Source of the DNA: Myxococcus sp.
GTDB taxonomy: Bacteria > Myxococcota > Myxococcia > Myxococcales > Myxococcaceae
Assembly (NCBI GenBank): GCA_014879945.1
Contig: JACSRE010000210.1
Location: 1 to 56,182 of the forward strand
Length of the DNA: 56,182 nt
Direction: 5' to 3'
Shown here piece by piece: positions 1 through 56,182 of the stretch (position 1 is its first letter; each line of letters opens with the position of its first letter). The notes under the pieces are model-generated. The model did not search any database. It saw nothing but the letters and a program-made list of their open reading frames with translations, and was not told the DNA's origin. A program made the translations under genes and the position numbers.

Positions 1-89
1 GAGGTGGCGAACTGATCACGCGGCCCACCGCGGCGTCGACCGCACCCGTAAGCGATCGACTTTCCTCGGCCGGAAACCTGATCGGCGCT

Positions 90-749
90 CTAGAGGTTCT
101 CGTACTGGTAGATCTCGTGCAGGTCATGGCCCGGCTCCATGGTGAGGAGCGGCTTGATGAGGCCGTCCTCGAGGCCGTACACCCACCCATGCAGCGTGGG
201 GCGGTGGTCTGCCCGCCAGGAGCGCTGGAGCGTGGCCGTCTTGGCGAGGTTGAGCACCTGCTCTCTGACGGTGAGCTCGACGAGCAACCTCGCGCGCGCC
301 TCGCCCTCGGCACAGGCCAGCAGCGCAGGCTCGTGCAGTCGGTACACGTCCTTGATGTTGCGCAGCCACTTGTTCAGCACGCCGCCGTACGACTGGCGCG
401 TCATCGCCGCCGCCACCCCGCCGCACCCGTAGTGCCCGCAGACGATGATGTGCTCGACCTTCAGCTGGCCGATGGCGAACTCGAGCACCGACAGCACGTT
501 GAGGTCGGTGTGCACGACCAGGTTGGCTACGTTGCGGTGCACGAAGATCTCGCCCGGCTCGGTGCCGGTGATCTGGTTGGCCGGCACGCGGCTGTCGCTG
601 CACCCGATCCACAAGAACTTCGGCGTCTGAATCGCCGCCAACCTCGAGAAGTACTCGGCGTCGTGTCGAACGCGCTCGGCGGCCCACTCGTGGTTCTGTC
701 GGAGGAGCGCCTCGACGGTCTGGTGCTGAGCGGTCATGCGGTCGTCCAT
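90..749 (-). CDS. can: Beta-class carbonic anhydrase
   Basis: Zinc enzyme that interconverts CO2 and bicarbonate in the cytoplasm. The 219-residue product has the usual length and the complete beta-class signature: zinc ligands C50, H106 and C109, and the D52-R54 dyad inside CSDSR (50-54); HYGCGG follows at 106-111. There is no signal peptide. An ATG at 749 is used here; a second ATG four codons later (737) is an equally possible start. It lies 6 bases downstream of the DsrE-like gene on the same strand, so the two are probably co-transcribed. Downstream, positions 1-89 hold no gene that I can see. Family assignment is secure; the specific physiological role is not visible from the sequence. 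Confidence 0.96.
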   Translation of the reverse strand: MDDRMTAQHQTVEALLRQNHEWAAERVRHDAEYFSRLAAIQTPKFLWIGCSDSRVPANQITGTEPGEIFVHRNVANLVVHTDLNVLSVLEFAIGQLKVEHIIVCGHYGCGGVAAAMTRQSYGGVLNKWLRNIKDVYRLHEPALLACAEGEARARLLVELTVREQVLNLAKTATLQRSWRADHRPTLHGWVYGLEDGLIKPLLTMEPGHDLHEIYQYENL

Positions 750-755
750 TCCCGG

Positions 756-1151
756 CTAGAGGAAGAAGCGATCGGTGAGGCCGGCGGTGCGCCCGAGGAT
801 CGACGTCCAGCCGATCAGCGAGTCTACCTTCGGCTCCACGTCAGGCGGGGTGAGGCCCAGCGAGGCCATCGAGCCGGTGCACGCGAAGATCTTCGCGAGG
901 CCCGAGTCGCGCACCACGCCGAGCAGCTGGCGGCAGGTGGGCACCTGGCGCAGCTCCATGGTGGCGTTGATGTCGTCGCGCCCCTCGAGATCGGGCTCAT
1001 CGAGGGTGTCTCGCACCAGGCGCTCGAGCGCGAACCAGAAGAAGTACAGCTCCACCTTGCGCCCCATGGCGACGGCCGCCGCGGCCACCGAGAGGCCCTG
1101 GTGAACGGCGTCGTACTCGCCGCGATGAAGGAACACGCAGACCGGACCCAT
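756..1151 (-). CDS. DsrE/DsrF-like small protein
   Basis: A 131-residue soluble protein resembling the DsrE/DsrF-like family, which includes sulfur relay proteins and many uncharacterised members. Visible features are an N-terminal beta strand (GPVCVFLHRGEYD, 2-14), a long alanine-rich helix (21-29), and two cysteines, C73 in VPTCRQLL and C91 in FACTGS, placed like the reactive cysteines of this fold. The ATG at 1151 is chosen because it begins the first strand; the frame stays open further upstream, but that part runs into the region in front of fni and looks non-coding. The gene precedes carbonic anhydrase by 6 bases and is divergent from the mevalonate operon. Family call is by fold pattern only; substrate unknown. 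Confidence 0.7.
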   Translation of the reverse strand: MGPVCVFLHRGEYDAVHQGLSVAAAAVAMGRKVELYFFWFALERLVRDTLDEPDLEGRDDINATMELRQVPTCRQLLGVVRDSGLAKIFACTGSMASLGLTPPDVEPKVDSLIGWTSILGRTAGLTDRFFL

Positions 1152-1277
1152 GTGGGCGCTCTTCCCGCCCCCGCGCGCCGGAAACCAGCGCTTTTCGACC
1201 GCCCGCGTTAGTCCTTGGGCCGCTCGCCAGTAATCCGGAGTGAGATCAACGGGTTTGACGCTTGGATGAGGTGCCCC

Positions 1278-2366
1278 ATGTCTGCTACCACCCCCCCGCC
1301 CATGCCGGTCGACGAGACCACCGCCAAACGCAAAGACGCCCACCTCGACCTCTGCGCGACCGAAGAGGTGGCGCCGATCGAGAACGCGACCCTTTTCGGG
1401 CAGATGTTTCTGGTGCACTGCGCGATGCCGGAGCTGGCGTTCAGTGAGCTCGACCTCTCGACGCCGCTGTTCGGCAAGCGGCTGAAGGCGCCGCTGCTGG
1501 TGACGGGCATGACGGGCGGCACCGAGCGCGCGATGCAGGTCAACCGCGACGTCGCGCAGGTGGCCGAGGAGTTCGGGGTGGCCTTCGGCGTGGGCAGCCA
1601 GCGGGCGATGGCGGAGCGCCCTGAGCTGGCCGGCACCTTCGGAGTTCGTGACGTGGCGCCGAACACCGTCTTGATCGGAAACATCGGCCTGGTGCAGGCC
1701 GTACGCCTTGGCGTGGACGGCGTCATGCGACTGAAAGAGGGCATCGGCGCCGACGCCATGGCGGTGCACCTGAACCCCGGGCAGGAGCTGACGCAGCCCG
1801 AGGGCGATCGCGACTTCCGCGGGGGCTACGCGATCGTCGGCGAGCTGGTGAAGCGGTTGGGCGCCGAGCGGGTGCTGGTGAAAGAGACCGGCTGCGGCAT
1901 CGCGCCCGAGGTGGCGCGCCGCCTGGTGGACGTGGGCGTGCGGGCCATCGACGTGTCGGGCCTGGGCGGCACCAGCTGGGTGCGCGTCGAGCAGCTGCGG
2001 GCCGAGGGCGTGGCCAGAGAGGTCGGCGCGCAGTTCTCGGGCTGGGGCATTCCCACGGCGGCGGCGGTCGCGTCGGTGCGCAGGGCGGTCGGGCCGGGCG
2101 TCACCCTGATCGCCGCCGGCGGCATGCGCACGGGGCTCGACGTCGCCAAGGCGATCGCGCTCGGAGCCGACGTCGGCGGCATGGCCTTGCCGCTGTTTCG
2201 GGCACAGCAAGAAGGCGGCGTTCCGAAGGTCCGTGAGGCGATGGCGACGGTGCTCACGGCGTTGAAGCAGGCGCTGGCGCTGACGGGGTGCCGGACCCCG
2301 CAGGAGCTCCGCCATCGGCCGCGGGTGATCTCTGGAGAGCTGAAGGACTGGTTGGCGGCGCTGTGA
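1278..2366 (+). CDS. fni: Isopentenyl-diphosphate delta-isomerase, type 2 (FMN-dependent)
   Basis: Interconverts IPP and DMAPP in the cytoplasm, the last step feeding isoprenoid synthesis from mevalonate. The 362-residue product has the usual type 2 length and the expected order of motifs: an early RKDAHL segment, VTGMTGGT (FMN/substrate loop), GSQRA, NIGL, HLNPGQE, VKETGCGI and the phosphate-binding C-terminal loops GGTSW and AAGGMRTG. I chose the ATG at 1278 because GAGGTG sits about 5 bases upstream; an ATG at 1266 and an earlier in-frame start exist but lack such a site. It is the first gene of the fni-hmgA-mvk-mvaD run; hmgA begins 11 bases after its stop. The family is well known and the call is firm. 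Confidence 0.96.
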   Translation: MSATTPPPMPVDETTAKRKDAHLDLCATEEVAPIENATLFGQMFLVHCAMPELAFSELDLSTPLFGKRLKAPLLVTGMTGGTERAMQVNRDVAQVAEEFGVAFGVGSQRAMAERPELAGTFGVRDVAPNTVLIGNIGLVQAVRLGVDGVMRLKEGIGADAMAVHLNPGQELTQPEGDRDFRGGYAIVGELVKRLGAERVLVKETGCGIAPEVARRLVDVGVRAIDVSGLGGTSWVRVEQLRAEGVAREVGAQFSGWGIPTAAAVASVRRAVGPGVTLIAAGGMRTGLDVAKAIALGADVGGMALPLFRAQQEGGVPKVREAMATVLTALKQALALTGCRTPQELRHRPRVISGELKDWLAAL

Positions 2367-2377
2367 AGGAGACGAAC

Positions 2378-3691
<1,314 letters not shown>

Positions 3692-3705
3692 AGCGCGGAG
3701 AGCTC

Positions 3706-4614
3706 GTGACTGTGCACCTCACGTCGTTTGGGCCGGGCAAGGTGATCCTGCTTGGCGAGCATGGCGTCGTCTATGGGCAGCCCGCGCTGGCGGCGCCCAT
3801 CTCTCGCGGCGTGCGGGCCTGGGCGGTGCCGTCGACGAGGTGCAGCGTCGAGGTGCCCGGGGGCCTGAGCGCCGAGCACGCGGCCACGCTCGAGCGGGCC
3901 TTCGCGCGGGCGGCGAAGGTGACCGGGCGCCCGAAGGTGCTGGTGACGCTCGAGAGCGATCTGCCGGTCTCGATGGGCCTGGGGAGCTCGGCGGCGCTGT
4001 CGGTGGCGGTGGCGCGGGTGCTCCTCGAGGCGAAGGGCGCCAGGCCTGCCACCCGCAAGCAGGTGGAGGCGGTGGCCCTCGAGATGGAGAAGGCGTTTCA
4101 CGGCACGCCGTCGGGCGTCGATCACACCACCTCGGCGCGTGGCGAGCTGGTGTTGTTCAGGCGCGGCTCGGCGAAGGTGGTGCGGTCGCCCATTCCGGTG
4201 CGGGTGCTGGTGGCCATCGTGGGCGAGCGGCCCTCGACGAAGGCGACGGTGGGGGCGCTCCGGGAGCGGCAGGCGCGCTGGCCCGAGCGCTACGGGCGGC
4301 TGTTCCGTGAGATCGGCCGGCTGGCCAGAGAGGGCGCCGAGGCGGTGTCGGGAGGCGATCTCGAGTCGCTGGGCGATCTGATGAACGTGAACCAGGGGCT
4401 GCTCAACGCCGCGGGCCTCTCGAGCGAGGGCCTCGAGGCGATGGTGTACCGGCTGCGGCGGTTCGGCGCGCTGGGCGCCAAGCTGACGGGGGCCGGGGGC
4501 GACGGCGGCGCGGTGCTCGGGCTGTTCCGCGAGCCCGAGCCGCTGGTGGCGCGCCTGAAGCGAGAAGGCGTCACCTGCTTCGTGAGCCAGCTGGCCGGGC
4601 CCCGGGCCCTGTGA
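3706..4614 (+). CDS. mvk: Mevalonate kinase (GHMP family)
   Basis: Phosphorylates mevalonate to 5-phosphomevalonate with ATP. The 302-residue protein shows the GHMP kinase plan: substrate-binding GKVILLGEHGVVYG (11-24), ATP-binding MGLGSSAAL (90-98), catalytic-type Asp139 in TPSGVDHTT, and the C-terminal motif KLTGAGGDGGAV. The GTG at 3706 is preceded by GGAG in GCGGAGAGCTC. Its stop overlaps the GTG of mvaD by 4 bases (GTGA), a typical sign of translational coupling. The HGVVYGQPA segment and the TPSGVDHTT motif favour mevalonate kinase over phosphomevalonate kinase; since no second GHMP kinase besides mvaD lies nearby, a dual activity cannot be excluded but is unsupported. Confidence 0.93.
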   Translation: MTVHLTSFGPGKVILLGEHGVVYGQPALAAPISRGVRAWAVPSTRCSVEVPGGLSAEHAATLERAFARAAKVTGRPKVLVTLESDLPVSMGLGSSAALSVAVARVLLEAKGARPATRKQVEAVALEMEKAFHGTPSGVDHTTSARGELVLFRRGSAKVVRSPIPVRVLVAIVGERPSTKATVGALRERQARWPERYGRLFREIGRLAREGAEAVSGGDLESLGDLMNVNQGLLNAAGLSSEGLEAMVYRLRRFGALGAKLTGAGGDGGAVLGLFREPEPLVARLKREGVTCFVSQLAGPRAL

Positions 4615-5612
4615 GTCACTCCATGAGATCGACGGCGAGCGCGCACCCCAACATCGCCCTGGTGAAGTACTGGGGCAAACGCGACGAGCGGCTGATCCTC
4701 CCGCACCAGTCGAGCCTCTCGGTGACGCTGGGGCCGCTCTCGGTGACGACGACGGTGGAGTTCGACGACCGCCCCGGCGACGACGAGGTGCGCATCAACG
4801 GCCAGGTCGCGGCCGGCAGCGAGCGGGCCCGGGTGGTGGAGCTGCTGGGCCTGGTGCGCAAGGCGACGAAGCAGAAGCTCGGCCGCGCGCGCATGGTGTC
4901 GGTGGGCGACTTCCCGGCGGCGGCGGGGCTGGCCTCGAGCGCGGCGGCCTTCGCGGCGCTGGCGGTGGCCGCGCGCACGGCGGCCGGTCTCCCGAGAGAC
5001 ACCCGGGCCGAGTCGATCCTCGCGCGGCGCGGCAGTGGCTCGGCGTCGAGGAGCGTGCAGGGCGGCTTCGTGCGGTGGAACCGGGGCCGCCGGGCCGACG
5101 GCGCGGACTCGTTCGGAGAGCAGCTCTTCGACGCGGCCCACTGGCCCTCGCTGCGGCTCCTGGTCGGCATGGTGAGCCGCGAAGAGAAGGAGGTGAAGTC
5201 GCGCGACGGCATGCGGACGACCGTCGAGACGTCGCCGTATTACCCCGCGTGGGCGAAGGACGCCGAGGCCGAGGTGGCGCGCATCGTGCCCTTCATCCGC
5301 AGGCGCGATCTCGAGGCGGTGGGTGAGCTCGCCGAGAAGAACGCCTGGCGCATGCACGCCACCGCGTTCGCCGCCGACCCACCGCTCTGCTACCTGAAGC
5401 CCGAGACGCTGGCGGTGATCGAGCGCTGTCGAGAGCTTCGCAAGAAGGGCGTGGGCGCCTGGTTCACCCTCGACGCCGGCCCCAACCCGGTGCTGCTCAC
5501 CAGCAAGGCCGACGAGGCGAAGGTGGTGAAGGTGCTGCAGCAGCACGGCGCCCGCGAGGTGGTGCGCTGCCACCCGGGTGGAGACGTCGTCGTGCACCCC
5601 GCCGAGCGCTGA
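4611..5612 (+). CDS. mvaD: Diphosphomevalonate decarboxylase
   Basis: ATP-dependent decarboxylation of diphosphomevalonate to IPP. The 333-residue GHMP-family protein carries the decarboxylase hallmarks NIALVKYWGKRD (14-25), the ATP loop AAAGLASSAAAF (103-114), RRGSGSASRS (139-148), and FTLDAGPN (285-292) with the catalytic Asp288. These are the residues of true diphosphomevalonate decarboxylases rather than the variant enzymes acting on mono-phosphates, although I cannot exclude relaxed specificity. The GTG start overlaps the mvk stop as GTGA; an internal ATG at 4623 is another option. It is the last gene of the mevalonate operon; the next gene converges from the other strand. No phosphomevalonate kinase gene follows it in this window. 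Confidence 0.95.
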   Translation: MSHSMRSTASAHPNIALVKYWGKRDERLILPHQSSLSVTLGPLSVTTTVEFDDRPGDDEVRINGQVAAGSERARVVELLGLVRKATKQKLGRARMVSVGDFPAAAGLASSAAAFAALAVAARTAAGLPRDTRAESILARRGSGSASRSVQGGFVRWNRGRRADGADSFGEQLFDAAHWPSLRLLVGMVSREEKEVKSRDGMRTTVETSPYYPAWAKDAEAEVARIVPFIRRRDLEAVGELAEKNAWRMHATAFAADPPLCYLKPETLAVIERCRELRKKGVGAWFTLDAGPNPVLLTSKADEAKVVKVLQQHGAREVVRCHPGGDVVVHPAER

Positions 5613-5645
5613 CCTCGACCCTCGTGGCGCGGGGCGGGTGAGCAG

Positions 5646-7232
5646 TCAGCGGCGCGTCACCGCGATGCTCACCACCTGGCCGAAGGTGCCCGAGCGCTCA
5701 CCGTTCGAGAACAGCACCGCGTGGCCCGAGGCAGAGACCGGGCAGCGCAGGCTGACGTGCGCGTCGTTGCTGACGCCGCACTCCACCGAGCCGCCGGGCG
5801 TCCGGTACTCGACCAGCAGGTAGCGCCGGAGCGGATTGTCGACCTCGAAGGCCACCGAGTCGGTCACGTCCACCGAGGCGCGCTCGGGGCGCTCGAGGGT
5901 CAGCTGCTCCTTCGCGATGCCGGGCCGGGCGAACGGCTGGCGCAAGAAGTCGCCGCGGCTCAGCTTCGCCGGCAGCAGCTGCCAGCGCGCGTCGTCGGGG
6001 AAGTGGCTGAAGATCGCCACGTCGGGCGGAATGAAGAGGTAGTCGGTGCGGTAGGAGCGGCTCTTGCCGTCGGGGCCGACGGGGTCGTCCCACGTGGCGT
6101 CCATCAGGTACCAGAGCCCGTTCACCTTCACGCCGTTCCACGCGTGGCCCACCGGCGCCGCCGCCCCGTTCTCTTCGCGCACGTCTCCGCCGATGTAGAC
6201 GATCTGATCGCCGGTCAGCCGGCCCAGCTCGACGAGCAGCCGCGCGTAGCCCTCGCACACCGCGACCCGGCCGAGGAAGACGCTGTTGGCGTCTTGCGGC
6301 TTGCGCTGCCTCGGCTTGAGCGAGTCGAGATCGTACTCGAGGCGCGTCACCACCCAGTCGTGCAGCGCCTTGACGCGCTTGAACGGCTCGGGCTCGCGCG
6401 CGCGAATGTACTGGGCGACGGCGGCGATCGAGGTCTCGTCCTGCGGGTTCATGCCGCGCACGGTGGCCGACACCTCGTCGGTCCAGGGCCAATGGGTGCC
6501 ACCGGTCTCGACCACCACCGGCTCTTCGGCGGGCGGCGGGGGAGGCGTCTGGCCCTGGTGCTCGACCTCCTTGTCGTCGTCGTCTTTCCAGGCGACGACC
6601 GGCTCGCTCCCCGCGTCAAGGCTCGTCGGCCGAACCCCCTCGATGGCCGCGCGCTCCTCGTCGGTCAGCTTGCGCCACCGCGCCGACGCGCCCGAAGGCA
6701 CCACCGGCGTCTCGCCCGTCGGGGTGACGTCGATCTTCGCCAGCAGGTCGCCGTCGGCCTTCGTCACGTACGGGTTCGGGTTCGCCAGGCGGTGGAGCCC
6801 CTCGAGGGCGCTGGCCATCGCGAACACCCCGTCGCGCCACGGCTGGCCGCGCTCCCCGGGCTCGAGGAACCAGTCGCCGCGGGTCGCCAGCGCCGAGAAC
6901 GTCACCCTGGGGAACTTCGCGACCATCGCCCCCGAGAACGCCAGGCACAGCAGCAGGGTGCGTAGCACCAGCCGGGGGAACAGCCGCAGCGCGCGCTTCG
7001 GGGCGCCGACGAACTGCTTGCGCCGCGCCTGCTTGCGCTTCCACGCCCGGCTCGCGCGCCACTCCCAGAGCACCGGGAGGATGGGGAAGAGCAGCAGCCC
7101 TCCGGCCAGGGCGACCTCGCGGGGCCCGCCGTGAAAGGCGATCAGCGACGAGGCCAGCCACACCGTCAGCGTGGGCACGGCGATCAGCACCGCCGCGGAG
7201 AGGAGCGAGATGAGGGCTCGGACGAGGGACAC
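5646..7232 (-). CDS. Membrane-anchored transglutaminase-like protein
   Basis: A 528-residue protein with an N-terminal membrane region (hydrophobic stretches near 5-32, 40-57 and 88-104), a long proline/acid-rich linker (about 205-245), and a transglutaminase-like cysteine hydrolase domain (about 260-400). The catalytic triad is visible: C326 in AVCEGYARLL, H363 in GHAWNGVKV and D378 in LMDATWDD, the arrangement of secreted bacterial transglutaminase/cysteine-protease proteins. A C-terminal region from about 430 may be a beta-sandwich. Its role is unknown; cross-linking or proteolysis at the envelope are possibilities. It lies 95 bases downstream of the lytic transglycosylase gene on the same strand and converges with mvaD. 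Domain call is firm, function not. Confidence 0.82.
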   Translation of the reverse strand: MSLVRALISLLSAAVLIAVPTLTVWLASSLIAFHGGPREVALAGGLLLFPILPVLWEWRASRAWKRKQARRKQFVGAPKRALRLFPRLVLRTLLLCLAFSGAMVAKFPRVTFSALATRGDWFLEPGERGQPWRDGVFAMASALEGLHRLANPNPYVTKADGDLLAKIDVTPTGETPVVPSGASARWRKLTDEERAAIEGVRPTSLDAGSEPVVAWKDDDDKEVEHQGQTPPPPPAEEPVVVETGGTHWPWTDEVSATVRGMNPQDETSIAAVAQYIRAREPEPFKRVKALHDWVVTRLEYDLDSLKPRQRKPQDANSVFLGRVAVCEGYARLLVELGRLTGDQIVYIGGDVREENGAAAPVGHAWNGVKVNGLWYLMDATWDDPVGPDGKSRSYRTDYLFIPPDVAIFSHFPDDARWQLLPAKLSRGDFLRQPFARPGIAKEQLTLERPERASVDVTDSVAFEVDNPLRRYLLVEYRTPGGSVECGVSNDAHVSLRCPVSASGHAVLFSNGERSGTFGQVVSIAVTRR

Positions 7233-7327
7233 GGGTGGTGGCGAGAGGGGGACGAAGTCGTTGCGGGCCGATTGCCGGCCGCTCTCGTGAGGTTAGACCC
7301 TCAGCGACACGTTCGCCCGCGCCTCAC

Positions 7328-9595
7328 TCAGAAGGCCACGCCCGAGGCCTTGGGGCTGGGGAGCGAGAGCGCCACGCCCGGAGCCGCCTCGGCGTCACCG
7401 TACAGCTGCTGGTACACCACGTAGTCGGCCAGCACCTGCTTGACGTACCCGCGCGTCTCCTTGAAGGGGATCTCTTCGATCCACTCGTCCAGCGGGAGCA
7501 GGCCTCGCTGCGCCACCCACCTCGACACCGCCGAAGGGCCCGCGTTGTACGAGGCCGCGCAGAGGGCAGGGTGGCCCATGCGATCGAGCAGCGCCGAGAG
7601 GTACCAGGTGCCGAAGCGCACGTTGATCTCGGGGGCGTAGAGATCGTCTGGCGCCGGCGTCGTCGCCTTGAGCTCCGAGGCGATGGCGCGGGCCGTGGGG
7701 GGGATGATCTGCATGAGCCCCCGCGCGTCGGCGCTGCTGACCACCTCGGGGCGAAACCCGCTCTCGCGGCGCATGATCGCCCAGGCCAGGAAGGGGTCGA
7801 GCCCCACCTGCGAGGCGTTTGCCTCGACCGTCGCCTGGTAGGCGCGCGGGTACATGAGCGCGAGGGCCTCGGGCTTCTTCGTGGTGTAGACCTGCCCCCA
7901 GAGCCAGCGCGCCGCCAGGCCGTGCGCCGGCCCGAACTCACCGACCGTGTGCAGGGCGTGGCCCATCACCAGGGCCTCGTCAGCCGTGCGGACGGCGCCG
8001 ACGACGCGGTTCACCTCGTCGGCGGCGTCGCGCAGCAGCCCGGTTCGCGCCAGCTCGAGCGCGAGGCTCAACGAGGCCGGCGGGGCGACCGTCATTCGCT
8101 GCGGCGCGATCGCGAAGGGCCGCGGGGCCGGCTGCTTCAGCTCGCGGAGCCGCTCCGCCGACAGCACGCCGTACAAGGTGCCGGGGAAGCTGCGCACCAC
8201 GTCGCGGTACTCGCGCGCGAGATCGATCGACGCGCTGGCGAGGGCGAGGCCGCCGTCCTGCCCACCGCGGCTCCCGTCGGCGCGAAGGCTGCCCAGCTGC
8301 GCCAGGCGGGTGCTCCAGTAGCTGGCCTGGGCGACGAGCGAAGAGCGGGGGAAGTCCTCCATGAGGGCGCGCAGGGTGGCGCGGGCGTCGGCGAAGCGGC
8401 CCAGGCGGTAGAGCGCCCAGGCGCGGAACCAGCGGCCCTCGTCACGCTTCTTCGAGTCGGCGTGGCGGGCCTCGAAGCCCTCGAAGTCGGCGATGGCCTG
8501 CTCGTAGCGGCCGTCGGTCAACGAGAGCCACGAGCCCAGGTAGGCCGCCTCGGGCGCGTTGCCGTTCTCGGGGTAGCGGGCGTCGAGCGAGAGCATGAGC
8601 GCGCGCGCCTCGGCGTGCTTCTGCGCCCGCATCAGGCGCCTGGCCTTCGTCATCATCGCCTCGGCGGCGGTAGCGGGCCGACCGGTCGAGGCGGCGAGCT
8701 CGAGCGCAGTGAAGGCGTCGGCCTCTTTCCCGAGGGCGAGCAGCGCCTGGCCCCGCAGCAGGGCCACCTTCGCCTGGGCGGCGGCCAGCTCCTTCCCGGT
8801 CTCGGTGGGCTCGGCCTCGTCGAGCTGGCGGAGCGCCTCGGTGGGCGCGCTCTGGGCGACGAGCGCCTGCGCCCGCAGCACCTGCTCCTCGAAGGAGAAG
8901 CGCACCGGGCCCTCGCTCGACAGCCTGCGCAGCGCCTCGGCGGCGTGCGGGTGGGTGGGAAAGCGCAGCACGATGGTGCGCAGGTCCTTGCGGGCTTCAG
9001 CCTCGGCGCCGGTGGCGATCCGCGCCAGGGCGCGCGAGAGGAGCGCCTCGGCGGTCGGCGTCTCGGCCGCGGCGGCCTCGAGCACCGGGCGGGCCCTGGC
9101 TGCCTGGCCGAGCTCGAGCTGCAGCTCTGCGATGCGCAGCTCGAGGCGGCGAGAGAGGGTGGCGGGCGCCCGCGCCTTCGCCTTCAGCAGCGTCTTGAGG
9201 GCCGCCGGCCGCGCGCCCGACCACGACTGCGCTTCGCCGAGGTACCAGCCGTGAAACGCCTCGAGGCCCCTGGGCGACCTCACCGAGGCCAGCTGGGCGG
9301 CCGCGCGGGCGGCGTCACCCTCGGAGAGCCACAGCACTCCGGTCAGGAGCGACAGCCGGGCGAGCTCGGGGCAGGGCCCTTTTGTCAGGCTGTTGTCAGG
9401 CGGGCGCGCGCAGGCCTCGAGCTCGGCCTGGGCCTTCGCCGCCAGGTTCGATGCGTGAACGCGCACCTCGCCCAGCAGCGCCGGCGACTGTGCGGCCGCG
9501 GTGAGTGACGAGAGACACCACAGGCCCGTCGCGAGCCTCAGGCGCCGCAGGGTTCGGGCCCCTGGTTTGACATTTGTTGGAGGGTTGCCGTACAC
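7328..9595 (-). CDS. Slt-type soluble lytic transglycosylase with TPR-like superhelix
   Basis: Cleaves peptidoglycan glycan strands with formation of 1,6-anhydro-muramyl ends, in the periplasm. The 755-residue product has a signal-like N-terminus (ATGLWCLSSLTAAAQS near 22-37), a long alpha-helical TPR-like superhelix (about 70-570) like the ring of Slt70, and a C-terminal SLT domain: catalytic E611 in MRRESGF, SSADARGLMQI (619-630 region), SYNAGPSAVSRW and a closing ETRGYVKQV motif. The start is a GTG at 9595 without an obvious ribosome-binding site, so the exact N-terminus is uncertain. The transglutaminase-like gene follows 95 bases downstream. The upstream 259 bases (9596-9854) are a divergent promoter region shared with the four-cysteine small protein. 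Confidence 0.9.
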   Translation of the reverse strand: MYGNPPTNVKPGARTLRRLRLATGLWCLSSLTAAAQSPALLGEVRVHASNLAAKAQAELEACARPPDNSLTKGPCPELARLSLLTGVLWLSEGDAARAAAQLASVRSPRGLEAFHGWYLGEAQSWSGARPAALKTLLKAKARAPATLSRRLELRIAELQLELGQAARARPVLEAAAAETPTAEALLSRALARIATGAEAEARKDLRTIVLRFPTHPHAAEALRRLSSEGPVRFSFEEQVLRAQALVAQSAPTEALRQLDEAEPTETGKELAAAQAKVALLRGQALLALGKEADAFTALELAASTGRPATAAEAMMTKARRLMRAQKHAEARALMLSLDARYPENGNAPEAAYLGSWLSLTDGRYEQAIADFEGFEARHADSKKRDEGRWFRAWALYRLGRFADARATLRALMEDFPRSSLVAQASYWSTRLAQLGSLRADGSRGGQDGGLALASASIDLAREYRDVVRSFPGTLYGVLSAERLRELKQPAPRPFAIAPQRMTVAPPASLSLALELARTGLLRDAADEVNRVVGAVRTADEALVMGHALHTVGEFGPAHGLAARWLWGQVYTTKKPEALALMYPRAYQATVEANASQVGLDPFLAWAIMRRESGFRPEVVSSADARGLMQIIPPTARAIASELKATTPAPDDLYAPEINVRFGTWYLSALLDRMGHPALCAASYNAGPSAVSRWVAQRGLLPLDEWIEEIPFKETRGYVKQVLADYVVYQQLYGDAEAAPGVALSLPSPKASGVAF

Positions 9596-9854
9596 GCTGC
9601 GGGCCGAACGTAGTCGAAGTTCGAAGCAGGAAACGGAGTGAATCCGATAAGGATTCCGCGCTCACCGGGTTGACCGGCAGAAACATCGGTCCATACGGTG
9701 CGCGGCGGCTCTGAGCAGGTGAGAAGTTGCACCGCCGAAGTGGGGGGCGAAGCTCAGAAACGACTCAAGGCACACGCTGTTGCCGCGCGCAGGAACGAGT
9801 GACGTATCCCGTTGTTGCACTCCGGGGGGAGTTTTTCAGGGAGGCCGAACCATC

Positions 9855-10088
9855 ATGAAGCCGTGTCCGACCGAACTACCGCAGAGCATCAATCCCGAGG
9901 CCGGTCCGAAGCGCCTCGGCGTCGAGCAGCACCGCAACCTCAACTGCTCCCACTATGACAACTGCCTCGATGAGGCCGTGCGTCGTGGTTGGCAGAGCTT
10001 CACGTGCATCAAATGCCCGCTGTACGCCCTGCCGTCGGGGCCGCAGATGGGCATCGAGTCGTTCGCGACTCAGCGCCGCCTGACGTAA
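9855..10088 (+). CDS. Small four-cysteine protein, unknown function
   Basis: A 77-residue protein with a compact cysteine pattern: NCSHYDNC (C-x6-C), then about 18 residues later CIKC (C-x2-C), in the context DEAVRRGWQSFTC. Four cysteines so spaced suggest a zinc- or iron-binding knuckle. I recall small proteins with this CxxYDxCLD...WxxFxCxxC pattern being widespread in Myxococcota and other former Deltaproteobacteria, without a known function; that is memory, not a search. The ATG at 9855 follows GGGAGG by about 11 bases. No signal peptide is seen, so it should be cytoplasmic. It is a single-gene transcription unit: the flanking genes are on the other strand and a hairpin terminator follows at 10122-10159. 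Confidence 0.8.
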   Translation: MKPCPTELPQSINPEAGPKRLGVEQHRNLNCSHYDNCLDEAVRRGWQSFTCIKCPLYALPSGPQMGIESFATQRRLT

Positions 10089-10121
10089 GGCGTCGCCCCC
10101 CACAGCTCAAACCAGGGTTCG

Positions 10122-10159
10122 CCGCGCCGGAACGTCCTTCCGAGCGCGGTCGTTTTTTT
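10122..10159 (+). terminator. Rho-independent terminator after the four-cysteine gene
   Basis: Inverted repeat with arms CCGCGC (10122-10127) and GCGCGG (10144-10149), extended by GGAA/TTCC (10129-10132 and 10138-10141) around a 5-base loop, followed by TCG and seven T residues (10153-10159). The T tract lies on the + side only, so it ends the transcript of the small gene and not the converging regulator gene. Confidence 0.8.
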
Positions 10160-10166
10160 CTGCCCC

Positions 10167-11960
10167 TCAGCCCTTCGTCAGCGTCACCACGCCGCGGCGA
10201 ATGAGATCCTTCATCGTCTCTTCGACGTCCACCGGGCTGATCTCGAGGCGGGAGATGATGTCGCGAGGCGCGAGCTTCTCTTCGCAGATGAGCCGCGCGG
10301 CCTCGAGCCACTGCTTGGGGCCCACCTTGCGGTAGACCTCGTAGAGCTCGGGGTGCACGTCGACCTGCGTCGCGGCGACCATCAGGCTCTCGCGCATGCG
10401 GCGCTCGTTCTCGTTGAGGGTCGCGCAGGCCCGCTCGATCAACACCGAGGTGGTGAGGTGCAGGTTCTGGGGGGCCGCGCCGTTGCCCGGCGTCCACGTC
10501 ACCTCGGCGTTCTTGGTGGCGATGAAGGCGTTGAAGGCGCGCTCGCCCTCGGCGGTGAACTTGCCGGCCTGGGCCGAGGCGTGCGTGCAGACGCCGTCGG
10601 TGAAGAAGAGCGAGTACACCGCCCAGCCGTCGCGCGCGTCGAGGCGCCCCGAGGCGTGCAGCTCTTCGAGGCGCAGCAAGAGCCACTGTGGGCCGACCGG
10701 CGCCACCTGCAGGGTGAAGGGAGCGCCGGTGGCGATCTGCCCAAGGGCCGCCTGGCGGGGCTCGAGCAGCTTCTTCACCTGCGTCACCAGCGCGTCGAGG
10801 CGGGTGCCCTTCGAGAGGTAGGCCTGCGCGCCGGCGTCGAGCGCCTTGAGCGACTCGCGGTAGTCGTCGTGGGCCGAGACGAAGGCCACGGGCAGCTCGC
10901 GGGTGCGAAAGTCCTCGCGCAGCACGCGCAACAGGCCCCAGCCGTCGAGGTGCGGCATGTTGAGGTCTGCCAGCACGACGTCGAAGTGCTTGGTCAGCGC
11001 GACCTCGGCGCCGAGCTGGCCGTCGGTCGCGGTGCTCACCTTGAAGCCGTGCTTGAGGAAGAGCGTCTTGAACATGCGCAAGATCGCCTCATCGTCGTCG
11101 ACCAGCAGCAGCTGAATCGGCTGCACGCCAGGCGGCAGCATCGGCTCGGGGGTCAGGCTGGGCGGCAGGGGCGGCGCGACCGACTCCTGGCTCGACCGCC
11201 GGGGCACCGAGACCTCGAACGCGAGCGGCTCGTCTTCGATCACCTCGGCGCCGACGACGACCTCGGCCAGCGCGTGCTCTCCGGTGTTCAGATCGCCGAC
11301 CTCGATCACCACGCCGGCGCCGTCACCGGCCTGGCCGGCGACCTCGCTGAAGGTCCACGAGCAGCGCGGCACCGAGCTCATCGCCTTGAGCGCGTCGGGC
11401 CCCACCGCGCCGAGGAAGGAGGCGCGCTCGAGCTTGCCGCGGCTGAAGACGGCGCGGCCCTCGTTGGGCGTGCGGGGGTCGATGATGAGCGCGCCGGCGC
11501 GGCGGGTGCGGCGGACGTGATCGATGAGGCGGGCGAGCAGCTTCGCGTCGCCCTGGCCCTTGACGACGCCGGGCCGCGAGTGGAGCTCGTCGAACAGCCC
11601 CTTCACCGCCAACACGTTCGCCGGCTCGAACGGCGCAGGGAAGAGCGCCACCACGTTGGTGCGCAGCCCGCCGACGAACTGCGAGTCGCTGATGTCGCCC
11701 GAGACGACGATGATGGGGAGCGTCGACGACGAGACGTCTGCCGCCACCGCGTCGAGCACCTGAATGACGAAGTCGCTGCCGAGCTCGCCGAACACGAGGA
11801 GGATGTCGGGCGCCAGCTGCCTGATGCCACCGGCGACCTTCTTGCGATCGGTGACGAAGCGGTAGAACAGCCCCTGGGCGTTGAAGGCCTGCGCCAGCTT
11901 GCCCTGGTTGGTGCGGTCCTCGTCGATGCCGAGGATCACGGGTCGTGCGGTGGTCGTCAC
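10167..11960 (-). CDS. Two-receiver response regulator with DUF4388 domains
   Basis: A 597-residue cytoplasmic regulator. Order: a degenerate receiver-like domain (about 5-125), where the usual phospho-Asp position falls in LLVFGELG and is missing; a DUF4388-like region (about 135-230); a proline-rich linker (262-280); a canonical receiver (282-400) with acidic pocket DDD (288-290), phospho-acceptor D332 in VVLADLNMPHLDG, S362 and K384 in YLSKG; a second DUF4388-like part (about 400-500); and a C-terminal region resembling a small winged-helix or helical domain. DUF4388 regulators are typical of Myxococcota and related phyla, with largely unknown targets. No histidine kinase lies nearby, so it is probably an orphan regulator. 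It converges with the small four-cysteine gene. Confidence 0.85.
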   Translation of the reverse strand: MTTTARPVILGIDEDRTNQGKLAQAFNAQGLFYRFVTDRKKVAGGIRQLAPDILLVFGELGSDFVIQVLDAVAADVSSSTLPIIVVSGDISDSQFVGGLRTNVVALFPAPFEPANVLAVKGLFDELHSRPGVVKGQGDAKLLARLIDHVRRTRRAGALIIDPRTPNEGRAVFSRGKLERASFLGAVGPDALKAMSSVPRCSWTFSEVAGQAGDGAGVVIEVGDLNTGEHALAEVVVGAEVIEDEPLAFEVSVPRRSSQESVAPPLPPSLTPEPMLPPGVQPIQLLLVDDDEAILRMFKTLFLKHGFKVSTATDGQLGAEVALTKHFDVVLADLNMPHLDGWGLLRVLREDFRTRELPVAFVSAHDDYRESLKALDAGAQAYLSKGTRLDALVTQVKKLLEPRQAALGQIATGAPFTLQVAPVGPQWLLLRLEELHASGRLDARDGWAVYSLFFTDGVCTHASAQAGKFTAEGERAFNAFIATKNAEVTWTPGNGAAPQNLHLTTSVLIERACATLNENERRMRESLMVAATQVDVHPELYEVYRKVGPKQWLEAARLICEEKLAPRDIISRLEISPVDVEETMKDLIRRGVVTLTKG

Positions 11961-11984
11961 TCGAAGTGCCCTCTTGACGCGTAT

Positions 11985-13502
11985 CTAGCGCGTGCCGGGA
12001 GCAGAGTGCTCGGGTTTCTCGGCGTCGTCGGCGCCGCCCTCGCTCGCGTAGATGACGACCAACCAGAGCTTGTCGTTGCCGTAGGTCGCCGAGTCGCCGC
12101 GAGCCAGCCCCAGGCCGAAGGCGGTGTAGCGGCGGTCGGCGAGGTTCTTCGAGGCGGGCACCTGGGCGGGCGACTCGATGACCGCGAGATCGATCGCGGC
12201 CTCACGGGCGTCGGCCAGCGTCGCGAAGACCCGCTCGTGCAGCTTGCTGCCGTCGGGGAGCTCGGCCTTGAGCGAGTCGCGGGCGAGGCTTCGTCGGGCG
12301 TGCTCCTGCGCGAGCGCCTCGAGCACCGGGTGGCGCTTGAGCGGACGAAGGCCCTTGCGCGCGCGGTGCTCGTCGATGGCCTGGTACGCGGCCCCGACGG
12401 GGTCGGCGCCGCCGTCGTCGATCGGTGAGGCGAGGACCTGGACCAGCACGGTCAGCCCGTCTTCAGCCCGCGTGGCGATGCCGATGCCCAGCGCGCGGTG
12501 GCCGGGCTCGAGCAGGTTGGCGCGGTGCCCCGGGCTGTGCTCGATGCCGAAGTGCGCCGCGAGCGGCCCCGACGAGGCTCCGAGGTTCTCGCCAGCGCCC
12601 GCGAACCGGTAGCGCGCCGCCGCCAGCCGCGACTTGAGATCGCCGCCCGCGGGGTCGACGTGCGCGAAGAAGCCCTCGTCGGCCAGGCGGTTGGCGTAGG
12701 CCTGCGCGACGGCCTCGAGCGCCTTGTCCTGCACCACGGGCGCGAGGGCCAACGTCCTTCGCAGCGCGTTGACCCGGGCGTGAATGGCGCGCCGCGCGTC
12801 GGCCGGCGACGCCGGCTCGATCACCTGCTGATCGGCGGTGGCGGCCGAGGCGCCCACGTCCACGAAGAAGAGGGCCGCGACCTCAGGCCCCCGGGGGCCG
12901 CGCGCGAGCACCTCGACCACCGAGCGCCCGGCGACCGGCTTGAAGGTGCCGCAGTGGCCAAAGGCGCTCGCGCCCATCGGGGAGCGGAGCACCGACCCCG
13001 AGGGCGCGGTGACGTAGAGCTCGGCTGACTCGAGCGGCGCGATCAGCGCGCCACAGACGGTGACGCTCTTCGGAGGCTTCGGGTACCTGCGGGTGACGGG
13101 GGCGAGGTCGATCTTCCGCTGCGCCAGCAACACGCAGAGGGCCACGCGCTCGCCCTGCTCGGCGATGCCCAGCCCGAAGGCGGACGCGGGCTCGTTGGTC
13201 AGCTGTCGTTGGTTGCTCAGGGCGTCGAGCAGCTGGTCCCGTGGCGCCTTGATGATCACCGCGATGGGGCTCGCGTCCCACCCGCCGGCGACCGACACCG
13301 CGTCGGTGACGGCCAGCAGCCCGGCAGCGTCGCTGGCCGACCGCTCGAGGGCGCGCCTGGCGAGGCTCCTCGCGGCGTCGCTGAGCCTGGGATCGTCGGC
13401 GGGGAGGGTGCGCCCGGCGAGCTCGAAGCGCTCCCGCACCGCCGCGGTGGCGCGCTGCTCGAGGCTCGATGCGGCGAGGACGGCGGCGACCAGCCAGCTC
13501 AT
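11985..13502 (-). CDS. Secreted CAP (SCP/PR-1)-domain protein
   Basis: A 505-residue protein with a short hydrophobic N-terminus (MSWLVAAVLAASS), likely a signal peptide. An N-terminal region (about 20-220) has no family I recognise. A clear CAP domain follows (240-358) with the expected H281 in FFAHVDP, E305 in AGENLG and the HSPGHRANLL segment (322-331). A second, degenerate CAP-like segment (about 372-490) repeats EHRARKGLRPL and ALAQEHARRS but lacks the HSPGHR block. CAP proteins are secreted proteins of diverse or unknown function. The ATG at 13502 overlaps the stop of the upstream DciA-like gene as ATGA, so translation of the two is probably coupled. Confidence 0.82.
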   Translation of the reverse strand: MSWLVAAVLAASSLEQRATAAVRERFELAGRTLPADDPRLSDAARSLARRALERSASDAAGLLAVTDAVSVAGGWDASPIAVIIKAPRDQLLDALSNQRQLTNEPASAFGLGIAEQGERVALCVLLAQRKIDLAPVTRRYPKPPKSVTVCGALIAPLESAELYVTAPSGSVLRSPMGASAFGHCGTFKPVAGRSVVEVLARGPRGPEVAALFFVDVGASAATADQQVIEPASPADARRAIHARVNALRRTLALAPVVQDKALEAVAQAYANRLADEGFFAHVDPAGGDLKSRLAAARYRFAGAGENLGASSGPLAAHFGIEHSPGHRANLLEPGHRALGIGIATRAEDGLTVLVQVLASPIDDGGADPVGAAYQAIDEHRARKGLRPLKRHPVLEALAQEHARRSLARDSLKAELPDGSKLHERVFATLADAREAAIDLAVIESPAQVPASKNLADRRYTAFGLGLARGDSATYGNDKLWLVVIYASEGGADDAEKPEHSAPGTR

Positions 13503-13792
13503 GCGGCCTCGAAGACGAGCGAGGCGACGGTTTTCTTCCCCAGGCGGCTCTGGAGCGCGCCCAGGAACTCGTCGCGGCGCCGCCCCAGCTCGGTCGCCCA
13601 CGAGCGGCTGGCGCAGGTGATCACCAGCGTCGTGCCCATCCACCGGGTCGGGCCTGAGACGGCCGCCAGCGTCTCGCCCACCACCTGCCTCCAGACGGGC
13701 CTGAGCACCGACGCGGAGCCCGTGTCGCGCGAGACGGCCGCGAGCACACTTCCGAGCAGATCACCCGACGCTTTGGGGGCTGAAGACGCCAC
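13499..13792 (-). CDS. DciA/DUF721-like protein
   Basis: A short protein of about 97 residues with the DUF721/DciA pattern: VLRPVWRQVVGETLAAVSGP, then a strand pair around TLVITCASRSWATEL and a terminal helix DEFLGALQSRLGKKTV. DciA-type proteins load or operate the replicative helicase DnaB in bacteria without DnaC; many DUF721 members, however, are uncharacterised. The start is uncertain: GTG at 13792 (GGAGAG 8 to 10 bases upstream) or GTG at 13801; the open frame extends further, into the divergent promoter region. The stop overlaps the start of the CAP gene (ATGA). It is divergent from the large lipoprotein gene. Fold-level match is good; replication role is inference. Confidence 0.72.
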   Translation of the reverse strand: MASSAPKASGDLLGSVLAAVSRDTGSASVLRPVWRQVVGETLAAVSGPTRWMGTTLVITCASRSWATELGRRRDEFLGALQSRLGKKTVASLVFEAA

Positions 13793-13905
13793 GCCGCCCA
13801 CTCTCCACGACCGCGACAGCGCTGTCACGCCCCGCAAGACCCAACTGCGCGAAACGGTTTGCGATGTCGCGTGGCACGCCCGTCGCTGTGCGTCACCCGT
13901 CGTCG

Positions 13906-13934
13906 TTGACACGGGTGGGCCGATATCGGAAACG
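13906..13934 (+). promoter_or_regulatory. Possible sigma70-type promoter of the large lipoprotein gene
   Basis: A perfect TTGACA (13906-13911) lies 72 bases before the ATG at 13983 in the divergent region 13793-13982. At 17-base spacing the -10 candidate is GAAACG, which is a poor match. Only the -35 element is convincing. Confidence 0.3.
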
Positions 13935-13982
13935 TGCCGCGCCTTTCGCACCACAGGCCATTCCAATCAAAGGGAGTCTCGA

Positions 13983-16703
13983 ATGAAGGTTGAGTTCCGC
14001 AACACCCTCTGGGCGGCGCTTGCTGCTTCGGCGCTGTCCATGATCGCTTGTGGTCCCACCCCGTCTGGTACCGACGGCGGCTCGGGCGGAGGCAGCGCCA
14101 ACGACTCGTGCAACGACGACGATCAGTGCCCCAAGCTCTTCCGCTGCAGCCGCAGCTCGAGCACCTGTGTCCCTGACTGCACCAGCAACGCGCAGTGTTC
14201 GCCGACGGGCCGCACCGCGGCTGGCGCCACGGCGCTCGACTTCTGCCCGATGGACAGCTCGTGCGTGTGCGACTTCACCGAGGCGGGCGGCGAGTGCAAG
14301 CCGAAGCTCTGCTCGGCCGACTCCGACTGTGGCAGCACGCTGGTCTGCCGCTCGGGCAAGTGTGAGGCGGCGCCCGCGGCCTCGACCGTCACCCGCTGCG
14401 CCATCATCCCCGACTTCGCGGTGGTGAAGGCCGGCTCGAAGATGAAGTTCTGGGTGTCGGCGTGGGCGGGCACCGAGCCCGTCATCATCAAGGACGGCGC
14501 GATGTGGACGGCGCCCATGGGCAGCCCGCTGTCGGCGCCGATGCCGGCGGCTGGCCTCTCGTCGGAGTTCACGGCCAGCATGACGGCCACCACCGGCGGC
14601 GACGGCGTCGCGGCGGTTCAGGCGGCGTTCGGCAGCATCACCTGCACGGGCAAGGCGCTCGTGGTCGCGGCCCCGGTGGCTGGCGGCGCGGTGGTGGTGA
14701 CCGACGAGCTCACGGGCCGGCCCATCGCCGGCGCGAAGGTCGTCATCAGCGACGCGACGGGCGCTGAGCTCCCGCAGGCGGCTCCGGTCGAGACCAACGC
14801 GGCCGGCGTCGGCGCGTACGTCTTCGGCGCGGCCACCTCGTACAGCGTCTCGGTCTTCCACCCCGACTTCACCTACGCCACCATCGCGAACTACCGCCCC
14901 TCGGGCCCTGACGCGAACGTGCTGGCCGTGGCCCTGCGCCGCAACCCGGTGAACAAGTTCGGCGGCTTCAAGGGCACCTTCGACGGCTACCCGATGAACG
15001 CGAACATCAAGGCGGGCGTGGGCGGCATGTCGCTGGCCGGCGCGGTCACCAACCTCAGCCTCACCCAGCTGCTCGGCCCGTCGCGCCCCACGCGCATCAA
15101 GCTCGGCACCACCATCGACATGACGGTCGACGTGCCCGATGGCGCGTTCCTCGTCTTCAGCGAGACGAACAAGAACACCCTCGCGGGCCTGGGGCTCAAC
15201 GGCGTCTGCACCGACGCAGCGGGCGCGGCGGACGAGACGAAGATTCGCGCGGGCACCTGCGGCACGCGCTCGGCGTGGGCGTTCTCGGGCGAGCTGACCA
15301 TCGGTGACCTCAGCCCGCTGCTCGGCGCGTTCCAGGGCGGCACCCAGAACATCAACATCGGCGGCATCCTCGGGCAGGTTCAGCCCCTCATCCGCAAGTT
15401 GAACTCGTCGGTCGTGCGCGACGTGCAGTTCAACCTCAACGACGCGGCGTGCAAGGGCGGAAAGACGTTCCCCAACTGCACCGAGGGCTGGGACTACTCG
15501 AACACCGCGCAGTTCACCGACAAGAACCTGAAGTGGGCGAACGTGCCGCTGGCCTTCGGGTTCGCGCTCAAGTCGCCGCGCATGCCCAGCTACCGCGGCA
15601 AGCCGGCCGACGGCGCGCTGGCGCTCTCGGGCGTGAACGTGCCGGGCCGCGGCGTCATCCCCCTCGGGCTCGGCGCTGCCGTGAACGTGGCGACGCCGAT
15701 CGACGACGTGCTCGACAAGCAGGAGACGCTGCCCGCGGCGGGCCTGTTGCCGGTTCGTTCGGCGCCCTCGCACAGCGGCACCGAAGGCGCTGAGTACGGC
15801 ATCATCGTGGCGGCGCTGTCTGCGGCCGCCACCAGCGACGCCTCGGCGCAGGTGGGCGCGTCGGCGCTCTTCGTGCGGGTCGCCGACAACAAGCTCGTCT
15901 TCGACCCTCGCGGCGCGACGCCCGTCGACATCTCGTCGCAGACCTACCCCACCTTCCCCGAGTCGGGTCGCTTCAACGCGCACTCGGCCGCGGTGGCGGG
16001 CGTCGGGCCGCGCAGCTTCAAGTTCCTCACCACGTCGGTGGCCACCGCGCTCTCGACGAGCGTGCAGGTGATTCGCGTGACGTTCTCGGACGAGCTGGAG
16101 CACCGCTGGGACGTGCTCTTCGACGCCGCCCGCGCGGCTGACGGCTTCTCGCTGCCTGCGGTTCCGGCCGGCCTGCGCGACCGCCTCTTCAAGACGGGCA
16201 TGACGAACGGCCCCCGTTCGCCCATGCAGGTGCAGGCGCTCCGCACCAGCGCGGCGCCCACGCCTGCCGGCGGCGCGGCGCTGAGCTTCCAGGGCCTCGT
16301 CGAGCTCAACGCCACCAACTACGAGCGCATCACCAACTACCTCACCGGCTTCGGCTTCCTCGACTACGGCGAGCAGGCGGTGAAGTTCAAGACGCTGCCG
16401 ATGCCGGTTCCCGACGCGGGCAAGATCGTGGTCGCGGTCGAGAAGTTCAAGCTCGGCACGGCCATGGGTGACGACGGCCTGGTGAAGCTCTCGTTCGCCA
16501 CGGCCGCGGGCATGCCCATCGCTGGCTGCGACATCATGAGCTCGTCGACCGAGACCAAGGCCGGCAGCGGTGAGGTCGAGTTCACGCTGCCTGCGGGCTG
16601 CACCGCCACGGGCGTCACGGTGAAGGCGCAGCTGTTCTTCGACAACAACACCCCCGTGCTGCCTGAGCTGTCGGTCAGCCAGGCGGGCGTGACGATTCAG
16701 TAA
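13983..16703 (+). CDS. Large lipoprotein with cysteine-rich N-terminus
   Basis: A 906-residue exported protein. It begins with a signal peptide ending in a lipobox-like MIAC (Cys23), so it is probably lipid-anchored. A Gly/Ser linker precedes a cysteine-rich segment (about 38-135) with repeated C-x(n)-DDDQC, CSPTG and DSDCGSTLVC units, as in secreted myxobacterial disulfide-rich proteins. Residues about 235-310 (VVVTDELTGRPIAGAKVVI) resemble a carboxypeptidase-regulatory-like beta domain. The remaining 600 residues have no family that I recognise; they look beta-rich. The ATG at 13983 follows GGGAG. It is a monocistronic gene: promoter region upstream and a strong terminator 23 bases after the stop. 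Confidence 0.8.
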   Translation: MKVEFRNTLWAALAASALSMIACGPTPSGTDGGSGGGSANDSCNDDDQCPKLFRCSRSSSTCVPDCTSNAQCSPTGRTAAGATALDFCPMDSSCVCDFTEAGGECKPKLCSADSDCGSTLVCRSGKCEAAPAASTVTRCAIIPDFAVVKAGSKMKFWVSAWAGTEPVIIKDGAMWTAPMGSPLSAPMPAAGLSSEFTASMTATTGGDGVAAVQAAFGSITCTGKALVVAAPVAGGAVVVTDELTGRPIAGAKVVISDATGAELPQAAPVETNAAGVGAYVFGAATSYSVSVFHPDFTYATIANYRPSGPDANVLAVALRRNPVNKFGGFKGTFDGYPMNANIKAGVGGMSLAGAVTNLSLTQLLGPSRPTRIKLGTTIDMTVDVPDGAFLVFSETNKNTLAGLGLNGVCTDAAGAADETKIRAGTCGTRSAWAFSGELTIGDLSPLLGAFQGGTQNINIGGILGQVQPLIRKLNSSVVRDVQFNLNDAACKGGKTFPNCTEGWDYSNTAQFTDKNLKWANVPLAFGFALKSPRMPSYRGKPADGALALSGVNVPGRGVIPLGLGAAVNVATPIDDVLDKQETLPAAGLLPVRSAPSHSGTEGAEYGIIVAALSAAATSDASAQVGASALFVRVADNKLVFDPRGATPVDISSQTYPTFPESGRFNAHSAAVAGVGPRSFKFLTTSVATALSTSVQVIRVTFSDELEHRWDVLFDAARAADGFSLPAVPAGLRDRLFKTGMTNGPRSPMQVQALRTSAAPTPAGGAALSFQGLVELNATNYERITNYLTGFGFLDYGEQAVKFKTLPMPVPDAGKIVVAVEKFKLGTAMGDDGLVKLSFATAAGMPIAGCDIMSSSTETKAGSGEVEFTLPAGCTATGVTVKAQLFFDNNTPVLPELSVSQAGVTIQ

Positions 16704-16725
16704 GTCGTCGCTGAAGTCGAAGAGG

Positions 16726-16760
16726 ACGGGGCGCTCTCGACGTCGAGGGCGCCCCGTTTT
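16726..16760 (+). terminator. Strong rho-independent terminator after the lipoprotein gene
   Basis: Nearly continuous inverted repeat: CGGGGCGC (16727-16734) pairs with GCGCCCCG (16749-16756), with an inner CTCGAC/GTCGAG palindrome (16736-16747) and a single T/G mismatch between, followed by TTTT. It separates the lipoprotein from the FHA-GGDEF gene. Confidence 0.9.
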
Positions 16761-16789
16761 CACTTCGAAGAGGTAGGCTGCGGTGGCCG

Positions 16790-17668
16790 ATGGGCCACAA
16801 GACCGTCACCGCCGTCACCGCCATCTCGAAGATCCAGAAGCGGGCCTTCGCGCGCTCGTCCGCCCTGGTGGTGATCTACGGCGAGGAGCTGGGCCGGAAG
16901 TTCGACCTGGAAGAGGGCAAGACGATCATCGGGCGCTCCTCCCGGTCCGACATCCAGATCGATCACGACTCGGTCAGCCGGCAGCACGTGCGGGTGATCT
17001 CCGATGACGGAGACGTCTCGATCGAGGACGTCGGCTCGACCAACGGCACCTTCCTCAACGACGCGTCGCTCAGCGGCCGGGTGGGGCTCAAGAACAACGA
17101 TCTCATCAAGGTCGGGCACACCGTCTTCAAGTTCATCGCCCACGACAACATCGAGGCGGCGTACCACGACGAGATCTACCGCCTCACCACGGTCGACGGC
17201 CTCACCCAGGTGCACAACCGGCGCTACTTCAACGAGGCCATCGAGCGGGAGCTGTCGCGCTGCCGTCGCTACGGCCGCGCGCTGTCGCTGCTGCTCATCG
17301 ACGTCGATCACTTCAAGCGCATCAACGACACCTTCGGCCACCTGGCGGGCGACGCCGTGCTGAAGGAGGTCGCGTCGACCATTCAGAAGCGCATTCGCAA
17401 GGAAGATCTGCTCTCGCGCTACGGCGGCGAGGAGTTCGCGGTGCTCTCGCCCGAGATCGATCACAAGGGCGCGGTCGCGATGGCCCAGAAGGTGCGCAAG
17501 GTGATCGAGAAGCACGAGTTCACCTTCGACGGCGAAGCGATCCCCGTGACCATCTCGTGCGGCGTGTCCACGCTGGGCAAGAAGGGTGACGACGCGGCGG
17601 CCCTGGTGCAGCGCGCCGACGAGAAGCTGTACGAGGCCAAAGAGAGCGGCCGGAACCAGGTGTGCTGA
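16790..17668 (+). CDS. FHA-GGDEF diguanylate cyclase
   Basis: Makes cyclic di-GMP from two GTP. The 292-residue soluble protein joins an N-terminal FHA phosphothreonine-binding domain (about 25-117; GRS at 48-50, SRQH at 63-66, GSTNGTFLN at 82-90) to a GGDEF domain (about 128-292). The active-site motif is GGEEF (212-216), a functional variant, and an RKED inhibitory site (203-206) stands five residues before it, so product inhibition is likely. The FHA domain suggests that a Ser/Thr kinase controls its activity or location, which is inference. It heads a close-set run: rnc begins 8 bases after its stop. The ATG at 16790 is the first in frame; the ribosome-binding site is weak. Confidence 0.93.
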   Translation: MGHKTVTAVTAISKIQKRAFARSSALVVIYGEELGRKFDLEEGKTIIGRSSRSDIQIDHDSVSRQHVRVISDDGDVSIEDVGSTNGTFLNDASLSGRVGLKNNDLIKVGHTVFKFIAHDNIEAAYHDEIYRLTTVDGLTQVHNRRYFNEAIERELSRCRRYGRALSLLLIDVDHFKRINDTFGHLAGDAVLKEVASTIQKRIRKEDLLSRYGGEEFAVLSPEIDHKGAVAMAQKVRKVIEKHEFTFDGEAIPVTISCGVSTLGKKGDDAAALVQRADEKLYEAKESGRNQVC

Positions 17669-17675
17669 GGCCCTC

Positions 17676-18464
17676 GTGACTGCACCTCTGGTAGCCGAGC
17701 CGAGCTCTCCGACGCCGCCCACGGCCAGGCGGTTCAAGACCAACGAAGAGCGCGTCAAGGGCCTCGAGGAGCGGCTGGCCGTCGAGATCGCCGACAAGGC
17801 GCTGGCGCTGCGGGCCATCACCCACAAGAGCTACTGCAACGAGCACAAGGACGAGCCCCTCGAAGACAACGAGCGCCTCGAGTACCTGGGCGACGCGGTG
17901 GTCGATCTCGCCATCGGGCACCGGCTGATGGAGCGCTTCCCCCGGGCCAACGAGGGCGAGCTGTCGAAGCTCCGCGCGCTGATCGTCAACGAAGAGGGCC
18001 TCGGCCGCATCGGCCGGGCGCTGGGGCTGGGCGAGGTGCTGCTCCTCGGCAAGGGAGAAGAGCTGACCGGCGGGCGCGCCAAGGTGTCGTTGGTGGCCGA
18101 CGCGCTCGAGGCGGTCATCGGCGCGCTCTACGTCTCTGCCGGCATGCCCGCGGTGATGCCCTTCATCGATCGGGTCTTCGCCGAGGCGCTCGAGGGCGTC
18201 GCCGAGGGCCGGCAGGGGAAGGATCACAAGTCGGTGCTGCAGGAGACCTCGCAGAGCCTGTTCAAGGCCTCGCCGCGGTACCGGGTGGTGGGCGAGACCG
18301 GGCCCGATCACGAGAAGGTCTTCGAGGTCGAGGTGTCGATCGGCGCCGAGATCTACGCCCGCTCCACGGGGCGCTCGAAGAAAGAGGCCGAGCAGGCCGC
18401 GGCCAGAGACACCCTCGCGGTGCTCTCGACCCGGGCCGCTGTCCCGCCAGACGAACCCGCCTGA
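17676..18464 (+). CDS. rnc: Ribonuclease III
   Basis: Endonuclease that cuts double-stranded RNA, processing rRNA precursors and some mRNAs. The 262-residue product has an N-terminal extension of about 25 residues, the catalytic domain with NERLEYLGD (65-73; E69, D73) and DALEAVIGALY (142-152; D142, E145), and a C-terminal dsRNA-binding domain (about 190-262; KSVLQE, GRSKKEAEQAAA). All four metal-binding acidic residues are present. I chose the GTG at 17676, which follows GAGG by 5 bases; no ATG serves. It lies between the FHA-GGDEF gene and the cyclophilin trio and upstream of era, the usual bacterial partner. Confidence 0.95.
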   Translation: MTAPLVAEPSSPTPPTARRFKTNEERVKGLEERLAVEIADKALALRAITHKSYCNEHKDEPLEDNERLEYLGDAVVDLAIGHRLMERFPRANEGELSKLRALIVNEEGLGRIGRALGLGEVLLLGKGEELTGGRAKVSLVADALEAVIGALYVSAGMPAVMPFIDRVFAEALEGVAEGRQGKDHKSVLQETSQSLFKASPRYRVVGETGPDHEKVFEVEVSIGAEIYARSTGRSKKEAEQAAARDTLAVLSTRAAVPPDEPA

Positions 18465-18509
18465 GAATCGGCTTGGAGCGCCCTGGCGCGAGCGGTACCT
18501 TCCGCCGCC

Positions 18510-19150
<641 letters not shown>

Positions 19151-19154
<4 letters not shown>

Positions 19155-19798
19155 GGGCGCTCCTCGTCGTCTTTCTCGCCACCCTCACGCTGGCCGGCTG
19201 CAAGAAAGACGAAGCGGGCACTCCCGCCCAGGCGACCTCGTTGGCCCCCGGGTGGATGGGCAAGGCCGAGGCCGGCAAAGAGCTCTACGCGGTGATGAAG
19301 ACCAACCTCGGCGACGTGACGCTCAAGTTCTACGCGAGCAAGGCACCCAAGACGGTCGCCAACTTCGTGGGCCTGGCCACCGGCGAGAAGGACTGGAAGA
19401 ACCCCGCCACCGGCGAGCGCAAGAAGGGCGTGCCGTTCTACAACGGCCTCACCTTCCACCGCGTCATCGACGGCTTCATGATTCAGGGCGGCTGCCCGCT
19501 GGGCACCGGCACCGGCGACCCGGGCTACTCCTTCGAAGACGAGTGCCAGAGCGGCTGCACCTTCGAGAAGAAGGGCCAGCTGGCGATGGCGAACGCGGGC
19601 CCCAACACCAACGGCTCCCAGTTCTTCATCACCACCTCGACGCCGACCTACCTGAACAACAGGCACACCATCTTCGGTGAGGTGGTGAAGGGCTACGAGG
19701 TGGTCGAGGCCATCTCGAAGGCGCCCAAGAGCCCGATGGACAAGCCCATCGAGCCGATCACGATCACCAGCATCACCTTGTCGGACACACAGCCGTAA
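19151..19798 (+). CDS. Lipoprotein cyclophilin-type peptidyl-prolyl isomerase
   Basis: A 215-residue peptidyl-prolyl isomerase carried as a lipoprotein: signal peptide followed by lipobox LAGC with Cys17 as the lipidation site, then KKDEAG. The cyclophilin core is complete ([44 protein letters not shown]). Extra cysteines in GGCPLGT, ECQSGC and the same region could form a disulfide in the periplasm. The Trp position is again Leu (PTYLNN). The GTG start overlaps the stop of the previous gene by 4 bases. The third cyclophilin follows after 27 bases. Sorting to the outer or inner membrane is not decided by the KK after the cysteine. Confidence 0.92.
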
Positions 19799-19825
19799 GC
19801 GTCGCTCGTTGCGAGGGAGTCACAC

Positions 19826-20377
19826 ATGGGAATGATGGACGAGGCCCGCGCGGGCCATGATCTGTACGCGACGTTCGACACCACGCAGGGCACCATCGTG
19901 GTGCGGCTGTTCCCCAAAGACGCGCCCAGGACGGTCGAGAACTTCGTGGGCCTGGCGACCGGCGAGAAGCCGTGGACGCACCCGGGCACCGAAGAGGCGA
20001 TGAAGAACACGCCGCTCTACGACGGCACCATCTTCCACCGCTGCATCCCCAACTTCATGGTGCAGGGCGGAGACCCCACCGGCACCGGCCGCGGCAACGC
20101 GGGCTTCAAGTTCGAAGACGAGTTCGCCTCGGGCCGCCGCTTCGACAAGCCGGGCCTGCTGGCCATGGCCAACTCGGGGCCCAACTCGAACAGCTGCCAG
20201 TTCTTCATCACCGTCACCAACACCGCCTGGCTGAACAACAAGCACACCATCTTCGGCGAGGTCATTTCCGGTCAGGACATCATCGATCGGGTCGCGAACG
20301 TGGTACCCAAGGGGCCCGGCGATCGGCCGAAGACCGACATCGTCATCAAGAAGCTCACCATCTCGAAGACGCCCTGA
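19826..20377 (+). CDS. Cytoplasmic cyclophilin-type peptidyl-prolyl isomerase
   Basis: A 183-residue cyclophilin with no signal peptide, so it should act in the cytoplasm. Core motifs are FHRCIPNFMVQGGDP, MANSGPNSNSCQFFITV and [12 protein letters not shown]. Unlike its two neighbours it retains the tryptophan (TAWLNNKH) that contacts cyclosporin in eukaryotic cyclophilins. The ATG at 19826 follows GAGGGAG. It ends 32 bases before the era start. The three genes therefore give a periplasmic, a lipid-anchored and a cytoplasmic version of one enzyme, most simply explained by tandem duplication followed by retargeting. Confidence 0.93.
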   Translation: MGMMDEARAGHDLYATFDTTQGTIVVRLFPKDAPRTVENFVGLATGEKPWTHPGTEEAMKNTPLYDGTIFHRCIPNFMVQGGDPTGTGRGNAGFKFEDEFASGRRFDKPGLLAMANSGPNSNSCQFFITVTNTAWLNNKHTIFGEVISGQDIIDRVANVVPKGPGDRPKTDIVIKKLTISKTP

Positions 20378-20409
20378 GGCGTCTGCTCGAGCACCAGAAG
20401 GACGCCGCC

Positions 20410-21408
20410 GTGCCCACCCGCAGTGGATTTGCCGCGCTGATTGGCAGGCCCAACGTGGGCAAGTCGACCCTGCTCAACGCCCTCGCCGGCGAGAAGCTGG
20501 CGATCATCTCGCCCAAGCCGCAGACGACGCGCACCCGCATTCTCGGGGTGGTGACCAGGGCCGAGGGGCAGATCGCCTTCGTGGACACGCCCGGCGTGCA
20601 CCAGGCCAAGGGCGCGCTGAACACGCACATGGTCGAGGTCGCGCTCAACTCGGCGTCGGAGTGCGACGTGGTGTTGTTCCTGGTCGAGGCCGAGGGGCTC
20701 GAAGAGGGCAGGCCGCCCGAGATCGGTCCCGGCAACCGCTTCGTGATGGAGCGCCTCAAGGCCATCAACAAGCCCACCATCCTCGTCGTCACCAAGATCG
20801 ACCTGGTGAAGAAGCACCTGCTGTTGCCGCTCATCGACCTGTACCGAAAGCACTTCTCGTTCGCCGAGGTGCTGCCGGTGTCGGCCCGCGCGGGTGAGGG
20901 GCTCGACCTGGTGTTCGAGCGCGCGCTGGCGGTGATGCCGCAGGGGCCGAACCTGTTCCCCGACGACATGTTGACCGACCAGGCCGAGCGGGCCCTGGTG
21001 GCCGAGTACATTCGCGAGCAGGTGCTGCGCCACACCCGCCAAGAGATCCCGTACTCCGCGGCGGTGATCGTCGAGCTCTTCGACGAGAGCGATCGCTTCA
21101 CGCCGCCGCCCGAGCGCCCGCAGAAGAAGCCGAAGAAGGGCAAGCAGGAGCCGAGGCCTCCGCCCCGCAAGCACACCGGCCTGGTGCGCATTCACGCCAA
21201 CATCTTCGTCGAGCGCGACAGCCAGAAGGCGATCATCATCGGCAAGCGTGGGCAGATGCTGAAGACCATCGGCACCGACGCGCGCAAGTCGATCGAGCGG
21301 CTGCTGGCCACCAACGTCTTCCTCTCGCTGCAGGTGAAGGTCGAGGAGCGGTGGAGCGAGCGCCACGAGACCCTGCGCCGCATGGGCTACTCGATGGTCC
21401 GGGAGTGA
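20410..21408 (+). CDS. era: GTPase Era
   Basis: Essential-type GTPase that binds the 3' end of 16S rRNA during 30S subunit assembly. The 332-residue protein has the P-loop GRPNVGKS (12-19), the switch region with DTPG (59-62), TKID (128-131), and a C-terminal KH domain with GKRG (278-281). Between the GTPase and KH parts there is a Pro/Lys-rich insertion (about 232-255, PPPERPQKKPKKGKQEPRP), longer than I expect for Era. The GTG at 20410 is chosen because it begins the normal N-terminus and follows AAGGA; the open frame extends upstream into the cyclophilin gene. der follows 4 bases after its stop. Confidence 0.95.
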   Translation: MPTRSGFAALIGRPNVGKSTLLNALAGEKLAIISPKPQTTRTRILGVVTRAEGQIAFVDTPGVHQAKGALNTHMVEVALNSASECDVVLFLVEAEGLEEGRPPEIGPGNRFVMERLKAINKPTILVVTKIDLVKKHLLLPLIDLYRKHFSFAEVLPVSARAGEGLDLVFERALAVMPQGPNLFPDDMLTDQAERALVAEYIREQVLRHTRQEIPYSAAVIVELFDESDRFTPPPERPQKKPKKGKQEPRPPPRKHTGLVRIHANIFVERDSQKAIIIGKRGQMLKTIGTDARKSIERLLATNVFLSLQVKVEERWSERHETLRRMGYSMVRE

Positions 21409-21412
21409 TCTG

Positions 21413-22855
21413 ATGCCCCGTGCTCCCAACCGAAAGCTGATCGCCATCGTCGGCCGGCCGAACGTCGGCAAGTCCACGCTCTTCAACCGCCTCATCCGCC
21501 GCAAGCGGGCCATCGTCGAAGACACGCCCGGCGTCACCCGCGACCGGCACTTCGCCGACGTCGAGTACCTGATGCGGCCGGTCACCTTCGTCGACACCGG
21601 CGGCTTCGTGCCCGAGGGCAAAGAGAACCACCTCGACAAGGCGGTGCGCGAGCAGGCCCAGGCGGCGGTCGAGGAGTGCGACATCGTCTTGTTCGTCGTG
21701 GATGGGCGCACCGGCGTCACCAGCGGAGACGAAGAGGTCGCCCGCTACCTGCGCAAGCAGGACCGGCCGATCATCGTCCTGGTGAACAAGTGCGACGGGC
21801 TCAAGAACGCCGACACCATGATCGCCGAGTTCCACCGGTTGGGGCTGGGCGAGCCGATGCCCGTCGCCGCCGAGCACGGCGACGGCTTTCACACCCTGGC
21901 TGATCGGCTCGAGCCGATGCTGCCGCCGCCGTCGGCGCAGGCGGAAGAGGGCGTGAAGGAGAAGGACGAAGACGCGCCCATTCGCGTCGCCATCGTCGGC
22001 CGGCCCAACGTGGGCAAGTCGTCGCTGGTCAACGCCATCCTCGGAGAGGACCGGGTGGTGGCGAGCCCCGTCGCCGGCACCACCCGCGACCCCATCGACT
22101 CTCCGTTTCAGTACAAGAACCGCGACTTCATCCTCACCGACACGGCCGGCATTCGCCGCAAGGCCGTGATCACCCAGAAGGTCGAGGGCTTCTCGGTGAT
22201 GGGCGCCATCCGCGCCGCCGAAGACGCCGACGTGGTGGTGCTGGTGCTCGACGCGAACGAGGCCGGGGTCGATCAGGATCTCAAGATCGCCGCCATCGCC
22301 GAGACCAAGGGCCGCGCCCTCATCATCTGCGTCAACAAGTGGGACCTGGTGCGCGGCAAGTCAGGCACCCAGGCGCAGTGGCGCGAAGAGCTCAAGTGGT
22401 ACCTCAAGCACGTCGACTGGGCGCCCATGGTGTTCGTCTCGGCCACCGAGGGCTCGGGCGTCACCAAGGTGCTCGATCTCGCGCTCGAGCTGTTCGAGCA
22501 GCAGTACTTCCGCGCCGGCACCCCGATGCTCAACCGCGTGGTGGAGCACATCACCACCGAGCACCCCCTGCCGTGGATCGGCAGCCGCGCGATGAAGATC
22601 TACTACGCGATGCAGGTAGGCACCGCGCCGCCGTCGTTCGCCTTCATCACCTCGAACCCCGACGCCGTGCCCGATCGCTACGAGCGGTACGTCGCCAACT
22701 ACCTGCGCAAGACCTTCAGCCTGAAGGTGCCGATGCGGCTGTTCTGGCGGGAGCGGCCGGGCAAGGCGAAGCGGGCGCTGGCGGCGCAGACCTACAAGAC
22801 GCGCGCCGAGAACCGAAAGGGCCGAAAGCCCAAGCGGCCTCCCCGAGAGACCTGA
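21413..22855 (+). CDS. der: GTPase Der (EngA), double GTPase
   Basis: Tandem GTPase required for 50S ribosome assembly. The 480-residue product contains two G domains, with P-loops GRPNVGKS at 14-21 and 196-203, NKCD (125-128) in the first and NKWD in the second, joined by an acidic linker (about 170-188), and a C-terminal KH-like domain ending in a basic tail (NRKGRKPKRPPRE). All guanine-nucleotide motifs are intact. The ATG at 21413 comes 4 bases after the era stop and GGGAG stands upstream within the end of era, so the two are co-translated from one message. miaB follows after 63 bases. Confidence 0.96.
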   Translation: MPRAPNRKLIAIVGRPNVGKSTLFNRLIRRKRAIVEDTPGVTRDRHFADVEYLMRPVTFVDTGGFVPEGKENHLDKAVREQAQAAVEECDIVLFVVDGRTGVTSGDEEVARYLRKQDRPIIVLVNKCDGLKNADTMIAEFHRLGLGEPMPVAAEHGDGFHTLADRLEPMLPPPSAQAEEGVKEKDEDAPIRVAIVGRPNVGKSSLVNAILGEDRVVASPVAGTTRDPIDSPFQYKNRDFILTDTAGIRRKAVITQKVEGFSVMGAIRAAEDADVVVLVLDANEAGVDQDLKIAAIAETKGRALIICVNKWDLVRGKSGTQAQWREELKWYLKHVDWAPMVFVSATEGSGVTKVLDLALELFEQQYFRAGTPMLNRVVEHITTEHPLPWIGSRAMKIYYAMQVGTAPPSFAFITSNPDAVPDRYERYVANYLRKTFSLKVPMRLFWRERPGKAKRALAAQTYKTRAENRKGRKPKRPPRET

Positions 22856-22918
22856 CCCGGGCTGCCGGCGGCCGCGGTGAGTTGACTTGGGGGCCCCTCT
22901 GACGCGAGAAGCCCCCGC

Positions 22919-24295
22919 ATGAAGCGCGTTTTCATTCACACGTTCGGCTGCCAGATGAACGTCAACGACACCATGCGCATGTCCGAGGCGCTGGGGTCGA
23001 TGGCGTACACGCCGACGCCCACGGCCGACAACGCCGACCTCATCATCCTCAACACCTGCTCCATTCGAGAGAAGGCCGAGGACAAGATGCTGTCGGCGCT
23101 CGGGCGCTACCGGCAGGTGAAGCTCCAGCGAGGCGCGTTGATCGGCGTCGGCGGGTGCGTCGCGCAGCAAGAGAAGAACCGCATCCTCGAGCGGGTGCCC
23201 TACGTCGACTTCGTCTTCGGCCCCGACGCGATCGCGAAGCTGCCCGAGATCATCCAGCGCGTCGACGCCGACCGCGTGCGCGTGGTCGAGACCGCCTGGG
23301 TGGACAGCGAGCGCTACGTCTTCCCCAGCGCCGACCCGAACACCTCGCGCGGCAAGGCGACCGAGTTCATCACGGTGATGAAGGGCTGCGACAACGTGTG
23401 CAGCTTCTGTGTGGTGCCGCACACCCGCGGGCGTGAGGTGAGCCGGCCCTTCACCGAGGTGCTGAAAGAGGCCGCGTCGCTCACCACCGTCGGCGTGCGC
23501 GAGGTGACGCTCGTCGGCCAGAACGTGAACTCGTACCTGGGCGGCATCTCGTTCGCGCAGCTCCTGCTGCGGACCGCGCAGGTGCCGGGCATCGAGCGCG
23601 TGCGCTTCACCACCAGCCACCCGCACGATCTCTCTGACGAGCTGATCGAGGCCTTCCGCGTCGAGCCGAAGATCATGGGCCACTTCCACCTCCCCGTGCA
23701 GAGCGGCTCGAACGAGGTGCTCAAGCGCATGCGGCGCACCTACACCGTGGCCGAGTACCTCGAGCGGCTCGAGAAGCTGCGCGCGGCCCGGCCCGACATC
23801 GCGGTGACGACCGACATCATCGTCGGCTTCCCCGGCGAGACCGACGCGGACTTCGAGCAGACGTTCGAGCTCACCGAGCAGGTGCGCTATGCGGGGCAGT
23901 TCTCGTTCGTCTACTCGCCCCGGCCAAAGACCGGCGCGGCGATGAAGGAAGCGGAGTGGGGCTCGGTGCCGCACGAGGTGAAGATCGCCCGCCTCGAGCG
24001 CCTCAACACGCTCCAGAAGCGCATCAGCGTCGAGCTCAACGCCGCGTCGGTCGGACAGACGGTCGAGGTGCTCGTCGAGGGCTCGTCGAAGACCGACGCC
24101 AGCCGTCGCTTCGGGCGCACCAGCCACAACCGCACCGTCAACTTCGACGGCGACGCGCCCATCGGCGCCCTGGCCCTGGTGCACATCGAGCACGCCAGCG
24201 CCTCGGCCCTCGGGGGCAAGCAGGTGAGCGTCGAGTCGTTGCCGGCCATCGTCATCCCCGAGGCGGTGGTGGCCCCCGAGGTCTGCGTCGCCTGA
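22919..24295 (+). CDS. miaB: tRNA-2-methylthio-N6-dimethylallyladenosine synthase
   Basis: Radical-SAM enzyme that methylthiolates i6A at position 37 of tRNAs. The 458-residue protein has the MiaB layout: N-terminal MTTase domain with cluster cysteines C11 (TFGCQMN), C47 (NTCSIR) and C80 (GGCVAQ); radical-SAM motif C157-x3-C161-x2-C164 in KGCDNVCSFCVVPHTRG; and a C-terminal TRAM domain (about 375-440). TFGCQMN and PHTRGRE favour MiaB over its relatives RimO and MtaB. The ATG at 22919 starts the conserved N-terminus directly. It shares direction with der, 63 bases upstream, and may be part of that transcript. Confidence 0.95.
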   Translation: MKRVFIHTFGCQMNVNDTMRMSEALGSMAYTPTPTADNADLIILNTCSIREKAEDKMLSALGRYRQVKLQRGALIGVGGCVAQQEKNRILERVPYVDFVFGPDAIAKLPEIIQRVDADRVRVVETAWVDSERYVFPSADPNTSRGKATEFITVMKGCDNVCSFCVVPHTRGREVSRPFTEVLKEAASLTTVGVREVTLVGQNVNSYLGGISFAQLLLRTAQVPGIERVRFTTSHPHDLSDELIEAFRVEPKIMGHFHLPVQSGSNEVLKRMRRTYTVAEYLERLEKLRAARPDIAVTTDIIVGFPGETDADFEQTFELTEQVRYAGQFSFVYSPRPKTGAAMKEAEWGSVPHEVKIARLERLNTLQKRISVELNAASVGQTVEVLVEGSSKTDASRRFGRTSHNRTVNFDGDAPIGALALVHIEHASASALGGKQVSVESLPAIVIPEAVVAPEVCVA

Positions 24296-24378
24296 GCGCT
24301 GAAGACGGTTTTCACGCGCCAGGCGGGTCGAGGGTCAGGCCCGGGTTGGGTACAGTCGCATCGCTCGGAGGCCTTCCC

Positions 24379-24723
24379 GTGAACCGCTCGTTCCTCGTCT
24401 CGTCGCTGCTGTCCCTCCTCGCCGTCGGAGGCGTCGTCACCTCGCTGCGCGCCGACGCCGGCGGCTCGTTCAACAAGGGCCAGTGCACGTTCAACGGCAA
24501 GAAGCTGTACGGCAAGATCCAGATCGTCTCGAGCTTCCCCGACGTGAAGGTGCAGGAGGTCTCGAGCTTCCCCGACGTCAAGGTGAAGAAGGTCACCTCG
24601 TTCCCCGACAAGTGCGGTGAGTGGCAGTTCGTGACCTCGTTCCCTGACACGAAGGTGCAGTTCGTCTCGTCGTTCCCCGACGTGAAGATCAAGTACGTCA
24701 CCTCGTTCCCGGGCGCGAACTGA
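24379..24723 (+). CDS. Small secreted SFPD-repeat protein, unknown function
   Basis: A 114-residue protein with a signal peptide (hydrophobic 5-22, cleavage near ADA) and then a short segment (GGSFNKGQCTFNGKKLYGK) followed by six tandem units of the form V-[ST]-S-F-P-[DG]-x-K-[VI]-x-x. The period is 11 residues, except one 13-residue unit that carries DKCGEW. Two cysteines, one before the repeats and one inside, could pair. Alternating hydrophobic residues (KVQFV, KIKYV) suggest a small beta-solenoid or beta-sheet roll; that is inference. The GTG at 24379 follows CGGAGG by 7 bases. The protease gene starts 5 bases after its stop, so the two are likely one operon. Confidence 0.82.
   Translation: MNRSFLVSSLLSLLAVGGVVTSLRADAGGSFNKGQCTFNGKKLYGKIQIVSSFPDVKVQEVSSFPDVKVKKVTSFPDKCGEWQFVTSFPDTKVQFVSSFPDVKIKYVTSFPGAN
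24526..24720 (+). repeat. Six tandem protein-coding repeats (SFPD units)
   Basis: Direct in-frame repeats of about 33 bases encoding V-[ST]-S-F-P units; the nucleotide copies (core GTCTCGAGCTTCCCCGACGT and variants) differ mostly at third positions, which indicates selection on the protein and not a recent slippage event. Confidence 0.8.
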
Positions 24724-24728
24724 GCGAC

Positions 24729-26933
24729 GTGCGCCGACTCGCGGCTGTGCTGCTCCCGCTGTGCGCCTGCGTGACGGCTCGCGTGACGCCGTCAGGCCCC
24801 TCGTCAGCAGACGACCCCGAGCGGCAGTTGGCGGCGCTGCGAGAGGCGGCGTCGTCGATGGGGGCCAGCCGGATCGTCACGACGGGCGGGGCCAAGGGCG
24901 ATCTGCGCGAGGTGTACCGTAAGGTCGCTCCGGCGACGGTGATCGTGCGAGCGGGCGCGAGCTACGGCAGCGGGGTGATCATCGACGCGCGCGGCTTCGT
25001 GCTCACCAACCACCACGTGATCGCGCGGGCCGAGCTGGTGGACCTGAAGGCCCGGGTGCAGGTGCAGCGCGGGGCCCTGTCTGCGCAGGGCGTGATGGTG
25101 CTCGACGAGCGGCCGATGGCGGCCTGGGTGCTCACGAGCGACCCGCTGCTCGATCTGGCGGTGCTGAAGCTCGTCGAGCCGCCCGCTGACCTGCGATCGG
25201 TGAAGCTCTCGAGGCGTGATCCGACGCCCGGCGAGCCCGTGGCGGCGCTTGGGCACGGCGGCATCGGCCTGCTCTGGGCGATCAAGGACGGAGAGGTCGC
25301 CAGCGTCGGCAAGCTCGCGACGCACCTTGCGTCGTTGGTCGGCACCGACTGCCTCGTCGAGTCGGGAGGAGCAGCCTCAGCCGCGTGCAAGTCAGCCGGG
25401 GTGTCGGTGGAGCGCGAGCGGCAGCGCCTCGAAGAGAAGGTGCCTGGGCTGGTCATTCAGACGAGCTGTCAGATCTCTCCGGGAGACTCGGGCGGGCCGC
25501 TGGTCAACCTCGCGGGCGAGCTGGTCGGGGTGAACGCCTTCCTCAAGACGGACGGGCGGGCCGCGGTGACGACCAACTTCCACGTGCACGTCGCCGAGGT
25601 GCGGCGGTTCCTCGAGGCCGTGCCCGAGGCCCCCGCGCCGCGCCTGCCGTCACCGTGGGAGCTGGTGCTGCCCGGCGGGAGCTGGCTCGACGCCGACGGC
25701 GACGGCCGCGACGATCTCTACCAATCGGGCACCGGCGAGAAGCTGGCCTTCATCGTCAACACCTCGCAGCAGCCGGCGCCGCCCGGGTTCCCGACGCGGC
25801 TGAAGCCCGACGCGGTGCTGGGGCAGGTGGGCGGTCAGTGGATCGGCTGGTTCGATCGCGACGCCGATGGCACCTTCGATCGGGTGGTGCTGGCCGGGCA
25901 GGGCGGGGCGGTCGGCAAGGCGCTCGCCTTCAACGGCCGCACCCCGGGCGCCTTCCTGGGCGCGGCCTCGCTCACCGACGCAGAGCTGCTCCCCTCGCCG
26001 CGATGGAGCGCCGTGCTCGCCGAGCTCGCGCCGACCCTCGATCGCAGCGTGGTGCCTCAGCCGCCCGATCCGCTCCTGGGCGCCAGGGACTTCAAGCCGA
26101 GAGACCTCGACGGCGACGGGCGGCCCGACGCGGTCTTCGCCCGTCGTGGCGCCGGCTCCTCGATCTTCATCGACGCGTCCTCCGAGTCACTCTCGGGCCC
26201 CAACGAGCTCGAGGGCCAGCTGCGCGCGCGTACGCCGGTCTTGCGACTCGTGCGTCAGCCTGGCCGGTGGTGGATCTTCGTGGGCGCGACGCGCGTGTTC
26301 GAGTCGGTGAACTTCATCACCGTCGCGCGAGGGCTGCTCCGAGACGGCACCGGCCAGCTCGTCGAAGCGCCCGAGCTGCGCGGCGCTGATTGGCGAACCC
26401 TGGCGCTCTCGTCTTTCACGGGCACCACGCGGGCGCGGGCCGAGAAGGCGCTCGCGGTCTTCTCGTTCTATCGGCCCACCTCGGCGCCCGTGCCGTTCCC
26501 GATCTTTGGCGCGCCGCGGGGCAAGGTGAGCGCGCTCTCGGCGCCCGGCCTTCCGCTGGCCATCGTCACCGCGACGGAGCCCCACGCCACCACCATGGCC
26601 TTCGCGCTCGACGGGAAGCCGGGCGACACCGTCAACACGCGCACCGACTGGGCCTCGGCCGGTTTCCCCGGCGCTGGGTTTCTCTGGTCCTCGTTCGAGG
26701 GCGCCGAGTGGTTTCAGTACGACACCGACGGCGACGGGCTCATCGACGCGGCGATCCTCAGGCGCGGCGCCACCACCGAAGGGCGGCGGTTGAAGAAGGG
26801 GGCGATCGTCGACGCGCCCGAGCTGGCGAGCGGCCCGCCGGTCAAGCCCTCGCTGCTCGACGACCCGGCCCGGGGCGCACGCCTGCGCGCCCTCGCCGCC
26901 GAGACCTTCTCTCCCGAGCTGCTCGAGCCATGA
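24729..26933 (+). CDS. Lipoprotein trypsin-like serine protease with Ca-binding-type loops
   Basis: A 734-residue exported protein. Signal peptide with lipobox LCAC (Cys14) predicts lipid anchoring. A chymotrypsin/HtrA-like protease domain follows (about 60-290) with the catalytic triad H96 (TNHHVI), D142 (LLDLAVLKL) and S254 (SPGDSGGPL). No PDZ domain is visible. The C-terminal 430 residues contain several Asp-rich loops (DADGDGRDD, DRDADGTFD, DLDGDGRPD, DTDGDGLID) of the EF-hand/thrombospondin-like type seen in integrin-like repeats; calcium binding is likely but inferred. The GTG at 24729 is 5 bases after the repeat-protein stop, and the caspase-like gene overlaps its stop (ATGA). This order suggests a shared operon with the caspase. 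Confidence 0.88.
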   Translation: MRRLAAVLLPLCACVTARVTPSGPSSADDPERQLAALREAASSMGASRIVTTGGAKGDLREVYRKVAPATVIVRAGASYGSGVIIDARGFVLTNHHVIARAELVDLKARVQVQRGALSAQGVMVLDERPMAAWVLTSDPLLDLAVLKLVEPPADLRSVKLSRRDPTPGEPVAALGHGGIGLLWAIKDGEVASVGKLATHLASLVGTDCLVESGGAASAACKSAGVSVERERQRLEEKVPGLVIQTSCQISPGDSGGPLVNLAGELVGVNAFLKTDGRAAVTTNFHVHVAEVRRFLEAVPEAPAPRLPSPWELVLPGGSWLDADGDGRDDLYQSGTGEKLAFIVNTSQQPAPPGFPTRLKPDAVLGQVGGQWIGWFDRDADGTFDRVVLAGQGGAVGKALAFNGRTPGAFLGAASLTDAELLPSPRWSAVLAELAPTLDRSVVPQPPDPLLGARDFKPRDLDGDGRPDAVFARRGAGSSIFIDASSESLSGPNELEGQLRARTPVLRLVRQPGRWWIFVGATRVFESVNFITVARGLLRDGTGQLVEAPELRGADWRTLALSSFTGTTRARAEKALAVFSFYRPTSAPVPFPIFGAPRGKVSALSAPGLPLAIVTATEPHATTMAFALDGKPGDTVNTRTDWASAGFPGAGFLWSSFEGAEWFQYDTDGDGLIDAAILRRGATTEGRRLKKGAIVDAPELASGPPVKPSLLDDPARGARLRALAAETFSPELLEP

Positions 26934-28714
26934 CGTCGCTGGCGTGGTTTCGAGCGCGCCCCCCGGGGCCACGCGAGCTGCCCGAGTTCCCGACCCTCGA
27001 CGACGCGTGGCGCTGGTACCTGATGGGGCTGCCCGACGTGCCCGCCTCGCTCGAGGCCGTCTGTCTGTACGCCGAAGACGTTCGCCAGGGGCGGTGGCCT
27101 GATCGCGTCGCGCCCGAGTTCACGCTGCAGGGCGTCTTCCTCGCGCTCGCGCAAGACACGCTGCTCAACCACGCCGATCGCACAGCCTTTGAACGCGAGG
27201 TCGGCACGCTCTTCGACGCCGTGCGGGCGCAGGTCGAGGCGGGCCGCTCGCTGCTCGACGAGCCGTTCCTCAAGAGCGTTCCCGCGCTGCAGAAGTACGT
27301 CGCGCAGCTGTCGGACGACCAACGGCTCTTCGATGAAGATCTCGCGCGAGGGAGATCGCTGACGGCCCAGCTGCCACCCGAGGCCTCTGCGACCGGCGCG
27401 TCGCGGAGGGTGACGGTGCTGGTGCTCGATCGCCCGGCGTCCACCCAGTTCAAGCTGTGGGCGCGGCGGCGGCAGAACGCGGCGCTGCTGGTGGTGCGGC
27501 AGCGCGACGGCATGCTGGTGGTCTCGGCCGACCCGTCGGCGAAGCTGCGCCTGGAGTGGCTGGCGGCGCGGCTCTCGGCGGCCGACGCTCACGCCTGGTA
27601 CGCCGGCGAGCGGCACGGGGGAACGCTGGTCGCCTCGTCGAAGCAGGGCACGCGCCTGGGGCTCGAGGGCGTGGTGAAGGCGCTGGGCGCGAAGGCACCT
27701 CGAGCCCGCGCGCTGGGCGTCGCGCTGGGGGTGTCGGCCATCGTGGCGGTTGCGATCGGGGCCTCGCTCCTGACGCGCGGATCCACACCGGCACCGGCGA
27801 TCTCCTCGAGCGGGGCGAAGGGCGAGCCGCTGCCTCCAGCGAAGGTCCTCAACCTGCTCGCGGCCGACGATGGCCCCCGCTCGTTCGAGCCGTACGCGTT
27901 GGTGGCCGGGGTCTGTGGCTACGCCGGCGAGCGCACCCTGCACGCCCCGTGTCGCGACGCGCGCGCGATGCGCGAGCTGCTGATCTCGAAGCTCGGCTAT
28001 CGGCGCGAGAACGTCTTGTTCTTCGTCGACCGCCCCGAGCCGGGGGAGGAGACCGACGGCGTTCCGACCGCCGAGAACCTCAAGCTCGCCGTGGAGCGGT
28101 TCCGCCAACGCTTCGGCGCCGACGAGACCTCGAGCTTCCTCTTCTACTACTCGGGCCACGGCGGCTTCGAGGCGGGCGCCAGGAGGGACTTCGGCGTGCT
28201 CCAGCCCTCGGGCTACTTCGAGCACCCCGAGCGCCCGATCTCGGAGCGCGGCTGGGACATGCAGGAGCTGATCGACGATCTGCGCAAGGGCGTGCCGTCG
28301 CGCCACGTGATGGCGATCCTCGACGCCTGCTACTCGGGCTGGGCGGTCGGCGCGAAGGGTGACGCGCGCCTGTCGGGCGAGTTGCGCACGCTGTGGAACG
28401 AGCGCGCCGAGGTGGTGCTGACCGCCGCGACGAGGGGCCAGCGGGCCTGGGAAGACGAAGCAGAGCAGGGGGCCTGGCAGTGGAGCGGGCACTCGGCCCT
28501 CACCGCCTTCGTGCTCGAGGGGCTGGGCCGACGTCAGGCCGACGCCAACGGCGATCGGGTGATCACCGACGAAGAGCTCGCCGCCTTTCTCGCCGCGAAG
28601 GTGCCCGCCGCCGTGCGAGTCTCGCGCCAGGCAGAGCAGTCTCCGCAGTTCTTCCGGTTCGACGAGCACCTGCCTCGCTCGGGCCAGTTCCTCTTCCTGC
28701 CCACGGAGCCCTGA
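26930..28714 (+). CDS. Membrane-anchored caspase-like (C14) protease with EF-hand
   Basis: A 594-residue protein. The N-terminal part (1-255) is helical, then alpha/beta (RRVTVLVLDRP, ALLVVRQRDGMLVVSA), and belongs to no family I can name. One transmembrane segment (262-282) is preceded by basic residues (KAPRAR), which predicts an N-in, C-out topology and so a periplasmic caspase domain. That domain (about 318-590) has the catalytic dyad H410 in YYSGHGG and C467 in LDACYSG. An EF-hand loop (538-549, DANGDRVITDEE) lies inside the C-terminal part. The ATG overlaps the protease stop (ATGA). Bacterial caspase homologues cleave proteins in conflict, stress or developmental responses; here the role is unknown. 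Confidence 0.87.
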   Translation: MTSLAWFRARPPGPRELPEFPTLDDAWRWYLMGLPDVPASLEAVCLYAEDVRQGRWPDRVAPEFTLQGVFLALAQDTLLNHADRTAFEREVGTLFDAVRAQVEAGRSLLDEPFLKSVPALQKYVAQLSDDQRLFDEDLARGRSLTAQLPPEASATGASRRVTVLVLDRPASTQFKLWARRRQNAALLVVRQRDGMLVVSADPSAKLRLEWLAARLSAADAHAWYAGERHGGTLVASSKQGTRLGLEGVVKALGAKAPRARALGVALGVSAIVAVAIGASLLTRGSTPAPAISSSGAKGEPLPPAKVLNLLAADDGPRSFEPYALVAGVCGYAGERTLHAPCRDARAMRELLISKLGYRRENVLFFVDRPEPGEETDGVPTAENLKLAVERFRQRFGADETSSFLFYYSGHGGFEAGARRDFGVLQPSGYFEHPERPISERGWDMQELIDDLRKGVPSRHVMAILDACYSGWAVGAKGDARLSGELRTLWNERAEVVLTAATRGQRAWEDEAEQGAWQWSGHSALTAFVLEGLGRRQADANGDRVITDEELAAFLAAKVPAAVRVSRQAEQSPQFFRFDEHLPRSGQFLFLPTEP

Positions 28715-28719
28715 ACGTC

Positions 28720-30879
28720 ATGCACGCGGCCCTGCTGACCCTCGCCCTCGCCCTCGGCGCCTCGGAGAAGCCGACCCTGGCGGTGCTCTACTTCGACAAC
28801 AACACGAAGAACGCCGACCTCGACGTCATGCGCAAGGGCCTGGCCGACATGATGGTCACCGATCTCGTCGCCTGGGACGGGGTGACGGTGGTGGAGCGCG
28901 ACAAGCTCGAGGCGGTGGTGGCCGAGCTCAAGCTGCAGCGCACGAAGTACTTCGATCAGGCGCAGGCGGTGAAGATCGGCAAGTTCCTCCAGGCGCAGTA
29001 CCTGCTCACCGGCAGCATGACGATCAGCGGTGACAAGCTGATCCTCGACGCGAAGCTGCTCGACGCGAACAAGAACTCCATCGTCGTGACCGCCAGGGCC
29101 GACGGCCCCAAAGACGAGATCTTCGAGGCCGAGCAGGCGCTGGTCGAGCGCGTCACCGCGGGCATCGACCTGAAGGTGAAGAACGAGGGCGCGCGCCGAA
29201 AGGCGAAGGTGCCGTCGATCGAGGCGCTGATCGCCTACTCCAAGGCGATGGAGCTCTCGGACAGCGGGAAGATCGAAGAGGCGCAGAAGGCCTTCGCGGC
29301 GCTGGTGTCGAAGTCACCGGCCTTCCTGATGGCCCGCGAACGCAAGGAGCAGGCCGTCAAGGCGCTCGCGGAGTACAACAAGCGCAAGAGCGAGATCATC
29401 ACCGAGTCGGCGGTGCGGGTGGCGAAGGCCGCCGACGAGACGTTGAAGGCCGAGGCGAAGTTCAGCCAGCTCTCGACGCCCGAGCAGGCGAAGGTCCTCG
29501 CGATGCGCCGGGTGAAGGCGCACTTCCTGGCGCGGGTGCTGCGCCAATACCTCTCGACGCGCGAGAGCTCGCTGCGGGTGGTGCTCACGCCCAAGCGCCA
29601 GCAGGCGATCGAGGCGATGCGGGCGTGGCACGCCAACCAGCTGCGCTACCTCGACGAGCTGCGGCTCCACGCGGGGGGCAGCGCCAACTTCAGGCCCACC
29701 GACGCGACCCTCGAGCCCGAGTTCCTCAACGACCTCACCGACTCGGGGCTGGGGCCCGCGACGCTCGTCAGCGCCGATCAGGCCGTGGCCGAGCTCTCGG
29801 CGTTCGTGTTCGGAGGTCGCGTCAGCGTCGGCGTCGACGGGAAGGGCGCCCGCGCCGACTACACCGTCGCGCCGACCTGGGCCGATCTCTCTCCCGACGA
29901 CGCGAAGGCCTTGTGGAAGCAGCTGGACGAGCGCATCGAGGCGGCGATGAAGGCCGCCGCCGACGCCAGCGCCGCCCAGCGCGACAGCACCGCGAGGATC
30001 GCGGCGGGCCTCATCGAAGACAAGGCCGAGCTGCTGATGCGCCTGCAGCGCGACGACGACGCCGTGGCCGCGTTCCAGCTCATCCTCGACACCTACCCGA
30101 CCGACAGCCGCAACTCGTGGCGAGAGGGCGCCATCAAGAAGCTGATCGGCGGCGCGCACGACTACGAGCGCGACGTGCGCGAGCGCTTCGCCAAGGGCCT
30201 CAAGAGCTGCCAGGACATGGACCTGCGGGTCGGCGCGGGCAGGGTCTGCGACGATCGGGTCCGGCACGAAGGCATCGAGGCCCTCGACCGTTTCTGGGAG
30301 CAGGTCACGAAGGCGTGCCCACCCACCACCAGGACGCGCAACGTGCTGGCCTACATCGCCAAGGATCTCGCGATGGACGCGGCCCGCTACGACGACTGCG
30401 ACCGCGCGCGGACCTACTGGCGCCGCTACGTCGAGAACGACGGCTCGATCAGCGACATGCTCGGGTACCACAAGAACTACACGCCCTGGTGCGACTACGG
30501 CGACGTCACCAGGGACGTCCTGTGGATGAAGTTCACCATGGACCGCGGGTGGACGCCCGAGGTCGATCAGCACCTCGTGTCGGTGCGCTCGAGCGACGGC
30601 AAGCAGCTCGCCATCTCTGGCCACAACGAGCGCGGCTCCATCGACCTGACCCTCTACCTGGTTCCAGACGGCGCGAGCTGGAGGTGCCGAGACGCGACCT
30701 GGCGCACCCGCGACGGCGACCAGGTGACCGGCACCTGCTCCGCGAAGCTCACCCGGGAGGCGAAGGACAAAGGTGACTTCGACGAGGGCACCTTCGAGGC
30801 CACCTTCACCTTCAAGCAAGACGGGCACGCCATGAAGACCGAGCTCACCAGAGGCGAGTTCCGCGTGCGCCGGCAGTAG
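28720..30879 (+). CDS. CsgG-like exported protein, long form
   Basis: A 719-residue protein with a short signal peptide (MHAALLTLALALGAS) and an N-terminal CsgG-like domain (about 15-165; PTLAVLYFDNN, VMRKGLADMMVTDL, VTVVERDKLEAVVAEL, QYLLTGSMTI). CsgG itself is a secretion pore; many CsgG-like domains act instead as periplasmic nucleotide- or partner-binding modules. A TPR-like helical part follows (about 175-230), then a long helical region and a C-terminal beta-rich region (about 610-719). No lipobox is present, unlike true CsgG, so a pore function is doubtful. It begins 5 bases after the caspase stop and is a paralogue of the shorter CsgG-like gene at 33200. The CorA-like gene converges 2 bases away. 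Confidence 0.78.
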   Translation: MHAALLTLALALGASEKPTLAVLYFDNNTKNADLDVMRKGLADMMVTDLVAWDGVTVVERDKLEAVVAELKLQRTKYFDQAQAVKIGKFLQAQYLLTGSMTISGDKLILDAKLLDANKNSIVVTARADGPKDEIFEAEQALVERVTAGIDLKVKNEGARRKAKVPSIEALIAYSKAMELSDSGKIEEAQKAFAALVSKSPAFLMARERKEQAVKALAEYNKRKSEIITESAVRVAKAADETLKAEAKFSQLSTPEQAKVLAMRRVKAHFLARVLRQYLSTRESSLRVVLTPKRQQAIEAMRAWHANQLRYLDELRLHAGGSANFRPTDATLEPEFLNDLTDSGLGPATLVSADQAVAELSAFVFGGRVSVGVDGKGARADYTVAPTWADLSPDDAKALWKQLDERIEAAMKAAADASAAQRDSTARIAAGLIEDKAELLMRLQRDDDAVAAFQLILDTYPTDSRNSWREGAIKKLIGGAHDYERDVRERFAKGLKSCQDMDLRVGAGRVCDDRVRHEGIEALDRFWEQVTKACPPTTRTRNVLAYIAKDLAMDAARYDDCDRARTYWRRYVENDGSISDMLGYHKNYTPWCDYGDVTRDVLWMKFTMDRGWTPEVDQHLVSVRSSDGKQLAISGHNERGSIDLTLYLVPDGASWRCRDATWRTRDGDQVTGTCSAKLTREAKDKGDFDEGTFEATFTFKQDGHAMKTELTRGEFRVRRQ

Positions 30880-30881
30880 GC

Positions 30882-33164
30882 CTACCGCTTTCGCCACGAG
30901 AGCAGCCGCGCCAACACCAGCGCCCCGAAGACCAGCACGGTGAAGACGGCCGTGTAGATGAGGAAGATCTGCCAGCCGCCCGTCGTCCACGGCAGGCCGA
31001 CCCGCAGCTCCAGCTCGTTGAACTGCGCGCCCGAGAAGAAGCCGGTGGCCATGGTGAGCGGCAAGAAGAGGAGCAGCAGCACGCCAGTCGTCTTCTCGAA
31101 GCGCTCCTTGCGGTACTCGTCGAGCTCCGAGGTCTGGCTGCGCAGCGACTCCACGGTGTCTTGCATGCCATGCAGCTCACGCCAGGCGTCGTAGCGGGCG
31201 TTGATGTCGGGCTCGTCAGAGACGCGCGCGTACCAGAGCGAGTTGGTGAAGAACATGACGTCGCCGCGCAGCGTGGTGCTGGGCGTCAGCGAGGCCCAGC
31301 GGCTCCGTCGGGAGCGCCGCTCCAGCTCGCCCATGCGCCGGGTGATCTCGAAGGCCGAGTACCGCTGGCCGGTGGTGAGCAGGAACAGCGCGAAGTCCTG
31401 ATCGAGCGCCGGGGGCTCGTCGCGCTCCTCCAGCTCGAGCTCGAGGCGCGCGCCGCCGGTCGACGTCATCCAGTGCTCCACGTCGCGGTGGAGCTGCACG
31501 GTGCGGGCGTTCGCCTCTGACTCGCTGGGCAGGTTGCCGAGCGTCGGGGCCTCGCCGCTGGCCAGCGCGTGGAGCAGCCCCTGCACGCTGCGAGAGGTGT
31601 CGAGCATCGACGAGCGGGCGCGGTTGACGCGGTAGGCGCCGAAGACGCTCCAGCGCTCGTTGCCCACCACCTGACACCTCGAGGCCAGCGCCCGCACCGG
31701 GCCGAGCTCGTCGAGCGCGCGGCCCGACGCGAGGGTCGCCTGGGTCTGCGTGAGCTGCAGGAGCGTGGCCTTCCCCGACACCTGCTCGACCCAGAAGAGC
31801 GCCAGCCGGCTCGGGTACAGCGACAGGTGTACGGTTCTTTCGCCGTCGCGACGCTCGTAGTGCGAGACGTCGCACGCGTCGACCTCTCCCAGGAACGAGC
31901 CGGCCACCGACGGGAGGAGGCCGCGCTGCGCGCCCTTCCAGTCGCTGCGAACGAAGCCGAGCGTCTCGAGCAGCAGACCGTCGACGGACTCGTCGGTTCG
32001 AACCGGCTTGGCGAAGATCGTGCGGGCGGAGGCGACGTGAATGTTCCGGCCGACGTGGAAGCGCTGCCAGATCGTCTCCCACACCTCTTCGCGCGAGAGC
32101 CGGGTGCCGACGAAGGGCGGCGCCACGATCGTCGAGCGCCCCTTGGGCCAGGCGTACCCGTCGGAGTACCAGGGGTCTGACAGCCCACCGAGCTCGGGCG
32201 GTTGGTTGCTGAAGCGCGGCTTGCCGAGCTCCCGTGGCGCCCCGTCGGGGCGGGTGGAGCCCTCGCGCCCGTCGAGGGTGAGCGCCAGGTCGGCCAGGGA
32301 GCCCGCGCTCTCGGGTGGGATCGAGATGGTGTGCTTGCCCCAGGGCTGCGGCTCGTTCGGCGCGTGCACCGCCATCAGCTCGAAGCCCCGGCCATAGCTC
32401 GACGACTCGGCGTCGGGGCGCGCCAGCAGCTTGAGCACCGTGACGTCTTGCGGAGACGAGAGGAACAGCGCGTCGATCCGCCGGTAGCCGGCGTCGGTGG
32501 CGTGGTCGAGCGGCAGGTCGAGCTGCACCTTCCACGCGCGTGACAGCTCGGTGCGGTACAGATCGGCGTCGGCCTTGAGGCGGCGCGTGACGCGCGCGGG
32601 GATCAACGCGGCGGGCAGCTCGGCCAGCTGGGAGATCGTCGGCTTCAGCGCCAGCACCGAGGCGATCAGCTCGATCAGCGGCCGCGCCGAGCCCGCCGGC
32701 CGCGTGAGGTGCATCGAGCCGTAGAACACCGACGCCAGCGCGCGCTCGTACGCCCCGGCCGACTCGGTGCGGCCCTGCTCCCACTCGCTGACGTACTCCA
32801 CCAGCGACGCCAGGCCCTCGGGCCAGGCCTTGTGCTGCATGCGGTACGTCGCCAGGAGCGCCGCGACGGTGACGTCGAAGGTCGGCTCGTGGGAGCGCAA
32901 GGTGACGGGGAACGACGCCGCGTCGAGCGCCTCGGCGCTGGCCACCACCGCCTCGGTGGACGAGCGCAGGTTGGCGCCGCGCCACTGCGGCAGCTTCCAG
33001 TTGAGGGCGCGCGGGTGGGGCGGCAGGCCGGCGTCGCGGGTGCCGGTGCCGATGAAGAACTCCTGCACGCCGGGCGCCTCACCGGGGTTGGGCCTCACGA
33101 ACGACCAGCTCACACAGGCCGGGTCGAAGAGGGCCTCGACGGTCTTCCGTAGCGCTGCGTCCAT
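30882..33164 (-). CDS. CorA-like membrane protein lacking the GMN motif
   Basis: A protein of about 760 residues. The first 640 residues are hydrophilic and match no family that I recognise. The end resembles CorA-type divalent-cation channels: a long helix (DTVESLRSQTSELDEYRKE) leads into a first transmembrane segment (about 694-710, LLLLFLPLTMATGFF), a short loop, and a second one (about 730-754) with a basic tail. CorA proteins have Gly-Met-Asn at the end of the first segment; here the loop reads SGAQFN, so ion selectivity would differ. The ATG at 33164 is used; a GTG at 33206 in the same frame would overlap the divergent gene. It is antisense to all its neighbours, ending 2 bases from the long CsgG-like gene. 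Confidence 0.65.
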   Translation of the reverse strand: MDAALRKTVEALFDPACVSWSFVRPNPGEAPGVQEFFIGTGTRDAGLPPHPRALNWKLPQWRGANLRSSTEAVVASAEALDAASFPVTLRSHEPTFDVTVAALLATYRMQHKAWPEGLASLVEYVSEWEQGRTESAGAYERALASVFYGSMHLTRPAGSARPLIELIASVLALKPTISQLAELPAALIPARVTRRLKADADLYRTELSRAWKVQLDLPLDHATDAGYRRIDALFLSSPQDVTVLKLLARPDAESSSYGRGFELMAVHAPNEPQPWGKHTISIPPESAGSLADLALTLDGREGSTRPDGAPRELGKPRFSNQPPELGGLSDPWYSDGYAWPKGRSTIVAPPFVGTRLSREEVWETIWQRFHVGRNIHVASARTIFAKPVRTDESVDGLLLETLGFVRSDWKGAQRGLLPSVAGSFLGEVDACDVSHYERRDGERTVHLSLYPSRLALFWVEQVSGKATLLQLTQTQATLASGRALDELGPVRALASRCQVVGNERWSVFGAYRVNRARSSMLDTSRSVQGLLHALASGEAPTLGNLPSESEANARTVQLHRDVEHWMTSTGGARLELELEERDEPPALDQDFALFLLTTGQRYSAFEITRRMGELERRSRRSRWASLTPSTTLRGDVMFFTNSLWYARVSDEPDINARYDAWRELHGMQDTVESLRSQTSELDEYRKERFEKTTGVLLLLFLPLTMATGFFSGAQFNELELRVGLPWTTGGWQIFLIYTAVFTVLVFGALVLARLLSWRKR

Positions 33165-33199
33165 TGGTGGCGGGCGAGCATAGAGGTAGAACGAGAGCC

Positions 33200-33877
33200 A
33201 TGACACGCCTTGCGCTGGTGCTCGCAGTGACGCTCGCGGCGATCGCCCTGGCGCAGCCCGACGGGGGCGCTCGGAAACCCGTCGTCGCCGTCATCTACTT
33301 CGAGGTCGACGATCGGCTGGGCGAGCTCACGGTCTTCCGCAAGGGCCTGGCCGAGATGCTGATCACCGATCTGGTCGCCTCGGAGCGCCTCACGGTGGTC
33401 GAGCGCGCGCGCCTGGAAGAGGTGACGAAGGAGCTCGACTTCAAGGACTCGAAGTACTTCCGCAACGGCAAGACCATCGAGCTGGGCGACCTGCTCCAGG
33501 CGCAGTGGAAGATCACCGGCACCATCCTCCCGGTGAAGCAGGGGCTGATCATCGAGGCCCGGCTGATCTCGATGTTGACCGCGCAGATCGTGAAGACGGC
33601 GCGGGTGGTGATCGCGCGCGACGACGTGCTCGAGGGTGAGCAGAAGCTGGCCGACAAGCTGCTGGCCGCGATCGCCGACGCCGAGAAGCTCACCCTGCCG
33701 GTGCCGCAGCGCAAGGCGGTGAAGCTCAAGCTCGACACCGCGGTGAAGTACAGCCAGTCGCTCGAGGCACGGGATACGAAGAACCCCGAGAAGGCGAGGG
33801 CCCTGCTCAACCAGGTCGTCACCGAGCAGCCCGACTTCATTCTCGCGCGCCTCGACCTCGCCGCGCTGTCAAAGTGA
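33200..33877 (+). CDS. CsgG-like exported protein, short form
   Basis: A 225-residue protein with a signal peptide (MTRLALVLAVTLAAIALAQ) and one CsgG-like domain (about 25-170): VVAVIYFEV, VFRKGLAEMLITDL, LTVVERARLEEV, KITGTILPV. These blocks align one by one with those of the long CsgG-like protein, so the two are paralogues. A short TPR-like helical pair ends the protein (NPEKARALLNQVVTEQP). It is divergent from the CorA-like gene with only 35 bases between starts and is followed after 4 bases by the DUF4145-like/TPR gene. The ATG at 33200 has AGAGCC-type weak spacing; no better start exists. Function unknown. Confidence 0.78.
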   Translation: MTRLALVLAVTLAAIALAQPDGGARKPVVAVIYFEVDDRLGELTVFRKGLAEMLITDLVASERLTVVERARLEEVTKELDFKDSKYFRNGKTIELGDLLQAQWKITGTILPVKQGLIIEARLISMLTAQIVKTARVVIARDDVLEGEQKLADKLLAAIADAEKLTLPVPQRKAVKLKLDTAVKYSQSLEARDTKNPEKARALLNQVVTEQPDFILARLDLAALSK

Positions 33878-33881
33878 GCCC

Positions 33882-35135
33882 ATGGCCGTCGAGCTCGAAC
33901 CGCTGTTGAACCGCCTCACCTCGTATGCCCCTCACTTCGGGCGCCTGCAGGGCGACATCGAGGCGATGGTGAGCCGCGGGCGCTCACAGGACTTCAAGGG
34001 CGTGATGCAGAACGCCCGCCTGGTGCTCGAGGCGTTGATGCGCTCCCTCGTCACCGAAGAGCTCAAGCAGACGCCGGGCAAGGCGATGCTCGACGAGCTG
34101 ATCTCGAAGTTCCGCCAGCAGGCCAACCAGGGCGTGGTGCCCACCACCATCCTCGCGCACATGGGCACCGTGCAGGCGTGGGGCAACCTCTCGTCGCACG
34201 ACCACTCCGGCAGTCTTCAGGACGCAGGCGTATCGGTCGGGCTCGACGAGGTCGTCGCCTCGCTCAACTCCATGCTCGCGGTGCTCGCCTGGTTCGCCAG
34301 CAAGCGCGGCATCGTGCTCGAGCCGTCCATGCGCACCCCGCCGGTGCCCTCGACGCAGCCGAACGCCGTCGCGCCCGTCAGTCAGGTCGCGCCGCAACCG
34401 CTCGACGAAGCAGCCCCGCCAGCGCAGAAGGGCAGGGGGCCGCTCCCGATCCTTCTGGGGGCGGTGGGGCTGGTGGCGGCCCTCGGCATCGGCTTCGTCG
34501 CCACCCGCAGAGCGCCCACGCCCGCGCGCGACCCGGGGGGGCCCACCGTCGACGTCACCCCCTTCTCGGGGCTCGACGCCTTGTACGCCTCGTGGAAGGA
34601 GCCGGTGCCCCCCGCTGCATGCCGAAGAGTCGAAGACGCGCCTCGGCTGGCCGCGATCGCGACCGACGTCACCGCCCTGGGCGTCGTCGACTCGAACCCC
34701 GAGTCGTCGTACCTGCTCGCGCGCGCCACCTTCGACCGTGATCGGTCTCGCAGCCCGGCCCTCGACAAGGCCCTGGCCTGCCCCGGCTTCGCGGCGGCCT
34801 CGAACCTCGCCGGGCGCGCGGCGCTCACCCAGAAGGACTTCGACTCCGCGCGGCGCCACTTCCTCGCGGCCATCGCCGCCTCGCCCACCTTCGTGAACGC
34901 CCGGTTCAACCTCGCGCTCATGTTCATCCAGTCGGGCGATCTCGAGTCCGCCAGAGACAGGCTCGACAACTTGATCTCCGAGAACGCCGACTTCGGAGAG
35001 CCCTACCTGGTTCGCGCGGGGCTCGCGCAGGTCAAGGGCGATCTCGACTCGGCGAAACGTGACGCCTGCATGGCCGCGAAGCTCGGCGTCGAGAAGGCGA
35101 AGGCGGAATGCGCACGGCTCTCTGGCTCGCCCTGA
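33882..35135 (+). CDS. DUF4145-like / TPR membrane protein
   Basis: A 417-residue protein in three parts. The N-terminal domain (about 25-142) is all-helical and resembles DUF4145, a HEPN-related fold: ARLVLEALMRSL (45-56) and AWGNLSSHDHSG (99-110), the latter matching the GN..AH pattern; the RNase-type Rx4-6H motif of active HEPN proteins is not seen. A proline-rich linker and one transmembrane segment (about 187-206) follow, then TPR-like repeats (about 304-405; ARFNLALMFIQSGDLESA). The ATG is 4 bases after the previous stop. Its end overlaps the second caspase gene by 28 bases. Membrane adaptor is a reasonable guess, not shown. Confidence 0.7.
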   Translation: MAVELEPLLNRLTSYAPHFGRLQGDIEAMVSRGRSQDFKGVMQNARLVLEALMRSLVTEELKQTPGKAMLDELISKFRQQANQGVVPTTILAHMGTVQAWGNLSSHDHSGSLQDAGVSVGLDEVVASLNSMLAVLAWFASKRGIVLEPSMRTPPVPSTQPNAVAPVSQVAPQPLDEAAPPAQKGRGPLPILLGAVGLVAALGIGFVATRRAPTPARDPGGPTVDVTPFSGLDALYASWKEPVPPAACRRVEDAPRLAAIATDVTALGVVDSNPESSYLLARATFDRDRSRSPALDKALACPGFAAASNLAGRAALTQKDFDSARRHFLAAIAASPTFVNARFNLALMFIQSGDLESARDRLDNLISENADFGEPYLVRAGLAQVKGDLDSAKRDACMAAKLGVEKAKAECARLSGSP

Positions 35136-36376
35136 TCCTCTCCGCCACCCCGGCGCTCGCAGGCGCGCGGCGGCTGGCGATCGTCTTCGGCCACAACGGC
35201 GGCCAGGGCGAGCGGCTGGCGCTCCGCTACGCCGAGGCTGACGCCGCCCGCGTCGCGCGGGTGCTGGTCGAAGCGGGGCGGGTCGAGCCGGCGCACCTCA
35301 GGCTGCTCCAGGGGCGCCCGCTGGCCGAGCTGTTCGCGGCGCTGGAGTGGGCCCGGGCGCAAGTGAGGGCCGATCCGCAGACCCTGCTGCTGGTCTACCT
35401 CTCGTCACACGCCACCGCCGCAGACGGCCTGCTCCCCGGCAGTGAGCAGCTGACGTGGAAGGACCTCAAGCGCCGCGTCACCGCCACCGGCGCCGGGGCC
35501 CGCGTCACGATCGTCGATGCCTGCCAGTCTGCGGGGCTCATCGAGGCCGCGGCCCGCGCGGCGCCCACCTTCACCCTCGAGGCAGAGGACCGACTCACCG
35601 TCGAGGGTGACGCCTTCATCACCTCGAGCGCCAGCCAGGAGCCCTCGCTCGAGGCCGGGCAGCTCCGCGGCAGCGTCTTCACCCAGCACCTCGTGGCGGC
35701 CCTGCGCGGGGCCGGCGACGTCAGCGGTGACGGGCAGGTCTCGCTCGATGAGGCCTATCGGTACGCCTACGAGCGCACCGCGACGGGCGAGAGCGGCCAG
35801 CACCCGGGGCTCGCGGTGCGGCTGTCGGGGTACGGCGAGCTCGTGGTGAGCCAGGTGACCGACGACGGCCCAGGCCTCATCGTGCCCCCGTCGGTCGAGC
35901 GCCTCGTCGTCCGCGATCCCAGGACGCGCGACGTGCTGCTGTCAGCGGTGCGGCCGGCAGGCGCGAGGCTGCGCGTGCCCGCCGGCAGCTGGCTGGTCGA
36001 GCTCGAGCGCGAGGGCAAACGGAAGGAAGGGCGCCTCGAGGTGCCGGCGCGTGGCTACGGGCTCGTCGACGAAGAGCAGCTGACCGCGCGCGCCACCTCC
36101 GCCAGCCTCGTGCGGCTCCAGGCCGCCGCGCCGTGCCCGCCCATCGAGGTGGCGGTGGCGTTGCCGCTCCTCCTCGAGCTGCGCGCCCGGCTGAGGCCAG
36201 CCCTCGAGCGGGTGTGCGCCAGCGGGCGGGTGACGTCGGCGACGCTCTCGAAGCCCCAGCACGAGGTCTCGCTCTCGCTGGTGCTCGACGACGAGGTGGT
36301 ACGCCTCACCCGCGCGGCCGCGAAGTCCGGCGAGCTGGTGCAGGCCCTCGAGGCCCTCGCGTTGAAGTCGCACTGA
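35108..36376 (+). CDS. Secreted caspase-like (C14) protease with EF-hand
   Basis: A 422-residue protein with a signal peptide (MRTALWLALILSATPALA). The caspase-like domain (about 20-245) has candidate catalytic residues H101 in YLSSHATA and C139 in VDACQSAG; SSHA replaces the common SGHG, so activity is likely but not certain. An intact EF-hand loop (204-215, DVSGDGQVSLDE) sits in the same domain, as in the membrane-anchored caspase upstream. The C-terminal 175 residues include a possible beta-sandwich (VVRDPRTRDVLLSAVRPAG) and a helical end. It overlaps the previous gene by 28 bases, so co-translation is likely. Export places it in the periplasm or outside the cell. Confidence 0.85.
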   Translation: MRTALWLALILSATPALAGARRLAIVFGHNGGQGERLALRYAEADAARVARVLVEAGRVEPAHLRLLQGRPLAELFAALEWARAQVRADPQTLLLVYLSSHATAADGLLPGSEQLTWKDLKRRVTATGAGARVTIVDACQSAGLIEAAARAAPTFTLEAEDRLTVEGDAFITSSASQEPSLEAGQLRGSVFTQHLVAALRGAGDVSGDGQVSLDEAYRYAYERTATGESGQHPGLAVRLSGYGELVVSQVTDDGPGLIVPPSVERLVVRDPRTRDVLLSAVRPAGARLRVPAGSWLVELEREGKRKEGRLEVPARGYGLVDEEQLTARATSASLVRLQAAAPCPPIEVAVALPLLLELRARLRPALERVCASGRVTSATLSKPQHEVSLSLVLDDEVVRLTRAAAKSGELVQALEALALKSH

Positions 36377-36452
36377 ACTCTCCGGCTCGGGCCCGAAGGG
36401 GGCGCACGGAATTCGCGAACCGCTCGGCAAGTCGTGCTAGTCACTCGCAGGA

Positions 36453-36905
36453 ATGGACGCTGCCGCCGCCCTGCGCGCGAGCCCGCTGCTCTCCGGCTTC
36501 ACCGACACGGGCATTGGCATTCTCGCTGGTATCGCCTCCCTCCGGACCTACCCGGCGGGCACCCCGCTGTTCGTCGAGAACATGGTGAGCGACACCCTGA
36601 TCTTCGTCGGCGAGGGCCGGGTCGCGCTCTCGACCCGCAACGACAAGGGCGCGGAGCTGGCCATGGGCGAGCTGGGCCCGGGCGACTGGCTGGGCGAGCT
36701 CTCGCTCATCACCACCGGCCAGCGGCAGTGCACCGCCACCGCCGTCACCCAGGTCACCGCCTACGAGATCCGCCAGGCCGACTTCCAGAAGCTGATGGCC
36801 CTCAAGCCCCAGGCCTGCATCAAGCTCCTGATGGCCATCTGCACCACCTTCGGCCAGAAGATCATCACCACCAAGGACGCGCTCAAGACGCTGGTCAAGG
36901 TCTGA
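36453..36905 (+). CDS. Stand-alone cyclic-nucleotide-binding domain protein
   Basis: A 150-residue soluble protein made of a single cNMP-binding domain. The phosphate-binding cassette is recognisable: WLGELSLITTGQRQCTATA (79-97) with E82 and R91, the residues that hold the ribose and phosphate of cAMP in Crp. The C-terminal helix does not continue into a DNA-binding domain, so it is not a transcription factor by itself. The ATG at 36453 has AGGA close by. The gene stands alone: 76 bases after the caspase gene and 90 before the next. Ligand and partner are unknown; such proteins often act through other proteins. Confidence 0.85.
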   Translation: MDAAAALRASPLLSGFTDTGIGILAGIASLRTYPAGTPLFVENMVSDTLIFVGEGRVALSTRNDKGAELAMGELGPGDWLGELSLITTGQRQCTATAVTQVTAYEIRQADFQKLMALKPQACIKLLMAICTTFGQKIITTKDALKTLVKV

Positions 36906-36995
36906 GGCAACGCCCCGCTGCGCGCCTGATTCCCACCACCTCGCCGTTCGACGTCGCTCCTTGAACGTTGGGGAGCGCTGGGCTACCCACCTCAC

Positions 36996-38000
36996 ATGCG
37001 CGCTCTCGTTCCCGCTCTGGTCGCGGCTCTCATCTCCACTCCGGCCCTGGCGTCGTCGCAGGGGGACTGGTTCGCCAGCCTCTACACCGGCGAGGGCGTC
37101 GAGCTGCGCAACGACGAGCGCATCTTCGCGCTGTTCGCGATCTTCAACGCCATGGGCTTCGACCAGGGGCCGGTCACCCGGAAGGAGCCGATCCCCAAGG
37201 TCGTCTACCACCCGGTGCGTCAGGCGGTGCGTGGCCGGGTGATCGGCGGCGACCCCGAGGTGCGCAAGGCGGCCGACGCCTTCTTCGAGGCCCACCAGGT
37301 GCCGCTGCGCCGCTACCTCTCGTACGTCATCGGCACCGCGCAGCCGCCCTTCACCGCGGGCCCGAAGGCGAAGGACCTGCAGGATCTGAAGGGGCTCGAG
37401 GCGGTGCTCCAGAAGGCGTGGACCGGCTGGAAGCTCGAGGAGCTGATGGGCCAGGTGCAGAGCGAGTACCGCAAGTCGCTCAAGGCCTACCTCCCGGTGC
37501 TCGACGGGCCGCTCACCCGCGCGCGCAAGGCGCTCAAGGCCTCGGACAAGGAAGAGGCGCTGCTGGTGGTGAACCTGCTCGACGCGCAAGACACCGTGCG
37601 CGCGGTGGCGGGTGAGAACGGCGAGGCGTACCTGATCGTCGGGCCCTCCGAGAAGCCGAACGTCGAGGGCCTGGTGCGCGAGTACGCGCGCCTGTCGATC
37701 GAGCCCCTGGTGGCGAAGAAGATCGCCGGGTGGGCCGGGGGCGCCCAGGTGCTCCGCGAGGCGCAGCTCGCCGGCGCCAACGAGCAGTCGGTGCAGGAGT
37801 ACGCCACCGCGGTGCTGACGCTCGCCCTCGCCATGCGCTCGATGGACGCCAACGACGCGGCCTTCGACGCCGCCCAGGCTCGCGGGTACTTCGGCCTCAA
37901 GAGCGTCGCGAAGCTGTTCGACGAGGCCAGGCCGGTCGACGCCTGGCTGCTCGACGCCATGCAGAAGGTCGAGACCAGCCGACCTGGTCCGAAGAAGTAG
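36996..38000 (+). CDS. Exported protein of unknown function
   Basis: A 334-residue protein with a clear signal peptide (MRALVPALVAALISTPALA). The mature part is mostly helical, with no cysteine, membrane segment or motif that I recognise; NDERIFALFAIFNAMGF near 40-56 and YLSYVIGTAQPPF near 106-118 are notable hydrophobic blocks. It resembles exported helical proteins that may be degenerate peptidases, but I see no HExxH motif. The DedA gene starts 17 bases after its stop, so they may be co-transcribed. Confidence 0.75.
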   Translation: MRALVPALVAALISTPALASSQGDWFASLYTGEGVELRNDERIFALFAIFNAMGFDQGPVTRKEPIPKVVYHPVRQAVRGRVIGGDPEVRKAADAFFEAHQVPLRRYLSYVIGTAQPPFTAGPKAKDLQDLKGLEAVLQKAWTGWKLEELMGQVQSEYRKSLKAYLPVLDGPLTRARKALKASDKEEALLVVNLLDAQDTVRAVAGENGEAYLIVGPSEKPNVEGLVREYARLSIEPLVAKKIAGWAGGAQVLREAQLAGANEQSVQEYATAVLTLALAMRSMDANDAAFDAAQARGYFGLKSVAKLFDEARPVDAWLLDAMQKVETSRPGPKK

Positions 38001-38017
38001 GTAGGGAGCCGCCCGCA

Positions 38018-38710
38018 GTGGAGAGCTTCCTCTTCAACCTCGTTGGGAGCACCAGCGGCGTCTTCGCCTACCTGGTCGTCTTCGGCATCCTGCTGGTGTG
38101 CGGGCTCGGCCTGCCGCTGCCCGAAGACGTCTCGCTGATCCTCGGCGGGTACCTCGTTCACGACGGCAAGGCCGAGCTGGCCCCGATGATGGCCACCGGG
38201 TACCTGGGCATCATCATCGGCGACTCGATGATCTTCTTCTTCGGGCGGCGGTTCGGCTCGAAGGTGGGCCAGACGCCGACGGGCTTCTTCGCCCGCATCG
38301 TGACGCCCCAGAAGCGCGCCCGCGTCGAGCAGCTCTTCAAGAAGCACGGCGAGAAGATCATCATGCTCGCGCGCTTCCTCCCGGGCGTTCGCGCGGTGAC
38401 GTACTTCACCGCCGGGTCCGTCGGCATGAAGTGGCGCCGCTTCGCGCTCTACGACTCGATCGCGGCCCTCGGGTCGGCGCCGATCTTCGTCTACCTCGGG
38501 TACAAGTTCGGCGGCGAACTCGACGCGCTCATCTCGGCGATCAAGCGCGGCCAGCGCAACGTGCTCATCGCCATGCTGCTGATCGGCCTGGTGGCCTTCC
38601 TGGTGAGCCGCTGGCGGGCCCGCCGCGAGCAACAGCTCAACGAGCAGGCCCTCAAGGCCCAGCTGGGCGAAGACGGCCCGACGCTCCCGAAAGAGCCGCA
38701 GGCGCCGTAG
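38018..38710 (+). CDS. DedA family membrane protein
   Basis: A 230-residue inner-membrane protein of the DedA/SNARE-associated family, whose members act as proton-driven lipid carrier flippases or support membrane homeostasis. Several hydrophobic segments are visible, with the conserved acidic residues E36 (LPLPEDV) and D69 (IGDSMIFFFG) and the signature RFLPGVRAVTYFTAG (119-133) with its two arginines. The start is GTG at 38018, after a GGGAG. The tail (after 200) is polar. It follows the unknown exported gene by 17 bases and abuts the convergent metallo-hydrolase gene with no gap between stop codons. The exact lipid substrate cannot be told. Confidence 0.92.
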   Translation: MESFLFNLVGSTSGVFAYLVVFGILLVCGLGLPLPEDVSLILGGYLVHDGKAELAPMMATGYLGIIIGDSMIFFFGRRFGSKVGQTPTGFFARIVTPQKRARVEQLFKKHGEKIIMLARFLPGVRAVTYFTAGSVGMKWRRFALYDSIAALGSAPIFVYLGYKFGGELDALISAIKRGQRNVLIAMLLIGLVAFLVSRWRARREQQLNEQALKAQLGEDGPTLPKEPQAP

Positions 38711-39619
38711 CTACAGCTTGATGACCAGCCCCTCTTTGGCGGCCACCGTCGCCTTGCGGAGCTTCTTCACCCGCCGCAGCAACTCGTCGAGCGCGTCGTC
38801 GGTGCGGGTCGGCTCGTGGTGGAAGAGCACCAGGGTGCCCACGCGCGCCTCGGCGGCGACCTTCACGGCCGTCTCGAAGGTGGAGTGGCCCCAGCCGATC
38901 TTCGCGGCGCCCGCGCGGCCCAGGTACTCGTCCTCGGTGTACATGGCGTCGTAGATGAACAGATCGGCGTCGCGCGCGAAGTCGATCAGCTGGGCGTCGC
39001 GCGCGGTGCCGTGCTCGGTGTCGGTCGCGTACACGATCGACTTGCCCCGGTTCTCGATGCGGTAGGCCAGGTTGCCGCCCGGGTGGTTGGCCTCGATCGC
39101 GGTGACGATCCCCTCGCCGATGCGCGCGCGATCGCCGGCCGCGAAGGGCTGGTAGTCGAGCTGGGCGCGGAAGACCATCTCGGCCGTCACCGGGAAGTAG
39201 GGCTGCTGCATCTGGTTCGAGATGACGTCCTTCACCGTGCGGCCGTCGCGCGTCGGGCCCCGAATGGTGAACTTGCTGCGCGGGTCGAAGATGGGGCCGA
39301 AGAAGGGCAGGCCCTGCAGGTGATCGTAGTGGTAGTGCGAGATGAAGATGTTGCCCTCGACGGGGCGCGGCGCCGCCTCGCCGAAGCCGCGCGCGCCGGT
39401 GCCCAGATCGAACAGCACCAGCTCCTGGCCGATGCGCACCTCGACGCAGGGGGTGTTGCCGCCGTAGCGGCTCGTCTCGGGGCCGGGGGAGGGGATGGAG
39501 CCGCGCACGCCCCAGAACTTCACCGTCAACGCCGGCGTGGAGGATCTGGCCGGAGCGCTGGCCCGCCTCTTCGGATCAGCTCGCCTGGGCCTTCGCGCCG
39601 TCTTCGCCGAGGAACTCAA
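38711..39619 (-). CDS. Metallo-beta-lactamase-fold hydrolase
   Basis: A 302-residue protein with the MBL fold close to cyclic-nucleotide phosphodiesterase/RNase Z-like hydrolases: FWGVRGSIPSPG (35-46), the metal motif HYHYDH (95-100), a later His in NHPGG, Asp in YATDTEHG and His in LFHHEP. Such FWGVRGS proteins are soluble hydrolases of mostly unknown substrate. The start is uncertain: a TTG at 39619 gives a basic N-terminal extension of about 30 residues and overlaps the end of ribA by 44 bases; a GTG at 39523 would begin at VKFWGVRG but has no ribosome-binding site. It is probably co-transcribed with ribA. Confidence 0.85.
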   Translation of the reverse strand: MSSSAKTARRPRRADPKRRASAPARSSTPALTVKFWGVRGSIPSPGPETSRYGGNTPCVEVRIGQELVLFDLGTGARGFGEAAPRPVEGNIFISHYHYDHLQGLPFFGPIFDPRSKFTIRGPTRDGRTVKDVISNQMQQPYFPVTAEMVFRAQLDYQPFAAGDRARIGEGIVTAIEANHPGGNLAYRIENRGKSIVYATDTEHGTARDAQLIDFARDADLFIYDAMYTEDEYLGRAGAAKIGWGHSTFETAVKVAAEARVGTLVLFHHEPTRTDDALDELLRRVKKLRKATVAAKEGLVIKL

Positions 39620-40244
39620 TGAGGTGACCTGACCTGTCCCGCTTGGTCTTGAGGTAGTCGACGTTAAGCGGGTTCGTGAGGGTGCGTGAGGGAATTCGCC
39701 GACGCACGGGAATGCCCTCGTCGACGAGGCCGGCGATCTTCAGGGGGTTGTTGGTGATGAGATCGACCGACTGAACGCCCAGCAGGCGAAGCGTCTCGCC
39801 GGCGATGTCGTAGCGGCGCAGATCGTCGGCGAAGCCGAGCTTGAGGTTGGCCTCCACCGTGTCGAGGCCCTCCTCCTGCTGGAGCTTGTACGCGCGGATC
39901 TTGTTGCCCAGCCCGATGCCCCGGCCTTCCTGGCGCAGGTACAGCAGCACCCCACAGCCCTGCTGGTTGATGAAGTCGAGGGCGCGATCGAGCTGCGCGC
40001 GGCAATCGCACCGCAGGCTGCCGAACACCTCGCTCGTCAGACACTCGCTGTGCACCCTCACCGGCACGCCCTCTTTGCCAGCGACGTCGCCCTTCACCAT
40101 CGCGACGTGCTCGCGATCGTTGCGCCGATCGCGAAACACCACGATGCGGAACAGCCCGCGCTCGGTCGGCAGCGGCGACTCGGAGTACAGCTCGAGGAAG
40201 GCGCTGGGCTTGCGGGTGGGGAGCAGTCGGGTCTGGGTGGTCAT
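39576..40244 (-). CDS. ribA: GTP cyclohydrolase II
   Basis: First enzyme of riboflavin synthesis: opens the imidazole ring of GTP. The 222-residue protein has the zinc ligands C68, C79 and C81 (SECLTSEVFGSLRCDC), the GTP-binding YLRQEGRGIGL, and the closing segment VDLITNNPLK. The ribB (DHBP synthase) domain fused to RibA in many bacteria is absent, so this is a stand-alone enzyme. ATG at 40244 is preferred over the adjacent TTG. The downstream metallo-hydrolase gene overlaps its end; moeA lies 96 bases upstream on the same strand. No FMN riboswitch is apparent before it. Confidence 0.95.
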   Translation of the reverse strand: MTTQTRLLPTRKPSAFLELYSESPLPTERGLFRIVVFRDRRNDREHVAMVKGDVAGKEGVPVRVHSECLTSEVFGSLRCDCRAQLDRALDFINQQGCGVLLYLRQEGRGIGLGNKIRAYKLQQEEGLDTVEANLKLGFADDLRRYDIAGETLRLLGVQSVDLITNNPLKIAGLVDEGIPVRRRIPSRTLTNPLNVDYLKTKRDRSGHLIEFLGEDGAKAQAS

Positions 40245-40340
40245 CAAGCCCTCGTTCAGAGTGGCCCCGGTCTCACGGCTCCGGGCGCGTTGCTGGTTAC
40301 GACCGTCTGATGCGCACCCTCAACAAAGGTTGCACAGACT

Positions 40341-41546
40341 TCAGGTTCCCCAGGACAGCGGGATGAGCTCGACGACAGCGCCTTCAGCCACCTCCGTCGC
40401 ATCTGGAGCGATCGAAATCAAGTGGGTGGCGCCGGCCGCGCTCGCAAGAGCGCCAGATGACTGCGAGGAGAGGGGCGTCGCCCACAGCCCATCACCCCGC
40501 CGCGCGACCGTGGCGCGGACGAAGTGGCGCAGCCCAGCGGCCTTGGTGATGGGCGTCGCCAGCCGGCCGGGCAGCAGCGTGGGCGCGGGCGCCAGGCCCT
40601 GGAGCTGCCGGAGCGCCGGGCGCACGAAGAGCTCGAAGGTCACCATCGCCGAGACCGGGTTTCCCGGGAGCCCGAAGACCAGGGTGCCGCCGCGGCGCCC
40701 CACCGCCAGGGGCTTGCCGGGCTTCATCGCCACCTTCCAGAAGTCCATCTCGACGCCCACCGCCGCGAGGGCCTCGCGCGTGTAGTCCTTCTCGCCCACC
40801 GAGGCGCCCGCGACCGCGAGGAGCACGTCGAACGACAGGCCCTTCGAGAAGAGCCCGGTCATCGCGTCCAGGCGATCGGGAGCGCGACCCAGCACCGTCG
40901 GCAGGGCGCCCGCGGTGCGACAGAGCTGCGCCAGCACGGGCGTGTTGGTGTCGACGACGCGGCCGTTGGGCGCCTCGAGCACGTCGCACAGCTCGTCGCC
41001 GCTCGAGGCGATGGCCACCGTGGGCCTGCGAGAGACGGTGACCGACGAGAGGCCCTGGGCCCACAAGGCGGCGGCCTCCGAGATGCCCAGGGCCCGGCCT
41101 GCGGGGAGGAGCGGCGCCCCCTCGGCCACGTCCTCGCCCCGCTGGCGCACGTTGAGGCCAGGGCGGGCGGCTTCGGAGAGCTGCACGAGGCCGGGCTCGG
41201 GAAGGGTGGTGCGCTCCTGCATCACCACGGCGTCGGCGCCAGGCGGCATCGGCGCGCCCGTCATGATCCGCGCGGCCTCGCCCCGCTCGAGCGCGCGCTC
41301 CGGCCGGTCGCCGGCGTGAATCGTCATCGCGACCCGCAGCCGCGCCCCGTCGACCGCCTCTTCGGCCCGAACCGCGTAGCCGTCCATCGCGGAGTTGTCC
41401 CACGGGGGCAGGGTGCGCTGCGCCGTGACCGGCGCCGCCAGCGCGCGCCCCAGGGCCTCGGCCACCGGCACCGCCTCGGACGGGAGCCGGTCACCAGCCA
41501 GCGCCAGGACCCGTTCCAGTGCGACTTCAACGGGGAGCATTGCCAT
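40341..41546 (-). CDS. moeA: Molybdopterin molybdenumtransferase
   Basis: Inserts molybdate into adenylylated molybdopterin to form the molybdenum cofactor. The 401-residue product is of normal length with family motifs: LPPWDNSAMDGYAVR, MTGAPMPPGADAVV, an SSGDEL motif, VVDTNTPVL, GGASVG-type loop (here VAGASVGEKDY), KPGKP and FGLPGNPVSAM. In VAGASVGEKDY the usual GGxSxG begins with Ala for the second Gly. The ATG at 41546 follows GAGGGG; another ATG is two codons later. Its open frame continues upstream but that part is antisense to the lysine-rich gene and non-coding. No other moa/moe genes lie in the window. Confidence 0.94.
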   Translation of the reverse strand: MAMLPVEVALERVLALAGDRLPSEAVPVAEALGRALAAPVTAQRTLPPWDNSAMDGYAVRAEEAVDGARLRVAMTIHAGDRPERALERGEAARIMTGAPMPPGADAVVMQERTTLPEPGLVQLSEAARPGLNVRQRGEDVAEGAPLLPAGRALGISEAAALWAQGLSSVTVSRRPTVAIASSGDELCDVLEAPNGRVVDTNTPVLAQLCRTAGALPTVLGRAPDRLDAMTGLFSKGLSFDVLLAVAGASVGEKDYTREALAAVGVEMDFWKVAMKPGKPLAVGRRGGTLVFGLPGNPVSAMVTFELFVRPALRQLQGLAPAPTLLPGRLATPITKAAGLRHFVRATVARRGDGLWATPLSSQSSGALASAAGATHLISIAPDATEVAEGAVVELIPLSWGT

Positions 41547-41651
41547 GGCCCCTCGTACCAGTTTCAGCGGCTTGGGAAACCAGCAACCCCCCGGAAGGTC
41601 GAGGCCCGGTCTTTCGATTCTGAAAAAACGCTGGAAATTGCAGGGTTTGGA

Positions 41652-41681
41652 TTGACTCGCCGGTGCCGGGTGGGGTAGGGC
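41652..41681 (+). promoter_or_regulatory. Possible promoter of the lysine-rich-tailed gene
   Basis: In the divergent region between moeA and the lysine-rich gene, TTGACT (41652-41657) is followed after 17-18 bases by GTAGGG/TAGGGC. The -10 match is weak. Distance to the TTG start at 41724 is about 45 bases. Confidence 0.3.
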
Positions 41682-41723
41682 GCAGTTCTTCGCTCCACGA
41701 GGAGCGTGTCGGAGGAGACAGCG

Positions 41724-43031
41724 TTGGCAAAAAAGAAGGCGTCCGCTGCCCGAAAGCCGAAGCCCGCGAAGAAGGCTGCAAAGCCCGCGAAGGTGAAGGC
41801 TCCCAAGAAGTCCGCTGCTCCCAAGGCGAAAGCCCCGGCTGCCCGGCCCGCGAAAGCGGCCAAGGCACCCAGGGTCGCGCCCAAGGCCCCTGAAAAGGCC
41901 GCGGCCGCTCCGGAGCCGAAGAAGAAAGAGACGGGCAAGAAGGCCGGCGCCAAGGCCAGCCCGCCCATCCCCAACCCGGCGTTGAGCGCGCCGACCCGCC
42001 GGCCCGATGGCTGGGTGGGGCCGCTGCCCGACAAGCCGTTGCCCCGCGCGACCAAGCTGCCGTCTGAGCTCGAGGCCCTCACCAAGCGCGAGATGGAGCA
42101 GGTCTACACCGTCGGCGCGCGCGGCGTGTTCGGCGAGGGCCCCCTCAAGGGCCGCCTGATCGTCTACCAGGGCTTTCCGTACCTCGAGGTCATCGGCCGC
42201 GACAAACGCGAGCTGTGGTTCCTGCTCCAGGGCCCCGATCAAGAGGTGCTGCCCGCCTACGTCGATCACCGCGTCTCGGTCTCGGGCCTCATCAAGAAGA
42301 ACCACAACTACGGCGGCACCGTCGACGTGCGGAAGTACTCGGCGAAGAAGGTCGAGTCCGACGCGCCCGCGCCGGTCGCCGAGCCCGAGGTCAAGCTCCG
42401 CCTGTTCTCGCCTGGCGAGATCGAGACCATCAGCCAGCCCGGCATGTCGGTTGGCCAGCGCGGCTACGCGACCCTTCGCGGACGCCTCGAGATGAGCGGC
42501 GATCAGTTCTACCTGGTCGTCACCAACCACGGCACCCGGCAGCAGGTCGCCTTCACCATCGAAGGCAAGGCGCAGAAGGGCCTCAAGAAGTACGTCGGTG
42601 AGATCATGGTGGCCACCGGCGTCATCGAGAAGGCGACGGGCTGGGGTGGCACCATCGCCGCCGAGGTCTGTGAGCCCCGCGCCCCCGAGTACCCGCCGGT
42701 GTCGCGCGATCTGATCGAGATCTCGACCATCGAAGGCGCCTCGAGCAACCCGAAGCACGCGACCGTCAAGGTGAACAACGGCCTGGTGGTGCGGCTGCCC
42801 GAGAAGCAGGGCCACGTGTGGAGCATCGAGCCGGCCATCGCCAAGCGCCTGTCGCTGCGTGAGGTCAACCTCGAGCCGCAGGGCCCGGTGCGCGAGTTCT
42901 TCTTCACGCCCCGCAACCCGGGCGTGCTCGACATCGACTTCTTCCTCGCCAAGACCCACAACCCGATGCAGGTCTCGAAGCAGTTCCGGCTGACGGTTGA
43001 CGTCAAGCCACTCGAGGTCGTGCTGCCGTAA
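41724..43031 (+). CDS. Lysine/alanine/proline-tailed protein with duplicated domain and chagasin-like end
   Basis: A 435-residue protein. Residues 1-80 are almost wholly Lys, Ala and Pro (KPAKKAAKPAKVKAPKK), like histone H1 tails. Two similar beta-rich units follow (about 134-205 and 245-318): each has GRL, a hydrophobic strand, and a closing VSVSGLIKKNHNYGGTV or MVATGVIEKATGWGGTI, indicating an internal duplication of OB-like type. The C-terminal part (about 328-430) resembles chagasin-type cysteine-protease inhibitors (LPEKQGHVW, FTPRNPGVLDI), though the inhibitory loops are poorly conserved. The TTG at 41724 is chosen because GGAGGAG ends 6 bases upstream; a GTG at 41706 lacks one. No signal peptide, so cytoplasmic; DNA or RNA binding by the tail is possible. 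Confidence 0.68.
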   Translation: MAKKKASAARKPKPAKKAAKPAKVKAPKKSAAPKAKAPAARPAKAAKAPRVAPKAPEKAAAAPEPKKKETGKKAGAKASPPIPNPALSAPTRRPDGWVGPLPDKPLPRATKLPSELEALTKREMEQVYTVGARGVFGEGPLKGRLIVYQGFPYLEVIGRDKRELWFLLQGPDQEVLPAYVDHRVSVSGLIKKNHNYGGTVDVRKYSAKKVESDAPAPVAEPEVKLRLFSPGEIETISQPGMSVGQRGYATLRGRLEMSGDQFYLVVTNHGTRQQVAFTIEGKAQKGLKKYVGEIMVATGVIEKATGWGGTIAAEVCEPRAPEYPPVSRDLIEISTIEGASSNPKHATVKVNNGLVVRLPEKQGHVWSIEPAIAKRLSLREVNLEPQGPVREFFFTPRNPGVLDIDFFLAKTHNPMQVSKQFRLTVDVKPLEVVLP

Positions 43032-43098
43032 CGAAATTGCTCACCCCGGCCCTCAGCCGGGTGATGGGCGCGAACGATTCGAACCCTGGAGGATTGCC

Positions 43099-43791
43099 GT
43101 GAAGCGATTGTGCGTGGCAGCAGTGGTGACGTTGAGCTCGTTGGTGATGGCGCAGGAGATCGGCACCGAGATCACGCCCGTGACTCCGGACAACCGGCCC
43201 GCGCAGGTGAACCAGCCGAACGACAACCCGTACGCGACCGCGCCCCAGAACAGCGGCACGGCCACCGCCCAGGACCCGAAGGCCGCGGCCGCGCCGGTCG
43301 AGGCGGGCGGCCAGCGCTCCGCCGCCAAGGGCGCCTTTGGCATTCGCGCCACCTTCGGCGGGCAGACCGTTCCCCTGGTGGGGCGCGGCACGGCCGCCGC
43401 TCCCGCTGAGACGGGCACCGTCGGCCTGGCCTACTGGGGCAGCGACAACCTCGCCGTGCTCTTCGATCTCGGCTTCGGCATGGGCATCTCGGGCGGCGGC
43501 GTGCTGGTCGGCTTCGCGGCCGGCGTCGGCATGGACTACTTCTTCCGCACCAGCAACGACGCCCTGCGCCCGCTGATCAACGTCCAGGTGGCCCTCGGCA
43601 GCTCGATCTCCTCCGACATCGGCAACGCCATGCAGCTGACGGCCCAGTTCGGCGGTGGCGCGGCGTACTTCTTCAACCAGCACTTCTCGGTCTCGGGCCG
43701 CATCGGCCTGGGCCTGCGCCTGCCGTTCTCGACGGGCAGCACCACGCTGACGACGTTCACGCCCGCGGTGGGCGCGGCCTGGTACTTCTGA
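43099..43791 (+). CDS. Small outer-membrane beta-barrel-like protein
   Basis: A 230-residue exported protein: signal peptide (MKRLCVAAVVTLSSLVMAQ), a Pro/Asn/Ala-rich linker (about 25-75), then alternating amphipathic strands (VGLAYWGSDNLAVLFDLGF, VGMDYFFRTSN, GGAAYFFNQHFSVSGRIGL) ending in Phe (GAAWYF). The C-terminal aromatic residue and the strand pattern fit an eight-stranded OmpA/OmpX-like barrel. The GTG at 43099 follows GGAGG by 7 bases. It comes 67 bases after the lysine-rich gene. A GC hairpin (43804-43819) without a T tract follows the stop. Function unknown. Confidence 0.75.
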   Translation: MKRLCVAAVVTLSSLVMAQEIGTEITPVTPDNRPAQVNQPNDNPYATAPQNSGTATAQDPKAAAAPVEAGGQRSAAKGAFGIRATFGGQTVPLVGRGTAAAPAETGTVGLAYWGSDNLAVLFDLGFGMGISGGGVLVGFAAGVGMDYFFRTSNDALRPLINVQVALGSSISSDIGNAMQLTAQFGGGAAYFFNQHFSVSGRIGLGLRLPFSTGSTTLTTFTPAVGAAWYF

Positions 43792-44089
43792 TCCGTCAGG
43801 GACACGCGCGCCCGCGCGTCGGCCTCACCAGCACGCAGCCGCGAGAAGCACGAGCGCGGCCGCGGGCGACTGGTTACTCAGGCAGCACCGTCTCCGGCAC
43901 CGACTCGCTCGGAGACCTCGCAGCGCGTGAAGTCCTCAAGGGGCCAGCGGCCGCGACGCTCGACAGCGTTGCCGTCACTGGCCCTTCGACCTTTCTGGCG
44001 TGCCTGCGGAATCGAAGTCATCCGACGAGTCGACAACATTCGGCCGCCCCGATCGTCTCGGGCGCGTAGCCGCGACGTGGAGAGTCTTT
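43792..44089. other. Gap between barrel gene and rnr
   Basis: No gene is supported in these 298 bases. It holds a short hairpin, ACGCGC/GCGCGT (43804-43819), just after the barrel gene and the GGAGAG (44079-44084) that serves the TTG start of rnr. I see no convincing promoter motif, although rnr probably starts its own transcript here. Confidence 0.5.
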
Positions 44090-46891
44090 TTGGCGATTGA
44101 TGCAGAACAGGTGATGGCCCTCGTGCAGAGCGCAGGGCGTCTGGTGGGAATCAAGGAGCTGTTGCGCGCTGGCGGGTTGAACCCCGGCGAGCAGACGGTC
44201 CTCAAGCGCATCTTGCGCGACCTCGTGAAGGACGGGCGCCTCGAGCGCGACGGAAAGCGGTTCGGCGTGCCCGGGCAACCGCACGCCCGCACCTCGGGCC
44301 CGGCGTGGGACTCGAAGAAGCCCAGCGCCGTACGCGCGAAGGCTGGCGTCGCCCCCGGGTTCAAGAAGGGCGCCGCGGCGCCCCAGGCCCGGAAGGCCCG
44401 TGACGAGGCGCCCTTCGGGCTCTCGAGAGGGAAGGGGAAGAAGCCCGCCGAGCAGAAGCCCGCGGGCCGGCCAGCCCACGGCTCCGAGCGGCCCAGGAGC
44501 GGCTCAGGCCCGGTGTTGATGGAGGGCATCATCAACCACCACCCCGACGGCTTCGCCTTCGTGCGCGCCCTCACGGGAAAGTCGGAAGACGTCTTCATTC
44601 CTCCCGATCAGGCCCGCAAGGCGCTCGATCACGATCGGGTGGTCGTCGAGGTCGTGCCCCAGCGCGGCGGCCGCACCCTCGGGCGCATCGTCGAGGTGAA
44701 GCGTCGAACCCGCCAGCACGTGATCGGCGTCTACGCCGAGGCCCGCGGCGCGGCGTGGGTCGAGCCCCGAGAGGCCTCGCTGGGGCTCATCGACGTGCCC
44801 AAGACGCAGCTCGCGCGCCCCGGCGACATCGTCAAGGTGCGGCTGGGCGTGGCCGAGAAGCTCCTGCGCGGCCACGAGCACCGGCTGGTGGGCGAGGTCT
44901 CGGGCTCGCTGGGCGCCGAGGCCGACCACTCCGTCGAGGTGCTCTCGGTCGCGTTCTCGCGCGGCTTCCACGACGAGTTCCCCGACGAGGTGATGGACGA
45001 GGCCGACGCCTTTCCGCTCGAGCTGACCGAGGCCGATCTTCGCGGGCGCCGCGACCTGCGCCAGCTGCCGCTCGTCACCATCGATGGCGAAGACGCCCGC
45101 GACTTCGACGACGCGATCTACGTCGAGCCCGCCGGGCAGGGCTGGCGGCTGGTGGTCGCCATCGCCGACGTCTCGCACTACGTGACCCAAGGGAGCGCGC
45201 TCGACGCCGAGGCGCTCCACCGCGCGACCAGCGTCTACCTGCCGGGGCGCGTGCTGCCGATGCTGCCCGAGCGCCTCTCGAACGGCCTGTGCTCGCTCAA
45301 GCCCGAGGAAGATCGCCTGTGCATGGTCGCCGACATGGTGATCGATCGCACCGGCGTCACCCAGCAGACCGAGGTGTACGCCGCGGTGATGCGCAGCAGG
45401 GCCCGATGCACGTACACCGAGGTGCACCAGGTGCTGAACGGTGAAGACGTGCCCCACCGCGCGTTCTTGAAGCCGATGCTGGAAGACGCCCACCGGCTCA
45501 TCAAGGCGCTCAACGCCATGCGCAACGCCCGCGGCGCCATCGACTTCGACCTGCCCGAGACGCGGCCCGAGCTCGACGACCAGGGGCTGCCGGTGAGGCT
45601 GGTGCGCCGTGAGCGGTGGGAGAGCCACCGCCTCGTCGAGGAGTGCATGCTGGCGGCGAACGAGGCCGTGGCCCGCGAATTCCGAAAGGCCGGCCGGGTC
45701 ACCGTCAACCGCTACCACGGGGAGCCCGACGCCGACCGCCTCTCCGCGTTCCTCACCCTCCTGGGGGCCTACGGCATCGCGGTGCCGAAGGACCACAAGG
45801 TGGACTCGAAGCAGCTCAACCAGATCTTGAAGGAGCTCGACGGGCACCCCGAGCAGAAGGCGCTGCACCAGCTCGCCCTGCGCTCGATGATGCAGGCGGT
45901 GTACTCGTCAGAGACCGCCGGCCACTACGGGCTGGGGGCGCTCGACTACCTGCACTTCACCTCGCCGATCCGCCGCTACCCCGACCTGCTGGTGCACCGG
46001 CTGCTCAAGCAGTGGTGGAAGACGAAACACGAGCTGGCTGAGCGCGAGCTCGAGGAGCTCGAGTCGATGGCGCAGCACGCCAGCGAGCGTGAGCGCGCCG
46101 CGATGCTGGTGGAGCGAGAGGTCAACGCCCTCTACAGCTGCCTGCTGATGAAGGACCGGGTGGGCGAGTCCTTCCCCGCCACGGTGTCGTCGCTCGCCGA
46201 GCACGGCTTCTTCGTCGAGCTCGACGACCTCTTCATCGAGGGCCTCGTCAAGGGCGAGACGCTGTACCCGCAGTTCGAGTTCGACCAGGCGACCTACCGC
46301 ATCAACTACGGCAACGGCCGCGTCGTGAAGGTCGGCCTGAAGTGCACGGTGACGCTGGTCGCGGTGAACCTCACCCGGAAGCAGATGGACTTCGCCGTCG
46401 AGGGCTTCGCCGACGAAGACGAGGTGCTCACGCCCTACGAGGCGCGCGCGAAAAAGAAGGGCGGCGCGCGAGGTGGGCCCCGCGGCGCCTCCAGCCGCGG
46501 TGACGATCGCCGCGGCCCTGAGCGCGGCCGCCCCAACCGGGCCGACCTCGCGATTCGGGGCAAGCGCGGTGACGCGCCACCCGCGCGGAGCTCCCAGCGC
46601 GAGGAGCGTGCGCCGCGCGCGCTCCCGGCGAAGGAGCGCTTCGTGCCCTCGACGGTGGAGCGCCCCCGGCCGCCCGCCGAGGCACCGCGCACGGCCCCGG
46701 CCTCACCGTCGGGCGGCTTCGACCCTCGCGCGGTGCTCGATCGCCTGTGGTCGGAGCGAGGCGGCAAGCCTGCGCCGGCCCCCCGCGAGCGTGAGTCGGA
46801 GCGGTCGAGTTCGAGCCGGTCCGACCGCAGCGATCGCGGTGGCCGATACGATCGTGGCGGCAAGAATGATCGGGGCGGCCGCCGCCGCTGA
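44090..46891 (+). CDS. rnr: Ribonuclease R
   Basis: 3'-to-5' exoribonuclease that degrades structured RNA. The 933-residue product runs: winged-helix N-terminus (about 5-60), a basic linker (about 65-140, rich in Lys, Arg, Ala, Pro), cold-shock domains (about 140-320), the RNB catalytic domain (about 325-680) with the metal-binding cluster IDGEDARDFDDA (331-342), an S1 domain (about 715-800), and a basic Arg/Gly/Ser-rich tail of over 120 residues (RSDRSDRGGRYDRGGK). I chose the TTG at 44090 because GGAGAG stands 5 bases upstream; a GTG at 44000 has none. Linker and tail are longer than in E. coli RNase R. Confidence 0.93.
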   Translation: MAIDAEQVMALVQSAGRLVGIKELLRAGGLNPGEQTVLKRILRDLVKDGRLERDGKRFGVPGQPHARTSGPAWDSKKPSAVRAKAGVAPGFKKGAAAPQARKARDEAPFGLSRGKGKKPAEQKPAGRPAHGSERPRSGSGPVLMEGIINHHPDGFAFVRALTGKSEDVFIPPDQARKALDHDRVVVEVVPQRGGRTLGRIVEVKRRTRQHVIGVYAEARGAAWVEPREASLGLIDVPKTQLARPGDIVKVRLGVAEKLLRGHEHRLVGEVSGSLGAEADHSVEVLSVAFSRGFHDEFPDEVMDEADAFPLELTEADLRGRRDLRQLPLVTIDGEDARDFDDAIYVEPAGQGWRLVVAIADVSHYVTQGSALDAEALHRATSVYLPGRVLPMLPERLSNGLCSLKPEEDRLCMVADMVIDRTGVTQQTEVYAAVMRSRARCTYTEVHQVLNGEDVPHRAFLKPMLEDAHRLIKALNAMRNARGAIDFDLPETRPELDDQGLPVRLVRRERWESHRLVEECMLAANEAVAREFRKAGRVTVNRYHGEPDADRLSAFLTLLGAYGIAVPKDHKVDSKQLNQILKELDGHPEQKALHQLALRSMMQAVYSSETAGHYGLGALDYLHFTSPIRRYPDLLVHRLLKQWWKTKHELAERELEELESMAQHASERERAAMLVEREVNALYSCLLMKDRVGESFPATVSSLAEHGFFVELDDLFIEGLVKGETLYPQFEFDQATYRINYGNGRVVKVGLKCTVTLVAVNLTRKQMDFAVEGFADEDEVLTPYEARAKKKGGARGGPRGASSRGDDRRGPERGRPNRADLAIRGKRGDAPPARSSQREERAPRALPAKERFVPSTVERPRPPAEAPRTAPASPSGGFDPRAVLDRLWSERGGKPAPAPRERESERSSSSRSDRSDRGGRYDRGGKNDRGGRRR

Positions 46892-47262
46892 GCGCGTAGG
46901 GCTCGGCGAGCGGAGTTCACCGGGTGGCGGGGCAGGGCGTGCCGACGAGCGCGCAGGCCGGCGCCCTCTTGGCCGGCCTTCGCGGGCTCATCACGCGCCC
47001 ACCTGTCCGCGCGAGGCAATGCATCGCAGAAGCCAGCCTCGCCTCGTCGGCCTGTGCAGCTCCACAACGCCGCGCACCGCGACCTCGAGACCAAGCTCAG
47101 GCCGCGCGACGCCCTCGAGTCCCTGGGGGGCGCGTCGACCCGGCAGGCCAGTCGGCCGGCGTTGCGCTCACGCCCGCGGGCATGGCCGCAACCAGCGCCT
47201 CGAAGCGCGGGTGCGGTGGACGGACGGGACCTGGCGTGTGCGCCTCGACCGCGCCGGGCGGC
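46892..47262. other. Gap between rnr and dus, no gene seen
   Basis: These 371 bases lie between convergent genes. Open frames cross them, but they continue as antisense of dus or rnr and have no ribosome-binding site or recognisable protein. A short translated stretch (RVRWTDGTWRVRLDRAGRL) near 47209-47266 looks protein-like but has no support around it. No tRNA, terminator with T tract or repeat was found. Confidence 0.5.
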
Positions 47263-48222
47263 TCAGCGCATGTGCTCGTTCGACGGCAGCTCGGGCCCCG
47301 AGGCGGCCGCTCCGCTCAGGCGCGCGCGCAGCCGCCGAAAGCCCTCGGCGTGCCACTCGAAGTACTTCGGCTTGCTGCCGAGCTCCGTGGCCCGGCGGGT
47401 CCACTCGTTCTGCGCCGCGTCGAGCTCCGCGACCGTGGGCAGGCCCGCGCCACGGCCCGTCAGCTCGCGGAAGATCCACGGCGAGCGGATGGCCCCGCGG
47501 GCGACCATCACGCCGTCACAGCCGAACCCCTCCATCACCCGGCGCGCCGCCTCGATGGAGACGACGTCGCCGTTGCCGATGATCGGCACGGTGGCGCGCC
47601 GCCTGATCTCGGCGAACGCCTCCCAGTGGGCCGGGGTCGTCGACTCTTCGCGGGCGTGCCGGGCGTGCACCGTCAGCCCGTCGAGCAGCTCGTTGGCCAG
47701 CTCGACGATCGGCAGAAAGACCTGCTGGTCCAGCTCAGCCCGGTTGAGCCCCAGGCGGATCTTCGCGGTCACCGCGCCGATGGGCAGGGCGGTCGTCTTC
47801 TTCCAGGCCTGGAGCACCTCGAAGATCGCGCGCAGCTTGTGGTGGCGCTTGAGCAGGGCAGGGCCCGCGCCCACCCGAATCACCTCGGGTGAGGGGCAGC
47901 CGAAGTTCAGATCGACCGCGCGCAGGTTCCTGAAGTGGGGGTGGGTGGAGGCGGCGAGCGCGTCGAGCTTCGCGAGGGCCTCGGCCAGCTCCTTCTCGTT
48001 CGCCACCATCAACTGCACGCCCGTGGGCACGTCGGCGTCGAAGCTGTCGATGAGATCGATGGTGCTCTTGTTGTTCCGCACCAGGCCGCGCGCGCGAATC
48101 ATCTCGGTCCAGGTGAAGCCGGCGCCGAGCGACCAGCAGAGCCGTCGGAACGCCGCGTCGCTGACCGACTCGAGCGGCGAGAGCAGGTAGGCAGAGGCGA
48201 GCTCGAGCGCGCCCAGCCTCAC
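47263..48222 (-). CDS. tRNA-dihydrouridine synthase
   Basis: FMN-dependent enzyme that reduces uridine to dihydrouridine in tRNA. The 319-residue protein has the Dus TIM-barrel signature: LLSPLESVSD at the N-terminus, catalytic C109 in DLNFGCPSPE, VTAKIRLG with the substrate lysine, LTVHARH, and phosphate-binding IIGNGDV and VMVARGAIRSPW. I cannot decide between DusA, B and C. The GTG at 48222 overlaps the mutS2 stop by 4 bases (GTGA), so the two are translationally coupled. Confidence 0.92.
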   Translation of the reverse strand: MRLGALELASAYLLSPLESVSDAAFRRLCWSLGAGFTWTEMIRARGLVRNNKSTIDLIDSFDADVPTGVQLMVANEKELAEALAKLDALAASTHPHFRNLRAVDLNFGCPSPEVIRVGAGPALLKRHHKLRAIFEVLQAWKKTTALPIGAVTAKIRLGLNRAELDQQVFLPIVELANELLDGLTVHARHAREESTTPAHWEAFAEIRRRATVPIIGNGDVVSIEAARRVMEGFGCDGVMVARGAIRSPWIFRELTGRGAGLPTVAELDAAQNEWTRRATELGSKPKYFEWHAEGFRRLRARLSGAAASGPELPSNEHMR

Positions 48223-50630
48223 GCCAGCTCCACCACCGTCACGCCGTCGCCCCCCTCTGGGCCGTCGCCCGGCCTGAAGGTCTTCGCGTACGGAGAGCCG
48301 CGCAGGTACTCGCGCACCATCGTCTTGAGCGCCCCGGTGCCGTGCCCGTGGAGCAGAATGGCGGCCCCTTCGCCGTCGCGAGAGACGCGATCGAGGAACC
48401 GCTCGACCTCTCGCACCGCGTCTTCGCCCCGCTGCCCGCGGAGATCGAGCGTCGGGCTGGCCAGCGTCATCGGCCTGGCAGCGGTCGCCTCGGCGCGCTT
48501 GAGCTGCTCGTCCTTCCTGGTGGCAGGGGAGGGGAACCGGCTCGCCGGCGCCGCCGCCTTCTTCGTCGGCAGGAGCTCCGAGGCTGGCACCCGCATGCGC
48601 AAGGCCCCCATGGTGACGACCACCGCGTCTTGCGACACGTCGACGATCTCGACCTCGGCGTCGAGCGAGCGGTGCCGGGCGCGCGCGCCGACCTTGAGCT
48701 CGAGCGGCGCCAGCTCCTCGGGCCCCGACTTGAGCGAAGCCCGCACCGTGCGCTCGGCCGCGGCCTGCTCGTTGATGCGGGTCGACAGCTCGGCCGCCGA
48801 CTGCTTCGCGGCCGTCAGCGCCTTCTCGCTCCGGTCGGTCTCGAGCCGCTCCACCAAGGCCCGAATCTGCGTGCGGGCGTACTCGAGCTCCGCGCGGAGC
48901 GACTCGCGGAACTTCAGCTCCTCCTCGCGCTTCTTGCGCTCCACCTCGGCCAGCTGCTGCTCGGCCGTGGCCTTGAGCGCCCGCGCCTCTTTCGCGTCGC
49001 GCTCGGCCTGGTCGCGCTGGTCGAGCATCTTGCGGCGCTCGTCCTCCGCGGCCTGGAGCGCCTTCGAGAGGGCCCCGCCCGAGTTCTGCGAGAGGTGCGT
49101 CGCGCGGGCGCAGATCGCCTCGGGCAAGCCGACGCGTCGCGCGATGTCGATGGCCGACGACGCCCCCGACGCGCCCAGCTGCAGCCGGTACGTCGGCGCC
49201 ATCTTCTTCGAGTCGAAGCCCACCCGGCCGTTGACGAAGCGCGGGTCGAGGTGCGCGAGGGCCTTGAGCTCCTCGAGGTGCGTCGTCACCAGCACCAGCG
49301 CGCCCTTCTCGAGCAGATCTTCGAGCACCGCGGTGGCGATGGCCGCGCCCTCTCGGGGGTCGGTGTCGGCGGCGATCTCGTCGATCAGCACCAGCGCCCC
49401 CTTCTTCGCGGTCGCCACCACGTGCTTGAGCACGGTGACGTGGGCCGAGAACGTCGAGAGGCCCTGATCGAGATCCTGCAGGTCGCCGATCGCCGAGTGC
49501 ACCTGGTTGAAGAGGGGGATCGAGGAGCCCGGATCGACCGGGATCGGCAGCCCGGCGCGCACCATCAGCGCGCACAGCCCGATGCCGGTGAGGGTGATCG
49601 TCTTGCCGCCCGCGTTCGGGCCCGACACCACCAGCGCGCGGGCCCCCTCGGAGAGGTCGACGTCGTTGGCGATCACCTGATCGCCCTTGAGCACCAGCCG
49701 CGGGTGCCGCAGGCCCCTGACGTTGAGCGGCCCGTGCGCGGGGTGAACCGACGGCGCGGTGGCGTGCAGATCGTTCGACAGCAGGGCGATCGCCTCGAGC
49801 TCGTCGAGCTCTGCCGCAGCCAGCAGCCCGTCTTCGATCTTCGAGGCCTCGCGCGCGACCAGCCCCGAGAGCTCCATGAGCACCTTGCGCTCTTCTTCGA
49901 GCACCACCGACTGCGCGATGGCCAGCTCGTTGCCCACGCCGATCAGCTCCTGTGGCTCGACGAAGAGCGTCTGGCCCGACTGGCTGGCGTTGTGCACGAT
50001 GCCGTCGATCTCGCGCTGGTGGCTCGAGAGCACCGGCACCACGTAGCGATCGTTGCGGACCGAGTAGTAGCCCTCTTGCAGGTTGCTCGAGAACTTCTCG
50101 TCCCGCAGGAGCGCGTCGAGGCGGGCACGAATGCGGCGGTGCAGGCCGCGCGCGCGATCTCGGGCCTCGCGCAGGTCGTCGCTGGCCCGATCCGAGATCT
50201 CTCCGCTCGCCTCGAAGCTGCGATCGAGCCGGGTCGCCAGGCGCCCCAACAGCGGCATGCGCCGGCCGAGCGCGGCGAGCGAGGGGAACCGCTCACGCCG
50301 CTCCTGCAGCACCTCGTAGGTGCGCTCGAAGGCAAACAGCGCCGCGCAGATCGACATCAGCTCTCGCGGCCCGAGCAGCCCGCCCTTGGTCGCCCGGTCG
50401 AGCGAGGGGCGGAAGTCGGTGAGCCCCCCGAGCGGCAGCGAGAGCGGCTCCTGCTTGAGGCCCCGGGCCTCTTCGACCCGCTCCAGGCTCGCCAGCACCT
50501 CGGGCAGCCCGTCGAGGAAGGGCCGCGCGACGCCGCGTGACTTGCCCACCTCCGTGCGGCAGCGGGAGCCGATGGCCGCCCGAACGTCGTCGAAGCCAAG
50601 GGCGGTGAGGGTGCGATCGGTGACGTCCAC
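48219..50630 (-). CDS. mutS2: Endonuclease MutS2
   Basis: MutS-family ATPase of the MutS2 type, reported to suppress homologous recombination or rescue stalled ribosomes in different bacteria. The 803-residue protein lacks the mismatch-recognition N-terminal domain of MutS, has core and clamp helices (1-320), an ABC-type ATPase domain with Walker A GPNAGGKT (337-344) and Walker B LVLIDEIAADTD, a coiled region (about 510-620), and a C-terminal Smr domain (about 720-803) with LDLRGQRGEDAV and LHGHGTGALK. The GTG at 50630 follows GGAG by 7 bases; the open frame extends upstream into the divergent gene. dus overlaps its end. Confidence 0.95.
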   Translation of the reverse strand: MDVTDRTLTALGFDDVRAAIGSRCRTEVGKSRGVARPFLDGLPEVLASLERVEEARGLKQEPLSLPLGGLTDFRPSLDRATKGGLLGPRELMSICAALFAFERTYEVLQERRERFPSLAALGRRMPLLGRLATRLDRSFEASGEISDRASDDLREARDRARGLHRRIRARLDALLRDEKFSSNLQEGYYSVRNDRYVVPVLSSHQREIDGIVHNASQSGQTLFVEPQELIGVGNELAIAQSVVLEEERKVLMELSGLVAREASKIEDGLLAAAELDELEAIALLSNDLHATAPSVHPAHGPLNVRGLRHPRLVLKGDQVIANDVDLSEGARALVVSGPNAGGKTITLTGIGLCALMVRAGLPIPVDPGSSIPLFNQVHSAIGDLQDLDQGLSTFSAHVTVLKHVVATAKKGALVLIDEIAADTDPREGAAIATAVLEDLLEKGALVLVTTHLEELKALAHLDPRFVNGRVGFDSKKMAPTYRLQLGASGASSAIDIARRVGLPEAICARATHLSQNSGGALSKALQAAEDERRKMLDQRDQAERDAKEARALKATAEQQLAEVERKKREEELKFRESLRAELEYARTQIRALVERLETDRSEKALTAAKQSAAELSTRINEQAAAERTVRASLKSGPEELAPLELKVGARARHRSLDAEVEIVDVSQDAVVVTMGALRMRVPASELLPTKKAAAPASRFPSPATRKDEQLKRAEATAARPMTLASPTLDLRGQRGEDAVREVERFLDRVSRDGEGAAILLHGHGTGALKTMVREYLRGSPYAKTFRPGDGPEGGDGVTVVELA

Positions 50631-50753
50631 GTGGGTGCTCCAGGAGAGAGGCCACGGTGCATAGCCGCCCGCGCCCCCGACGGCGACGTGTTCCACCTGC
50701 ACGATCTGACCGAGGTGCGGCGACAAGCGCCAGACCCGTGGTACGGCACCTGC

Positions 50754-51434
50754 GTGGTCTCCCTTGTCCTGGTCGTCCTGGCGGCGGCCCCCCATCAGGC
50801 GCAGCTGTCCGAGGCGCTGGCGCTCGAGAAGTCGGGGCGCGACGGCCTCGCCCTCGAGCGCCTCGAGGCCCTGAGCGTGCTCGACCCCACCTGGGAGACC
50901 AGCCGCATGGAGCTGGCTCGGCTCCGCCTCAAGCTGGGCGCTGACGCCGAGCGGGCAGGGTGGCACGCCGACATCGCGCGCTCGTTGAGCCCCGAGAACC
51001 CGCGGGCGCACTACCTGTTCGCGCTCGCCGAAGACGAGGCGGGCCGCGCGGAGTCCGCGATCCGCGCGCTCGAGGTCGCGCTCACCCTCCGCGCCGAGTT
51101 CCCCGACGCCCGCCTTCGCCTCGCGACGATCCTCTCGGCGCAGCGCCGCTGGAGAGAGGCCGTCGCGCAGTGGCGGCTCTACCTGGCCACCGCGCCCACG
51201 GCCACGGGCGCGCGGCTCCAGCTCGCCCTGGCGCTCGATCGCGCTGGAGAGCTCAAGGCCGCCGAGCGGGAGCTGCGCGCCCTCAGCAAGCTCGACGCCG
51301 TGCGCGTCGTGGCGACCAGGCGGCTCATCGACCTGCTCGAGCACTCCCACCGGGCCTCCGAAGCGGCGGCGCTGCGGCGCTCGCTCGAGGTGCCCGGCCG
51401 GGTGCTCCGCCCCCTCAAACCGTCGGGTCGCTGA
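50754..51434 (+). CDS. Exported TPR protein
   Basis: A protein of about 226 residues with a hydrophobic start (VVSLVLVVLAAAP) and several TPR-like helical pairs (ALALEKSGRDGLALERLEAL, RAHYLFALAEDEAGRAESAI, ARLQLALALDRAGELKAAER). TPR proteins mediate protein contacts; no catalytic motif is visible. The start is uncertain; GTG at 50754 or 50757 gives a signal peptide, while an earlier start at 50631 would add 41 residues with no homology and overlap the mutS2 promoter region. It is divergent from mutS2 and precedes another TPR gene by 55 bases. Confidence 0.7.
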   Translation: MVSLVLVVLAAAPHQAQLSEALALEKSGRDGLALERLEALSVLDPTWETSRMELARLRLKLGADAERAGWHADIARSLSPENPRAHYLFALAEDEAGRAESAIRALEVALTLRAEFPDARLRLATILSAQRRWREAVAQWRLYLATAPTATGARLQLALALDRAGELKAAERELRALSKLDAVRVVATRRLIDLLEHSHRASEAAALRRSLEVPGRVLRPLKPSGR

Positions 51435-51489
51435 CGGGGCTCAACCCTTCGGACTTTCGGGCTTCTTGCGCTCGGCTATACAGCCGTTC

Positions 51490-52938
51490 ATGAATCTCCG
51501 ACTGGCTGCTGGGGGGCTGCTGTTGGTGGCGGGAGCCGCGTGGGCGGGAGAGCCGCCCGGCCCCGACGCGCCGACCCCCGTGATCCTCAAAGAGCTGCGC
51601 CGCATCGAGAGCGCGGCGTGGCACGGGCGCGTCGACGGCGTGCGCATCGAGCTTCAGGAGCTGTCGAAGAGCCGGCCGACCGAGCCCTTGCTGCGCGTCT
51701 TCGTCGCCTGGTGCTCGATGCCGACCGACGACGCGTGGAACCAGCTGAAGAACGTCTCGCAGATCTACCCCGATCTGCCGTGGGCCCACTACGGCATGGG
51801 CCGCATCTACATCGGCTGGAAGATGCGCGACCTCGCCAAGGCCGCGCTCGAGCAGTCGATGAAGAAGGACGCCGCGTTCTACCCCGCGATGGTCGCGCTC
51901 GGAGACATGGCCCGCCTCAAGGATGATCTCGTCGAGGCCGAGCGGCAGTACCGCGCGGCCCTGGCCATCGCCGACGACGCCGAGGCCCACGCCGGCCTCG
52001 GGCTGGTGCTGGCGAAGAAGGGGCAGGGCGACGCGGCCCGCGCCGAGCTGACGACGGCCATCGCCGCCTGGCCCGATCAGCCCGCGGCGTTGCGGGAGCT
52101 GCTGGCGCTCCAGCAGGCCGCGAAGGACCCCGGCGTGATGAAGACCCTCTCGGCGCTCGCCGACCTCCAGCCGAAGGATCGTGACGTTCGCCGCCTCGTC
52201 GCCACCATGAAGTACGACGCCGGTGACAAGAAGGGAGCGCTCGCCGAGTACGAGAAGGTGCTCAAGCTCGGCAACCCCGATCTCGAGACGGCCTCCCGCA
52301 TGCTGTCGATGTACGCCGAGGTGAAGGACGTCGAGGGCGAAGAGCGCGCGGCCCTCCTGGTGGCCAGCCTCGACAAGGCCGCGGTGGCGCCCCTGGTGCG
52401 CGTCGCCGAGCTGCGTGCCGCGAAGAAGGACCTCGACGGCGCGGAGAAGACCCTCTTCGAGGCCCTCGAGCGCGACCGCGAGCTCGCCGACACCTGGCTC
52501 CGGCTGGGGAAGGTGAGCCTCGCGAAGGAGCAGCCGATCTTCGCGCTCGATCGCTTCCGCCGCGGCGGCGCCAGGACGAACTCCGGCGCCGAGGAATGCA
52601 AGGCAGAGGCGAAGAAGCTCGAGGAGCTCTTCAAGCTGCCCTCGAAGGCGGCGAAGGGCTCGGTCGATCGAATCTACGCGCAGGTCGCCAAGACGCTCGA
52701 CGAGGTCTACCGAGCGCGGCGGCAGGTGAAGCCCGAGCTCAAGGGCTCGCTCAAGGTGCGCGTCAAGGTGACCAAAGAGGGCGTGGTCGAGAGCTCCGAG
52801 ATCGTCGACGACACGCTCAACGACGCCGTCGTCGCCGGGCACGCGGTCTTCTCGCTGCGTGACGCCGAGTTCGAGGCCAAACGCCGCGAGCCCGTGTTCG
52901 AGTTCGAGCTGGGGCTGCCCGCGAAGAAGGGCAAGTGA
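51490..52938 (+). CDS. Exported TPR protein with AgmX/TonB-like C-terminus
   Basis: A 482-residue exported protein: signal peptide (MNLRLAAGGLLLVAGAAWA), a series of TPR units (about 70-360; WAHYGMGRIYIGWKMRDLAK, AHAGLGLVLAKKGQGDAARA), and a C-terminal domain (about 395-475) of alternating strands, GSLKVRVKVTKEGVVESSEI and FEFELGL. This end resembles the AgmX/PglI C-terminal domain of myxobacterial envelope proteins, related to TonB ends. It could be a periplasmic scaffold. The ATG at 51490 starts the signal peptide directly. NamZ-like gene follows after 4 bases. Confidence 0.8.
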   Translation: MNLRLAAGGLLLVAGAAWAGEPPGPDAPTPVILKELRRIESAAWHGRVDGVRIELQELSKSRPTEPLLRVFVAWCSMPTDDAWNQLKNVSQIYPDLPWAHYGMGRIYIGWKMRDLAKAALEQSMKKDAAFYPAMVALGDMARLKDDLVEAERQYRAALAIADDAEAHAGLGLVLAKKGQGDAARAELTTAIAAWPDQPAALRELLALQQAAKDPGVMKTLSALADLQPKDRDVRRLVATMKYDAGDKKGALAEYEKVLKLGNPDLETASRMLSMYAEVKDVEGEERAALLVASLDKAAVAPLVRVAELRAAKKDLDGAEKTLFEALERDRELADTWLRLGKVSLAKEQPIFALDRFRRGGARTNSGAEECKAEAKKLEELFKLPSKAAKGSVDRIYAQVAKTLDEVYRARRQVKPELKGSLKVRVKVTKEGVVESSEIVDDTLNDAVVAGHAVFSLRDAEFEAKRREPVFEFELGLPAKKGK

Positions 52939-52942
52939 GCCG

Positions 52943-54124
52943 ATGGCCGTTCGGTTTGGCATCGACGTCTGGGTGAAGCAGCGGTTCCGAGCGCTCGCGG
53001 GGCTGCGGGTCGGCGCCATCGTCAACCCCACCAGCGTCGACGCGTCGTTTCGGCACCTGGCCGATCTGCTGCACGAGGCCGAGGGGGTCGAGCTCGCGGC
53101 CCTCTTCGGCCCTGAGCACGGCCTGCGGGGCGAGGCGCAGTACATGGTGGCCGTCGGCGACGTCGCCCGAGATCGCCGCACGGGCGTGCCGGTCTACTCG
53201 CTGTACGGGCACACCTTCGAGTCGCTCTCGCCGCGTGCGGAGTGGCTCGAGGGCCTCGACGCGCTCGTCTTCGACATCCAGGACGTCGGCGCGCGCTACT
53301 ACACGTACATCTACACGATGGCGCTCGCGATGAAGGCCGCCGCGAAGGCGAGGGTGCCCTTCTTCGTGCTCGACCGGCCCAACCCCATCGGCCTCGACGT
53401 CGTGCAGGGCAACCTGGTGGGCAAGCGCTTTCGTTCGTTCGTCGGCCTCTACGAGCTCCCCACCCGGCACGGCATGAGCGCAGGTGAGATCGCCACGCTG
53501 CTCAACGCCCGGGAGCGCTTCGGCTGCGAGCTCACCGTCGTGCCGTGCGAAGGCCTGAAGCGCTCGATGACGTGGGCGCAGACCGGCCGCGACTTCATCT
53601 CGCCGTCGCCCAACATGCCGACGCCTGCGACGGCGCTCGTCTACCCGGGCATGTGCCTGGGAGAGGGCACCAACGTCAGCGAAGGGCGGGGCACCTGTCG
53701 TCCGTTCGAGCAGTTCGGGGCGCCGTGGTTGTCGTCGCACGAGATCGCGTCGCGGCTCAACGCGCTCGAGCTGCCGGGCGTCATCTTCCGCCCGTGCTCG
53801 TTCACGCCCACCTTCGACAAGTTTCAGGGCGTCTCGTGCGAGGGGGCCTTCCTGCACGTCACCGATCGCCGGGCGTTCGACCCGTTCGTCACCGGCATCG
53901 CGGTGTTCGGCGCCTGTCGCGAGCTCGGCGGCTCGAGCTTCGCCTGGCGCGCCGACGCCTATGAGTTCGTCGACGACATCCCCGCGTTCGATCTGCTCTG
54001 CGGCACCGCCGCGGTGCGAAAGGGGCTCGAGAAGGGCTGGCCGCTGGCGAGAATCACCGCGGGGTTTCAAGATGAGCTCCGGCCGTTTCTGGCCCTTCGA
54101 AAGAAGCACCTGCTCTACGGCTAA
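52943..54124 (+). CDS. DUF1343 / NamZ-like exo-beta-N-acetylmuramidase
   Basis: A 393-residue protein of the DUF1343 family. Characterised members release terminal MurNAc from peptidoglycan fragments. Motifs: AIVNPTSVD, LFGPEHGLRG, YSLYGHTFES, VFDIQDVGARYYTYIYTM, DRPNPIG, RHGMSAGE and YPGMCLGEGTNVSEGRGT. The usual signal peptide is missing: the protein begins MAVRFGIDVW, so it may act in the cytoplasm on imported muropeptides. It starts 4 bases after the TPR gene, and its stop overlaps the next start by one base (TAATG). Assignment by family motifs is firm; activity is inferred. Confidence 0.9.
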   Translation: MAVRFGIDVWVKQRFRALAGLRVGAIVNPTSVDASFRHLADLLHEAEGVELAALFGPEHGLRGEAQYMVAVGDVARDRRTGVPVYSLYGHTFESLSPRAEWLEGLDALVFDIQDVGARYYTYIYTMALAMKAAAKARVPFFVLDRPNPIGLDVVQGNLVGKRFRSFVGLYELPTRHGMSAGEIATLLNARERFGCELTVVPCEGLKRSMTWAQTGRDFISPSPNMPTPATALVYPGMCLGEGTNVSEGRGTCRPFEQFGAPWLSSHEIASRLNALELPGVIFRPCSFTPTFDKFQGVSCEGAFLHVTDRRAFDPFVTGIAVFGACRELGGSSFAWRADAYEFVDDIPAFDLLCGTAAVRKGLEKGWPLARITAGFQDELRPFLALRKKHLLYG

Positions 54125-54804
54125 TGGCGACCGCGATCGGCATCTTCGGCGACACCAACGGAGACGTGAGGCTCTTCGAGTCCGCGCTCCGCTTTCTGTC
54201 CGATCGCGGCGCGAAGCGCTTTCTGTTCGCCGGGGGCCGCTACGAGGACCTCGACGACTGGCTGCGCACCAAGCGCGACGAGATGAGGGCCCAGGCGGAC
54301 TACTCGAACGACGACTTCCTCGAGGACGTGTCGCGGTTCTTGATCGGCCTCGATCAGAAGGAGCGCCCGGCCGCGTTCGGCACCGCGTGGGAGATCTCAC
54401 GCGCGATCGAAGAGCTGATGCGCATGAAGGACCGGGTGATGCGCACGCCCGAGAAGGGCAGCCTGCAGTACCAGGACTCGTCGGTGCCCCGAAAGGCGGT
54501 AGACATTGTCGGCGACGTCCTGTGCTGCGTCGTTCACGACAAGAACGACCTCGACAAAGAGGACATGGTGAACGCCGCCGTGCTCGTTCACGGGAACGCG
54601 CCCGAGCCGAAGGTGGTGCAGATCGGGCCCCGCTTCTTCATCACGCCGGGCCGGGTGCAGGGTGGGCCGGCGTCGACGGTCGGCCTGCTCGAGGTCGTCG
54701 ATCGGCAGCTGGTGTTCTCGGCGTTCACCCTCGACGGGAAGACGGTGATCGACAAGCAGCCGATCAGCGTCGGCGCCGCGAGGACCAGGCTCTCGGTGAA
54801 GTGA
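54124..54804 (+). CDS. Degenerate metallophosphoesterase-like protein
   Basis: A 226-residue soluble protein whose plan follows YfcE/MJ0936-type phosphodiesterases: AIGIFGDTNGDV (4-15), a strand ending in FAGGRYED (35-42), VVHDKND (136-142), LVHGNAPEPKVVQIGPRFFI (154-173) and TPGRVQGGPASTVGLLEV. Active members have DxH, GD, GNH and HGHTH metal motifs. Here D10 remains but His becomes Asn12, GD becomes GG, and HGHTH becomes HGNAP; the metal site is therefore probably lost and the protein may be a regulator or binding protein. It overlaps the NamZ stop by one base; nadD starts one base after its stop. Confidence 0.6.
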   Translation: MATAIGIFGDTNGDVRLFESALRFLSDRGAKRFLFAGGRYEDLDDWLRTKRDEMRAQADYSNDDFLEDVSRFLIGLDQKERPAAFGTAWEISRAIEELMRMKDRVMRTPEKGSLQYQDSSVPRKAVDIVGDVLCCVVHDKNDLDKEDMVNAAVLVHGNAPEPKVVQIGPRFFITPGRVQGGPASTVGLLEVVDRQLVFSAFTLDGKTVIDKQPISVGAARTRLSVK

Positions 54805-54805
54805 G

Positions 54806-55366
54806 ATGAAGCGCGTCGCGCTGCTCGGAGGCTCGTTCAACCCGCCGCACGTGGGCCACCTCATGGCCGCGCTGTACGTGCGGGCGACCCGCGCCGTCGA
54901 CGAGGTGTGGTTGGTGCCGGCCTTCAACCACCCCTTCGGGAAGGACCTGGCGGCCTTCGATGATCGCGTGTCGATGTGCGAGCTGATGGCGCAGGACTGC
55001 GGCCCGTGGCTCCAGGTCAGTCGCGCCGAGGCCGAGGTCGGTGGAGAGGGCCGCACCATCGAGCTGCTCGAGTGGCTGATTCCGCGCCACGCCGGCACGC
55101 GGTTCGAGTTCGTGATCGGGAGCGACATCCTGGGCGACCTGCCGAAGTGGAAGGCGTGGGACCGCATCTCGGAGCTGGTGGACGTCGTGGTGCTGCATCG
55201 CGCCGGGTACCCAGCCCGCGAGGCGATCGGCCCCCCGATGGCCGAGGTGTCATCGACCGAGATTCGTCGGCAGATCGCGGCCGGTGCGCGGCCCGACGGC
55301 CTGGTGCCGCGCCGCGTGCTCGACTTCATCGCCGAGCGCGGGGTCCGGTGGAGCGCGGCGGGCTGA
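54806..55366 (+). CDS. nadD: Nicotinate-nucleotide adenylyltransferase
   Basis: Adenylates nicotinate mononucleotide in NAD synthesis. The 186-residue protein is of normal length with GGSFNPPHVGHL (8-19) including the HxGH motif H15-H18, the substrate-side segment VPAFNHPFGKD, FVIGSDILGDL, and SSTEIRRQI near the end, the nucleotidyltransferase ISSTxIR motif. The ATG at 54806 is one base after the previous stop. Its usual neighbours (obgE, proA, rsfS) are not here. It ends the TPR-NamZ-phosphoesterase-nadD run; the PilZ gene follows after 31 bases. Confidence 0.93.
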   Translation: MKRVALLGGSFNPPHVGHLMAALYVRATRAVDEVWLVPAFNHPFGKDLAAFDDRVSMCELMAQDCGPWLQVSRAEAEVGGEGRTIELLEWLIPRHAGTRFEFVIGSDILGDLPKWKAWDRISELVDVVVLHRAGYPAREAIGPPMAEVSSTEIRRQIAAGARPDGLVPRRVLDFIAERGVRWSAAG

Positions 55367-55397
55367 CCACGCGTTCAGATCGTGGCAGATTGCGCCG

Positions 55398-55859
55398 ATG
55401 GACGCCGAAGCGTGGATGATCAAGTTCAAGCAGGTGCATGAGGCCGCGAAGAAGTCGGGGTCGAACGACAACCATCGCGCCATGAAGGAAGAGCTCGCCA
55501 GGTCGCTGGTGCAGGCCCAGGGGTTGACGGTTCCCGATGGGCAGATGCACCGAAAGGCGTTCCGAATCGCGCAGGCGTGGCAGCTCGAGCTGAATGACAC
55601 GTACCGATGTCTGACGCGTGACGTGTCGGGAGGCGGCTTCAGCGCGCTGGTGCCGGCGAGCCTGAACGTCGGCGATGAGGTTCGGTTCTCGCTCAAGATC
55701 GGTGGCGAGCCGGTCACCGGGACCGCCACGGTCGTCGCCGCCATCAAGCAGCTGGGCAATTCGCGGGTGTCGTTCACGATCGGCTCGATGGACAAGGACC
55801 ACGTCGAGCGGTTCGAGAATGCGCTCTTTGACTGCGTGCTGAGCCGGTACGTCCGCTGA
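55398..55859 (+). CDS. PilZ-domain protein
   Basis: A 153-residue soluble protein with an N-terminal helical part (1-50) and a C-terminal PilZ domain (about 51-150). The binding motif is recognisable: R52-KAF-R56 (RxxxR) followed by D75-V-S-G-G-G-F (DxSxxG), so c-di-GMP binding is likely. The domain ends in the usual strands (GTATVVAAIKQLGNSRVSFTI). ATG at 55398 is chosen; the frame extends upstream within nadD. With the FHA-GGDEF enzyme at 16790 it is the second c-di-GMP component of the window, but the two genes are 38 kb apart. It is the last gene before the dif-like site. Confidence 0.85.
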   Translation: MDAEAWMIKFKQVHEAAKKSGSNDNHRAMKEELARSLVQAQGLTVPDGQMHRKAFRIAQAWQLELNDTYRCLTRDVSGGGFSALVPASLNVGDEVRFSLKIGGEPVTGTATVVAAIKQLGNSRVSFTIGSMDKDHVERFENALFDCVLSRYVR

Positions 55860-56035
55860 GGACCTTCGCGCTGGGCGACGGACGGCGCGTCCTCGAAGAC
55901 GATCTTGAGCTGCCACGCGCAGCGCGGCGCGCGAGTCTGCTGAGCCGGCACGTCCGCTCCGCGGGCAATCGCCCAGAACGCACGCCGGTCGTCGGACGGA
56001 ATCGGCGAAAGACCTCACCCAGCCGCAGCCTCACA

Positions 56036-56063
56036 ACTTCGTATAATGAGCGTTATGTAAACT
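56036..56063 (+). other. dif site (XerC/XerD chromosome-dimer resolution site)
   Basis: 28-base sequence with dif architecture: left 11-base arm ACTTCGTATAA (XerC side), 6-base spacer TGAGCG (56047-56052), right 11-base arm TTATGTAAACT (XerD side, 56053-56063). The arms form an imperfect inverted repeat (7 of 11 positions). The right arm equals that of the Bacillus subtilis dif as I remember it, and the left arm differs from it at two positions; the inner ATAA...TTAT core is shared with E. coli dif. It is an AT-rich island in very GC-rich, gene-free DNA. The site would mark the replication terminus, where XerCD with FtsK resolve dimers. Confidence 0.85.
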
Positions 56064-56076
56064 ATGTGGCCCATTT

Positions 56077-56100
56077 CTCGGAGACCGTTTTCGGTCCGAG
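56077..56100. other. Bulged hairpin beside the dif-like site
   Basis: CTCGGA-GA-CCG (56077-56087) pairs with CGGTCCGAG (56092-56100) around a TTTT loop: nine base pairs with a two-base bulge. It begins 14 bases after the XerD arm. There is no T tract, so a terminator is unlikely. Confidence 0.5.
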
Positions 56101-56182
56101 CGCTCAGAGATCCCCGAGCTGACTCCAGAGCCAGCACCGCCTTCAGCGTGCTTCCCCTGCCTCCGATCGCAGTGCCTCGAGG

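Follow-up and report, generated by a model that had tools for sequence, protein, structure and literature searches.

The window, a stretch of 56,182 nucleotides from Myxococcus sp. corresponding to contig C246 of its assembly, carries close to its right end a chromosomal dif site, which is abutted by the left end of a mobile element encoding two recombinases and which is itself kept intact. We estimate the probability of this whole explanation at about 0.86. The dif site is where bacteria cut apart doubled chromosomes before division, and its presence puts this contig at the replication terminus of its chromosome. The site is an ordinary member of this known kind and had been recognized in the initial annotation, which missed the end of the mobile element beside it. 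The features on which our analysis relies are as follows.

54806–55366, plus strand: nadD, nicotinate-nucleotide adenylyltransferase (TIGR00482, over the cut-off)
55398–55859, plus strand: PilZ-domain gene (Pfam PF07238), left neighbour of dif in the genus, with synteny in G002, G004 and G006
1–56035, plus strand: 19 KOPS-type octamers GGGNAGGG, all toward dif, none on the minus strand
56036–56063, plus strand: dif, single copy in its own genome, conserved in genus and family, homologous to the published M. xanthus dif; XerC arm 56036–56046 (ACTTCGTATAA), centre 56047–56052 (TGAGCG), XerD arm 56053–56063 (TTATGTAAACT)
56053–56072, plus strand: putative attL junction, XerD arm TTATGTAAACT immediately followed by element arm ATGTGGCCC
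56064–56182, no strand assigned: left end of a type I dif-adjacent mobile element, beginning ATGTGGCCCATTTCTCGG; 96% copy in contig C250, homologous left ends in G018 and G002
56143–56181, minus strand: C-terminus of tyrosine recombinase B, last 12 codons (LEALRSEAGEAR) and stop; matches RDDLEALRSEAGRT plus stop of a G002 Phage_integrase protein

The dif site and the replication terminus

The 11-6-11 layout that had been proposed, with its conserved XerD arm, is found exactly at 56036–56063. When up to three mismatches are allowed, the 28-mer matches once in the window and in none of 100 shuffles, and the suggested search for further copies returned this single match in the whole assembly (G000; 7.72 Mb, 448 contigs, 98.67% complete), consistent with one copy per chromosome. 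The exact XerD arm likewise occurs once in 7.72 Mb, against about 0.07 occurrences expected from base composition. A relaxed dif pattern matched 87 of the 96 genomes of the family, nearly always once per genome, and reversed-pattern controls gave no matches in the same 96 genomes. The centre TGAGCG is common to the dif sites of genus mates. In the genus, dif sits between pilZ and meaB, and the order nadD-pilZ-dif-meaB is common to the genome of the window and to G002, G004 and G006. The description of the surroundings as a gene-free AT-rich patch was half right: the 28-mer is AT-rich (GC 0.32), but its flanks have 61–71% GC, and genes are absent only on the left, where pilZ ends at 55859; the right side has the end of a recombinase gene, at 56143.

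The arms match those of the B. subtilis dif at 9 of 11 (XerC) and 11 of 11 (XerD) positions. The XerD arm had been equated with the Bacillus one, and an identical arm was indeed found in many Bacillota. The initial annotation having compared the site with Bacillus, a chance AT-rich match to the dif consensus was also considered; this is refuted by the uniqueness of the site, its conservation at the homologous position across the family and the skew switch described below, and its probability is negligible. A comparison within the Myxococcota, also called for, gave a direct counterpart: the published dif of M. xanthus DK1622, AGGTCCGATAACATGCGTTATGTAAACT (Carnoy and Roten 2009, PMC2731167), has exactly the same XerD arm and is identical to sites that we found in several genomes of the family. 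Both sites share the 11-6-11 layout, the terminus position and a host with XerC and XerD; they differ in the XerC arm, where 7 of 11 bases match, and in the centre, CATGCG in M. xanthus and TGAGCG in the window (PMC2731167). A likeness of the left arm of dif to loxP (ACTTCGTATA) was also considered and dropped because the right arm, as read from the sequence, is not the inverse of the left.

Folding around the dif site showed nothing unusual (z −1.1). In many genomes of the family a CCCTCGGAAACCCC-like stretch recurs about 12–25 bp upstream of the XerC arm; it is absent from the window. Elsewhere in the window, an ORF on the minus strand with repeated SGNEVTN-type motifs (24312–24701) lies between plus-strand genes.

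The claim that the window ends at the replication terminus is borne out by relatives, in which the homologous dif is antipodal to dnaA. In the 9.47-Mb contig of G016, the positions of dnaA (709 kb) and dif (5,521 kb) put dif 50.8% of the circle away from dnaA, and the corresponding distances in G028, G033 and G012 are 50.6, 51.0 and 51.1%. The proposed skew test was carried out in G016, the assembly of the window being split into 448 contigs and its own contig ending 119 bp past dif. Over forty 20-kb tiles, GC skew in G016 has a mainly positive sign ahead of dif and a negative one beyond it; in the two tiles flanking dif it is +0.026 and −0.060, with GGGNAGGG counts of 6:2 and 1:7, so that both skew and octamer polarity change sign at the homologous site, opposite oriC. 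The overall GC skew of the window is only +0.009, and its GGGNAGGG octamers run 19:0 toward dif (sign test, ~4e-6). By rough gene calls, 5 of these 19 are antisense within genes on the minus strand, so gene direction alone does not explain this bias. Together in one genome with these sequences are genes for XerD and the FtsK gamma domain, over curated cut-offs, and for XerC, which at 327.7 bits falls just under its curated cut-off of 335.15. The analysis also yields a family-wide set of dif sites with KOPS-type polarity.

The element end to the right of dif

A copy of positions 56060–56182 with 96% identity closes contig C250 (G000:C250:16999–17121), and the two contigs stop on the same base, as is usual at repeats. 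The contig of the window thus likely stops at 56182 because the element end is repeated elsewhere in the genome. The opposite end of the element reads GGGCCACAT-AAATGTAAACT in relatives, and the right end GGCCACATAAATGTAAACT was found in G000, G002, G018 and G067.

The window itself carries only 12 codons of recombinase B. In this genome recombinase B was found only on contig C365, which has dnaN and not meaB on its far flank, and for this reason the copy at the dif of the window may be partial: it may be incomplete, a left-end remnant only, and C250–C365 may represent a second insertion away from dif. Contig C365 was examined as a continuation of the window; its dnaN-containing far flank and the location of meaB on contig C102 argue against this. 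The first 600 bp of C102 hold transposase-like remnants, as read from translation, and a short match to the element end.

It could be argued that the 119 bp past dif are native chromosome and that the similar ends in C250, G018 and G002 represent a dispersed repeat. In favour of this, an intact recombinase gene could not be tied to the contig of the window, and the left end on C250 lies away from any dif-like site, with no dif-like 28-mer beside it. Against this, the recombinase C-terminus is encoded in frame, four genomes of the same genus (G005, G004, G001 and G003) have unrelated sequence to the right of dif, and G018 assembles an entire repeat of 5.2 kb bounded exactly by the ACT of dif and by GGGCCACATAAATGTAAACT. 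We regard native sequence as unlikely, and retain the reading of 56064–56182 as an element end.

Elements at dif in related genomes

A whole type I copy is assembled in G018, where two contigs, one ending at the chromosomal dif and the other at a dif-like site, overlap by 141 bp into one contig of 5,222 bp that starts with ACTACGTGGCCC, contains both recombinases and ends with GGGCCACATAAATGTAAACT. In G002 the sequence seen past dif in the window stands behind a second dif-like site, where it encodes the C-terminal end of one member of a pair of neighbouring Phage_integrase proteins. G067 and G080 have at their chromosomal dif another, more distant type of element (B ~40% and A ~50% identical), so that recombinase pairs or element ends directly follow dif or dif-like sites in G002, G018, G067 and G080. 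G080 and G079 offer the clearest example, an occupied and an empty site: in G080 an insert of 4,390 bp, which contains the recombinase pair and ends with GTCAACT, separates dif from AAGCCTCTGGGCG, whereas in G079 dif is directly joined to AAGCCTCTGGGCG, the right flanks being 90.9% identical over 985 bp. This shows that insertion was precise and left dif complete (28/28). Both G080, compared with G079, and G018 display site-specific insertion with no target duplication and a short footprint at one end.

The far-end GTCAACT of G080 differs from its local target GTAAACT and equals the end of the XerD arm in other dif sites of the family (G001, G003, G014 and G026); the second site of G018 keeps GTCTACT. 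To judge from these sequences, the far-end GTCAACT looks like a footprint brought along from a previous dif.

Few dif sites carry an element. Reading rightward from 82 main dif sites, we found one at about 8: a full recombinase pair at two (G067, G080), an element end cut by the contig end at two (G000, G018) and fragments at four (G006, G077, G081, G084). The contigs of G064 and G030 end one base past dif. Close relatives of recombinase B are present in five genomes of the family, and all five have an element end at a dif or dif-like site; G000 is one of them, with the element end at dif and recombinase B on the separate contig C365. A phylum-wide search added three genomes (G132, G193 and G194), in which no dif placement of recombinase B was found. 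Putative cargo includes RND, HlyD and OEP efflux genes with BlaI and BlaR1-like regulators in G067, between the recombinases and the next element end, and an ArsR regulator in G080.

These elements bear on a further possibility, namely that what the window holds is, in place of the chromosomal dif, a plasmid-borne site or one at which an IMEX-type element attaches by means of host XerCD. Relatives (G002, G018, G067, G079, G085 and G106) do have second dif-like sites on separate contigs, and an element end does abut the site of the window. However, the site is the only copy in its assembly, it stands in the gene order shared with G002, G004 and G006, its homologue in G016 lies at the skew switch, and the element brings its own recombinases. 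We therefore hold this possibility to be very improbable, and treat the site as the chromosomal dif.

Several observations were made alongside. The second dif-like sites of G106 (G106:C2:56887–56914; L224) and G085 (G085:C25:67891–67918; L222) have similar XerC arms (GTGTCGTATAA). That of G106 is on a 147-kb contig of an otherwise near-closed genome of 13.2 Mb and that of G085 on a 125-kb contig; these contigs are possibly large plasmids with a dif of their own. The sequence GTGCGCCAGGAAGCTGCAAAAGCCTGG begins directly after dif in G075 (L292) and after the second dif-like site in G079 (L221). The insert in G075, of 634 bp, resembles part of a DDE transposase, which suggests that more than one kind of element lands on the edge of dif. 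In G194, which belongs to another family, near-copies of the right end occur several times, on contigs C236, C23, C72 and C104 (L286–L289), and most of them run on into the same sequence, CCGGGGCC. Finally, in G067 (L284, 18590–18616) the right and left ends of type I elements are joined with no gap between them, as GGCCACATAAATGTAAACT-ATGTGGCCC; the fusion resembles a tandem junction and equals the circle joint predicted below.

Proposed mechanism and relation to known elements

At the chromosomal site, XerC and XerD would bind the two arms of dif, FtsK would pump DNA toward it along octamers such as GGGNAGGG, and strand exchange by XerCD would resolve chromosome dimers. The elements probably move as circles, whose joint, deduced from the two ends only, would have arms in inverted orientation and, between them, a spacer with GTAAACT or GTCAACT at its end; the predicted joint is GGGCCACATAAATGTAAACTATGTGGCCC. 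The element recombinases would recognize the outer end of the XerD arm and insert the element after its final T. Strand exchange at this position would leave dif intact at 28/28 on one side and a partial copy of the XerD arm at the far end, and in relatives the far end does carry a copy of the outer XerD-arm bases.

In a broader form, which we consider fairly probable, this would be a family of Myxococcota transposons with two recombinases and dif as their dedicated target: they would recognize the outer half of the XerD arm, insert next to the arm without disrupting it, carry a XerD-arm copy as a footprint and pile up with efflux-type cargo at the terminus and at secondary dif-like sites. The element suggests that transposons can use an important and widespread chromosomal site as a landing pad with the host unharmed, and that they may do so with their own recombinase pair and not with borrowed XerCD. 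It raises the questions whether XerD and the element recombinases are rivals for the XerD arm, and whether element movement is governed by timing at cell division.

G002, G018, G000 (C365), G067 and G080 each encode a pair of neighbouring tyrosine recombinases that have the catalytic R-H-R-Y set. The mechanical ORF of recombinase B has 621 aa, a length that we reject; from its likely start the protein has about 405–459 aa, which weakens the match to TnpB of Tn554. A small ORF of 94–103 aa precedes recombinase A and matched no family. Matches to solved structures were almost only to generic Xer and integrase proteins, and IMG/VR contained no relative of recombinase B.

Mobile DNA inserted at dif is known from IMEX phages and from Legionella LME-1, in which the host Xer enzyme recombines a dif mimic to bring about integration (PMC9765430). 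IMEX elements have no recombinase of their own and use host XerCD; the element described here differs from them and from LME-1 in encoding two recombinases itself and in having no more than a half-site at its far end (PMC9765430). A search of the open-access literature found no description of dif as a target of Tn554/SE-type transposons. With these transposons the element shares two adjacent catalytic tyrosine recombinases, target specificity, the lack of target duplication and donor-type bases at the far end, and a footprint carried from an earlier site has been reported for SE and Tn554 elements. It departs from them in its target, the outer XerD arm of dif, in a recombinase operon that reads toward the target-retaining end, in a recombinase B that is not a very large protein, and in being without a recognized TnpC, Tfp or Srap homologue. 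By these sequence features, the group of elements adjoining dif resembles a variant of the two-recombinase transposons.
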